Shown: positions 1-42,199 of the stretch, in pieces
How the letters are laid out: each line of letters starts with the position of its first letter
How positions within the stretch are numbered: the stretch's first letter is position 1
From: Pyrinomonadaceae bacterium
GTDB lineage: Bacteria > Acidobacteriota > Blastocatellia > Pyrinomonadales > Pyrinomonadaceae
Assembly (NCBI GenBank): GCA_013816505.1
Contig: JACDEG010000002.1
Span: 1-42,199, forward strand
DNA length: 42,199 nucleotides
Direction of reading: 5' to 3'
Position numbers and translations under genes: made by a program
Notes under the pieces: model-generated
Database searches by the model: none
The model's input: only the letters and a program-made list of their open reading frames with translations
What the model was told of the DNA's origin: nothing

Positions 1-1
1 G

Positions 2-202
2 ATTGAAGCTACCGGACAACAGTTCAGTAAGACAATCACTTTGAGCGAAGATGAAAGTGAGTCACTTAAGCGTCTCAAGACGGAAGATGAAAAGCAAACG
101 TATGTCTGTAGTCTCCCTGTTGTATGTGAACTGCTCCATGAATTAGCCATAGAAGCTGGGATTCCCCAAGTACCAACAGCAAAGACCGATGAGTCCCAAT
201 GA
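2..202 (+). CDS. C-terminal fragment of an unidentified protein (5' end outside window)
   Basis: Open frame from the window edge: IEATGQQFSKTITLSEDESESLKRLKTEDEKQTYVCSLPVVCELLHELAIEAGIPQVPTAKTDESQ*, ending 8 nt before the IS3 left end. Confidence 0.35.
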   Translation: MEATGQQFSKTITLSEDESESLKRLKTEDEKQTYVCSLPVVCELLHELAIEAGIPQVPTAKTDESQ

Positions 203-220
203 AGGCTCCATGAGGTGGTC

Positions 221-1138
221 CTAAAAAGTGCGACACAACAGTGTCTTGGCTAGTATTCCTTTCTCTGGTTTCTTGTCAAGAATTTCGCTCAACTTTTGAT
301 CTCTTTCTGCGACGTACTTCCGCTCGTACTCTTCCGGACTCATGTAACCCAAAGATGAATGTCGTCGGATGCGATTATAATATCCTTCGATGTAGTTGAA
401 GGTTTCCAACCTCGCTTCGGCCACATCTGAAAACGCTCCGCCTTCCAGTAACTCTGCTTGGTATCTGGAAAATAAACTCTCGGCAAACGCATTGTCATAG
501 CTTTCTCCGGCGCGACTCATTGATCGCCGGCATCCGGCACCCTTCAACATCTGACGAAACTTTGTTGATGCATATTGTCCACCTCGATCACTATGTACAA
601 TTGCTCCCGCCAACTTCGTTCTTCGACGCAAGGCCTTCTCAAAAGCGGTGATGATCAACTCCTCGGCCATCGTCTCGTGTACTTCCCACCCGACCATCAG
701 CCGCGAAAAAAGATCCGTCCACGTTGCCAAGTAACAAAAGCCGCCGCCTTGCAATGGCAAATATGTAATATCTCCCACTACAACTTGATTTGGTTTCTTG
801 GGCAGCACATCCATCGTCAGCAACAGGTTCTCAGAATAGCCCAGGTGATGCCTTGAATCGGTCGTGCGCGGAACGAAACTGCGAGGTTGAATGGCCCGCA
901 AGCCTTGCTTGCGCATCAACTTCCTGATTCGATGACGACCCATTGCGACCCCTTCCGCTTTCAACTCAGCCTCGCTGCGTCGTGAACCGTAACGACGTGA
1001 ATGCCGCCAAAACACCTTCGCCACGACCGCCGCATCAGGCTCCTCTTGTTCCTTTTGCTCGCCTCTGTGCAGAGAGCGATAATAAGAACTTCGATCGACA
1101 CCAACGACTTCACACAAGACCTTCACCTCGTAGCTCAC
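221..1138 (-). CDS. IS3-family transposase OrfB (integrase core domain, DDE)
   Basis: GDITYLPLQGGGFCYLATWTDLFSRLMVGW, HSDRGGQYAS, NAFAESLFSRYQAELL, FNYIEGYYNRIRRHSSLGYMSPEEYE motifs. The frame continues upstream to an A7G slippery site at about 1190-1197. Confidence 0.95.
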   Translation of the reverse strand: MSYEVKVLCEVVGVDRSSYYRSLHRGEQKEQEEPDAAVVAKVFWRHSRRYGSRRSEAELKAEGVAMGRHRIRKLMRKQGLRAIQPRSFVPRTTDSRHHLGYSENLLLTMDVLPKKPNQVVVGDITYLPLQGGGFCYLATWTDLFSRLMVGWEVHETMAEELIITAFEKALRRRTKLAGAIVHSDRGGQYASTKFRQMLKGAGCRRSMSRAGESYDNAFAESLFSRYQAELLEGGAFSDVAEARLETFNYIEGYYNRIRRHSSLGYMSPEEYERKYVAERDQKLSEILDKKPEKGILAKTLLCRTF

Positions 1139-1225
1139 CGATTCTTGCTTGACGAACTCATATCGTGCGGCTAACTCTGCCGGGAGAAAATGCTCAAGGC
1201 TTTTTTTAAAATGTCCCGCTCCATC

Positions 1226-1486
1226 TCAACCTGTCGCAGCCGCTCTTGTGAGTTCCGCCACGTCCACCTCGCCCACCGACCGAGTTGGTTTGAATTGACG
1301 TTTCCACTTGTGAAGTTGGCTCTCTGCCACCCCCAAAGCCTGCGCGACGGAACGAACCGACTGCCCGTTGTCGATCATCCTCACAGCGTCTCGCTTGAAT
1401 TGCTCATCATACTTGCGACGGTGGATGGTTGGTTGCTGTGGTTGCTTCATATGACCCCCATTATAAGACACACTCGTGTCGCTCAA
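1226..1486 (-). pseudogene. IS3-family transposase OrfA (HTH), apparently frameshifted
   Basis: RRKYDEQFKRDAVRMIDNGQSVRSVAQALGVAESQLHKWKRQF is typical OrfA. The frame ends early (TRAAATG*), while the expected coiled-coil tail RLRQVEMERDILKKALSIFSRQS* lies in another frame down to 1161. Confidence 0.75.
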
Positions 1487-1760
1487 ATCAGGACCATCTC
1501 AACAGATCCGAATCAGCGTGGCGAAACGTTGGCGAGACTCACCTGTCGGATGAATCGTGTCTTCAAACTTCGTGACTGCCAGCTCAAGTACTGGCTATTA
1601 CATTGGTCATTAAATTGCCTGTTCTCTGACACTCGTTAAGTCATGACACGAGCCCATCTGCCAGCCCCATGGTCGTCGGTCGTGGAAGTCTCCCGCTTCG
1701 CCTTTGCGCGATTGGGGATGGCGTACGCCGTGACCACAAGTCTTTTGATCGGAATTATAA

Positions 1761-3053
1761 CTACTGTTTCCTAAGCGAGAAATCATCGAGCCAGACTCTA
1801 CCGAAAACAGGACAAGGTCCGCTGCTACACCCTTGACGCTGGAGCGTTATCAGCACAGCGCTTGTGGTATCGGAAGTGTTGAACATCATTTCATACTCCA
1901 TCCAATCACTCGTGCCTTGCGGGAGTGGAGTTGATTCCGCAAGCACAAGACCATTAGCATTTGCATCAAGCACCGCGATCACAGGTGGGCCACCCGTGAC
2001 CAGTTCCTCTGAACGTGCGGCGAAGAGTAGCCTATATGAAGAGTTTGGTTCAACGAGGCCCAGTTGTGAAACAATCCGAGCTGACGGGTCAGAGGCCCCG
2101 TTGAAATCCAGCTGGAGACTCCGCGCGCCGCTTCGCCGCTCTTGAAGGTCCAAGGACGAGGTGACTCCCTGCACATCGCGCGCGAGTTGCCATCCAAACC
2201 CATGATTCTCTCGCAAGATTCTACCCTCAAAGCTGCCGTCAACAATGACGGCTACTCCGGCATCTGTTTTTGCCCCGGCGGCGCTCCGCCATACCTCGTA
2301 AGCCTCCTTGAACATGCCACCGGCAAGCAGTTCCGACATGAGGTTATTCACGTCCTCTTCGGAAGCTCCGCCCCCTCCATGGAAGAGCTCTACCGCCTCA
2401 AGCGCTTTGCCCTTCTTGGCGAAGTAACGCGCAAGCGCCAGACGCTCATCGGGAGTCTGCGGCTCAATCACCTGCCTTACAGCACCGGCATCGCCTCTTA
2501 AAGCGCTCCATGCGAGATCGATCAGTTGTGGCCAGAGTGACGGATCGCTCAAGGCTGCGCGGCGAAGTTCGGTGAAAGCTTCTCGGGAACGTCCTGTTCG
2601 AAGGAAGAGGTTGCCAAGTTGCCAGCGAGGTTGTGCGTAGAAGGGTGCCAGTCGCACCGCCTCCTTGAAAGCGGTAAGGGCGCCATCAACGTCCCCAATC
2701 TGATCGCGGTCCTGCCCGAGTTCCACCCACAGAACGTAGTCACGAGGCCGGAGCGCCACGGCGTGCTCAGTCGCCGCACCTGCTTCACTAAACATGCCCG
2801 ATTGTGCCAGTACCAACGCGCGGGCGTAATGGGCTTCCGCATCCGACGGGGTGAGCTTCACCGCCGCGTTCGCCGCATCCAACCGATTCGCCCTCACACC
2901 ATAATCGGAGAGCAGCCGCGAGGCACCTCTGCGCGCCGCGCTCCACCCGAGCCATAAGCAGACCAGAAAAGCAGCAATAGCCACGATGACAGCGACAGGT
3001 CGCACTCGGGGCAACGCCCCGATCCGGTGTAAGTCATGATGCTTCTGCGACAT
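1761..3053 (-). CDS. Tetratricopeptide repeat protein with N-terminal membrane anchor
   Basis: N-terminal TM segment (VAVIVAIAAFLVCLWLGW) and TPR-like repeats (AEAHYARALVLAQSGMFSEAGAATEHAVALRPRDYVLWVELGQ...). Confidence 0.75.
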   Translation of the reverse strand: MSQKHHDLHRIGALPRVRPVAVIVAIAAFLVCLWLGWSAARRGASRLLSDYGVRANRLDAANAAVKLTPSDAEAHYARALVLAQSGMFSEAGAATEHAVALRPRDYVLWVELGQDRDQIGDVDGALTAFKEAVRLAPFYAQPRWQLGNLFLRTGRSREAFTELRRAALSDPSLWPQLIDLAWSALRGDAGAVRQVIEPQTPDERLALARYFAKKGKALEAVELFHGGGGASEEDVNNLMSELLAGGMFKEAYEVWRSAAGAKTDAGVAVIVDGSFEGRILRENHGFGWQLARDVQGVTSSLDLQERRSGARSLQLDFNGASDPSARIVSQLGLVEPNSSYRLLFAARSEELVTGGPPVIAVLDANANGLVLAESTPLPQGTSDWMEYEMMFNTSDTTSAVLITLQRQGCSSGPCPVFGRVWLDDFSLRKQ

Positions 3054-3123
3054 TACCTTTTCGAGGCTCTCAGGATGGGTTGGAAGAAAAGACCCTGAAG
3101 ATTATTACGGCTGGACTTGCCGG

Positions 3124-3170
3124 AAAAGAATAAAAACGTGCCCTGCTGGATCCATATTCAGCAGGGCACG
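3124..3170 (-). terminator. Rho-independent terminator downstream of the FecR-like gene
   Basis: Perfect 12-bp inverted repeat CGTGCCCTGCTG (3137-3148)/CAGCAGGGCACG (3159-3170), 10-nt loop, followed on the minus strand by TTTTTATTCTTTT. Confidence 0.85.
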
Positions 3171-3199
3171 TCACGGAAAGTAAGTAACGCTAGTTTAGG

Positions 3200-3922
3200 T
3201 TATCGGCACACGGCATTTGGTCCACCAGGCACGCCCGGACTCGGATTTGCGCCACGGCGACACGGTACGGCGATCATAGCCGCAGCCACGATCTCCGTTG
3301 CCGCACCGAAAAATCCGATTGTACCGATGGTGCCTAATCCGAACAGGCCAGCTCCGTCACTGCTCGCAGCCGTCGTCGCTGCCACGCTACTGGCTCCTGC
3401 GTCAGCCGCCAATGCCGCTCCCTGTCCGACAATTGGCGCGCCGGCACCTCCTAGACAGATGTCAATCGAAATCGAAGAAGCCTCGCTGCCCTTCGTCTGC
3501 TCTGATGTCCCCTGCGGAGTATTGATCGTGCCGACGACGCCACGATTGCTCCTCAGAATAAGACAACCTTGTGTGAGATTAACGGTAATGCGCTTTGCTT
3601 CAAAAGTCAGCCTCAAAGATGTGTTCGGAGCGATGTCCACGGACCCGAGAGGGCTTAATTGCACGGTGGCTCCCACGCCGGAGGGAGATTGAATTTGCGC
3701 ACCTGAAAAGATGGTATCGCCAGACCTGGCGCTGTTGCCGTTCACGGTAATGGGATTATTACCCCGCGTGACCAGCCGGCCAGAGAGCTGATCGCCTCCT
3801 TGCCCACTATCTACATGGTTCGCGTTTGTGACCGCTAGATTCGCCTGAACGTAAGTCTGCGATGCCACTAGAGTGAGTAACAATCCGATAGCTCCGAACT
3901 GTTTTCGTCTTTGCTTTTTCAT
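3200..3922 (-). CDS. Secreted FecR-like domain protein
   Basis: Signal peptide (MKKQRRKQFGAIGLLLTLVASQTYVQA) and FecR-like stretch (NGNSARSGDTIFSGAQIQSPSGVGATVQLSPLGSVDIAPNTSLRL...GVVGTINTPQG). Confidence 0.6.
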   Translation of the reverse strand: MKKQRRKQFGAIGLLLTLVASQTYVQANLAVTNANHVDSGQGGDQLSGRLVTRGNNPITVNGNSARSGDTIFSGAQIQSPSGVGATVQLSPLGSVDIAPNTSLRLTFEAKRITVNLTQGCLILRSNRGVVGTINTPQGTSEQTKGSEASSISIDICLGGAGAPIVGQGAALAADAGASSVAATTAASSDGAGLFGLGTIGTIGFFGAATEIVAAAMIAVPCRRGANPSPGVPGGPNAVCR

Positions 3923-4093
3923 TGTCAGAATTCCTCTTTAAGATCAGCCTTATTGACGATTTACCGATGCACAACCTTGTCTACCACGCTTCGAAGCGTA
4001 TCGCCCCTCCAGTATGATCGTCAAGAACCACAAAGGTTAGTTTTTCCAATACTTCATATGCGCAAAGCACGATCCGACAGGGGCTTGGCTCTC

Positions 4094-5533
4094 TCAGGGA
4101 GAAAGCTCGACGTCGCGTAAATCAATTGTTGCGATGGCGACGAGGCAGGTCAACACGAGCGCGTTGACAGTGAAATGGAGACCGAAATCAACCAAGCTAT
4201 GCACGGCCACGCCGAACAGTCCGACGAGCGCGCCCTTGCACGCCGCGCGGCGGAAACGATCCGTTGAGCGCAAAGACGCACGTGCGCCTTTGCGCACCAA
4301 GATTAAAAACCATAAGGCGAGACCGGCTCCGACGATTCCTCCGCTCGCCAGCAGTTCCAGGTAATCATTATGCGCTTGCTGCGGCACCAAGCTGCCCGAC
4401 GCATTATGGTAGGCGGGTATCGCCGTCCAGTAACCGCCAAAGCCGACTCCGGCCACTGGATGCGCCTCAATCATACGCCAGGTCGCCTGCCACAATTCAG
4501 CACGCCCTACCCTTGACCGATCCTTAGTTACGCTTGAGCCAACTTCGTCTTTCACCGTTTCGAGACGGGCGACTAGAGGATCTCCCCCCACCCAGACCAT
4601 CCCGATGAGGATGGCTAGAAACAAGCAGGCGATGAGCGTCACGCGAAACGCAAGGGATCGCCCCCAACTGCCAAGCCCGACCACATCATCTACAGTTGCC
4701 CCCTCACGCTCAGTTTGTGACGTTGCCCAGAGCAATGCGAGGAAGAGCATCTGACTTAACATAGCAAAGATGCCGCCGCGCGAATATGAGAGAATGAGCG
4801 CGGCCCATATTGGCATTGCGACGACCAGATAGATCCGCGCCCGGTCGTGTGGCACGCCCCGCCCGGCAACGAGGCCGAGCAGGAGACCGAGTGACATCTC
4901 CATCAGAAACGCGAAATGATTTCTGTTGATGAACTGGCCATAGCCGGAATCCCGCATGAGGTAGGGGAGAACGAAGCCCGCCGCGCTGCGCTGTGTGGTC
5001 TGCCGCAGGATGCCGAAAAGGGCACTCAGCACTCCCACCCCAATCACGGTGAAGATGAGCGCACGCAGACGTCGCCTGCTGGACGTATATCGCAACAAGA
5101 GTCCTGCGGCGAGCGTGAGGGCGAGGAGATTAAAGGCGACGAGCCGAGTCTCGGATGGGTCGGCGCTGATAGCATTCCACACATCGATGCCAGCCTCGCG
5201 CGACGCCTCTCCCGGCAAAGGAAGAGTCTGAAAAAAGGTGAAACCCGCCACCACAAGAAGCGGCACAAGCAGGCGATGCTCTTTGACGAACCACGCTCCA
5301 CGCGAAAGCCCTTCGATGGCCCACAGTGCGCCGAGCACAAACACGGCGCACTCAAAGACGGCTTTCCACCAGGGTTCAACCGTACCATACGGAATGGCAG
5401 TCAAGACGATCAAAGTCAGAAGCGCGCAGAAGATTGTTCGATTGAGAAGGCTGGCGGCGCGCGCTCGTAAAGAAAGAGAAGCGGCGAACGCCGGGCGGCC
5501 TGATAGTCTTTCCTGTACCGTAGTGCTACTCAT
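4094..5533 (-). CDS. O-antigen ligase/polymerase family protein (Wzy/WaaL-like)
   Basis: Polytopic membrane protein with the typical QQAHNDYLELLASGGIVGAGLALW motif. Confidence 0.85.
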   Translation of the reverse strand: MSSTTVQERLSGRPAFAASLSLRARAASLLNRTIFCALLTLIVLTAIPYGTVEPWWKAVFECAVFVLGALWAIEGLSRGAWFVKEHRLLVPLLVVAGFTFFQTLPLPGEASREAGIDVWNAISADPSETRLVAFNLLALTLAAGLLLRYTSSRRRLRALIFTVIGVGVLSALFGILRQTTQRSAAGFVLPYLMRDSGYGQFINRNHFAFLMEMSLGLLLGLVAGRGVPHDRARIYLVVAMPIWAALILSYSRGGIFAMLSQMLFLALLWATSQTEREGATVDDVVGLGSWGRSLAFRVTLIACLFLAILIGMVWVGGDPLVARLETVKDEVGSSVTKDRSRVGRAELWQATWRMIEAHPVAGVGFGGYWTAIPAYHNASGSLVPQQAHNDYLELLASGGIVGAGLALWFLILVRKGARASLRSTDRFRRAACKGALVGLFGVAVHSLVDFGLHFTVNALVLTCLVAIATIDLRDVELSP

Positions 5534-5697
5534 TAGCCGTCAAGAAAAAACGGTTCTACTTTTAATATCAAGAGGCGAACTGCCTGCACTGAGATCAGTT
5601 CCTGAACTACCAATTCGTTACCTTCTGGCGACGCAAGGAGCAGTCCGTGGTTGATGAGCACCTCACCCGCCCGATAGCAAGTGTGTCAAATCCGGTA

Positions 5698-6888
5698 TTA
5701 ATCGAATGCGGGCTTCGGCAGCCCATTTTTATACTTCAGCACCAAACGCAGAGGCCGCACCAGGTAATAGAGAAAAGAGAGAGATGACGGCAGGGGAAGA
5801 GAAGCCCACTCTATCGGGGTGGGAGTTAGTACCTGATCGAAACAGTAGAGGGCCTTTCGGCGAAGGTATTCGATTGCCCTCAGATTAAAGAGATGCTCTT
5901 CAAAAAATCCGCCCGCCACATCGGTATCGCGCAGGAGAATACGATAAACCTGAGCGGCAAGCCTATCCATCGAGGGATCGGTTTTTATTCGTCGCGCAAG
6001 CTCACCCGGAAGCTCAACTCCGAATAGCTCGGATGCCAGGTGAAAACCCAAGAGGAGCATTCGCTCACTGCCCTGCCTGTCGGCCTGATCAATAAGCCGT
6101 TGCCAGTCCACCATTGTTGACGCACGCAGATGCGCGGCGAGGTCATAGATCATGCTCAGGAGGTGCCAGCAATGTTTGCTCCCATGCACACAAAGAAACA
6201 AGAGCATATCCTCAGCAGAGAGCGTAGCGACGATCCGACCGGCGACCGTCGTTGACTCAACTCTATTCCACACGTTTTCCGTATCAAGAGTCGCTTGAAA
6301 CCACCTGGGTGCGAGCGCCCAATGCAGATCAACGGCTACTCCTTCCACCTCGTGCCAGAACGCATGCTCGTTACGAAACCTGATCAGATCAGTTTCCTGT
6401 TCACGTGTGAGAGAGAACTGTGGGCAATAGCCATGAGAGATTAAAAGTTCGCGAGCTTTCGGGACATCCTCCGTGTGAATCAGAACGTCAAGATCACTAA
6501 ACTGCCGCAGCGCACTGTCGCCGTATGCCGAAAGCGCGAGCAAAGGGCCTTTGAATGGGACGGCCGCGATTTGATGCTCCTCAAAAAGCGCCAGAAGTTT
6601 TAGCAACTTGGCAGTCAGAAGAAGATTGCGCCGGGCATTGGCAGTGAACTGCTCGTGGAGTTGTGTGAGCGCAGCTTCAGGAACAAACGACGCGCAAGTT
6701 TCGCTCAGGCGCGCGTAGAGATGTGGCATCATCCCGTGATGGTTGGCGAGGCGAACTAAGCATTGCCAGTCCAGCCGCTGCTCTAACAGGGTGCGCAGAC
6801 GCTTGCACCCTCTGCGATGAGAGCGCATGGCGCAACAAAGCAGCAACTCGAATTCCGGTCGCATAGCGATGGTCGGGCTTTCGGTCAT
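5698..6888 (-). CDS. Nucleotidyltransferase-family protein (PF14907-like), probable lasso-peptide tailoring enzyme
   Basis: FKGPLLALSAYGDSALRQFSDLDVLIHTEDVPKARELL and AVDLHWAL motifs. Adjacent to the lasso kinase/methyltransferase genes. Confidence 0.8.
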   Translation of the reverse strand: MTESPTIAMRPEFELLLCCAMRSHRRGCKRLRTLLEQRLDWQCLVRLANHHGMMPHLYARLSETCASFVPEAALTQLHEQFTANARRNLLLTAKLLKLLALFEEHQIAAVPFKGPLLALSAYGDSALRQFSDLDVLIHTEDVPKARELLISHGYCPQFSLTREQETDLIRFRNEHAFWHEVEGVAVDLHWALAPRWFQATLDTENVWNRVESTTVAGRIVATLSAEDMLLFLCVHGSKHCWHLLSMIYDLAAHLRASTMVDWQRLIDQADRQGSERMLLLGFHLASELFGVELPGELARRIKTDPSMDRLAAQVYRILLRDTDVAGGFFEEHLFNLRAIEYLRRKALYCFDQVLTPTPIEWASLPLPSSLSFLYYLVRPLRLVLKYKNGLPKPAFD

Positions 6889-6891
6889 AAT

Positions 6892-8040
6892 CTACCGGCT
6901 GTAATTCTTAGACAATTCGCTGACGCGATTCAGAGCCTCCGGCCAGCCGATGAATTTATGAGGGAACCGCTCCGACAACGCCCGGGCGATTTCGCCGACC
7001 GAATTGTCACCGTTCATGAGCGACAGAATGAATCGGTCTATCTGACCACTCTCGTTTAGTGTCGGTACATGCGTCGTTGACTGTTTGCGTAAACGCGCAG
7101 GGGATAGTGGCACACCATAGAAAGTAGATTGCTTAAAATCAGCCTTGATCCGCGAAGAGTCTCCCTGCTCCTCGACGCGGGTCTCCCAACGCCAGATGTA
7201 GTCTTCGCCAACTAGATTAGCGTGCAGCGCGACTGATACGGTGTCGCCGTCAGCGAGCTTGACGGGCTTCAACCAAGGGAAGAAAGCATTACCGTAGATG
7301 AGTTCAGGCATGCCGGGAGCATTGGAGAACCCCACCCCTTCCACCAAGACGGTGTCAAACCAGGCGCTAATCCCATGAGCAGTTCCCGCACGCGCGACCG
7401 TCCATTTTAGTTCCGCACTGATGTTAGGGTTTTCCACTTCCGAATAGGCAAGCGTCCCCCAGCATTGCGGCTCTACCAACAATTGCTCCGGCGTCACACG
7501 CCCTTTATGCCACGTGTTAGCCGCGATCCGCTGCCCCGCCTCCATGTCGAGGCCGTAGTTGTTGTCATCCGAGTAAGCTATATGTTGCCGGTAAAGGTCT
7601 GGCGTTTCCACCACCGCCGCCCACAGGGTGTCGCGATGAGGAATTAGCTTGCCTCCGGGCGCAAGCAAACGCTGCCGGGCATCGGCAATGGAGGATATGT
7701 GGTGTTGAAACAGTGGGAGAATGCCGCGCAGGTCAGAGATGATGACATCAGCTCGCTCGGACAAAGTTACTTCAGTTGAGCTGCTTTGAATGAACTCGAT
7801 GCGCTCACTATAACCGTTGGCAGCAGCGGCCTCTCGCGCCACCTGAATGGCGTCGTCCGGCTCGACGGCGTAGACGCGGCGAGCGCCGAATTGACAAGCG
7901 AGCATCGCGAAAATGCCGGTGCCCGTGCCGATATCCAGAACAATCGAATTCGGTTCGATGACGCGGCGAAGCGCCTGCGTGTAAGCATCCATGCGCACGC
8001 TGTCGGCGATCATGCGGCCATAACTTGAAACGCTATACAT
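6892..8040 (-). CDS. PRMT-like class I SAM methyltransferase with C-terminal PqqD-like segment
   Basis: VLDIGTGTGIFAMLACQFGARRVYAVEPDD (motif I/post I) and ADVIISDLRG. C-terminus LNESGQIDRFILSLMNGDNSVGEIARALSERFP resembles PqqD/RRE folds. 8-nt overlap with the kinase gene. Confidence 0.75.
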   Translation of the reverse strand: MYSVSSYGRMIADSVRMDAYTQALRRVIEPNSIVLDIGTGTGIFAMLACQFGARRVYAVEPDDAIQVAREAAAANGYSERIEFIQSSSTEVTLSERADVIISDLRGILPLFQHHISSIADARQRLLAPGGKLIPHRDTLWAAVVETPDLYRQHIAYSDDNNYGLDMEAGQRIAANTWHKGRVTPEQLLVEPQCWGTLAYSEVENPNISAELKWTVARAGTAHGISAWFDTVLVEGVGFSNAPGMPELIYGNAFFPWLKPVKLADGDTVSVALHANLVGEDYIWRWETRVEEQGDSSRIKADFKQSTFYGVPLSPARLRKQSTTHVPTLNESGQIDRFILSLMNGDNSVGEIARALSERFPHKFIGWPEALNRVSELSKNYSR

Positions 8041-9049
8041 ATTGGCATTGCTCGGCGTCTGCGGAGGCAGGCGCGGGAGGGATTAACGCTTGGAAGTCAT
8101 CCAGAATCACTTCACACATTCTTGACAGATACGCAGGGTCTGCATGCGGCTCCACGCGTCGCAAAGGGATGTGGGCAACAACGCGACTTAACAACTCAAG
8201 CTCTCGGGCGCGCAGCGCCTTGTCCAACAGATAGTTAGTGTACGTGTTTGAAATCAGGGTGATGAGACCCGCCTGGGGGGATACATCTTCAACGCGAGGC
8301 GCTACGGAATCGCTGCGGCGCTCGCCGAGAATGTAAACGGCGGAGAGTGGCAGCGGCTGTTGTTGAAAACAATATCCTTTCAGCGTGAGGTCGAGGTAAC
8401 GTTTATCCCAAGTCGGCGTCAAGCGTGGCAATGCTTCCGCGGAGCCGTAGAGAAGGTCGACGGACGACGGCCACAGGCGCAAGCGCGGGTAACCGGGCTG
8501 CGACCCAAAAGTGTCCCCTTGATCGATGAGAGCGACTACGTCGTCAGACAACACGGGATAGCCTAATCCGGCGAAGGCCGCGGCGGTAGTCGATTTTCCC
8601 GCGCCAGCCGGCCCAAGCAGCGCAATCGCCTGACCATTGACCGCTATAGCGCTGGCGTGCAGGCAAGTAATTCCGCGCAGGCGCAAGACAAACCCCATGA
8701 CTGGTCCTAAGAGGTAGGTGGTCATATCACTGAGGGTCATGGTATCGGGCCAACTAGCCCATATCTCTTTCCCCCGCCGGTCGATGAAGAACTCAGTGCC
8801 GTCACAGTAAAGGAGACGAAAATACTCGCCGTCCGCCAGCCTCCACACAGTTAAACTGGGCTGGCCCCACCTGTCTTGATAACTGTTGGCGTACCACAAC
8901 TCTATTGCCGCTTCTGATATTTCCTTCAACCAGGGCGGCACCATTTCTATCCACACTTGCACATCGACACCGGCGGCAACCGACATCTCCACTAAGCCGG
9001 GGATGCGCTTATTGGCCTGCAATTGCAAGCCAAAAACAGAATAAATCAA
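8033..9049 (-). CDS. HPr kinase-like protein, putative lasso-peptide kinase
   Basis: Walker A GPAGAGKSTTAAAF, LSDDVVAL, HASAIAVNG. TTG start. Immediately downstream of the precursor gene. Confidence 0.85.
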   Translation of the reverse strand: MIYSVFGLQLQANKRIPGLVEMSVAAGVDVQVWIEMVPPWLKEISEAAIELWYANSYQDRWGQPSLTVWRLADGEYFRLLYCDGTEFFIDRRGKEIWASWPDTMTLSDMTTYLLGPVMGFVLRLRGITCLHASAIAVNGQAIALLGPAGAGKSTTAAAFAGLGYPVLSDDVVALIDQGDTFGSQPGYPRLRLWPSSVDLLYGSAEALPRLTPTWDKRYLDLTLKGYCFQQQPLPLSAVYILGERRSDSVAPRVEDVSPQAGLITLISNTYTNYLLDKALRARELELLSRVVAHIPLRRVEPHADPAYLSRMCEVILDDFQALIPPAPASADAEQCQYV

Positions 9050-9085
9050 AAGCTTGGTCCTAACAGTAGGGGCTTTATACCTAAG

Positions 9086-9247
9086 CTACGAAGTCTTGTT
9101 ACCGGTCTGTATGAAGTCCGGGTTATTCCCACCTTTAGGCGAAGTTCGTGTAATCTCGCGAATGTCCCCGTAGAGTATCAGTTGGGGCTTGTCATAAGGC
9201 TTTTTTACAACTTTCTCATTGACAGCTTTCTCATCTGGACCTCGCAC
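9086..9247 (-). CDS. Lasso peptide precursor (53 aa; not in supplied ORF track)
   Basis: Manual translation: MRGPDEKAVNEKVVKKPYDKPQLILYGDIREITRTSPKGGNNPDFIQTGNKTS*. GTG start with AGGGAG 10 nt upstream. Leader Y-xx-P-x-L-xxx-G-xxxxx-T. Lies directly between cyclase and kinase genes. Confidence 0.85.
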   Translation of the reverse strand: MRGPDEKAVNEKVVKKPYDKPQLILYGDIREITRTSPKGGNNPDFIQTGNKTS

Positions 9248-9263
9248 AGTATTCGTTCTCCCT

Positions 9264-11096
9264 CTAAGGTTTATAGTTGCTGCGGTGCCGCAACCAGTAA
9301 TTAAGACTGAGTGGATGCATGTTGATCCACATCTGATTGGGGTCTTTCTTCCCTGTGAGGCGCGGAATCAAATCTCTATTAACATATCTGGCAAGTTCTT
9401 GAGTGGGGTTGAAGTCATCCACCCAGTGAGAATCGCGATGCCGTAGAAGCTCCAAGATAGGGTCGCCTGCAAGGGGCGCCTTCGGGCGACAACGCACCGG
9501 CTCCGGCAAAATGTGGCGCATCGCGACACGTAACAGGTGTTTGTTTATGCACCAGGGGATTGGCGGAATTGCCAGCATGTAAATCATCAACCTGAGGTCG
9601 AAGAAAGGATGCCGGACTTCAATCGGTGTCGATGTTACGCCCGCATCATAGGTCTCAAAAAGCTTGGGCCAAAATGGTGCCGTGGTTAGTTGGTATCCTT
9701 CAGGTCGGAAGGGGTGAACCGGTGGCGGCTCCTTATTCAACTCTTCCCAACGCGCTCGCAAATCCAATCTTGCTTCAAGAGCTCTGGTAAACCAGACCGG
9801 GTATGGCGACTGCCAGGAACACTTATTGAGCCAGCGCTTCACTCGCGAGCGGAAGCCAAGCGGGGGTAATCGACCGTGCGATATGAGCTGGAGATACATG
9901 TCTGTAAGAAGCTGCCCGAAGTGCAGATGTTTCATTAAGAATGGAACGTATGAGGAAGAGCCGCGCAAGGCCGGGTCAGCTCCATAGCCGGACAATGCGA
10001 CGCGGCAGTGTGCTGCGACTTGCCGGTACTGGTCATTGACAACCGCTGCCGCAAACGGTTCATTTAAAGGCTCGGGTGTGCATAACTCAGGCTCACCCCA
10101 ACGCTCATAAAGCTTATAATCGTCAGCCGTCAAATAATGGATCGGGATGCCCAACTTCTGCGCCACCAGCCCTGAGTAGTGACGCTCCTGATCGGGAATC
10201 AATTTGTCGAAAACTACTGTGTAGGCTCGGAGGTCAAAGCTCGTAGATCGTTCGGATAGTATATCGTGAGCCGTCGCCGCTACCGCTGTAGAGTCAAGAC
10301 CGCCGCTCATGAGCACTCCCGTGCGTTGCGTGCGAAGCCGATCATCTACCGCCGTTCGTAATCGCTCAATAAAGCCTTCAACGTAATCCCCGGCCTTCGT
10401 ATACCGGATTTGCTTACCTGCGGGGGGCGTCCAGTAGCGGCCCAGGTGTGGCGACCCTCCCGACCAAGTCAGGGAATGCGCGGGCGGCAAGCGTCTGATG
10501 TCGGCGAAGGATGTGGTGGCCAGGTCTTGATTAAAACCCCAAAGCAGGAAATCGCCGACAGCCAGATCATTTAAAGCGTCTGAGACACCCGGGTGAATTC
10601 GTAAGCAATTCAGGGTATTGCTGATTATTAAGTGGCTTGCCACGTGAGCATAGTAAAACGGCTTCACCCCGAAGTGGTCGCGGGCACCGAATAAGCGTTG
10701 CCGCCACCCGTCCCATAGTACAAAAGCGAAGTCGCCGATCAAATGCTGAACACAGTCCTCGTCCCAAACGTGATAAGCGTGCAGGATAAGCTCGGCATCG
10801 GTGGCGGTCTTAAGACCGGCGCGTCCTTTGACCTCTAATTTTCGAATCAGCTCTGCCCTGCCATCGACACGCGCATCGCCGGTAATCCACACTTTGCCGT
10901 CCAGGCTACATGGCTGCCTCTCGTGCAGCGACTCCGTGGTCGTGCGCATCATCGTGTGTCCGAGGCCAACATGACCGTCGCACCAGATTTCCTGAGCGTC
11001 CGGCCCGCGAAAGGCCATGAAGTCGGTCATCCGCTGCAACAATGTCTGGTCAACGGGCGCGCCGTTGGTGTTGATTAATCCGACAATGCCACTCAC
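9264..11096 (-). CDS. Lasso peptide isopeptide-bond-forming cyclase (asparagine synthetase-like, C protein)
   Basis: MSGIVGLINTNG N-terminus (Ser2 instead of glutaminase Cys2), FRGPDAQEIW, GVLMSGGLDSTAVAATA ATP-pyrophosphatase motif. Adjacent to B1/B2. Confidence 0.9.
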   Translation of the reverse strand: MSGIVGLINTNGAPVDQTLLQRMTDFMAFRGPDAQEIWCDGHVGLGHTMMRTTTESLHERQPCSLDGKVWITGDARVDGRAELIRKLEVKGRAGLKTATDAELILHAYHVWDEDCVQHLIGDFAFVLWDGWRQRLFGARDHFGVKPFYYAHVASHLIISNTLNCLRIHPGVSDALNDLAVGDFLLWGFNQDLATTSFADIRRLPPAHSLTWSGGSPHLGRYWTPPAGKQIRYTKAGDYVEGFIERLRTAVDDRLRTQRTGVLMSGGLDSTAVAATAHDILSERSTSFDLRAYTVVFDKLIPDQERHYSGLVAQKLGIPIHYLTADDYKLYERWGEPELCTPEPLNEPFAAAVVNDQYRQVAAHCRVALSGYGADPALRGSSSYVPFLMKHLHFGQLLTDMYLQLISHGRLPPLGFRSRVKRWLNKCSWQSPYPVWFTRALEARLDLRARWEELNKEPPPVHPFRPEGYQLTTAPFWPKLFETYDAGVTSTPIEVRHPFFDLRLMIYMLAIPPIPWCINKHLLRVAMRHILPEPVRCRPKAPLAGDPILELLRHRDSHWVDDFNPTQELARYVNRDLIPRLTGKKDPNQMWINMHPLSLNYWLRHRSNYKP

Positions 11097-11578
11097 TGAA
11101 ATTTCTTTCCCGGTGCGATGTTATATTCGAAAGGCGTAAAGCGTTGGCGAACGTCGTCGCTATCGTTCAAGGCAACGCCTGCGAACTCGACCCACGCGTG
11201 TGCATCCAACCGCGCAGCATTTTTGCGTGCGCCGATGCAAAGATAGCTCCCGATCCCCTGGCGGCGCAGCAACCACCAGAGCACGAGCGACTGCGGAAGG
11301 CAGCTGGCGTGGTAAAAGCCATGCATAGCGGCTGCCCTGACCATTCTCGCAGTGATCTGCGCCCGCCGTAAAAGAGTCTCATCATGGTTGGCGCTTGAGG
11401 GCTTATCTACGGGCGCGAGCCTTGCCAGAGCGGATTGCCAACGCCTGAAACCCGACCGCCGGAGCGCGAGTGAACAGAGCGGCAGCAAAAGGAACGCCTG
11501 CGCAAGCAACCGGCGCTCTCGCCAGGATAAGCGCTGAAATTTTCCCCAGCTAGTCGCTGCTGATTTCGAGTATCCCAT
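11093..11578 (-). CDS. Lasso peptide biosynthesis B2 protein (transglutaminase-like leader protease)
   Basis: HASCLPQSLVLWWLLRRQGIGSYLCIGARKN...LDAHAWVEFAGVALND: Cys-His-Asp triad context. 4-nt overlap with the cyclase gene. Confidence 0.9.
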   Translation of the reverse strand: MGYSKSAATSWGKFQRLSWRERRLLAQAFLLLPLCSLALRRSGFRRWQSALARLAPVDKPSSANHDETLLRRAQITARMVRAAAMHGFYHASCLPQSLVLWWLLRRQGIGSYLCIGARKNAARLDAHAWVEFAGVALNDSDDVRQRFTPFEYNIAPGKKFQ

Positions 11579-11834
11579 GCTCCACCGACTTCTCGATCAG
11601 ATCATCCAAGTCGCGCCGGAGCGACTCGGCATCCACCTCATATTCACGCAGCAGCGTTTCATACGCGGCTTGAATTGACTCGCTCGTGGTAAGCACGGTC
11701 CACATCCGCGTACCTACGGCATCAAGCCCAAAGTAACACTCACTATTCAGGTTGAGAATGACAGACTCGTCACCGACGTGTGAGACGAGTATCTCAGTCG
11801 GTGATGAAACCGATGCTGCGAATGAGACTCTCAT
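11550..11834 (-). CDS. PqqD-family/lasso peptide B1 protein (RiPP recognition element)
   Basis: MRVSFAASVSSPTEILVSHVGDESVILNLNSECYFGLDAVGTRMWTVLTTSESIQAAYETLLREYEVDAESLRRDLDDLIEKSVEHGIL. Start placed at 11834, with GGAAGG upstream, rather than 11891. Confidence 0.9.
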   Translation of the reverse strand: MRVSFAASVSSPTEILVSHVGDESVILNLNSECYFGLDAVGTRMWTVLTTSESIQAAYETLLREYEVDAESLRRDLDDLIEKSVEHGILEISSD

Positions 11835-11914
11835 AACCGATTTCCTTCCGAGGAAATTTACCGTGTCTTGACTCGCTGCGACGCCCTTCAAATGACCTTC
11901 GGCAATTGAAGGTT

Positions 11915-13516
11915 TCAGCCTCTGGTCGTCATACGGTCAGCAAGCTGTTTGCTTGACGCCCGCGCCTCTTCTTCCCCTGCGCCAAGGATTCTTTCGGCGG
12001 CTTGCGCCATCTCGCGTTGGAATATGACGCAAAGGTAGTTGACATCAAGCAAAAGTCCGTCACCGCCCAATTCACGGTAAAGAGTGATGTGGCCCCACCT
12101 GGCGCTGTCAGTTGAAAGCGGGAGGAGCAGCGACCAGAACAGGCCAGAGCCGTTGATTTCGGAAGCCTCGATATCGCCGCGCTCCCACTCCCACCAGATC
12201 AGGCCATCACGCATTTGGGCGCCACGTAGGGACGACGCATTTATTTCGCGCGACAACGCCCGCTCTGTTCCGGCGTCATCGCTCCCGCCGCCAAGTTGCA
12301 CGACGGCGTAGACGAACTCGCTCAGTTCGAGCATCTGCCGCACGGCGGTGAAAAGCTCACTCAGAGCGGTGGCCTTCGACATCGCGCGGCTCGCGCGGCG
12401 CACGCGGATATTGTTAGCCACGCGGATGCGTCGCTCGGCCAGATTGCGCCTCATGCTGGCTTTGAATTCATCCACCTCATGATAACGAAGGCGCCCCACC
12501 GCAAACACCGCGGCGACGGCGACGACGAAGAGAATGAGTCCGGTCGCGCGCCCCGTCTCGCTGACGAAGAGCAGCGAGACGATTCCGAACAGCGCGCACA
12601 CGCCGTAGAGCACAAACACCACGCGCCTCTGTGACCAACCATGCGCCAGCAGCATGTGATGAATATGCTCGCGGTCGCCCTCGAACAGAGGCCGGCCGCT
12701 GATAAAGCGGCGCGCCAGAGCAACGCTGGTGTCAATCACGGGCAGCCCGAAGGCCAGGAGCGGAATCGCCACGGCGACGGCGGTCGAAGCCTTCTGCGTG
12801 CTCTGAACGGAAAGGGCCGCGAGCAGGAATCCAATGAACAGCGAACCGGAATCGCCGAGAAAGATCGAAGCCGGATTGAAGTTATAACGCAAGAATCCGA
12901 TCAACGCTCCTGCGAGCGCGAGAGTGACGACCGTCACCACGGGATGGTTGAGCATCAGCGACACCACGAGCATGACGAGGGAGGCGAAAAGCCCCGCGCC
13001 CGCCCCTAACCCGTCCATTCCATCAATCAAATTAAACGCGTTGCAGATGCCGACGACCCAGCAGATGGTGGCGGCAAAGCCCAAAATGGTGGGAAGCTCA
13101 AAAGAACCGACTATCGGCACCGACAGAGCCTCAATGCGACCACCCAAAACGTAAAAGAGCACTCCCGCCAGCGCTTGCGCGATGAACTTACCCCGCGCGC
13201 TCGCCTCACGCAGGTCGTCATACACGCCGAAGAGAAAGATCAGGATCGCGGGTATAAATATGGCGAGCAACTGAGCACCGTTTTTTCTCAGCGTGTCGGT
13301 CACTAAATTGTCAACCAACGGGAGCGTCGCCAGTGTTAGAGAGACGGAGGCGAAAACTGCCACGCCTCCCAGACGCGAGACGGCTTGGCGATGCATCCGC
13401 CGCTGGTCAAGTGGCTGATCCAGCCAGTCGAAGCGCTCACTGATGCGACGTATGATTGGCGTCAGCACGAGCGAGGTAAATGTCGCAATCACGAATAAGG
13501 TAAGAAATGTATTCAT
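11915..13516 (-). CDS. WecA/TagO-like undecaprenyl-phosphate glycosyl-1-phosphate transferase with C-terminal extension
   Basis: RMHRQAVSRLGGVAVF, FGVYDDLREA, NAFNLIDGMDGLGAG, SIFLGDSGSLFIGF, DREHIHHMLLAHGWSQRR. Confidence 0.9.
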   Translation of the reverse strand: MNTFLTLFVIATFTSLVLTPIIRRISERFDWLDQPLDQRRMHRQAVSRLGGVAVFASVSLTLATLPLVDNLVTDTLRKNGAQLLAIFIPAILIFLFGVYDDLREASARGKFIAQALAGVLFYVLGGRIEALSVPIVGSFELPTILGFAATICWVVGICNAFNLIDGMDGLGAGAGLFASLVMLVVSLMLNHPVVTVVTLALAGALIGFLRYNFNPASIFLGDSGSLFIGFLLAALSVQSTQKASTAVAVAIPLLAFGLPVIDTSVALARRFISGRPLFEGDREHIHHMLLAHGWSQRRVVFVLYGVCALFGIVSLLFVSETGRATGLILFVVAVAAVFAVGRLRYHEVDEFKASMRRNLAERRIRVANNIRVRRASRAMSKATALSELFTAVRQMLELSEFVYAVVQLGGGSDDAGTERALSREINASSLRGAQMRDGLIWWEWERGDIEASEINGSGLFWSLLLPLSTDSARWGHITLYRELGGDGLLLDVNYLCVIFQREMAQAAERILGAGEEEARASSKQLADRMTTRG

Positions 13517-13537
13517 GCGGAGGTTGGTTCGAGCGCC

Positions 13538-14788
13538 TCAGTCAGCCGGGATGCTCGCCGTATGACTTGGAGCAGCGTCCAGGCATTGCGCAAAAGTTTT
13601 CAGGTAAGAGTTGACGGCATGTGGCCGATCAAAACGTGTCTCAAAAAGTCTCCGCGCCGCAATTCCAAGCTCGGCAAGTCTGTCTCTGTGCAAAGCCCAC
13701 TCGCGAATGATTTGCGCCAGACGCATGCTGTCGCCCGAGGCGACACTCGCGCCGCAATTGTTCTCTACGACGAGGCGTGCGATATCGCTCCGCGGATCGC
13801 CGACGAACAGCACAGGGCGACCGGCAGCCAGAATGCCATACGTTTTGCTCGGCACGCTCAAGCCGGCGAGTCCGTCCGCCAACGTCACCAGGTGAGCATG
13901 ACCAGCCGCAAGGCTGTAAGGCAGAAGTTCACGCGGCTGGTAAGGCAACATCCGCACATTCGCGAGATTGTGATTGTCAATGAAAGTTTCGATTTCCGAA
14001 GCTCGCGTCCCGTCACCGATGAAGATGAATTGAATGCCAGGATCGTCGGCGAGTAGGCGCGCGGCTTCAAGCACGGTTGAAAACTCGTTTACGCGTCCGA
14101 GATTTCCCGAAAAGAGCACCACAAATGAATCTCGCAGGTTGTGCTCACCGGCGAAGGAAGTAACGCCGTCACCGAGTGGTTTGATTTTCGCTCCATCGGC
14201 CCAGTTATGGATCACGTCTATACGCGCACAGCAGTTGCTACCGATTTTCGCCCCGATGCGTTCGCGCATCCGCTCTCCGAGGACGATGATGCGGTCGGAG
14301 CGTCGCAGCACGAAGCGGCCCAGCGAGTCGAGCAGTCGCGTCAACGGATTTCCGGGCTGAAGCGCGCCAAGCGCGACGGCCACATCAGGGTAAACATCTT
14401 GTACGAGCGTGACGACTTTCATGCCGCGCGCGTGGCCGATGAGTAAAGCTAAGAGGCCGATGAGAGGTGGCGTGGTCAGCGCCATCAAGATGTCGTGCTG
14501 CGGTAACGTCAGCAATTTCCACGCGGCGCCGAGGTAAAAGGAGAGGTAATCCGAAAGCCGCCCCGCCACGCTGCGTTTTCCAAAACCCGTCGCCCACGCG
14601 CGTTCGATTTTCACTCCCCGATGCGCTTCGCGAGGCGCAAGACGCGTGCCTCCATTGTAGCGCCCGCGTCCGGAAAGCGCCGTCACTTCCACGCCTCTCT
14701 CGACGAGGCTCTCCGCCAGATCGGTCATCAACTGACTTGTCGCCGAGTGGTCCGGGTAGAAGAACTGGTTGAGAATGATGATGCGCAA
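13538..14788 (-). CDS. Glycosyltransferase family 4 (WbuB-like)
   Basis: MRIIILNQFFYPDHSATSQLMTDLAESL, VLFSGNLGRVNEFSTVLEAA, PSKTYGILAAGRPVLF. Confidence 0.85.
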   Translation of the reverse strand: MRIIILNQFFYPDHSATSQLMTDLAESLVERGVEVTALSGRGRYNGGTRLAPREAHRGVKIERAWATGFGKRSVAGRLSDYLSFYLGAAWKLLTLPQHDILMALTTPPLIGLLALLIGHARGMKVVTLVQDVYPDVAVALGALQPGNPLTRLLDSLGRFVLRRSDRIIVLGERMRERIGAKIGSNCCARIDVIHNWADGAKIKPLGDGVTSFAGEHNLRDSFVVLFSGNLGRVNEFSTVLEAARLLADDPGIQFIFIGDGTRASEIETFIDNHNLANVRMLPYQPRELLPYSLAAGHAHLVTLADGLAGLSVPSKTYGILAAGRPVLFVGDPRSDIARLVVENNCGASVASGDSMRLAQIIREWALHRDRLAELGIAARRLFETRFDRPHAVNSYLKTFAQCLDAAPSHTASIPAD

Positions 14789-14929
14789 TTTAATTTGCTG
14801 AATGGGAGGTCGGTATTAGGACCCAAAGCGAACGGATAGGATTAACGAGATCAGGTTGTGGTGGCTCGATGTGGCTTGCGGTCATCTCGGTCCGTCCGTT
14901 AATCCTGTCTCATGACCCAGTAACTCGAT

Positions 14930-16723
14930 TTAGGGAGTCGCACGACGAACCGCGTAGTTGCCCAGGTAGAGCACATCCATGCGGGTCTTCATAAAACAAT
15001 CAATAGCATGACGCGGCGTGCAGACTATCGGCTCATTCTCGTTGAAAGATGTGTTAAGCACGACGGGGACGCCGGTCAGTTCACCAAAATCGGAGATCAG
15101 TTGATAATACCGCGCGTTCACTTCACGCGTCACAGTCTGCAATCGTCCGGAGCCGTCGACGTGCGTCACCGCTGGGATTTCGGCCCGCTTCTCAGGTTTG
15201 ATCTGGTAAATCATCAACATCGTGGGCGCCGGGTGCGTCTGCTCGAAATAGTCGCCGACACGCTCTTCGAGAATTGAGGGGGCGAAGGGCCGGAACGGCT
15301 CACGCTTCTTGATTCGCTCGTTGAGAATGTCCTTCATCTCCGCGCGGCGAGGATCAACCACAATCGAGCGGTTGCCGAGCGCACGAGGGCCGAACTCCAT
15401 CCTTCCCTGAAACCATCCGACGACCGCGCCATCCGCCATGTCCTGCGCGGCGCGGCGCGTCACTTCACGGTCCGAGTAACTCTCATAGGCGAGGCCGCTT
15501 CTTTCAAGCTCGGCGTGAATCTCCTCATCGGAGAACTCCGGGCCGGTGTCAGCTCCTTTCATGACGAAGCTGCGCGGTTGACCGAGTAAGCCGTTGTAGA
15601 TTTGGTAACAGACGCCAACGGCAGTGCCGTTATCTCCCGCCGCTGGTTGCACGAAGACGCGCCGGAACGGGGTGTGCAAAAGAATCTTACCGTTCATCAC
15701 CGAATTCAGAGCGACTCCGCCGGATAGTCCAAGGTCGGTGAGGCCCGTCTTCTCGTGCAGGTGACGCAGGATATGAAAACCTACTTCTTCCAGGCGAAGC
15801 TGTAGGCTGGCGGCCATGTCACGCTCGCGGTCTGTGAGCGGCGCGTCTTTTTCGCGCGGCGGGCCGAATCGTTTCACGTACTCGTCCGAAAAAATCCGAC
15901 CGATCACGGGTGAGCCTTCCTCCCAGCTCATCTCGACGCCTTCCGCGTGGTGACGGAAGTAATCCAGATTGAGCCGAAAGCGCCCGCCCTCTTCCGCTCT
16001 GATCATGTCGCGAAACTCGTCCATGTAACGAGGCTTGCCGTATGGCGCCAGCCCCATGACTTTGCCTTCATCACCGTAGTGCGGGAACCCTAAGAATTGC
16101 GTGGTCGCCGTGTAGAGTATGCCCGTCGAGTGCGGGTACTCGACCTGCCCGAGCACATCGATGGAGTTGTCGTCACCGACGCCCCACATCGTCGAAATGA
16201 AATCGCCAAACCCATCTATGGATAGCAGCGCCGCGCGCTCGAACGGCGAAACATAGAAGGAACTCGCCAAATGCGCCCGGTGATGTTCGACGTTGTGGAA
16301 CTGCGCGCGGAGGCGGCTCTTCGGCACACCGAGACGTTTGGCAAGGTCTTCCTTCAGATCGCGGACTCGAGCCGTGTTGGCGAGGCGCTCAGCCACCGCC
16401 CCGAAAATACCACGCCCACTTCGACCCGCCTCTTCAGCGTCGGAGCGCCCGCCACTGCCCAAGTTCTTCGCCGCCCTGGTCGCGGCAAAAAGAATTTTCT
16501 TGTGCAAATGTGCTGATGGATCACGCGAGATTCCGACGTGATCGACCTCTTCGATAGAGATGCCGGCCCTTTTCAAGCAATAGCGAATAGATTCTGCCGG
16601 GAAACCGGCGCAATGCTTGAAACGATTAAAACGCTCTTCCTCTACAGCAGCGATCAGTTGCCCATCACGAACGATGGCCGCCGAGGCATCTCCGTGATAC
16701 GCATTAATGCCAAGAATGTACAT
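14930..16723 (-). CDS. Carbamoyltransferase (NodU/CmcH family)
   Basis: MYILGINAYHGDASAAIVRDGQLIAAVEEERFNR, HHRAHLASSFYVSPFERAALLSIDGFGD, GRMEFGPRALGNRSIVVDPR. Confidence 0.93.
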   Translation of the reverse strand: MYILGINAYHGDASAAIVRDGQLIAAVEEERFNRFKHCAGFPAESIRYCLKRAGISIEEVDHVGISRDPSAHLHKKILFAATRAAKNLGSGGRSDAEEAGRSGRGIFGAVAERLANTARVRDLKEDLAKRLGVPKSRLRAQFHNVEHHRAHLASSFYVSPFERAALLSIDGFGDFISTMWGVGDDNSIDVLGQVEYPHSTGILYTATTQFLGFPHYGDEGKVMGLAPYGKPRYMDEFRDMIRAEEGGRFRLNLDYFRHHAEGVEMSWEEGSPVIGRIFSDEYVKRFGPPREKDAPLTDRERDMAASLQLRLEEVGFHILRHLHEKTGLTDLGLSGGVALNSVMNGKILLHTPFRRVFVQPAAGDNGTAVGVCYQIYNGLLGQPRSFVMKGADTGPEFSDEEIHAELERSGLAYESYSDREVTRRAAQDMADGAVVGWFQGRMEFGPRALGNRSIVVDPRRAEMKDILNERIKKREPFRPFAPSILEERVGDYFEQTHPAPTMLMIYQIKPEKRAEIPAVTHVDGSGRLQTVTREVNARYYQLISDFGELTGVPVVLNTSFNENEPIVCTPRHAIDCFMKTRMDVLYLGNYAVRRATP

Positions 16724-16854
16724 GTCGTTTCTAATTCTCGAACTTTGAGCTTTCCGACACCAGTTACCAGCCTGATGTTACGCGTCGAAGAGGTCAGGTG
16801 TTGGATTTGACAATATGAAAGAAGATTTACTCGACCCTGCTATTGGTGATCAAT

Positions 16855-17832
16855 TCATTTTATCGGGAGCTTGTCAGACTTAAAGCTCTGCTTCCTGCTG
16901 CGGACAATGAGTGACCCGTAAGCAGAGGTTCGCGCGCCTTTTAATTTACGGTGAGGCGTAACGTCAGCAGCCTTTTGTAGCTCTTCAAGGCGCATATCTA
17001 TCACCAACCTAAACCAGAAAGCCTGTAAGAAGTGGAATATTCCACCTTCCTTACCATCAAGCATACCCAGCAAAATGATGTATCGATAAAAGAAGTAAGC
17101 GAATGGTCGGACGTAGAGCGGCAGGCGGTAGTATAGCGCTTTCAACCAGAGGATGCGTTGGTCGGGTGTTCCGAACAATCGCGGCTCGGTCTTCCAATTC
17201 GCACTCTCCTCGCGGCGCAATAGTTCTTCACGAGCAAACACGTCGGCGTAGCGCAAGTGCTTTTGCAGATAGAAAAGGATTTCGTTCTCCTTCAGGTTCT
17301 CTTCGACGATGGGCGACTTAAGCTTGCCAATTGCCCCGCGAACGTAGACGCGTGTGTCCGTCTCTTCCGCATCCAGTTCGCCGACCGAGCGGCGGAAAAG
17401 CTTGAGCATGTACTTGGACCCATACCCGCCGAAGCGAAGCGGTCGCCCGCGAAAAACCTGTTGCCGGCGCACGTAAAAGCCTTTCTCCGGAATTTCAGGT
17501 TTGGTGAAGAGCGTCCGCAGTTCATCTTTCAGCTCGCGTGTAAGCGCCTGATCAGCCTCTAAGATCATGACCCAGTCATTCCGGATAGGCAGATTATCCA
17601 AGCCCCACTGGTAGATCCACGGGATGATCTTACTGTGATCGTAAGGCAGATTAATGACCTCGGCGTAACGGCGGGCGATACTTACCGTCTCGTCCTCGCT
17701 CTCCGAATCTATGACGAAGATTTGATCTATCAAGCCGTGCGCGCTGTGCAGGCACTTCTCGATATTCGCTTCTTCGTTACGCGTCGGGACCAGCAGCGTA
17801 ATGGGTATCAAGCGCTCCTCCCTATCTTTCAT
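16855..17832 (-). CDS. Glycosyltransferase family 2
   Basis: PITLLVPTRNEEANIEKCLHSA, FVIDSESEDETVSIARRY, WVMILEADQAL. Confidence 0.85.
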   Translation of the reverse strand: MKDREERLIPITLLVPTRNEEANIEKCLHSAHGLIDQIFVIDSESEDETVSIARRYAEVINLPYDHSKIIPWIYQWGLDNLPIRNDWVMILEADQALTRELKDELRTLFTKPEIPEKGFYVRRQQVFRGRPLRFGGYGSKYMLKLFRRSVGELDAEETDTRVYVRGAIGKLKSPIVEENLKENEILFYLQKHLRYADVFAREELLRREESANWKTEPRLFGTPDQRILWLKALYYRLPLYVRPFAYFFYRYIILLGMLDGKEGGIFHFLQAFWFRLVIDMRLEELQKAADVTPHRKLKGARTSAYGSLIVRSRKQSFKSDKLPIK

Positions 17833-18629
17833 CTTCCGAGGGTTGGACAGGCGAGAGTGTTAAAGGTTGGCTGTGCCAACGGTTTCCTACTCGCCCCATC
17901 AGCCTCCAAATCAAATAGCGTGTAACCGTGCGCGTGTAAAAGATCGGCCACCGCTGGCGCAATGTTCAAATTTACTTCACACAGAATAATCGGCTGAACT
18001 GTTGACAATAGATTTTGTGCCCCTTTTAGAACTTGCAGCTCCGCTCCCTCGACATCAATCTTGAGAACCCTCGGAGCAGGCGTCCCTGCTAGCAGCCAAT
18101 CAAGTGTCACCGTGACCACCATCACAGATTCCCTGACGCCACCTGTCTGCGTGCTGCCTTGTACTTGTTCGAGGTGATTAGTGCTGCGTCCACGGGCGGC
18201 GATATTGAGTCTTGCCAGGTTAACCGAATCGCTGACCGCCACGGGCAGAACATCAACCGGAGCGCTTTGGCCGGACTTATGCCGGGCTGAACGACGCAGA
18301 AGATCGGCCAGCCATATGTCAGCTTCGACGGCAAGGACCTGCCCTGAAGCCCCGGCCAGATTCGCCGCAGCAAAAGTAAACAACCCGATATTTGCTCCGA
18401 TGTCCCAGACCACATCGCCTTGACGGATAAACTCCACGGCCCAATCGAACAGCAGAGGATCGCTTTTATTCAGATTCCATTTCCAAAACTTGAGAGATGC
18501 GTCGGGAGATACATAGATATGCTCTCCGCCAACTCTGTGTGGTAATCGCCGCTTCAGAACAACTTGGCGACTGAAACGCTCGAACGTTGTTCGCAACATT
18601 AATCTTCTCCGATTAAAGGTAAATATCAA
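17829..18629 (-). CDS. FkbM-family methyltransferase
   Basis: VVWDIGANIGLFTFAAANLAG, VLAVEADIW, VLKIDVEGAELQVLKGAQNLL. Confidence 0.9.
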   Translation of the reverse strand: MIFTFNRRRLMLRTTFERFSRQVVLKRRLPHRVGGEHIYVSPDASLKFWKWNLNKSDPLLFDWAVEFIRQGDVVWDIGANIGLFTFAAANLAGASGQVLAVEADIWLADLLRRSARHKSGQSAPVDVLPVAVSDSVNLARLNIAARGRSTNHLEQVQGSTQTGGVRESVMVVTVTLDWLLAGTPAPRVLKIDVEGAELQVLKGAQNLLSTVQPIILCEVNLNIAPAVADLLHAHGYTLFDLEADGASRKPLAQPTFNTLACPTLGR

Positions 18630-18656
18630 GCGAGTGAAATCAACACGAGCTAACTT

Positions 18657-19889
18657 CTATGGCACAGCGTACTGCGCCTCAAGCGCGGGAGCTTTTCTCA
18701 CAACAGAACGGTAGAGCAGGTTAAGCTCGTCGGCCACCTTCGACCATGAAAACTGCCGTTCCACAAGATCAAGACCGGCTAACCCCCGCCGCCTCCGTTC
18801 ACCCTCATCATAGAGAGCTTCGGCGAGCACGCGCTCAAGATTAGTCTTCTCTAAGGTCGTCACCCAGCCGGCCCCGGCGTTTTCTATCTCTGTCGCAAGA
18901 TTGACGCGGTCGCTGACGACGACAGGCACACCGCAGGCCAGCGCCTCCACCACGCAAAGTCCGAAGTTCTCCTGGCGGGAAGTCAGAGCCAGCAGCGCAG
19001 CTTCCCGTAAAGCGGCAGCCTTTTGCGCGCCACCAAGCCAACCCGTGAACAGCACTTTGCCGTCGCCACCCAACACCTGCGTCAAGCGTTTAAGTGACGC
19101 GATATACTCTGTCTCGCCATCGCCGGCAATCACCAACCGCCAAGTCTCGAACTCAGACTTTTTAACCAGCGCGAGAAAAGCTTCCAGCAACAACTCCATG
19201 TTCTTCTTCGGGTGCAGGCGACTGAGCGTTAAAATATAGGGATTGCTATCAAGCGACGGGTGGTTTCGCCGAAAGCTTTCCGCGCTTGTGGCGTCCTCAG
19301 TCATGCCCATCTCAATCCCGAGAGGGATGACGACTCCTTGCGTGAGTCCGAGCGAAGCTTCGGCCAGTCGCTGCTCCTCTCGCGTCGTGTAATGAACTGC
19401 TGCTGCTTCGCTCAGCATCCGCCCCACCGACATGTGCCACATCAATTTTTTTCGGTGTGGCTTCTGGCGCATACTCCACGGGTCGAGGCTTCCCAGAGGA
19501 CGGACGATGTAGGGCACCTCGCTCCTTCGACAAGCGCGCGCTGCCGCCAAGCACGGATGTGAGAACACCGCATGGATATGCACGACATCGAAGTTTTTCA
19601 CGTTGTCATTCAACCACCGCGCCAGAGAAAACGAGTAGCCGAAGACCTCACTCAATTGTCGCTTGAAGAAGATCGTCGGCACTCGCTGGTAAGCGATTGC
19701 GGCGCCGGCCTCGACGGGCAGATGTCCGGCTCCGTCAGCGTCCGTTGTCGCGACGAGCACTTCCGTCCCCTTCTGCTGAATGGAGCGGCACATCTCGAAG
19801 ATCACACGGCTCGGCCCGCCGTAGCGAGGCGCAACCGCCGGAATGACATGCAGCACTTTCAAAGACATCACCTGACGCTCCGCCCTCAA
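18657..19889 (-). CDS. Glycosyltransferase family 4
   Basis: PAVAPRYGGPSRVIFEMCRSI, ILTLSRLHPKKNMELLLEAFLAL, REAALLALTSRQENFGLCVVEALACGVPVVVSD. Confidence 0.9.
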   Translation of the reverse strand: MRAERQVMSLKVLHVIPAVAPRYGGPSRVIFEMCRSIQQKGTEVLVATTDADGAGHLPVEAGAAIAYQRVPTIFFKRQLSEVFGYSFSLARWLNDNVKNFDVVHIHAVFSHPCLAAARACRRSEVPYIVRPLGSLDPWSMRQKPHRKKLMWHMSVGRMLSEAAAVHYTTREEQRLAEASLGLTQGVVIPLGIEMGMTEDATSAESFRRNHPSLDSNPYILTLSRLHPKKNMELLLEAFLALVKKSEFETWRLVIAGDGETEYIASLKRLTQVLGGDGKVLFTGWLGGAQKAAALREAALLALTSRQENFGLCVVEALACGVPVVVSDRVNLATEIENAGAGWVTTLEKTNLERVLAEALYDEGERRRRGLAGLDLVERQFSWSKVADELNLLYRSVVRKAPALEAQYAVP

Positions 19890-21814
19890 ACCGCCACCTC
19901 AACCTTATGCCGCCGACACCAATCGACAAGGACGGCCAATCCCCACACTCTCGACCAGGATGTGGAGCGTGCGCCCACGCCGAAGCGGTTGCGAACATCA
20001 GCCACCGCGATTGGGTTCAGACCGGCGCGAGCCACACCTCTTGCGTCTTCCAACGCCTCTGCTACGAACGGCTTGAGCGCCGTGCGTAACCAACGCTCGA
20101 ACGGAAGAGCGAAGCCCATCTTTTTCTGGCCGAGCACTTCTGCGGGCAAATCTTTGCCGAGCGCTTCGATGAGGAGCGTTTTGGGATGACGACCGATCTT
20201 CATGCTTCCCGGCAGCCCGTAAACCCATTCGAGCAATTTGTGATCCAGCAGCGGCACGCGCACCTCAAGCGCATGCGCCATGCTCATCGCGTCCGTATCA
20301 CGCAAGAGCATATTGGCCGTGTACAGGCTCAACTCGTAACACGAAATGCGATTGAACACGTCGCCGTTCGTCTGGCCGTTACCGATAAGCGCAAGCGTCT
20401 CGTCCGGAATGTTGTAATCCTTGTCGCGTTCAACGACACATCCGTTGTGATGCCTGCTGTTCAGCAGAGCCTGGCGAGTGGTTTTCGAGAAGAGACCTCG
20501 CATGCTGGCATAAGAAGATAAAAGGTCTCCGCCAGCAGCGATGGCCGCCGCCGCCTTTTGCGAGCGCAGCGAGTCGCCCATCAATCTCATAGCTAAATTT
20601 GCGACCTGCCGGCGCGTTCCGGCATTGAGCAAACTGATGGGCGCGGCAAAGCGCTGGACGCGCGAGGCTCTGCGGAAACTCGGATAGCCTCCGAACAGTT
20701 CGTCGCCTCCGAGTCCTGAAAGAGCCACGGTAACGCCTGCCGCTCTCGTGGCGCGCGCCACGACCCACGTGTTGATACCGTCAATGGTGGGTTGATCAAT
20801 GGCGGCGAGGGCTTGCGGCAGAGAGGCCAGCAGGTCTTGTTCTGACAACACGATTTCCGTATGACGTGTGCCCAATTTTTCTGCCACCTGGCGCGCCAAC
20901 TCGCGCTCGCTGAACTCATGCTCATCGAAGCAGACGGTAAATGTCTCCACCTGCTGGTTCGATCGTCGCGTCATCAAAGAGACAATCGAACACGAATCAA
21001 TGCCGCCCGACAGGAACGCTCCGAGCGGCACATCCGCGACGAGATGAAGCTCCACACTTTCTTCCAAACGGCGGCGCGTTTCGGCAATCGCTTCAATTCG
21101 AGCTCCGTTGAATTTATCTTGCGGCAGATGCCAATATCTCGTGACTTCGTTGATCCGGCCTTTCGCATCAACGCTCAAGCAGTGTGCGGGCGGGAGTGTG
21201 CGCACATCTTGAATGATGGTGCGCGGCTCCTGCACGGCGCCAAAACTCAAGTATGAACTGAGTGAAACGGGATCAATCACGCGGGGGATTAAACCCGAAA
21301 CAAGGAGCGCACGGATTTCTGACGCGAAAAGAAAGCCGCCCTCACCCGCATAGTAATAGAGAGGCTTGATGCCCAGGCGGTCGCGCGCCGCAAAGACCTC
21401 TCCGGTCTCGTTATCCCGCACGGCAAAAGTGAACATGCCCTGTAGAGATTCCAAAGATCGTGCGCCGCGCTGCGCGTAAAGGCACAGTAGAACTTCTGTG
21501 TCCGTGTCGGTCCCGAACCGAACTCCTTCTTTCTGCAACTGTCTTCTGAGCGCACGGTAGTTGTAAATCTCTCCGTTGAAGACGATGGTAAAGCGCCCGT
21601 TCCTTGTCGTCATCGGCTGGCGGCCGGCCGAGCTGAGATCAATGATCGAAAGACGCCGGTGCGTAAAAGCAGTTTGCGACCGATCCGCGCTTTCGGGCCA
21701 TGTCATCACTCCGGCATCGTCAGGCCCGCGGTGCGCAACCGCGCGACTCATCCGGTTGAGACGCGCCTCCGCGTCAGGTGTCTTGCTTCCAACGATGCCA
21801 GCTATTCCGCACAT
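19886..21814 (-). CDS. asnB: Asparagine synthase (glutamine-hydrolyzing)
   Basis: MCGIAGIVGSKT with Cys2 nucleophile, HRGPDDAGV, FNGEIYNYRALR, GAFLSGGIDSCSIV. Confidence 0.93.
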   Translation of the reverse strand: MCGIAGIVGSKTPDAEARLNRMSRAVAHRGPDDAGVMTWPESADRSQTAFTHRRLSIIDLSSAGRQPMTTRNGRFTIVFNGEIYNYRALRRQLQKEGVRFGTDTDTEVLLCLYAQRGARSLESLQGMFTFAVRDNETGEVFAARDRLGIKPLYYYAGEGGFLFASEIRALLVSGLIPRVIDPVSLSSYLSFGAVQEPRTIIQDVRTLPPAHCLSVDAKGRINEVTRYWHLPQDKFNGARIEAIAETRRRLEESVELHLVADVPLGAFLSGGIDSCSIVSLMTRRSNQQVETFTVCFDEHEFSERELARQVAEKLGTRHTEIVLSEQDLLASLPQALAAIDQPTIDGINTWVVARATRAAGVTVALSGLGGDELFGGYPSFRRASRVQRFAAPISLLNAGTRRQVANLAMRLMGDSLRSQKAAAAIAAGGDLLSSYASMRGLFSKTTRQALLNSRHHNGCVVERDKDYNIPDETLALIGNGQTNGDVFNRISCYELSLYTANMLLRDTDAMSMAHALEVRVPLLDHKLLEWVYGLPGSMKIGRHPKTLLIEALGKDLPAEVLGQKKMGFALPFERWLRTALKPFVAEALEDARGVARAGLNPIAVADVRNRFGVGARSTSWSRVWGLAVLVDWCRRHKVEVAV

Positions 21815-21891
21815 TCTTATTGCAACGGGAGAACCACAGGTTTGCTAGATTTCAACTCAACGAAAACAAGCGGAGCACAGATTCACTCTGT

Positions 21892-23016
21892 CTACAAGCA
21901 AGACCTGAAAACTTCATCAAGGTTGCTTTCGAACTTTTGAAAGGTGAACTCGTTGAGCAATCGCGCACGTCCGGCGCGACCGAACCGTTCACTCATCTCT
22001 TTATCGCTCAAAATTCTGATTATTGCCTGAGAGATTCCGGCAATGTCTTGATGATTGACGAGCAACCCCGTCTCGCCATCCTTGACGACAGATGGAGTCC
22101 CGCCATGCGCTCCTCCGATCACCGGCTTGGCGTATGCCATCGCTTCGAGGAAAACTATCCCAAATCCCTCTTTTTCGCTCGGCATCACGAATACAGAGCA
22201 ACGGCGGTAATGCTCGCGCAACTCCTCTTCCGGCAACCCTCCGGTGAAGCTCACGTATTGCGACACGGCGAGTTGCTCGGCCAACGCTTTCAAACGGGGA
22301 ACATCATCGCCCCGTCCCACAATCCGGTAGACTACCGGCCCTAATTCGCGCACGATCAACGGAAGACTCTTGATCACGCTGTCTATGCCTTTATAACGAT
22401 CCTCCTTCCCAATGCGGACTACGCTGAGAATTACCGGCGGTGTCGACGATGTCGCGGGAACGTGAGTTTGCATCTCCCAGTAAGGGTCTAACGAGCACGG
22501 GAATAGCCTGATTTTGTCTGCCGAGACGACCCTCTGTTCGCTTAATTGATTCTTCGTGTAATCGCTGATCGCAAGGACAAAATCCATCTTCTCTAAAGCC
22601 ATGCGCTGGGCTTTTGTCAGCGGCTGCCAAACTTCCAGACCGTAGGTGATGACCCCGGTTTTCACGCCGGATTTGAATCGTGATAACACCAACGCGAGCG
22701 GTGCTAACGAGACATGCCCGAAAATGATCAAGTCGTACCGCGATGTGGCGATGTGCCGCAGGTAGTGACGGATGAATTTCGCTTTGCTCTTACCTGCGCC
22801 GACGTATGAGGCGAACCCCCCATTGACATAGCGCGTATCCGGCGCGGTGCTGTCGTTGAGCGCCAGCGCACTAAGCTGCGCGTTGTGGCGTTTCGCCCAT
22901 CTTCCGGCAGCCAGGCACAGCGTGCGGCAGAACATCTGAATGCCGCCAGCGCATTCAAATGCTTCCGGCAGCACCAGGAGTATTCGTTTGTTTGAGAAAT
23001 CCCCGTTGTTCGTCAA
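21892..23016 (-). CDS. Glycosyltransferase family 4
   Basis: ILSVVRIGKEDRYKGIDSVIKSLP, VFVMPSEKEGFGIVFLEAMAYAKPVIGG. Confidence 0.9.
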   Translation of the reverse strand: MTNNGDFSNKRILLVLPEAFECAGGIQMFCRTLCLAAGRWAKRHNAQLSALALNDSTAPDTRYVNGGFASYVGAGKSKAKFIRHYLRHIATSRYDLIIFGHVSLAPLALVLSRFKSGVKTGVITYGLEVWQPLTKAQRMALEKMDFVLAISDYTKNQLSEQRVVSADKIRLFPCSLDPYWEMQTHVPATSSTPPVILSVVRIGKEDRYKGIDSVIKSLPLIVRELGPVVYRIVGRGDDVPRLKALAEQLAVSQYVSFTGGLPEEELREHYRRCSVFVMPSEKEGFGIVFLEAMAYAKPVIGGAHGGTPSVVKDGETGLLVNHQDIAGISQAIIRILSDKEMSERFGRAGRARLLNEFTFQKFESNLDEVFRSCL

Positions 23017-23048
23017 GATTCGTTAGCGTCTGAGAATATTTGGTCGGA

Positions 23049-24266
23049 CTAGCCTAGATGTCGAGACAGTTCGTCGATCAACTTTCGGCGATAATTCGCC
23101 CACGTCCACTGTGCGGCTCTACGACGTGCCAGTTTTCCCATCTCGAATAGCTCGTCACGGTGCCGGAACGCCCATTCGATTCGCTCGGTTAACGCATCGA
23201 CATCATGCGCCGCAACGCACCACCCTTCACGCCCATTCGTGATTAACTCGGGACCGCCGGTGTTCATCGTTGTCAGCACCGGCACTCCGGCGGCCATCGC
23301 TTCGCCGATGACGAGGCCGAAGCCTTCGGCCAGAGATGGAAAGACGAAAAGGTCGGCCTGCTGCATCACCTCTAACAACCGCACGCGCGGCAAAGCACCG
23401 AGGTGCTCGAAGCTTTCTGAAGTTTCAATAAGGTAATCGCTGCCCAGATGCATCCCGCCCGCGAGCCACAAACGCGCGTCTTTCAAATTGAGTTTCTGCC
23501 ACGCCTCCAGCAAGTGAGGCACGCCTTTACGCAGTCCGATTTGACCGGCGAAGAGGATGGTAAAAGGACCATCCGGGCGATGCGTTCGCGCCGGGATTTC
23601 ATCGGCGGGCGTGCCATACGGAATCTTGATTGTCGGCTTTTTCCCGAGCGTTTGACTGAAGCGTAAACTCTCCGCCGCCCACCCGCACGGAACGACGATT
23701 AGGTCGGCGAGTTCCAATTCGACGTTCTTGCGTTGCTGCTTCCACTGCGGTTCAACTTTGATGTCGAATGGCAATGACGGCCTCTCTTTTTTGGCGCGTG
23801 AGAGTTCGCTGGCCACACCCGCGTAGTAACCCAGCGGTAGTTCATAAACGGCGCGCGCATTTCGTCGCTTGGCGGCGGTGAAAGTCCATTTCGCGCCGTC
23901 TTCATATGCGTAGATGGCGTCCAGGTCATGCTCCAATTCTCTCGAAACCTGTAGGTCGTGGCCGCAGAACAATACGTCGTACCAGTTGACTTTTGGTGTC
24001 AGCCCGGCTGGCTTCAATTTCTGGCCGAGGCGTGAAATCGTCTCCCATAGAATGTGCGGACGCTGTTTGGCCTCAGGGATGTCCTCAAATTTTCGGTTCC
24101 GAAGACGTTTATCAGCATCAACGGGCAGCTTATCCGCCAGCATGGAGACAACGCCTCGGCTGGCGATGCCCTGCTCGAAGGAGCGAAGCCAGCGCACCTC
24201 CGACAGCGCTTTGGCGGCGTGATAGCTGTTCGGATTACCGTGTGGGTGCGAGATGGTGATCTTCAA
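23049..24266 (-). CDS. Glycosyltransferase family 4
   Basis: ILFAGQIGLRKGVPHLLEAWQKL, LFVFPSLAEGFGLVIGEAMAAGVPVLTT. Confidence 0.9.
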   Translation of the reverse strand: MKITISHPHGNPNSYHAAKALSEVRWLRSFEQGIASRGVVSMLADKLPVDADKRLRNRKFEDIPEAKQRPHILWETISRLGQKLKPAGLTPKVNWYDVLFCGHDLQVSRELEHDLDAIYAYEDGAKWTFTAAKRRNARAVYELPLGYYAGVASELSRAKKERPSLPFDIKVEPQWKQQRKNVELELADLIVVPCGWAAESLRFSQTLGKKPTIKIPYGTPADEIPARTHRPDGPFTILFAGQIGLRKGVPHLLEAWQKLNLKDARLWLAGGMHLGSDYLIETSESFEHLGALPRVRLLEVMQQADLFVFPSLAEGFGLVIGEAMAAGVPVLTTMNTGGPELITNGREGWCVAAHDVDALTERIEWAFRHRDELFEMGKLARRRAAQWTWANYRRKLIDELSRHLG

Positions 24267-24328
24267 GATAGTCTGAAGCGTGTGACTGGAGAGCCATCTG
24301 ATGTTAGCTCTGCGCGCGAAAGAGTTGT

Positions 24329-25408
24329 TTACAACCTGGATGATCCGAGCGATTCGCGCGCCGACGTTTTCTCAATTCGTCTGTGCCAAATGGCTTCCTC
24401 AAAGACCTGTAAGTATGCTTTGGCAACTTCTGATTTTCGATGACGCGATAGGTGAGCTTCGCGGTGAGCTTCGTACACGGACAGTTTACCCGGGTCGCTC
24501 AACAGATCGGCTAGAGTTTGAGCCAACGCTTCCGCGTCGCCGTTCGGAAAAGCCACGCCACAGGAACCGACGGCATCCCTCAGTCCGCCGCCTTCTGAAC
24601 CCACTACCGTGCAGCCGCAGGCGATGCCTTCCAGCGCGACGATCCCGAAAGGCTCGTGCCAGCGCGAGGGCACGACCAGGATGCGGTGCGCGTTTAAAAT
24701 TTGGGGGAGTTCGCTATGAGTTTTAATTCCGGCAAAATCAATTTGATCGTGAACTCTTAAATCCTCCGCCTGCTGATGCAGCGCGGCCTTTTCGGGTCCG
24801 CCTCCGACAATGGTTAGGCGCGGGGTCAACCCGCACGCCTTTAGTTTCGCCAGCGCATCGAGCAGCAGGTCAGCCCCTTTGTCGGAAACCAGACGACCCA
24901 AGAAAAGAAGCTCTCTATCACGCTCGACCTCCGGCATCAATCGGAAGATGTCTTCACGGTACGTGTTAGGGATAACAGTTGATGGCACGGCGATGTGTGC
25001 GGCCACGGCGCGGCTAACAGAAATGCTGTTGGCAAAGCGGACGAGAAAATGCTTTAGGCGGTCCTGCCAGGCTAGGCGGCCATCGGCGCGTGTGTACCAG
25101 TTATTATGCGATACGACCCACGGTTTGAAAGTCAGAAACAGCGGCCAGATTCCCTTCAGGCTAATGTTCGGCTGAAAGAAGAGATCGCACCAACGAACCA
25201 GCTTTAAGAGTCGGAACGGGCTGGGTTGTCGGATGACCTTAAACGGAAATCGCTCGTCGCCTTTTGACGGAGTTTGTGAGACCAGTCTGACCTCATGCCC
25301 CTGCGCGATGAATTCATGAGCCAGAATCGAGACCAGAGTCTCAAGTCCGCCAATGCTTGGATAAAAAGCCGGAGAGTAGATCAGAATCCGCATGTGTTCG
25401 TTATTCAA
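24329..25408 (-). CDS. Glycosyltransferase family 4
   Basis: MRILIYSPAFYPSIGGLETLVSILAHEF, LLFLGRLVSDKGADLLLDAL, ILVVPSRWHEPFGIVALEGIACGCTVVGS. Confidence 0.92.
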   Translation of the reverse strand: MNNEHMRILIYSPAFYPSIGGLETLVSILAHEFIAQGHEVRLVSQTPSKGDERFPFKVIRQPSPFRLLKLVRWCDLFFQPNISLKGIWPLFLTFKPWVVSHNNWYTRADGRLAWQDRLKHFLVRFANSISVSRAVAAHIAVPSTVIPNTYREDIFRLMPEVERDRELLFLGRLVSDKGADLLLDALAKLKACGLTPRLTIVGGGPEKAALHQQAEDLRVHDQIDFAGIKTHSELPQILNAHRILVVPSRWHEPFGIVALEGIACGCTVVGSEGGGLRDAVGSCGVAFPNGDAEALAQTLADLLSDPGKLSVYEAHREAHLSRHRKSEVAKAYLQVFEEAIWHRRIEKTSARESLGSSRL

Positions 25409-27050
25409 TGCTTTCCACCGGCGCCGGCAGCGGTCTCATCACCGGCCACGTCTGCCGCAAGGTGCTTTCTTCTGCCGCTAAAGCGCGACTCGATAATTTG
25501 TCGGCATTGAGTAAGGCGAAGACGGTGCCGATAAGAAACCACTGGTAGACATTCTGCGTATGCACGACTACTGCGCCGCCCGCGATCAAGGGAAAGATCA
25601 TTGCCGCAAAAGCGGCGACCGCGAGCGTTTTATGCTCACGGTCGCGGATCATCACGCATGCCTGCCATAACACAATAAGGATGCTCAAACGCAGCAGCGT
25701 GTACAACAGAAACCCCACAACGCCCAACTCCAACATGACGCGCGACGTCTCACTCTCAACCGGGATGGGGATTTGTTCCCCCGTGTGGGTCAATCCAAGT
25801 CGCCTCATCAGGGCGGGAATACTGTTCTGCGTCGCGCCTATCCCATAGCCCAAAGCCCCGGCATAGGCCGCCTCGTTGAAGGGGAAACTGAATACCTCAA
25901 CGATTCTTGCGTGCCCTTCTTCGATCTGCGCTTCACCACCAAACGCGCGGTGATATAAGCCCTCAACGGCCTGTGGAGAAACGGTAACGAGGGCCAGGTA
26001 AACCAGCACTGCCGCCACCGCGAATTGACGCAAGCGGTGCAGCGCGTCTTTCATTGAAGTGAACGCGTAGAAAACGAGTGTGATAATCAACAGATTAATA
26101 ATCACGCTGCGACTGCCCGACATAAAAGCGCTAATGACCGTGGCTCCCATCACCACATAGTAAAGCCATCTGATCCCCAGCGGCAGGGTGCGTGTCGACC
26201 GAAGAGAAGTCAGACCGAGCAGCAAGGCGAACACAGTGGGCAGGTAGACGGTCAAACCGGAAATGAAAGAGAACGTACTGGTCACACGCACGTAGAAACT
26301 TCCTTCCGAGTCGGCGAAAACAGCAATATCACTGGCGGAACCGGCGGCATCATTCCAGGCATAGCGGTTCAGCGTAGACCCGGGGTTACCGTCCATGAAC
26401 TGCCACACACCTATCGCCGCGACCGCCAGGGCAATGATGAGATACCACCTGAGAAAAGCAATTAGTTTCTCTTTCGTCGTAAACATCCTCGGCACGATAA
26501 AGATCAGAGGCATGTACAGGTAGTAAGCCTTGATGCCGAACAGGCTGGCCCAAAGGTGCGGCGCGCGCGGATTGGCCACCACGGCGAAGGCATAGAGGGC
26601 GAAGGCTCCGACCACTCCGGAGAACAGTTTGATTTGGCGTTTGATAATGAATGGCGGTTTACAGCGCTGTGCCAGATAGCCGATGATTATGGCGCACATC
26701 AAACCGTCCTTATAAAAGTAAACAAGCTCAGCATAAGAGGGTAGAAACCATTTCCGAATCGCTCCCTCGACGATCACAATCACCAGCAGCGCCTGCACAC
26801 CGAACTCCCATTTTCTCCACGCCAGCACCCACAATCCGGCAGCAAGTGGTAGAAAGATTAGAGCAGCACTGTCCACCAAGGCCGGGAGATGAAGCGAGGC
26901 AAAGACGGCTCCGATTCCAACAACGCAAGCACAAAGCGTAAGGACCGTTGATTTATACGCACTCCTCTCGTTCTCGCGCTTGGAAGCAAACGGTTGCTCT
27001 AATTTAGTCAGGAGATTAGCGCTTTGGTAAGATATCAATGTGTTTGCCAA
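25401..27050 (-). CDS. Polytopic membrane protein, O-antigen polymerase-like (Wzy)
   Basis: Many TM segments, large periplasmic-type loop, placed between GT genes. Stop overlaps the next GT start. Confidence 0.7.
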   Translation of the reverse strand: MANTLISYQSANLLTKLEQPFASKRENERSAYKSTVLTLCACVVGIGAVFASLHLPALVDSAALIFLPLAAGLWVLAWRKWEFGVQALLVIVIVEGAIRKWFLPSYAELVYFYKDGLMCAIIIGYLAQRCKPPFIIKRQIKLFSGVVGAFALYAFAVVANPRAPHLWASLFGIKAYYLYMPLIFIVPRMFTTKEKLIAFLRWYLIIALAVAAIGVWQFMDGNPGSTLNRYAWNDAAGSASDIAVFADSEGSFYVRVTSTFSFISGLTVYLPTVFALLLGLTSLRSTRTLPLGIRWLYYVVMGATVISAFMSGSRSVIINLLIITLVFYAFTSMKDALHRLRQFAVAAVLVYLALVTVSPQAVEGLYHRAFGGEAQIEEGHARIVEVFSFPFNEAAYAGALGYGIGATQNSIPALMRRLGLTHTGEQIPIPVESETSRVMLELGVVGFLLYTLLRLSILIVLWQACVMIRDREHKTLAVAAFAAMIFPLIAGGAVVVHTQNVYQWFLIGTVFALLNADKLSSRALAAEESTLRQTWPVMRPLPAPVESIE

Positions 27051-27087
27051 GCGACCGGTTTTCGCTTCAATATGAGGCTTGAGGGCT

Positions 27088-27798
27088 TCACACTTCAGCG
27101 AGAATAAAGATATGGTTGTCTCCGCCTTTGATTCCTTTGAGAAAGGGATTTACAACAGAGCAAACGAAACGAGAAAGGCGACCGGAAATCTCCGCCAGAG
27201 GGTTACTGGTCGCATGAGATAGCACGCGAAGCCCCGTATCGTTCAACATCTTCTCGAACATGTAGCTCTGGATGGGAGAAATGTGTGTGGGATCGTTGAG
27301 CCTTTCGTCCCGATCAAACATTCTGAAATTACCCGTCAGCAAAAATCGCAGGCGGCCTGCAACGCATTCAATATTCGGTGTGGTAATTAAAAGAACTCCA
27401 TCTACACTCAGAAGATTTCGGCATTGCAGCAAGAAGTGTCTTGGGTTTTCAAGATGCTCTATCACCTCAATCGCAGTGATTGCAGCGAATGGCCCCGCAA
27501 CGACTTTGGAAAAATCTCCGTTCAAATCTGCCTGCATGAAAGACATGTCATCCAGTGCGAAAGCATCGCCATCCCGATCAACGCATGTGACATGATGCCC
27601 GCATGCTAATAACCGCGCAGCCCATGCTCCCGTGCCAGCCCCCAGGTCTAAAACATTGGAAGGCGCAGTGACGTACCGCACTAACTCATGGAGGGCTGCC
27701 TCATGTAATCCACTGACAGTCTTTGCAGCAAGAGTGATGTGATTGCTGTTCGAGAGAACTCTTTCCATGCCCTTCCAAACTCCGGCATTAGAACTCAA
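27088..27798 (-). CDS. Class I SAM-dependent methyltransferase
   Basis: VLDLGAGTGAWAARLLACGHHVTCVDRDG, FAAITAIEVIEHLENPRHFLLQCRNLL, GVLLITTPNIE. Confidence 0.9.
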   Translation of the reverse strand: MSSNAGVWKGMERVLSNSNHITLAAKTVSGLHEAALHELVRYVTAPSNVLDLGAGTGAWAARLLACGHHVTCVDRDGDAFALDDMSFMQADLNGDFSKVVAGPFAAITAIEVIEHLENPRHFLLQCRNLLSVDGVLLITTPNIECVAGRLRFLLTGNFRMFDRDERLNDPTHISPIQSYMFEKMLNDTGLRVLSHATSNPLAEISGRLSRFVCSVVNPFLKGIKGGDNHIFILAEV

Positions 27799-29029
27799 CC
27801 GGTCTTTGATTATGGCCCATTCCCTTGCGCATGAAATTTCTACTCTTCAGAGCGATGGCTTTTTCAATCGCGCACACCGTCGCCTCAGCATTCTCGCGCG
27901 GCGACCATGTTTCCATACGCCGACGCGCAGCCGCGCCCATCTCTTTTACGCGCGCACAGTCGTGGAGGATTTCACGCAAGATGGCGGCTAAAGCATCCAC
28001 ATCTCCGCACGGGTAGACGAAACCCGTCTCGCCTTCTTTGACCAAATCATAACCTGCACCCACACGGTCGCTGACTATCGCAGGCAGGCCGCAAATCATT
28101 GCTTCGTTGATTGGCAATCCATACGGCTCATGCTCGGATGGAAAGACCAGCACATCTCCGGCAGCGTAAACTTCCGGCAGGTGTGAGTATTTGATTAAGC
28201 CCGTGAAGCGCACGCGGTCGACGATTCTCAGCCGTTCGGTTTCGCTCCTGAGCGAATCCCCGAGAGGCCCTTCCCCGACCATCAAGAGGTAACTGCCCGG
28301 AACATTCGCCTGCGCGAAAGCCCTGAGCGCGTCGTGCGGGCGTTTGCGTGGGAGGAACTTGGCGCAGAAGACCACGACCGTGGCATCGGAAGGAATTTGC
28401 CAATTTTCCCGAATCTTCCCGCGATCAGTTTTCGCGGCGACGGCAGCGATAAAGTTGTTGTCAACGACATAAGGCGTCACGATCACACGCTCGTCGGGCA
28501 CGCCCAGCGAGCAGATAAAGCGTTTCGAGGCGGTCGAAGGAACGAGCACCACATCGGCCACGCGGTTGTAGAGGAACGGGAGAATCTTTTTCTTCCACCT
28601 GGTCTTTCGACTTGCGCCGCTCGCGGGCTCAAGATAGGTGGCATCGGTCGTGAGCAGGAGCGGCTTGCGGCAAAGCTTGGCCGTGGCGATTGCCAGCCAG
28701 AAACTCACGTAGGAATGGCCGAACACCACGCAGCAGTCGGACTTCAGCACCAGCTTTATCAATCCCGGATTAATCAACCCGTAGAACTTACCGAGGCCCG
28801 GCAGCGGAGAGTAGTTAGAGACTTCTGTCCACCTATACCCGTCGAGCACAGGCGTGTCGAAAGCCTCTTTATTCAAATACTCAGGGTCACGCCAGAGCTT
28901 CACGTCTGGGAGGCCACAGTAAGCCGTCAGCACGTCCAGCCTCGGATGCTCGGCCATCAACCGTAAAGGCACAGCGTTCTGGATGGGTTGAGAAGAGACC
29001 AGCAATACGCTGTATTTCGCTTCACGCAT
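27788..29029 (-). CDS. Glycosyltransferase family 4
   Basis: VVVFCAKFLPRKRPHDALRAFA, GDVLVFPSEHEPYGLPINEAMICGLPAIVSD. Confidence 0.9.
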   Translation of the reverse strand: MREAKYSVLLVSSQPIQNAVPLRLMAEHPRLDVLTAYCGLPDVKLWRDPEYLNKEAFDTPVLDGYRWTEVSNYSPLPGLGKFYGLINPGLIKLVLKSDCCVVFGHSYVSFWLAIATAKLCRKPLLLTTDATYLEPASGASRKTRWKKKILPFLYNRVADVVLVPSTASKRFICSLGVPDERVIVTPYVVDNNFIAAVAAKTDRGKIRENWQIPSDATVVVFCAKFLPRKRPHDALRAFAQANVPGSYLLMVGEGPLGDSLRSETERLRIVDRVRFTGLIKYSHLPEVYAAGDVLVFPSEHEPYGLPINEAMICGLPAIVSDRVGAGYDLVKEGETGFVYPCGDVDALAAILREILHDCARVKEMGAAARRRMETWSPRENAEATVCAIEKAIALKSRNFMRKGMGHNQRPVEF

Positions 29030-30140
29030 GTGCCAGGCTCTCCATCAATAGCCCTTTACTTGCCAGACACGCCGCGAGAGTCTGCGCATGAATCGAAAGG
29101 GTGTGAGTTTGGTACCAGTCGTAAGCATTGTCCGCAATCAGTTGATCGACAGATAATCTCAGTTTTTCATCTTCGGAATTAACGAGGCGGTAATGTACGC
29201 CTGGCTTGAGTCCGTCCGCCGGCGCGGCGCTGCCGTAGGCGGCGATAATCGGCACGAGCCGGTGAGCGCAATAGGCGGCGAAGATGGTGGACTTACCGAG
29301 CATTTCTGCCGGGTAGTCCAGCACACCCGCCACTGCATCGAGTAGAATCCCTCCTACTTCTTGCGCCGGCACCTCTCCGTAGGCGATGACGGGCGCATCC
29401 ATGACCTGTGCGGCATCGAAATCAAGTGGTCGCCCGATGTCCAGTATTTCTTCGATCTCCAGTACACTACAGATTCGATTCAACTCCGCAGCCGATCTTA
29501 GATACACCTGAATTCTTCGACCGCGCGTCCCGAAGACCACCAGGCGGCGGCGGCGCTCTGACAGCGAAGGCGGCAAAACTTCCGGCTCTCCGATACTCGA
29601 AAAGACCGGAAGGTGCTGCGACCGCAGGTGTGTGCCGAGGCCCATGTCGCGAACCTTCTCGGCGTAAGACTCCATGCTGGTGAAACAATGATCGCTCAAG
29701 CGTGCGAGTCGCGCCGCCAGATTTCTTTGCAACCGTGACAACCAGAAAGCGCTCGTCCACGGCGGACCTGACGCGTAAAGCTCATGGAACATCGTCAAGA
29801 GAAATCGCCCGCCGTCGTCGGCACGCCAGCGCTCGAAAGCATCCACCAGCCACACCGGACAACCACGTTTTGCATAACCGTATCCACCGTAATGAAGCAG
29901 CACGGTCATCTGTCCTTTACCGGACAGCAGACTGAATAAGTCAGCGGACGACTGCGCTAACAATTGGCTGACACTGAAACCCTCGATGCAGTCCGCACCC
30001 GACCGTGTTGGATCGCCAACAATAAAATGCGTCTCGACGCCGAAATCCTTGCGCATCTGGCGCGCAAGACTCAGCGCGTAGTCCCCGACACCATCAATTA
30101 CAGGTGGCAGGCGCGGAATAATAGAGACTAACTGCATCAC
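29022..30140 (-). CDS. Glycosyltransferase-like protein
   Basis: MQLVSIIPRLPPVIDGVGDYALSLARQM N-terminus and GT-B-like layout, but no clear GT4 C-terminal EX7E motif. Overlaps the downstream GT gene. Confidence 0.6.
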   Translation of the reverse strand: MMQLVSIIPRLPPVIDGVGDYALSLARQMRKDFGVETHFIVGDPTRSGADCIEGFSVSQLLAQSSADLFSLLSGKGQMTVLLHYGGYGYAKRGCPVWLVDAFERWRADDGGRFLLTMFHELYASGPPWTSAFWLSRLQRNLAARLARLSDHCFTSMESYAEKVRDMGLGTHLRSQHLPVFSSIGEPEVLPPSLSERRRRLVVFGTRGRRIQVYLRSAAELNRICSVLEIEEILDIGRPLDFDAAQVMDAPVIAYGEVPAQEVGGILLDAVAGVLDYPAEMLGKSTIFAAYCAHRLVPIIAAYGSAAPADGLKPGVHYRLVNSEDEKLRLSVDQLIADNAYDWYQTHTLSIHAQTLAACLASKGLLMESLAHA

Positions 30141-30287
30141 ACTCAGAATTGCTCCAACGAGTGGCTATAAACCGCTCCTACTGTCGAACAGGCAGAGGAA
30201 GTAATGCAAACTCGACCGCCGCATCAAATTGAGAATGTTTTTTATTCTCTGATGCATTCTTATTCCCGACACCGGATTCAACATTTA

Positions 30288-31358
30288 TCAGGATGCAGAC
30301 GCCAAAGTTACGTACATCTTCGCCACCTGCGACCAGTTAAATGTGTCATAGTAATTGATCGGGATTTCAAGCTCCCGATCTGTCAGCGTCAGCTCAACAG
30401 GTGGCGGGAACGGTATCAATGTTTTGAAGAATGGCTGTAAATCCTCCGTCCCCCCAGATTGGGTGGCAAAGACGGGCATTCCTGACTCAAGCATTTCATT
30501 CAAAACCAATCCCCACCCTTCGACCTTGCTCGTAAAAAGACCAACATCGTTATCAGCTAGTAAAGAGTAAAGTTCCTTTCTCTCAAATGAGGGGATGATC
30601 TTGATCTTGCCCGACTGAAGAAGCTGACGTGCACAATCCTTCTCTGCTCCGGAGCCACATCCCGCGATGGTAAAGGTGTCTTGCGGCCGCAGTATGAGCC
30701 ACTTTGAAATGAGATCGAGCAGGACGTCCGTGCCCTTGTGCGCTGTCCAGCGACCGATCCAAAGAAAACGAAGGCCATCGGTCGAGCGTTTCTTTCGTTG
30801 TCTCCGAACGGCGGCAAGCGCTTCTTGGTCAGATGTAGAAAGCGCGTTGAAATATGAAGTGAGTTTGCCACGCCACCACGGGAACCATTTTTTCATCCAC
30901 TGAAGCTCCAAGCTTCCGAGACAAAGGATGTGCCGTGATCTTCTCCAGCCTTGTAACACTAAGAACAGGTGATACAAGGTGTATGCAGAATCAAAGGGGA
31001 GGCGGATAAGCTTCCTTAGCTCCTCTTTGGTCGGCTTGTTCAGGCCATTTACGATGTAGAGAATTTCCGGCTGTGTACTACGGGCAATTACCGGTGCTGC
31101 TTTGCTTATCTGGCGCGTGATAAAAGTTGCAGGACAGTCAATCACATCGAATGATCTCTGCGTTCTAATAAAATCGTCGAGCTTCGACCGCATCTGCCGA
31201 AGTGTTTGCCACCATCTCGTATCGGGCGGCAGCGGATGCGGTGACCAAAGCGTGACATCGTGCCCCTGTGCGCGCAATGCATCGCTGAGATTAATCGCCA
31301 TCTGGCAGGCGCCGAATTCGGCTGCGAGCGGAGCATGTGTGACGATGAGGATGCGCAT
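30288..31358 (-). CDS. Glycosyltransferase family 4
   Basis: MRILIVTHAPLAAEFGACQMAINLSDALRAQGHDVTLW (start moved from 31442 to 31358), FLWIGRWTAHKGTDVLLDLI, GLFTSKVEGWGLVLNEMLESGMPVFAT. Confidence 0.85.
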   Translation of the reverse strand: MRILIVTHAPLAAEFGACQMAINLSDALRAQGHDVTLWSPHPLPPDTRWWQTLRQMRSKLDDFIRTQRSFDVIDCPATFITRQISKAAPVIARSTQPEILYIVNGLNKPTKEELRKLIRLPFDSAYTLYHLFLVLQGWRRSRHILCLGSLELQWMKKWFPWWRGKLTSYFNALSTSDQEALAAVRRQRKKRSTDGLRFLWIGRWTAHKGTDVLLDLISKWLILRPQDTFTIAGCGSGAEKDCARQLLQSGKIKIIPSFERKELYSLLADNDVGLFTSKVEGWGLVLNEMLESGMPVFATQSGGTEDLQPFFKTLIPFPPPVELTLTDRELEIPINYYDTFNWSQVAKMYVTLASAS

Positions 31359-31377
31359 CGAGTGGAGGACGTGATTC

Positions 31378-32499
31378 TCAGGCCGCTTGAGAGATGTGGC
31401 GCGCCGAAGATCGGGCGTCTTCATAGACCCGCAAATGCTCACGAACGACAGTTGACCAATCTAAGGATTTAACCAGTTCGCGGCAGCGACTCTCGTACTC
31501 CGCGTACCGAGTTGGCGGTAGGTTAATAAGATGGCGAAGCGCAGCGGCAATCGCTTCACCGGAATTCTGTTCGACGATGAACCCGGTGCGCTCATGGTCT
31601 ACGAATTCGCCCATCGCTCCGGCATCGGTGCAAACAACGGGCGTGCCGCAAGCCTGCGACTCCAATAGTGTGAAGCCCATCAGTTCAGGGACGGGCGTGT
31701 AGCTGCCATCGTAGGTCGTGTAAACAGAAGGGAGCACTGTCGCCAGAGCAGTGCGGTATTCATACAAGAGTCTGTGGTCGTTCGCATCGTGAACGAATTC
31801 GACTGCGTGATCGCCCACGAGTTCCCTGAGATGATTGTAGAAATCCTCGCTATACACTCGTCCTATTATCCTGAGCGTGAAGTCCGGACGCTTGAGCAGG
31901 CGAAAGCCTTCGATCAGATAGTTGATGCCCTTGTGCGGCAGGATGCGCCCGACGTAGAGAATCTTCTTTTCTCGCTTCAGTGAAGCGTCCGGGCAGAAGC
32001 GCGTGGTGTCAATGCCGCCCTTAATCAAAACTGTCCTGTCTTTCAGTTCGGGCGAAAGAAAGCCTGCGCCAAATTTTGAATATACAATCGCTTTTTGATA
32101 ACGGTTTAAGACGGGTAACTTCTGGTTGAGCACGAGGCTTGCGCCGCCACCGTAATCGGTCACGAAGGTGCGTTTGCCGAGCCACGAAGCAGCCAGGCAG
32201 GCCAGGTCGGAAACAAGCGTGTGGACGTGATGAATGTGGACAATATCCGCCTCTCTTATCGCCGAGAGATAACGGATGCTGAGGGGGTTAACCTTGTTTC
32301 CGTGAATGAAGCGCTTAACCGGATAGACTTCGATTTTGAGGTCGCCATGCCTGTCAGATTTTCGTTGCGATGCGAAGCTAACAAGCGTCGTATCGACCGA
32401 TTTCGCCATCCACCCTGACAACTCCGTCGGGTAGCGCTCGCCGCCTCCGATCACCGATGAATCGTCAAAGTAAGTGGGTGTGATGTGAACGACTTTCAA
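31378..32499 (-). CDS. Glycosyltransferase family 4
   Basis: ILYVGRILPHKGINYLIEGFRLL, ELMGFTLLESQACGTPVVCTDAGAMGEFV. Confidence 0.92.
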   Translation of the reverse strand: MKVVHITPTYFDDSSVIGGGERYPTELSGWMAKSVDTTLVSFASQRKSDRHGDLKIEVYPVKRFIHGNKVNPLSIRYLSAIREADIVHIHHVHTLVSDLACLAASWLGKRTFVTDYGGGASLVLNQKLPVLNRYQKAIVYSKFGAGFLSPELKDRTVLIKGGIDTTRFCPDASLKREKKILYVGRILPHKGINYLIEGFRLLKRPDFTLRIIGRVYSEDFYNHLRELVGDHAVEFVHDANDHRLLYEYRTALATVLPSVYTTYDGSYTPVPELMGFTLLESQACGTPVVCTDAGAMGEFVDHERTGFIVEQNSGEAIAAALRHLINLPPTRYAEYESRCRELVKSLDWSTVVREHLRVYEDARSSARHISQAA

Positions 32500-32514
32500 G
32501 TGTCAGAAGATCGC

Positions 32515-33033
32515 CTACTTGACGGCCTCAAGCTCAAAGTACAGGAACCACGCGGGGCAAATCCATGCGCATCGTTGCTCATAAAATTCTGGAAATTTGT
32601 TAGCCAGACGGCTGATGACAGACCTCGTCAGCCTATTACCGTTGAACTGCATGTGCTGTGCCCGCACACGGTATTTAGCGCTTGAGTAATAGGAGAGATC
32701 ATGCCCTTCGCAAAAGTAATTAAACGAGGAGCGGCTGAGATGCCATCGGTGGGTCGGGTCAGCATATGAATTTACGCAGGAAAAGTGTGGCGTCGTTATT
32801 TTGAGCAGCCCGCTCGGTTTCAAGATTCGATGCAGCTCTTCCATCGTCCTCGGAATGTCTGCCAGATGCTCTATCACATCAAGGCATTCGACATCGGAAA
32901 AAGAAGAGTTCTCGAAAGGATAAGGATATTCATCCAAGTCCCAAACCACGTCAGGCGCAACCTCTGGCGACTTATCCAATCTAACCACGTTCTGTTCAGC
33001 AGGCCGTTTGCCACACCCTATTGAGAGGATCAT
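32515..33033 (-). CDS. SAM-dependent methyltransferase (small, type 11-like)
   Basis: MILSIGCGKRPAEQNVVRLDKSPEVAPDVVWDLDEYPYPFENSSFSDVECLDVIEHLADIPRTMEELHRILKPSGLLKITTPHFS. Confidence 0.88.
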   Translation of the reverse strand: MILSIGCGKRPAEQNVVRLDKSPEVAPDVVWDLDEYPYPFENSSFSDVECLDVIEHLADIPRTMEELHRILKPSGLLKITTPHFSCVNSYADPTHRWHLSRSSFNYFCEGHDLSYYSSAKYRVRAQHMQFNGNRLTRSVISRLANKFPEFYEQRCAWICPAWFLYFELEAVK

Positions 33034-33045
33034 CCGAATAACCTT

Positions 33046-34377
33046 TCAAATTCCAGTTACAAGTCTCTCCCGTCTCGAAAATCCCTGATAAGTCAGCGCA
33101 GCGTTAAGTATAAACGTTGGGATGACAGAGAGAATACCGAACCAGAGCACTCCGTCCAGCGTCGAGATATCAAGCAGCAGCAGCAGGAGCACTTGGATGG
33201 TGAGAGTACCCGGTATGTTCAGCCATGAGTGCTTGATCCACGCCTTTGAGGAGTTGAGCGACCACATCGTGGCGACGATGGAACTGGAAGCGGTCATCAG
33301 CATCATCAGAACCAACTCGCTACGCAAGTGTGAGTATTTGCTGCCCAAAATCCAGAGCAATTGATCGGGGAAAAGCGTGGCCAACGCCACCAACATCATA
33401 CCGAACAAACAATAGCCGATGAGAATCTGCCAGTAGCGACGTTGCAATTGGCGCGGCGACTGGCAGCGCGCGAAAGTGGGCAGGACGATGCTGGTCATCA
33501 CCGCGCCGATGACGGAAAAGATAATCCCTAACCTTCCAAGCGCGCCGACCTCGGCAACGTTCCGTGTGCTTCCGAAGATGCTGATGAGCCAAACAATGAG
33601 TTGTCCCTGCACACAATAGAAGACGGCGTTTGGCGCTTGACTCTTGACGATCCCAAGCATTGTCGCGCGGTCTTCCTCACTAACGGGGGCATCAACGTCA
33701 ACGCTGTCCGTCACCCAGCGCTTGAGCAAGAAATATTGAATGAGCAACGCGAATAGCGCGGCGAAGGTGGCGACCGCCGCGTTCAAAAAGATGAAGTACG
33801 CCGCGACGAGCAAAGCCAATCGGGAGACGGCGCCCATTAAGTCCAGTTTCTGCACTCGACCAATCTGTGAGTGGAGACGCGGAACGTTCATCAGGACGCC
33901 GGTTGACAACTGATAGTTCAAACTCAAGAGCACCGCCAGCGTGATGACGCATGTATAAACGCTCGAAGCGCCGTTGCTCGTGAGCATCCAAACCAGAATC
34001 GGTGTCACGACCACGACTGCGACCGCCGCTAGGTAACGTCTCAAACGCAGCGCGGTGTTGATGAGCTGGCCGAAGCGGTGAGGGTTCTTCCACACCCTCC
34101 CACCTATTGAGGACAGGCTGATGCCGATGCCTGCATCAGCCAGAATGTTCATCGTGCTCTGCATGGCAAAGGCAATGGTAAAATAAGCGTACTCAGTCTG
34201 GTTCAGCGTTCGCACCAACAGAATGCTGCTCGCCACGCCAATCGCTTGCACAATCAATTGCGCTGAGATGAATTTACTGAGTGTCTTTCCCCAGTAAAGA
34301 ACGCGTGGAGGGGATGACTCGGCGGGATAGGCCGCGCGTCCGGTATTGAAAACAAAGCGCCTGTCTCTTATTTTCAT
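33046..34377 (-). CDS. Oligosaccharide flippase (Wzx-like, MATE/MVF fold)
   Basis: Polytopic; QLIVQAIGVASSILLVRTLNQTEYAYFTIAFAMQSTMNILADAGIGISL typical Wzx N-terminus. Confidence 0.85.
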   Translation of the reverse strand: MKIRDRRFVFNTGRAAYPAESSPPRVLYWGKTLSKFISAQLIVQAIGVASSILLVRTLNQTEYAYFTIAFAMQSTMNILADAGIGISLSSIGGRVWKNPHRFGQLINTALRLRRYLAAVAVVVVTPILVWMLTSNGASSVYTCVITLAVLLSLNYQLSTGVLMNVPRLHSQIGRVQKLDLMGAVSRLALLVAAYFIFLNAAVATFAALFALLIQYFLLKRWVTDSVDVDAPVSEEDRATMLGIVKSQAPNAVFYCVQGQLIVWLISIFGSTRNVAEVGALGRLGIIFSVIGAVMTSIVLPTFARCQSPRQLQRRYWQILIGYCLFGMMLVALATLFPDQLLWILGSKYSHLRSELVLMMLMTASSSIVATMWSLNSSKAWIKHSWLNIPGTLTIQVLLLLLLDISTLDGVLWFGILSVIPTFILNAALTYQGFSRRERLVTGI

Positions 34378-34409
34378 GCGGGCAGAGTTCAGTAAAAAAC
34401 GTTATAACA

Positions 34410-35198
34410 TTATCGAATGGCACGCTGGATGAGATTACGTGGGGAAAAGAACTGGCGCGCCGGCTCTTTGGTCTGATTGTAAGCAGGCATGCCGCTGATC
34501 ACCATCGCTGGCGTCTCTTCAACGCACATCCGCGCACGATTTTCGCCATGAGCTTTAATCAATACAGCATAAGCCTGGCAAAGAGATTTCCGGGGCAGGT
34601 CTTGGCCATGTGCATTGGAAGCAATGACGACCTTACTAATGTATTTGCGTACGCACTGCGCCGCAAAACGCTGCACCTCGCGTCCGTGTGCGCCGGTCAC
34701 GCTCGCCGCGTCTATCTGCAAGAGGACGTCGCCGGCGACCCATCGTTCCAGGCGGGACGGGTTTTGCCGAAGAGCAGGACTGCATTCGGGTCGCGAAACA
34801 ACGACGGAGAACCCTCGCCGGGCGAGTTCGCTCCACACCATTTCCGCTTCGTGAGGCGTGTGCAGTGACGGCATAGAAACAAGGATATAGCGCCCACCTG
34901 CGAGCGCTAGTTTCGCGCCGTAAGTGTCGGCAAGCTTCGGTAGGTCAGGACTGAACTGCATCAGAAAGCCAAGTTTCAAAGAAAGACTGACGCCCGTCTC
35001 CCGCTCTAGCGCTTCGAGGTTTCGCTGGCAATCAGTGAAAGCAAGGGGCGGCTTCGTGGCCCCGGCCTCCCAGCGCGGCGTGGCGACAATAGTATGCACA
35101 CCCTCCTGATATGCCAAACGGCACATCTCCAGCGACTCGGTGAAATTTTGCGGACCACAATCAGCGTGGCTGATGACATGACAGCGTAAATCAATCAT
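34410..35198 (-). CDS. CpsB/YwqE-like PHP-domain protein with degenerate metal site (probable pseudophosphatase)
   Basis: MIDLRCHVISHADCGPQNFTESLEMCRLAYQEGVHTIVATPR aligns by eye to CpsB (MIDIHxHILPGxDDG...ATPH), but most His/Asp/Glu ligands are replaced. Confidence 0.75.
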   Translation of the reverse strand: MIDLRCHVISHADCGPQNFTESLEMCRLAYQEGVHTIVATPRWEAGATKPPLAFTDCQRNLEALERETGVSLSLKLGFLMQFSPDLPKLADTYGAKLALAGGRYILVSMPSLHTPHEAEMVWSELARRGFSVVVSRPECSPALRQNPSRLERWVAGDVLLQIDAASVTGAHGREVQRFAAQCVRKYISKVVIASNAHGQDLPRKSLCQAYAVLIKAHGENRARMCVEETPAMVISGMPAYNQTKEPARQFFSPRNLIQRAIR

Positions 35199-35250
35199 GA
35201 GAACAATGACTCCGTCGTAAACAAAGTTTTTGAGGACTCGGGCGAAAGTC

Positions 35251-37704
35251 TCAAGCGCCGGAGGCCATTTGGTCGGTCTCTTCTACCGGGCGGCCGTTAG
35301 ACTCCTGATAGTACTGACGGTAATAGTAGTAATCCTGCGAGCGCGTGCTGACGTTATTAAGGATTACACCAAAGATCTTGGAGCCGACATCGGATAAGAG
35401 TTGCCGCGCGCGGCGGACGGCTTGACGGGAAGTTTTCCCGCTATGCACGACGAGCAGCACACCGTCTACCATCGTTGAGATGACGACTCCGTCAGTGAAG
35501 GACCCGATGGGCGGCGAGTCGAAGACAACATGCGTGAAACTGGATTCGAGAATCGCGATGAGCCTCACCATCTGTTCGGAACTGAGGAGTTCTGCCGGGT
35601 TAGGGGGGATAGTTCCCGAGGGCAGCAGATACAGGCCGCTCGGATCATGCTGAAAGATGATGCAGAGTATCTGCGCCTCATTCATGTCACTTGCAAGAAT
35701 GGTGCTCAAGCCACTTTGATTCTCGATCTCGAAAATGGAGTGGACGCGCGGGCGGCGCATGTCGGCGTCAACGAGCAGCACCTTGGCTCCGGTTTGCGCA
35801 AGACTAAGCGCCGTGTTGACCGCCGTTGTGGTCTTTCCTTCACTCGGCACGCCCGACGTGACCAGCAGCGACTTCGGCGCGCGCCCTGCCGTTGACAGGA
35901 GCACAGAGGTGCGTAAGTGTCTGTAGGCTTCCGCGAGCGGCGCGGGCGCGTCAGGATTCATCATCAGCTCAGGAGCCATGTGCCCGTTACGGCGCTCCGA
36001 AGCGCGTGTTGAAGCAACCAGCCGTCGTTTCGACGAGCCGCTGACAGAAGGAATCACGGCGAGCGCAGGTAAGTGAAGCAATCTCTCCAAATCGTCGGTT
36101 GAACGAACCGAGTCGTTCAGGTACTCGAGGAAGATTGCCAGACCCACGCCGGCTGCAAGAGAAGAGAAGAGGGCGAGCAAAACGCTTCGCAGACGCTGCG
36201 GGCCCGTCGGCACATCGGGCACCAGCGCGTAGTCGAGGACGTAAATGTTGTTGGGCGTTCCCGCCAGAATCACATCGTTCTCTTTTGAGCGCTGGAGCAG
36301 TCCGTCGAGCAGGGTCTTATTCGTCGCAATCTCCTGCTGGATGATGCGGTAATTGATCGCGGCTTCGTTCTGTGCGACCGTCTCGCCGCGTTGCCTGCTG
36401 AAGGAATCTCTGAGCGCTTTCTCGCGGTTAAGCGCCTGGCGGTAGCGCGTTTCGAGATTAGTGGTGATGACTGACATCGCATTACTGCGCATGTCGCTCA
36501 CCTGCTTTTCGAGGACAGCGATTTGCTGCTTGACCTCTTTGACTTCCGGCCACGCCTGAGTGTTCTCGACGAGCAGTTGCGCCAATTTCTCGCGCAGCGC
36601 GGCCAACCTCTTCTCACCATCTTTGATTTCCGTCGCGTCCCTTTGGGCTAAAGCACTGGCCGCGCCGGGAGCGAGCGCAGCGCGGTAGGCGGCCTCGGCA
36701 TCGCCGCGCGCGTTTTCTGCTTCGAGCAATTGACCGTTGAGTCCCGCGAGACGTTCGACAACAGTGTTCTGGCTGGCGTCGAGCGAGATGATCTGGTTGT
36801 TCTTGGCGTAGTTGACAAGCCGCTCTCCGCCGCTGCGAATTTGCGCCTGCAAGTCCGCGACGCGTTTTTGCAGGAAATCTCCGGCGGAGGCGTTGGTCTC
36901 GGTCTTCTTCTCGAGGTTTAAGAGCGCGAAGGCATCGGCCACGGCGTTGACGATCTTCGCGGCTATTTGCGGGTCGGCGTGAGTGAAACTGATGTCAATG
37001 AGTCTCGTGTCTTTCACCCACGAACCTGTCCGCGTCTCCTTGACCGGCTCTATTTTGAGTCCACGCCTGATAGCATCAACTGAGGGGGCGAGGCGCTTCG
37101 CTTCAATCATGTCGTCGCGCGATGTGGCCGGCGCCACCGTTCCCGTCAGTGGCACCTCTTCGGCCGTCGTCTTCTTCTGCTGCGCACCGTTACTATCACT
37201 GCTGCCCATGCCGACCACGCGCAAGAGATTCTGCCAAAGGGAGCGGTTCTGTTCAGTCTGTGGTCTGAGGAATGCTTGGTTATGTTCGAGGTCGAGCGTC
37301 TTCACGACGCGTCGCAAGAGTCCCGGGCTGGTCAAAATTTGCAGTTGTGTGTTGAAGTAGGTCGGATCATTTGTCGGGTTGTTGATCACGACAGAAGAGG
37401 CATTGGCCGTCGCGCCAGCCGCCAGATTGTTCTCCAGATCAACCTGCACTCGCACCTGGGCGGTGTAAATGTCGGGCTGGCGTGCTGCGTTGATGGCTGC
37501 CAGCATCGTCACCGCCACCGTAATAGCGAGGACCAGCCACAGGTGCTTGCGCACCGCACGCCAGTATTCGCGCAGTTGATTCTCATCGCCGCCATCCTCC
37601 ACACCGTAACTGGCATATGACGGCGGCAACGGAGGAGTTTCGATAAGTTTTTCTAAACCTTGCACTGCCGCCAGGGCCCTTTTTTTCCCATCTTCTTGCA
37701 TCAC
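35251..37704 (-). CDS. wzc: Polysaccharide biosynthesis tyrosine autokinase (Wzc/BY-kinase)
   Basis: N-terminal Wzz-type domain, LLVTSGVPSEGKTTTAVNTALSLAQTGAKVLLVDADMRRPRVHSIF Walker motifs, C-terminal Tyr cluster DYYYYRQYYQES. Confidence 0.93.
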   Translation of the reverse strand: MMQEDGKKRALAAVQGLEKLIETPPLPPSYASYGVEDGGDENQLREYWRAVRKHLWLVLAITVAVTMLAAINAARQPDIYTAQVRVQVDLENNLAAGATANASSVVINNPTNDPTYFNTQLQILTSPGLLRRVVKTLDLEHNQAFLRPQTEQNRSLWQNLLRVVGMGSSDSNGAQQKKTTAEEVPLTGTVAPATSRDDMIEAKRLAPSVDAIRRGLKIEPVKETRTGSWVKDTRLIDISFTHADPQIAAKIVNAVADAFALLNLEKKTETNASAGDFLQKRVADLQAQIRSGGERLVNYAKNNQIISLDASQNTVVERLAGLNGQLLEAENARGDAEAAYRAALAPGAASALAQRDATEIKDGEKRLAALREKLAQLLVENTQAWPEVKEVKQQIAVLEKQVSDMRSNAMSVITTNLETRYRQALNREKALRDSFSRQRGETVAQNEAAINYRIIQQEIATNKTLLDGLLQRSKENDVILAGTPNNIYVLDYALVPDVPTGPQRLRSVLLALFSSLAAGVGLAIFLEYLNDSVRSTDDLERLLHLPALAVIPSVSGSSKRRLVASTRASERRNGHMAPELMMNPDAPAPLAEAYRHLRTSVLLSTAGRAPKSLLVTSGVPSEGKTTTAVNTALSLAQTGAKVLLVDADMRRPRVHSIFEIENQSGLSTILASDMNEAQILCIIFQHDPSGLYLLPSGTIPPNPAELLSSEQMVRLIAILESSFTHVVFDSPPIGSFTDGVVISTMVDGVLLVVHSGKTSRQAVRRARQLLSDVGSKIFGVILNNVSTRSQDYYYYRQYYQESNGRPVEETDQMASGA

Positions 37705-37794
37705 AGCACCTGAAACTTCAACACGGGTTTATGGTTTAACTGTCGTCAGACAATTAACAGGAACTTAAGCTTTAAGGGTAAGAGCAGTCTGTCG

Positions 37795-38886
37795 TCATCG
37801 GATGACTTGCACGGGAAGTTGGCCGATTGTCGGCACCACAGCGCCGGCAAGAGTTCTGAGGAGTCTTTTACTGCCCGATGTCGGAACATCGATTATGTCA
37901 TTCGGCTGGAGGGCGATGTCCGGGGCGTTCCGCTCGTTAATGGCTTTCAGATCCACATAGATTTCTGTCTTCGCATTGTTCCCCGGCGTTTGCCTGATGA
38001 TGCGCACCCGATGACTTTTCGTGTCCGGCATGGTGCCGCCGGACATCGCGACGGCCATCGACACGGTGACCGGCTCTTTCAGCGGGACGGAGCCGGGCCG
38101 CAGGACGTTCCCTACAACGTAGGCCTGTTCGGCTTCGGGGAGGTTAATGACATCCCCCGGCTGGAGGTATGGATTGGACGGTTCTTCTCCCTTCAACGTG
38201 TCCTTCAAGCTGAAGAAGAAGACGGTGTTAGCGATGTCTGGCGCGGCGTACGTTTGAGAGGCGGCATCCGCCGCATTACAGTTGAAGCTGCCGCCGGCGC
38301 GCACGAGTTGAATGCGCCCCCCGGCACGCTCGCTTGCGCCGCCCACCGAGTTCAGCACCTCCTGTAAACGGACGCGCCGCCGCAGTTGAAACTGGCCCGG
38401 TTTGACTACCGCGCCAACCACTGTGACGGGCTGCGAATTGTACTCTTTGACGAAGACATCAACGTAAGGATCATTCTTGTACCTCTTGTATAACTCGCGA
38501 ATCTTCACGGATAGCCCCTTGGCCGTCAGACATGCCGCTTGGACCTCGTCCTCGATCATCGGGATGCGGATCGTCCCGTCGTTTTCGACAAGTACATTAT
38601 CGCGCGACAGCTCAGGGCTGAAACGCACACTGATGGTGCGTATATCGAGCACGTCTCCGGGCCCGATAAGGTAACGTTTCTCCGGCGGGATGGCAGATGC
38701 GTAACCATGGGCAGTAACGGTCGCGGGGGCGGCTGAAATCTCAGGGACAGTAGCGGGCCCTGGACTTCCTCCCGATTGTTGAGCGCTGACGTTTTGCACA
38801 CCTTGAGCGAGCGCGAATAACGCTGTGATAAACGCGTATATCAATTTGTCCGCACGAAACGTCAAAGAATCTTTTCTTTTCATCAT
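37795..38886 (-). CDS. wza: Polysaccharide export outer-membrane protein (Wza-like, SLBB domains)
   Basis: YLIGPGDVLDIRTI, VTVVGAVVKPGQFQLRRRVRLQEVLNSVGGASERAG, YVVGNVLRPGSVPLKEPVTVSMAVAMSGG. Confidence 0.93.
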   Translation of the reverse strand: MMKRKDSLTFRADKLIYAFITALFALAQGVQNVSAQQSGGSPGPATVPEISAAPATVTAHGYASAIPPEKRYLIGPGDVLDIRTISVRFSPELSRDNVLVENDGTIRIPMIEDEVQAACLTAKGLSVKIRELYKRYKNDPYVDVFVKEYNSQPVTVVGAVVKPGQFQLRRRVRLQEVLNSVGGASERAGGRIQLVRAGGSFNCNAADAASQTYAAPDIANTVFFFSLKDTLKGEEPSNPYLQPGDVINLPEAEQAYVVGNVLRPGSVPLKEPVTVSMAVAMSGGTMPDTKSHRVRIIRQTPGNNAKTEIYVDLKAINERNAPDIALQPNDIIDVPTSGSKRLLRTLAGAVVPTIGQLPVQVIR

Positions 38887-38948
38887 TTCACCTCGACCCA
38901 GAGCAACACCCTCATAAACAAAGTTCCGGCGTCACTCGACTGGAATTG

Positions 38949-39299
38949 TTATCTACTTCCCAGTCCCATTCGTCGCGCCATCAGCGCTTCGCGCAGGTGA
39001 TTTGGATGGGCGAGATCAAGCACAGTATTGCTAAGGGTGACCAGCAACTCTTCGTGCTCGCGGTAGAACGCCCCCGTCAGCGGCTGGTCGCCGGTCTTTC
39101 TGACGATTCCCTCCCGCACCCACTGCCAGAATTGCGTTTGCGTCGTCCAGAACTGCTTGCGGTCACGACTGATGACAAGCGCCGTCTTCTTCTTTTTCTT
39201 CTTTGTCTTGGTCAAAATAAACGCCCTCCCACGTCGATTTACGCCGTACTTCACCCCTCGCCTGCTCTCTCCTGTTGGCCGGGCCGACAGAAGAGTCAC
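38949..39299 (-). CDS. Hypothetical basic protein
   Basis: Compact ORF immediately upstream of wza on the same strand; contains KTKKKKKKT. No family assigned. Confidence 0.45.
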   Translation of the reverse strand: MTLLSARPTGESRRGVKYGVNRRGRAFILTKTKKKKKKTALVISRDRKQFWTTQTQFWQWVREGIVRKTGDQPLTGAFYREHEELLVTLSNTVLDLAHPNHLREALMARRMGLGSR

Positions 39300-39420
39300 G
39301 CCATACCCCGAAGGGAAGCCTCTGATGCGAGAGGCAACTTCAGCAATGTTCCCTCAAACCGCTAGTGCAAAAACCATCAGACCTCTTTGGATAGATGGGA
39401 AATGTGCGAAGATTGCAGCG

Positions 39421-40045
39421 ATGAAAGAACCAATCTTCGTGCGCCCCTGATGTGAAAACGAACTTGAAAAGTTGCGTACCGCTCTACGTTCCAGCCAGGC
39501 TTTTACTGTGCGCCGTAGCCAGATTCGGCTCTCCAGTGCTTCTGGGCAGACGCCGCGACGAATCGCCCGGCAACTTGGTTGCGCGGACCAAACGGTGCGC
39601 AACGTGCTGCGCTCGTATGAGAGGGAAGGCCTGGCCTGCCTTGAACAGAAATCTTCGCGCCCGAAAACACCCACCCCGGAACTCGATGCCGGGAAGCGCG
39701 AACAGTTGCGTGCCATCTTGCACCAAAGTCCACGTACCACAGACCGCGCGCACTCGCTCTGGGCACTCAACACGGTCGCCGAAGTCTGCTGTGGGAAGGT
39801 GCTCGCACGTGCCCAGGTCAGTGATGAAACCATTCGCTCGGCACGGCGGCGCCTCGGTGTCAGTTGGCAGCGTGCGCGAGATTGAATCACGAGTCTTGAC
39901 TCGGAGTACGAGCGGAACAAAAAGCTCGCGAACGGCTGATCCGCCCGGCCGAGAAGCAGCCCGATTGGGTGTTGGGTAATCTGGATGAAGTGTGGTGGTC
40001 GGGCCTTACTCAACCCAAACCGCACAGTTGGACAGAGGGTGATGG
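39421..40045 (+). pseudogene. Decayed IS630-family-type transposase
   Basis: MKEPIFVRP*CENELEKLRTALRSSQAF...RIARQLGCADQTVRNVLRSYEREGLACLEQKSSRPKT...QRARD*ITSLDSEYERNKK/ARERLIRPAEKQPDWVLGNLDEVWWSGLTQPKPHSWT: two in-frame stops and a frameshift; ends abruptly. Confidence 0.8.
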
Positions 40046-40074
40046 GTTGCAGCGCGGCGCGGCGCCGGGGGGGA

Positions 40075-40343
40075 ATATCCGTTGGGCAATACACAATGTA
40101 GATGCCACTCCGCCTCTCCGGCGCACGCTCGTCACACGCGACCCTCTGATATTCTATGCTCAGCTTGCTGAGGAGCCCCGCCAGACTACGCCGAACGGTG
40201 CTGTAACTCATGGAATCCGTAAGCTGCATGAGCCGGCGAATGGTGAATCTGCCAATGGAGGTCTGCGCTGCCGCGACCTCGGCACGCATTACTTGGTACA
40301 ACCGATTTTCAGACGGCGTGTGACTGAGGATCAGCAATGCCAT
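40075..40343 (-). pseudogene. N-terminal fragment of a winged-helix/HTH-type regulator, truncated at the IS630 remnant
   Basis: MALLILSHTPSENRLYQVMRAEVAAAQTSIGRFTIRRLMQLTDSMSYSTVRRSLAGLLSKLSIEYQRVA...IYIVYCPTDIPPRRRAA with SD GGAGG upstream. Beyond this the ORF is antisense to the transposase remnant. Confidence 0.5.
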
Positions 40344-40710
40344 CGCCCCCGATCCTCCGGTGGGTCAATCAGCTCCCCGGAAGTGGTGCTCACAGCGCAC
40401 ACTACACCTGAATGGTTTTGCCTGGGAGGCATTAGCTATATCTTCAATATCAGATTAATCCGAACGTTGTCCGAAGAATAATGTGAATCGGGGGTTGAAA
40501 ACTAATAGATAGAAAGCAACAGTTGGTTTTCCGAAACCATCAACCATCAAGCTGTCGGTTGCACGAACCGTGCCGGCTTTCTGGAAGTCAGTGTGGTCAA
40601 TCAACCACTTGAAGAAACTCTCCATCGGCTGACACCGCCGACGCACCAGCCGATGGTCGCATTTTACGGTGCTGCTCAATGCTGTGCCGGGCGGCTTCTT
40701 TCACCGAGCG

Positions 40711-41184
40711 TCAAGACTTTTTGGTGGCTCTTTCGAGCATCGCTTGGCAACCAACCGTGGAATCGCTTTTTTCTCCAACACACTGTTCAAGTGACCGCAC
40801 ACGTAGATGGTCGCCAGTTAGTGATCGGTAAAATGTGGCTTGGTAGTATTGCTCAAGCGTTGATGACAAGTTTCTGAACGAGTCTCGTGTATGTGACAGA
40901 CCAGAATATCGAGTTGAATCAGTTGAATTTTCTGTGTAAGAACATTCTACCAATGCGGCTGCCAGGTCCGTCATTTCAACCCATGATTCACATATATACA
41001 CGTCTGGAAGTGATTTGGCTAGGCCAACATCGCGGAAGCTTCTTAACTTAGCACGCAATGATGCGTCCCCTTTGTAAGCGGCGGTTTTACCATCCGCCAG
41101 ATTTAGCAAGTGTTTTCGATCCGCCTCTGGCAGCAATAACGGAAGGATCAAAGCAATATCCTCTGTCCACTTGCAATGCGGCAC
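40711..41184 (-). CDS. Hypothetical protein of unknown family
   Basis: 157-aa ORF, MPHCKWTEDIALILPLLLPEADRKHLLNLADGK...; no recognised motif, between transposase debris and an oxidoreductase gene. Confidence 0.3.
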   Translation of the reverse strand: MPHCKWTEDIALILPLLLPEADRKHLLNLADGKTAAYKGDASLRAKLRSFRDVGLAKSLPDVYICESWVEMTDLAAALVECSYTENSTDSTRYSGLSHTRDSFRNLSSTLEQYYQATFYRSLTGDHLRVRSLEQCVGEKSDSTVGCQAMLERATKKS

Positions 41185-41243
41185 CCCCTATCTAGACATT
41201 CGTGCGAGACGCTACGCGGTGCTGGTTCTCCGGCTCGCCATTC

Positions 41244-42199
41244 TTACTTCTTAAGGCTAATCCTTTGCGCCTGCTTCTGTGCTTTGAGCGCAAGTTCAGT
41301 TGCGAGGAAGCAGTGTGCTTGCGACATCGCGGTTTCCGCGCGATTGACGATGTCGAAGACGAGTTGCTCTCCGTAAGGGAGCGGCTCTTTGCTGCAGTCG
41401 AAGTACTGCACGCCTTTCTGATCCGCGAGGAATAGATGGTTGGCCCCGGCTCTTCCGGCGATGTCAATGTTCTTGCGAACTTCGATGTAGCCGTCCGTAC
41501 CGAGGATTGTCAGGCGTCCATCCCCCCAAGTGCTCAGACCGTCTGGTGTGAACCAATCGACGCGGATGTATCCCGTCCCCCGATCACCGCGCACCGTCAT
41601 ATCGCCGAAATCTTCAAACCTGGGGTGTTGTGGGTGATGAAGGTTGCCGATCTGCGAGGCGACTACTTCGGCTTCGGTCGATCCGGTGAAGAAAAGAAAC
41701 TGGTCGACTTGATGCGAGCCGATATCACAGATGATGCCGCCGTAGCGTTCGCGGTCGAAGAACCACGCCGGACGCGATTTCGGGTTTTCGCGGTGCGGTC
41801 CAAGTCCGATGGTCTGAATGACACTGCCGATGGCCCCGGCTTTGATTAGTTCTCCGGCCCTGATCGTGGACGGATTTTCGAACCGCTCGCTGTACATGAT
41901 CGAGTAAATGCGTCGTGTCTGCTGTTGCACGCGGCGCACTTCAGCGAGTTGTTCGAGCGAGGTGATGCCCGGCTTGTCCGCCATGAAATCCTTGCCGTGG
42001 CGCATCGCTTTGATGCCGAGTGGCGCGCGTTCGTCCGGGATTGAGGCACTGACGATCAACTGAATCGAGCCGTCTTCAAGAATCTCCTCCGCACTTCGGG
42101 CCAGTTTCGCTTGCGGGAACCGCTTCGAGAAAGCAGCGACGAGGTCAGGCTCCTTAGCGAAAACAGAGACGAGTTCGCCACCACCACGCAGCACAGCCC
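41244..42199 (-). CDS. Gfo/Idh/MocA-family oxidoreductase (5' end outside window)
   Basis: VFAKEPDLVAAFSKRFPQAKLARSAEEIL, GKDFMADKPGITSLEQLAEV, YGGIICDIGSHQVDQFLFFTGS; frame open to the window edge. Confidence 0.85.
   Translation of the reverse strand, partial: AVLRGGGELVSVFAKEPDLVAAFSKRFPQAKLARSAEEILEDGSIQLIVSASIPDERAPLGIKAMRHGKDFMADKPGITSLEQLAEVRRVQQQTRRIYSIMYSERFENPSTIRAGELIKAGAIGSVIQTIGLGPHRENPKSRPAWFFDRERYGGIICDIGSHQVDQFLFFTGSTEAEVVASQIGNLHHPQHPRFEDFGDMTVRGDRGTGYIRVDWFTPDGLSTWGDGRLTILGTDGYIEVRKNIDIAGRAGANHLFLADQKGVQYFDCSKEPLPYGEQLVFDIVNRAETAMSQAHCFLATELALKAQKQAQRISLKK

Follow-up and report, generated by a model that had tools for sequence, protein, structure and literature searches.

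Does the small reading frame between the cyclase and kinase genes of a Pyrinomonadaceae bacterium encode a lasso peptide precursor, and what ring could be formed from its core? We addressed both questions in a 42,199-nucleotide stretch of contig JACDEG010000002.1 (assembly GCA_013816505.1), hereafter the window, and in related loci from several phyla.

Identification of the precursor gene

The reading frame at 9086..9247 on the minus strand (gene A), missing from the pipeline annotation, had been proposed as a lasso precursor gene on the basis of its leader, its ribosome-binding site, and its neighbors. Re-reading reproduced the coordinates and the quoted sequence exactly: the frame runs from a GTG start at 9247 to 9086, encodes 53 aa, and takes up most of the 214 bases that separate the cyclase gene from the kinase gene. 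The GTG is located 16 bases past the cyclase stop, and the Shine-Dalgarno sequence, AGAGGGAG, overlaps that stop at 9264. The translated product consists of the leader VRGPDEKAVNEKVVKKPYDKPQLILYGDIREITR and the core TSPKGGNNPDFIQTGNKTS, followed by a stop codon, and the leader stretch YDKPQLILYGDIREIT does fit the pattern YxxPxLxxxGxxxxxT. In an alignment of 24 precursors the Y, P, G, and T are invariant, and the recognition segment, Y(-17)xxP(-14)xL(-12)...G(-8)...T(-2)R(-1), corresponds to positions 9146..9196 (minus strand), following the published leader numbering with YxxPxL at -17 to -12 and Thr at -2 (PMC10368454). The leader Tyr is residue 18 counted from the GTG of the window, and residue 18–24 counted from the ATG in syntenic homologs. 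We also considered Ile at the penultimate leader position (-2), which has been published for Acidobacteriaceae, and rejected it because the window has Thr there.

A leave-one-out profile HMM was built from 23 relatives, with the window precursor excluded. Gene A was its sole match in the window, scoring 50.4 bits (E 1.1e-14), compared with a top score of 8.3 bits for the same HMM in 30 codon-shuffled windows. The NCBIfam model lasso_cyano (NF033528) matches the leader and the start of the core, and detects 22 of the 24 aligned precursors at E <= 0.01; the window precursor scores 25.0–25.7 bits, below the curated cut-off of 33, which may be why the gene is missing from the pipeline annotation. 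A lack of conservation in syntenic loci would have refuted the original prediction; on the contrary, the C-A-K junction with a small leader-bearing ORF recurs in three genomes of the same family (G001, G086, and G098), as well as in the same class and in other phyla. Homologs likewise rule out a precursor exclusive to the source genome. Gene A, with its YxxPxL...T(-2) leader and the adjoining B and C genes, encodes a lasso precursor within a genuine lasso operon.

Organization and distribution of the operon

The genes are arranged on the minus strand in the order B1, B2, C, A, K, MT, NT, with ends mostly overlapping or almost touching, a spacing that suggests transcription and translation as one operon; all seven are intact. 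B1, a PqqD-type RiPP recognition element, had been placed at 11550–11834, which holds for the ATG-start ORF (minus strand), while an alternative TTG start gives 11550–11891; by alignment and by its match to PF05402 (E 4e-13; 49.9 bits against a cut-off of 23.4) it is a PqqD-type recognition protein. B2 (11093..11578, minus strand) is a transglutaminase-like leader peptidase (Transglut_core3, PF13471) that passes the curated cut-off of NF033537, lasso_biosyn_B2 (79.9 vs 33 bits). C (9264..11096, minus strand) is assigned as an asparagine-synthetase-like lasso cyclase with Ser2 and an SGGLDS PPi loop by its Pfam Asn_synthase/GATase_7 matches (103 bits with PF00733), alignment, and tree; its best NCBIfam match is NF033535, at 371 bits, below the exception cut-off of 525 for that model. 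K (8033..9049, minus strand) is an HprK-like peptide kinase, recognized by weak matches to HprK-related Pfam and NCBIfam models and by a conserved motif, and is followed by MT (6892..8040, minus strand), a PRMT-fold SAM methyltransferase that the domain models also class as PRMT-like, and NT (5698..6888, minus strand), an NTP_transf_5 "nucleotidyltransferase" (PF14907, E 8e-66) annotated in the same way as PsmN and BsfN. No ABC transporter was recognized near the operon within the window; the cyanobacterial relative L032 does carry one.

Syntenic loci were present in the same class (G141, G150, G152, G153, and a family including Chloracidobacterium), and searches with MT and precursor sequences revealed loci in cyanobacteria (Argonema, Phormidium, Roseofilum, and others), Gemmatimonadetes, gamma- and betaproteobacteria, Myxococcota, Holophagaceae, and Bacteroidetes. 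The cyclase as a single-sequence query against genome contigs gave no match. The B1-B2-C-A-K-MT-NT order recurs in other acidobacteria, cyanobacteria, proteobacteria, and Gemmatimonadota, and no plasmid copies of the operon were found. Since glycosyltransferase genes flank the operon, one might read these genes as part of the surrounding exopolysaccharide locus and gene A as a chance ORF, a reading to which we give next to no credence: it is in the main refuted by the B2 score above the curated lasso_biosyn_B2 cut-off, by an E-value of 1e-14 with a profile that excludes the ORF, and by synteny across phyla.

Position of the predicted acceptor residue

Counted from Thr(-2), the predicted core of 19 aa (9089..9145, minus strand) contains a single acidic residue, Asp10 (codon GAC, 9116–9118). 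In structurally characterized lasso peptides, an Asp or Glu acceptor is located at core position 7, 8, or 9, and the rings comprise 7, 8, or 9 residues (PMC13352647). The window core has no Asp or Glu at 7–9, a lack that the original prediction overlooked; the standard ring assignment therefore fails, and the predicted ring comprises ten residues.

The prevalence of such cores was investigated in 125 distinct precursor sequences. An acid is present at positions 7–9 in 91 of these, and at position 10, with none at 7–9, in 23 (one or two perhaps mis-parsed), while position 11 accounts for just two. In the cyclase clade of the window, each of the 45 precursors carries Asp at 9 or 10 (27 D9, 18 D10), and the acidic residues at positions 7, 8, 11, and 12 number 1, 1, 0, and 0, respectively; chance would not give so sharp a stop in acid placement. 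Precursors of the D10 class, the window peptide among them, are recurrent and have their cyclases in one clade with those of D9 precursors.

Another reading is that the precursor has decayed, or that its core is unfit for its cyclase, with Asp10 as a neutral relic. The same-family relatives G001, G086, and G098 have their acceptor at 9 (or 8/9), and this particular core has been seen in a single genome, both of which would fit such decay. With the seven operon genes intact, and with D10 recurring in more than 10 loci from several phyla whose operons are intact and whose cores keep the same C-terminal dyad, we consider decay quite improbable and retain Asp10 as the predicted acceptor.

Two further kinds of locus were encountered. 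In other Acidobacteriota, five loci (L142, L144, L145, L150, and L152) encode lasso-like leaders followed by cores without an acid at 7–10 (acid at 11–17, or none), and represent either another RiPP type or a different kind of cyclization. In G388, on a 131 kb contig, a cyclase and a D10 precursor share one 741-aa open frame with no intervening stop (L219:4719-6944), which is either a natural C-A fusion or a precursor starting at an internal codon.

Predicted cleavage site

The main rival to a ten-residue ring is a shifted cleavage. If B2 cut one residue later, after Thr, the core would be SPKGGNNPDFIQTGNKTS, with an ordinary Ser1-Asp9 ring, and D10 leaders would be one residue longer; the ring size and the first residue, Ser, would then both have precedent. 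To compare registers, residues -2, -1, and +1 of D10 precursors were scored against the D9 profile. The unshifted register fitted best in 15 of 17 D10 precursors, the one-residue shift in none (mean -6.5 bits vs +5.0), and the two-residue shift in two (L049 and L220); when Thr(-2) was ignored, the unshifted register was still best in 14 of 17. The window precursor itself scored 4.8 bits without a shift, -6.7 with a one-residue shift, and -3.6 with a two-residue shift. A shift by one would place Arg at -2 in the window, and Lys, Gln, Met, Leu, Asn, or Gly in other D10 precursors, whereas Thr (or Ile/Val) occupies this place in known B1/B2 systems (PMC10368454), and the Y-to-T spacing is identical in the D9 and D10 precursors among the 24 aligned. 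These residue statistics disfavor the later cut, which we regard as unlikely.

A cut two residues later, with the second Thr serving as Thr(-2), would yield a core beginning PKGGNNPD and a Pro1-Asp8 ring. The window sequence I-T-R-T-S does have a second Thr at the right place, and L049 and L220 fit better in this register, but it requires Pro as the ring amine, scores poorly for the window precursor itself, and finds no parallel in most D10 relatives, in which position 1 is Asn, Ser, Ala, or Gly rather than Thr; we judge it very improbable. Cleavage after Thr(-2)-Arg(-1), giving a core with Asp10, is thus the reading used below.

Cyclase phylogeny and ring size

Of the 61 cyclases placed in a tree, 37 fall in a single clade with support 100/100, which comprises 22 D9 and 15 D10 entries and no D8. 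D10 is not one lineage, since the starred branches require 12 or more changes across the tree as a whole; D9 and D10 interleave, swapping repeatedly between close relatives. The cyclases of Argonema (D10) and Phormidium (D9) are 76% identical, those of Roseofilum acuticapitatum (D10) and R. halophilum (D9) are 71% identical, and a Gemmatimonadetes cluster (G516, L047 / L252) contains two adjacent C-A pairs, one D10 and one D9, with K, MT, and NT common to both. This interchange among close cyclases implies that the enzymes either tolerate both sizes or change fast.

At cyclase position 391 (window numbering), Arg is present in 10 of 22 D9 and in no D10 sequences, and Gly in 10 of 15 D10 sequences, a contrast beyond the 95% point of shuffles. 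By phylogenetically independent pairs the median p was 0.25, and because the contrast is not significant after correction for relatedness, we list position 391 as a candidate ring-size determinant.

Putative tailoring enzymes and the C-terminal dyad

K contains H131, the P-loop GPAGAGKST (G146, G149, and G151-K152-S153), and DD170-171 with D170. This H-GxxGxGKS-DD motif is conserved across homologs, as in BsfK, in which the His, the P-loop GKS, and the Asp-Asp are conserved and important (PMC10368454). The AlphaFold2 model of MT (pLDDT 75.5) retrieved PRMT6 and PRMT1 in Foldseek with E-values down to 1e-26, and a sequence profile against the PDB gave E 4e-51, in agreement with a PRMT fold. Neither the PRMT double-E loop nor the THW loop was seen in MT when the alignments were read by eye: the SE..G..E of PRMT1 aligns with S-D-L-R-G...Q, and the THW position is not kept. 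With these motifs altered, the substrate need not be arginine. MT also has a helical C-terminal extension (residues 314–382) with a weak resemblance to PqqD; the Pfam PqqD score of 18.7 bits is below the cut-off and no profile match to B1 was found, so that a PqqD/RRE domain there is at most a candidate.

Within the clade, a [KR][TS] dyad falls among the 8 C-terminal residues in 16 of 17 D10 and 20 of 27 D9 cores, against shuffled expectations of 3.2 and 4.4; outside the cyclase clade it occurs in 5 of 32 cores. By analogy with known lasso kinases, this dyad is likely the tailoring site. K probably phosphorylates its Thr or Ser, and NT would add to the phosphate, as in the PadeK and PsmK/PsmN systems (PMC9266682); candidate methylation targets of MT are the conserved basic residue and the C-terminal carboxylate. 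MT is located near 17 of 19 D10-only and 28 of 54 D7-9 precursors, a contrast that is biased because many loci were collected through MT.

Proposed biosynthetic pathway

From the sequences we infer the enzyme activities, ring, threading, and tailoring sites, and consider it likely that gene A specifies a kinase- and methyltransferase-tailored lasso precursor with a Thr1-Asp10 ten-residue macrolactam. Judging from family membership and register statistics, B1 would bind the YxxPxL leader segment and B2 would cleave behind Thr(-2)-Arg(-1). C would then adenylate Asp10, the sole core carboxylate, and couple it to the Thr1 amine, a ring closure in which we place fair confidence; the product would have a macrolactam ring of ten residues, with the other nine forming the loop and tail. 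The probable target of K, MT, and NT is the C-terminal Asn-Lys-Thr-Ser region of the precursor, in which K would phosphorylate the Thr or Ser. A ten-residue ring is sterically possible, as a fusilassin analog with one was made in vitro (PMC8498205; PMC13352647). Against the proposal, no sequenced close relative of the window precursor shares its core, a one-residue change in ring size often cuts yield (PMC13352647), and Thr1 is absent from the experimentally observed first residues, namely Gly, Cys, Ser, Ala, and now Asn (PMC12670498).

On balance, we lean towards a broader reading, in which a cyclase clade found across several phyla naturally makes both ten- and nine-residue rings, switching over short evolutionary distances. 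A kinase, a nucleotidyltransferase-like protein, and a PRMT-fold methyltransferase whose specificity would be new would then tailor the products further at a C-terminal Lys/Arg-Thr/Ser dyad.

Comparison with known lasso peptide systems

As a lasso cluster the locus is not categorically new, and the known ten-residue precedent is the engineered fusilassin analog. Searches of the open-access literature turned up no natural Asp10 acceptor or ten-residue lasso ring. Reviews take acceptor positions 7–9 as the normal range, and D10 precursors can consequently be missed or mis-parsed in genome mining. A natural ten-residue ring, if true, would extend the known structural range, the PRMT-fold enzyme would bring a new type of methyltransferase into lasso tailoring, and D9/D10 sister pairs such as Argonema and Phormidium offer material for finding the cyclase features that set ring size.

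The bsf cluster of Bradymonas sediminis (BsfA/B1/B2/C/D/K/N; PMC10368454) has in common with the window operon a split B1/B2, an asparagine-synthetase-like C, the YxxPxL leader, an HprK-like kinase with H-G-GKS-DD, and a nucleotidyltransferase-like N. It differs in its Ile(-2), predicted Gly1-Asp8 ring, and Ser3 phosphorylated within the ring, in contrast to Thr(-2), Asp10, and the C-terminal K/R-T/S dyad of the window; bsf includes an ABC transporter and no PRMT-like MT has been described for it, whereas the window operon has MT and no transporter gene nearby. In paeninodin and pseudomycoidin biosynthesis (PadeK, ThcoK, PsmK/PsmN; PMC9266682) the kinase acts on a C-terminal Ser, and in pseudomycoidin a PsmN-type protein, of the same annotation type as NT, adds a hexose to the phosphorylated residue. 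The window operon differs from these in ring size and in its PRMT-like MT; compared with their last-residue Ser, most relatives of the window precursor have Thr in an internal C-terminal Lys-Thr dyad, while the window core itself ends in Ser. The fusilassin analog (PMC8498205; PMC13352647) shares the ten-residue macrolactam predicted for the window, but was engineered in vitro from a nine-residue-ring peptide, whereas in the window a natural precursor sequence puts the acceptor at 10. Metanodin, from a soil metagenome (PMC12670498), likewise comes from an uncultured bacterium and has Asn1, as do several D10 relatives, but its cluster has a proteobacterial ABC architecture and its ring is of ordinary size.

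Genomic surroundings

The lasso operon is surrounded by an exopolysaccharide locus (4094–37704 of the window), which includes a Wzy-like gene (4094–5533), a WecA-like gene (11915–13516), many glycosyltransferase genes, and a Wzc-like ORF (35251–37704) recognized by eye. A WecA-like gene, 59% identical, is also present upstream in G001, and a Wzc-like ORF follows MT in G388. Close to the contig end, an IS3-type transposase-like ORF was recognized by eye at 221–1138.

Follow-up and report, generated by a model that had tools for sequence, protein, structure and literature searches.

Acidobacteriota lasso precursors with a first core acid at position 10 recur beside Asp9 relatives and are candidates for a 10-residue ring

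Ring size sets a basic limit on the design of lasso peptides, and the rules by which genomes are mined for the family seek an acid at core positions 7-9. According to a 2026 review, characterised lasso rings have 7, 8 and 9 residues only, and changing the ring by one residue sharply lowered yield in the systems tested (PMC13352647). We analyzed a 42,199-nucleotide stretch of a Pyrinomonadaceae contig (the window) that encodes a lasso precursor whose sole core acid, in the canonical register, is an aspartate at position 10. Does this peptide close a 10-residue ring, of which we found no example in open-access papers, or is its leader cut at another site? An acid would fall at position 7, 8 or 9 only if the cut is shifted.

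The precursor gene, A, lies in an intact operon with the order B1-B2-C-A-kinase-methyltransferase-nucleotidyltransferase:

11550 to 11891, minus strand: RRE protein B1, PqqD fold (PF05402, 49.9 bits)
11093 to 11578, minus strand: leader peptidase B2 (NF033537, 79.9 bits, cut-off 33)
9264 to 11096, minus strand: lasso cyclase C, asparagine-synthetase-like (PF00733, 103 bits; NF033535, 371 bits, short of its cut-off of 525)
9086 to 9247, minus strand: lasso precursor gene A, 53 amino acids (homologues; NF033528 lasso_cyano, 25 bits, below the curated cut-off of 33 bits)
8033 to 9049, minus strand: HPrK-related kinase with P-loop GPAGAGKST (a weak match, HprK_rel_A 32.4 bits against a cut-off of 200; neighbour conserved in relatives)
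6892 to 8040, minus strand: PRMT-like methyltransferase with a weak PqqD-like C terminus (PF05402, 18.4 bits, below cut-off)
5698 to 6888, minus strand: NTP_transf_5 nucleotidyltransferase (222.6 bits)

As in lasso clusters, genes for a B1 RRE protein, a transglutaminase-like B2 peptidase and a C cyclase accompany a small precursor; of the lasso NCBIfam models, that for B2 scores above its cut-off and those for C and B1 fall below subgroup cut-offs. By inspection, the cyclase has an intact SGGLDS and no N-terminal Cys nucleophile, and the expected B2 motifs hold Cys93, His127 and Asp139. The best solved-structure match of B1 is TbiB1 (5v1u). Adjacent to these lasso genes are an HPrK-like kinase and an NTP transferase, the pair that marks paeninodin-like clusters, and their synteny is kept in relatives. 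The operon sits in an exopolysaccharide locus with glycosyltransferases, a Wzy-type ligase, and chain-length and export genes, the last two named from their translations without a family search. The PRMT-like methyltransferase is kept in many of these lasso clusters, yet the core in the window contains no Arg; a contig scan for the methyltransferase with one short pattern turned up just a few lasso loci.

Gene A begins 16 nt past the cyclase stop and ends 36 nt ahead of the kinase start. Its start codon is GTG, its stop is TAG, and a AGAGGGAG-like Shine-Dalgarno sequence lies ~10 nt 5′ of the GTG. The operon, the ribosome-binding site and the homologues described below rule out a chance ORF. 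The encoded protein divides as follows:

9146 to 9247, minus strand: leader MRGPDEKAVNEKVVKKPYDKPQLILYGDIREITR, canonical spacing
9179 to 9196, minus strand: YxxPxL motif, YDKPQL, positions -17 to -12 (read from sequence)
9149 to 9151, minus strand: Thr(-2) codon (sequence and conserved spacing)
9089 to 9145, minus strand: core TSPKGGNNPDFIQTGNKTS, followed by the stop codon at 9088-9086
9116 to 9118, minus strand: Asp10 codon, sole core acid and proposed acceptor (sequence and homologues)

In lasso leaders, YxxPxL spans -17 to -12 (PMC10368454). Counting back from T1, gene A has Thr(-2), Leu(-12), Pro(-14) and Tyr(-17), and thus both the motif and the threonine stand at canonical lasso spacing. 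This count confirms the placement of the only core Asp/Glu at position 10 by a first-pass annotation, which had set the end coordinate at 9147, 2 nt too high (the core codons run from 9145 to 9089). The leader reads YDKP and lacks the WxxP motif of paeninodin-like leaders.

Phylum-wide searches in Acidobacteriota yielded ~75 distinct related precursor sequences. The distance from the leader Tyr or Trp to the Thr was identical in all 67 real precursors checked in fetched regions (three exceptions were spurious ORFs and were excluded), which rules out variable leader length. In most YxxP precursors an acid is found at 8 or 9. However, six that lie next to lasso genes (the window, L031, L038, L040, L213 and L214) have their first acid at 10 and none at 7-9; the other five cores begin AGGMTSRNSD, VTTKGGNHQD (L038), TLNSLMGNAD, AVNAPTGNPD (L213) and TQTMSGVNMD. 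Asp10, which had initially been handled as a singleton, is therefore a minority type that recurs within the phylum. A frame error or assembly slip is ruled out, as one extra codon does not disrupt the reading frame and six genomes share Asp10. Among the ~75 precursors, a first acid lying only at 11-14 was seen in none of the YxxP type that adjoin a cyclase. L044 (acids at 10, 16, 17, 18 and 19) and L091 were left out because an adjacent cyclase was not found or not sought; the first acid of a second ORF in L221 is at 17.

The gene content of the Asp10 loci varies. The L214 cluster has B1, B2, C, methyltransferase, kinase and nucleotidyltransferase genes. In the L213 and L040 clusters there are B1, C, kinase and methyltransferase genes, and no B2 was found alongside either precursor; L038 is a 3-kb contig carrying B2 and C. 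The L031 precursor (genome G253, 8031-8141, plus strand) is found together with C and a methyltransferase; no B1, B2 or kinase was detected near it, and the sole B2-type match of that genome is on contig C15.

The residues around the acid are also informative. Asp10 is followed by Gly-Gly in four of the six cores (L031, L038, L213 and L214), by Gly-Met in L040 and by Phe-Ile in the window; Gly-Gly follows the acceptor in 12 of 19 Asp9 cores. This similarity of context supports Asp10 as the acceptor. Asn8 is found in 5/6 Asp10 cores compared to 4/19 Asp9 cores at the matching site, a suggestive difference that is uncorrected for relatedness.

A cyclase tree of 53 rows contains one clade with 100/100 support and 20 rows: 14 Asp9, 5 Asp10 and one Asp8/9. 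All Asp10 cyclases except that of L038 belong to this Asp9 clade. The other side of the tree holds Asp8 types, several mixed cases, L038 and a group with WxxP leaders. We found no single clade of Asp10 cyclases. Instead, the Asp10 labels are scattered, requiring 5 changes, of which starred branches force at least 4; 86 of 500 shuffles were just as clustered. The tree indicates that Asp10 arose repeatedly beside Asp9 and is confined neither to a single lineage nor to a single odd gene.

Where is the leader cut? We built a cut-site profile of positions -2 to +2 from 19 Asp9 precursors, 17 from clade loci and two with truncated cyclases left out of the tree. The profile presumes a putative cut after T-x in the Asp9 relatives and, since its sequences are related, differences in nats are not p-values. 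In leave-one-out runs, register 0 was recovered in 19/19 precursors, and in 16/19 when Thr was omitted. If the cut moved by one residue, placing Thr at -3, the window would have a Ser1-Asp9 ring of ordinary size; this would suit a cyclase of fixed ring size, as the remaining members of the clade predict 9-residue rings. However, register 0 was preferred over +1 by 12.7 nats in the window (8.6 without Thr), in all five clade Asp10 members, and by 58 nats summed over the six precursors (29 without Thr), with only L038 showing a slight preference for +1 without Thr. A one-residue shift also sits poorly with the invariant leader spacing, and it would have cores begin with S, G, L, V and Q, mostly unlike the clade. 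We consider this reading unlikely. As predicted with the unshifted cut, the five clade Asp10 cores start with T, A, T, A and T (L038 with V), preceded in the six precursors by R, Q, Q, Q, G and K. These starts resemble those of Asp9 cores (A, N, T and G; the AV start of L213 is that of several Asp9 cores), and are unlike the residues at -1 of the leaders (Q, R, L, K, E and H), supporting the unshifted cut.

A shift of two residues, with T1 serving as Thr(-2), would give Pro1-Asp8. The first-pass annotation had listed Pro1-Asp8 among its shifts and had overlooked that T1 could itself take the role of the conserved threonine. T1 is present in the window, L040 and L214, and register +2 ties with 0 in L040 and is preferred in L214. 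Register 0 is favored over +2 in the window (by 9.0 nats), L031 and L213, the latter two having no Thr at position 1. Moreover, +2 would set an 8-residue ring within a 9-residue clade and would require Pro as the N-terminal nucleophile. We know of no lasso peptide in which Pro has this role. For the window, a two-residue shift is thus very unlikely. L038 is a different case: its cyclase groups with Asp8 types, and its core aligns as VT+TKGGNHQD with the TKGGNRAD of L181, such that the extra two residues look N-terminal. This precursor may form an 8-residue ring after a moved cut, and a two-residue shift may apply in L038, L040 and L214.

Since the profile favors the unshifted cut, the extra residue is more likely within the ring than the product of a moved cut site, and one residue added inside the ring is the simplest reading of the Asp10 precursors. 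The alignment of homologues that had been proposed as a check on the Asp position points the same way, through the invariant Thr and the presence of D10 among D9 cyclases, and leaves L038, L040 and L214 ambiguous at +2. Of the options first raised for this locus, a 10-residue ring is therefore favored by the homologues, the ring itself being a prediction, and a shifted cut is disfavored.

The peptide could also be cut and tail-modified without cyclising, or form an unthreaded ring, for example as a linear phosphopeptide or a branched ring. Atypical paeninodin-like clusters occur within capsular polysaccharide loci of Bacilli, and they share an RRE, a kinase and an NTP transferase with the linear polyphosphorylated peptides (LPPs) (PMC13381572). 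Threading, in addition, cannot be read from a sequence. Nevertheless, the window has cyclase and B2 genes with intact catalytic motifs, the context of Asp10 is similar to that in Asp9 relatives, and the leader, which reads YDKPQLILYGDIREITRT, lacks the LPP consensus YxxPxVLxHQxIxFETxxS. A linear or unthreaded product is quite unlikely.

Our preferred reading, to which we assign a probability of roughly 0.55, is that gene A encodes a predicted Thr1-Asp10 macrolactam of ten residues. Starting from the genes, leader spacing, sole acid and Asp10 recurrence observed here, we infer its cut site, ring closure, threading and tail modification. Gene A would give rise to a lasso peptide of class II type, its leader motif YDKPQL being bound by B1. 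B2 would cleave past Thr(-2)-Arg(-1), freeing Thr1, and cyclase C would adenylate Asp10 and couple it to the Thr1 amine, closing the ring; FIQTGNKTS would pass through it as the threaded tail. Near the C terminus, a [K/R]T element is common to the clade Asp10 cores and most Asp9 cores, with the window ending in NKTS. Given this element and the adjoining HPrK-like kinase, the terminal Thr/Ser of the tail might be phosphorylated, by analogy with paeninodin, and the nucleotidyltransferase and methyltransferase perhaps modify the tail further.

Two neighboring groups were also seen. Six precursors with WxxP leaders from the window's own family (L046:2767(-), L168:8038(-), L174:7807(-), L175:2035(+), L176:7927(-) and L178:7988(-)) adjoin cyclase and kinase genes, and B1 and B2 too in four of them. 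Counted from Thr(-2), these precursors place DD(F/I) at 11/12, 14/15 or 16/17, and positions 7-9 lack an acid in all but L174, which also has Asp9; their cyclases form one 100/100 clade. Such positions could reflect rings of much greater size or else a cut made elsewhere. In an Asp8 cyclase subclade (L083, L084, L085, L201, L203, L204, L206 and L209), the precursors end in Cys-Leu and mostly occur with a methyltransferase, whereas most Asp9 and Asp10 precursors have [K/R]T at or near their end, making two distinct C-terminal elements. The L227 (G664) and L085 clusters have the same core and cyclase.

If the Thr1-Asp10 reading is true, the ring would be larger than every characterised lasso ring, and a 10-residue class would escape mining rules set to an acid at 7-9. 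A broader proposal, that cyclases or substrates in Acidobacteriota repeatedly evolved 10-residue rings (Thr1/Ala1-Asp10) from 9-residue ancestors, with the WxxP clade perhaps going further (11-17), could equally well be right or wrong on these data. The Asp10 precursors are a recurrent and testable variant of the lasso family, and the six clusters, set beside Asp9 relatives from the same branch of the cyclase tree, offer a natural comparison for the determinants of ring size.

Among known systems, class II clusters with split B1 and B2 (fusilassin/fuscanodin, TbiB1) have the same B1, B2 and C homologues, YxxPxL at -17 and Thr(-2), but the canonical register puts the sole acceptor of the window at position 10. 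Paeninodin-like clusters also have the HPrK-like kinase, NTP_transf_5 and terminal Ser/Thr; they differ from the window in its YxxP in place of WxxP, its extra PRMT-like methyltransferase and its Asp10. The Bradymonas bsf cluster (PMC10368454) likewise contains A, B1, B2, C, a kinase and a nucleotidyltransferase, but combines Ile(-2) with Gly1-Asp8, compared to Thr(-2) with Asp10 in the window, and has an ABC transporter that was not seen in the window operon. Related too are the Asp9 Acidobacteriota loci L032, L163, L165 and L216, which share with the window the cyclase clade, the C-terminal KT element, the kinase and, mostly, the methyltransferase, and have one residue fewer from Thr(-2) to the acceptor Asp.
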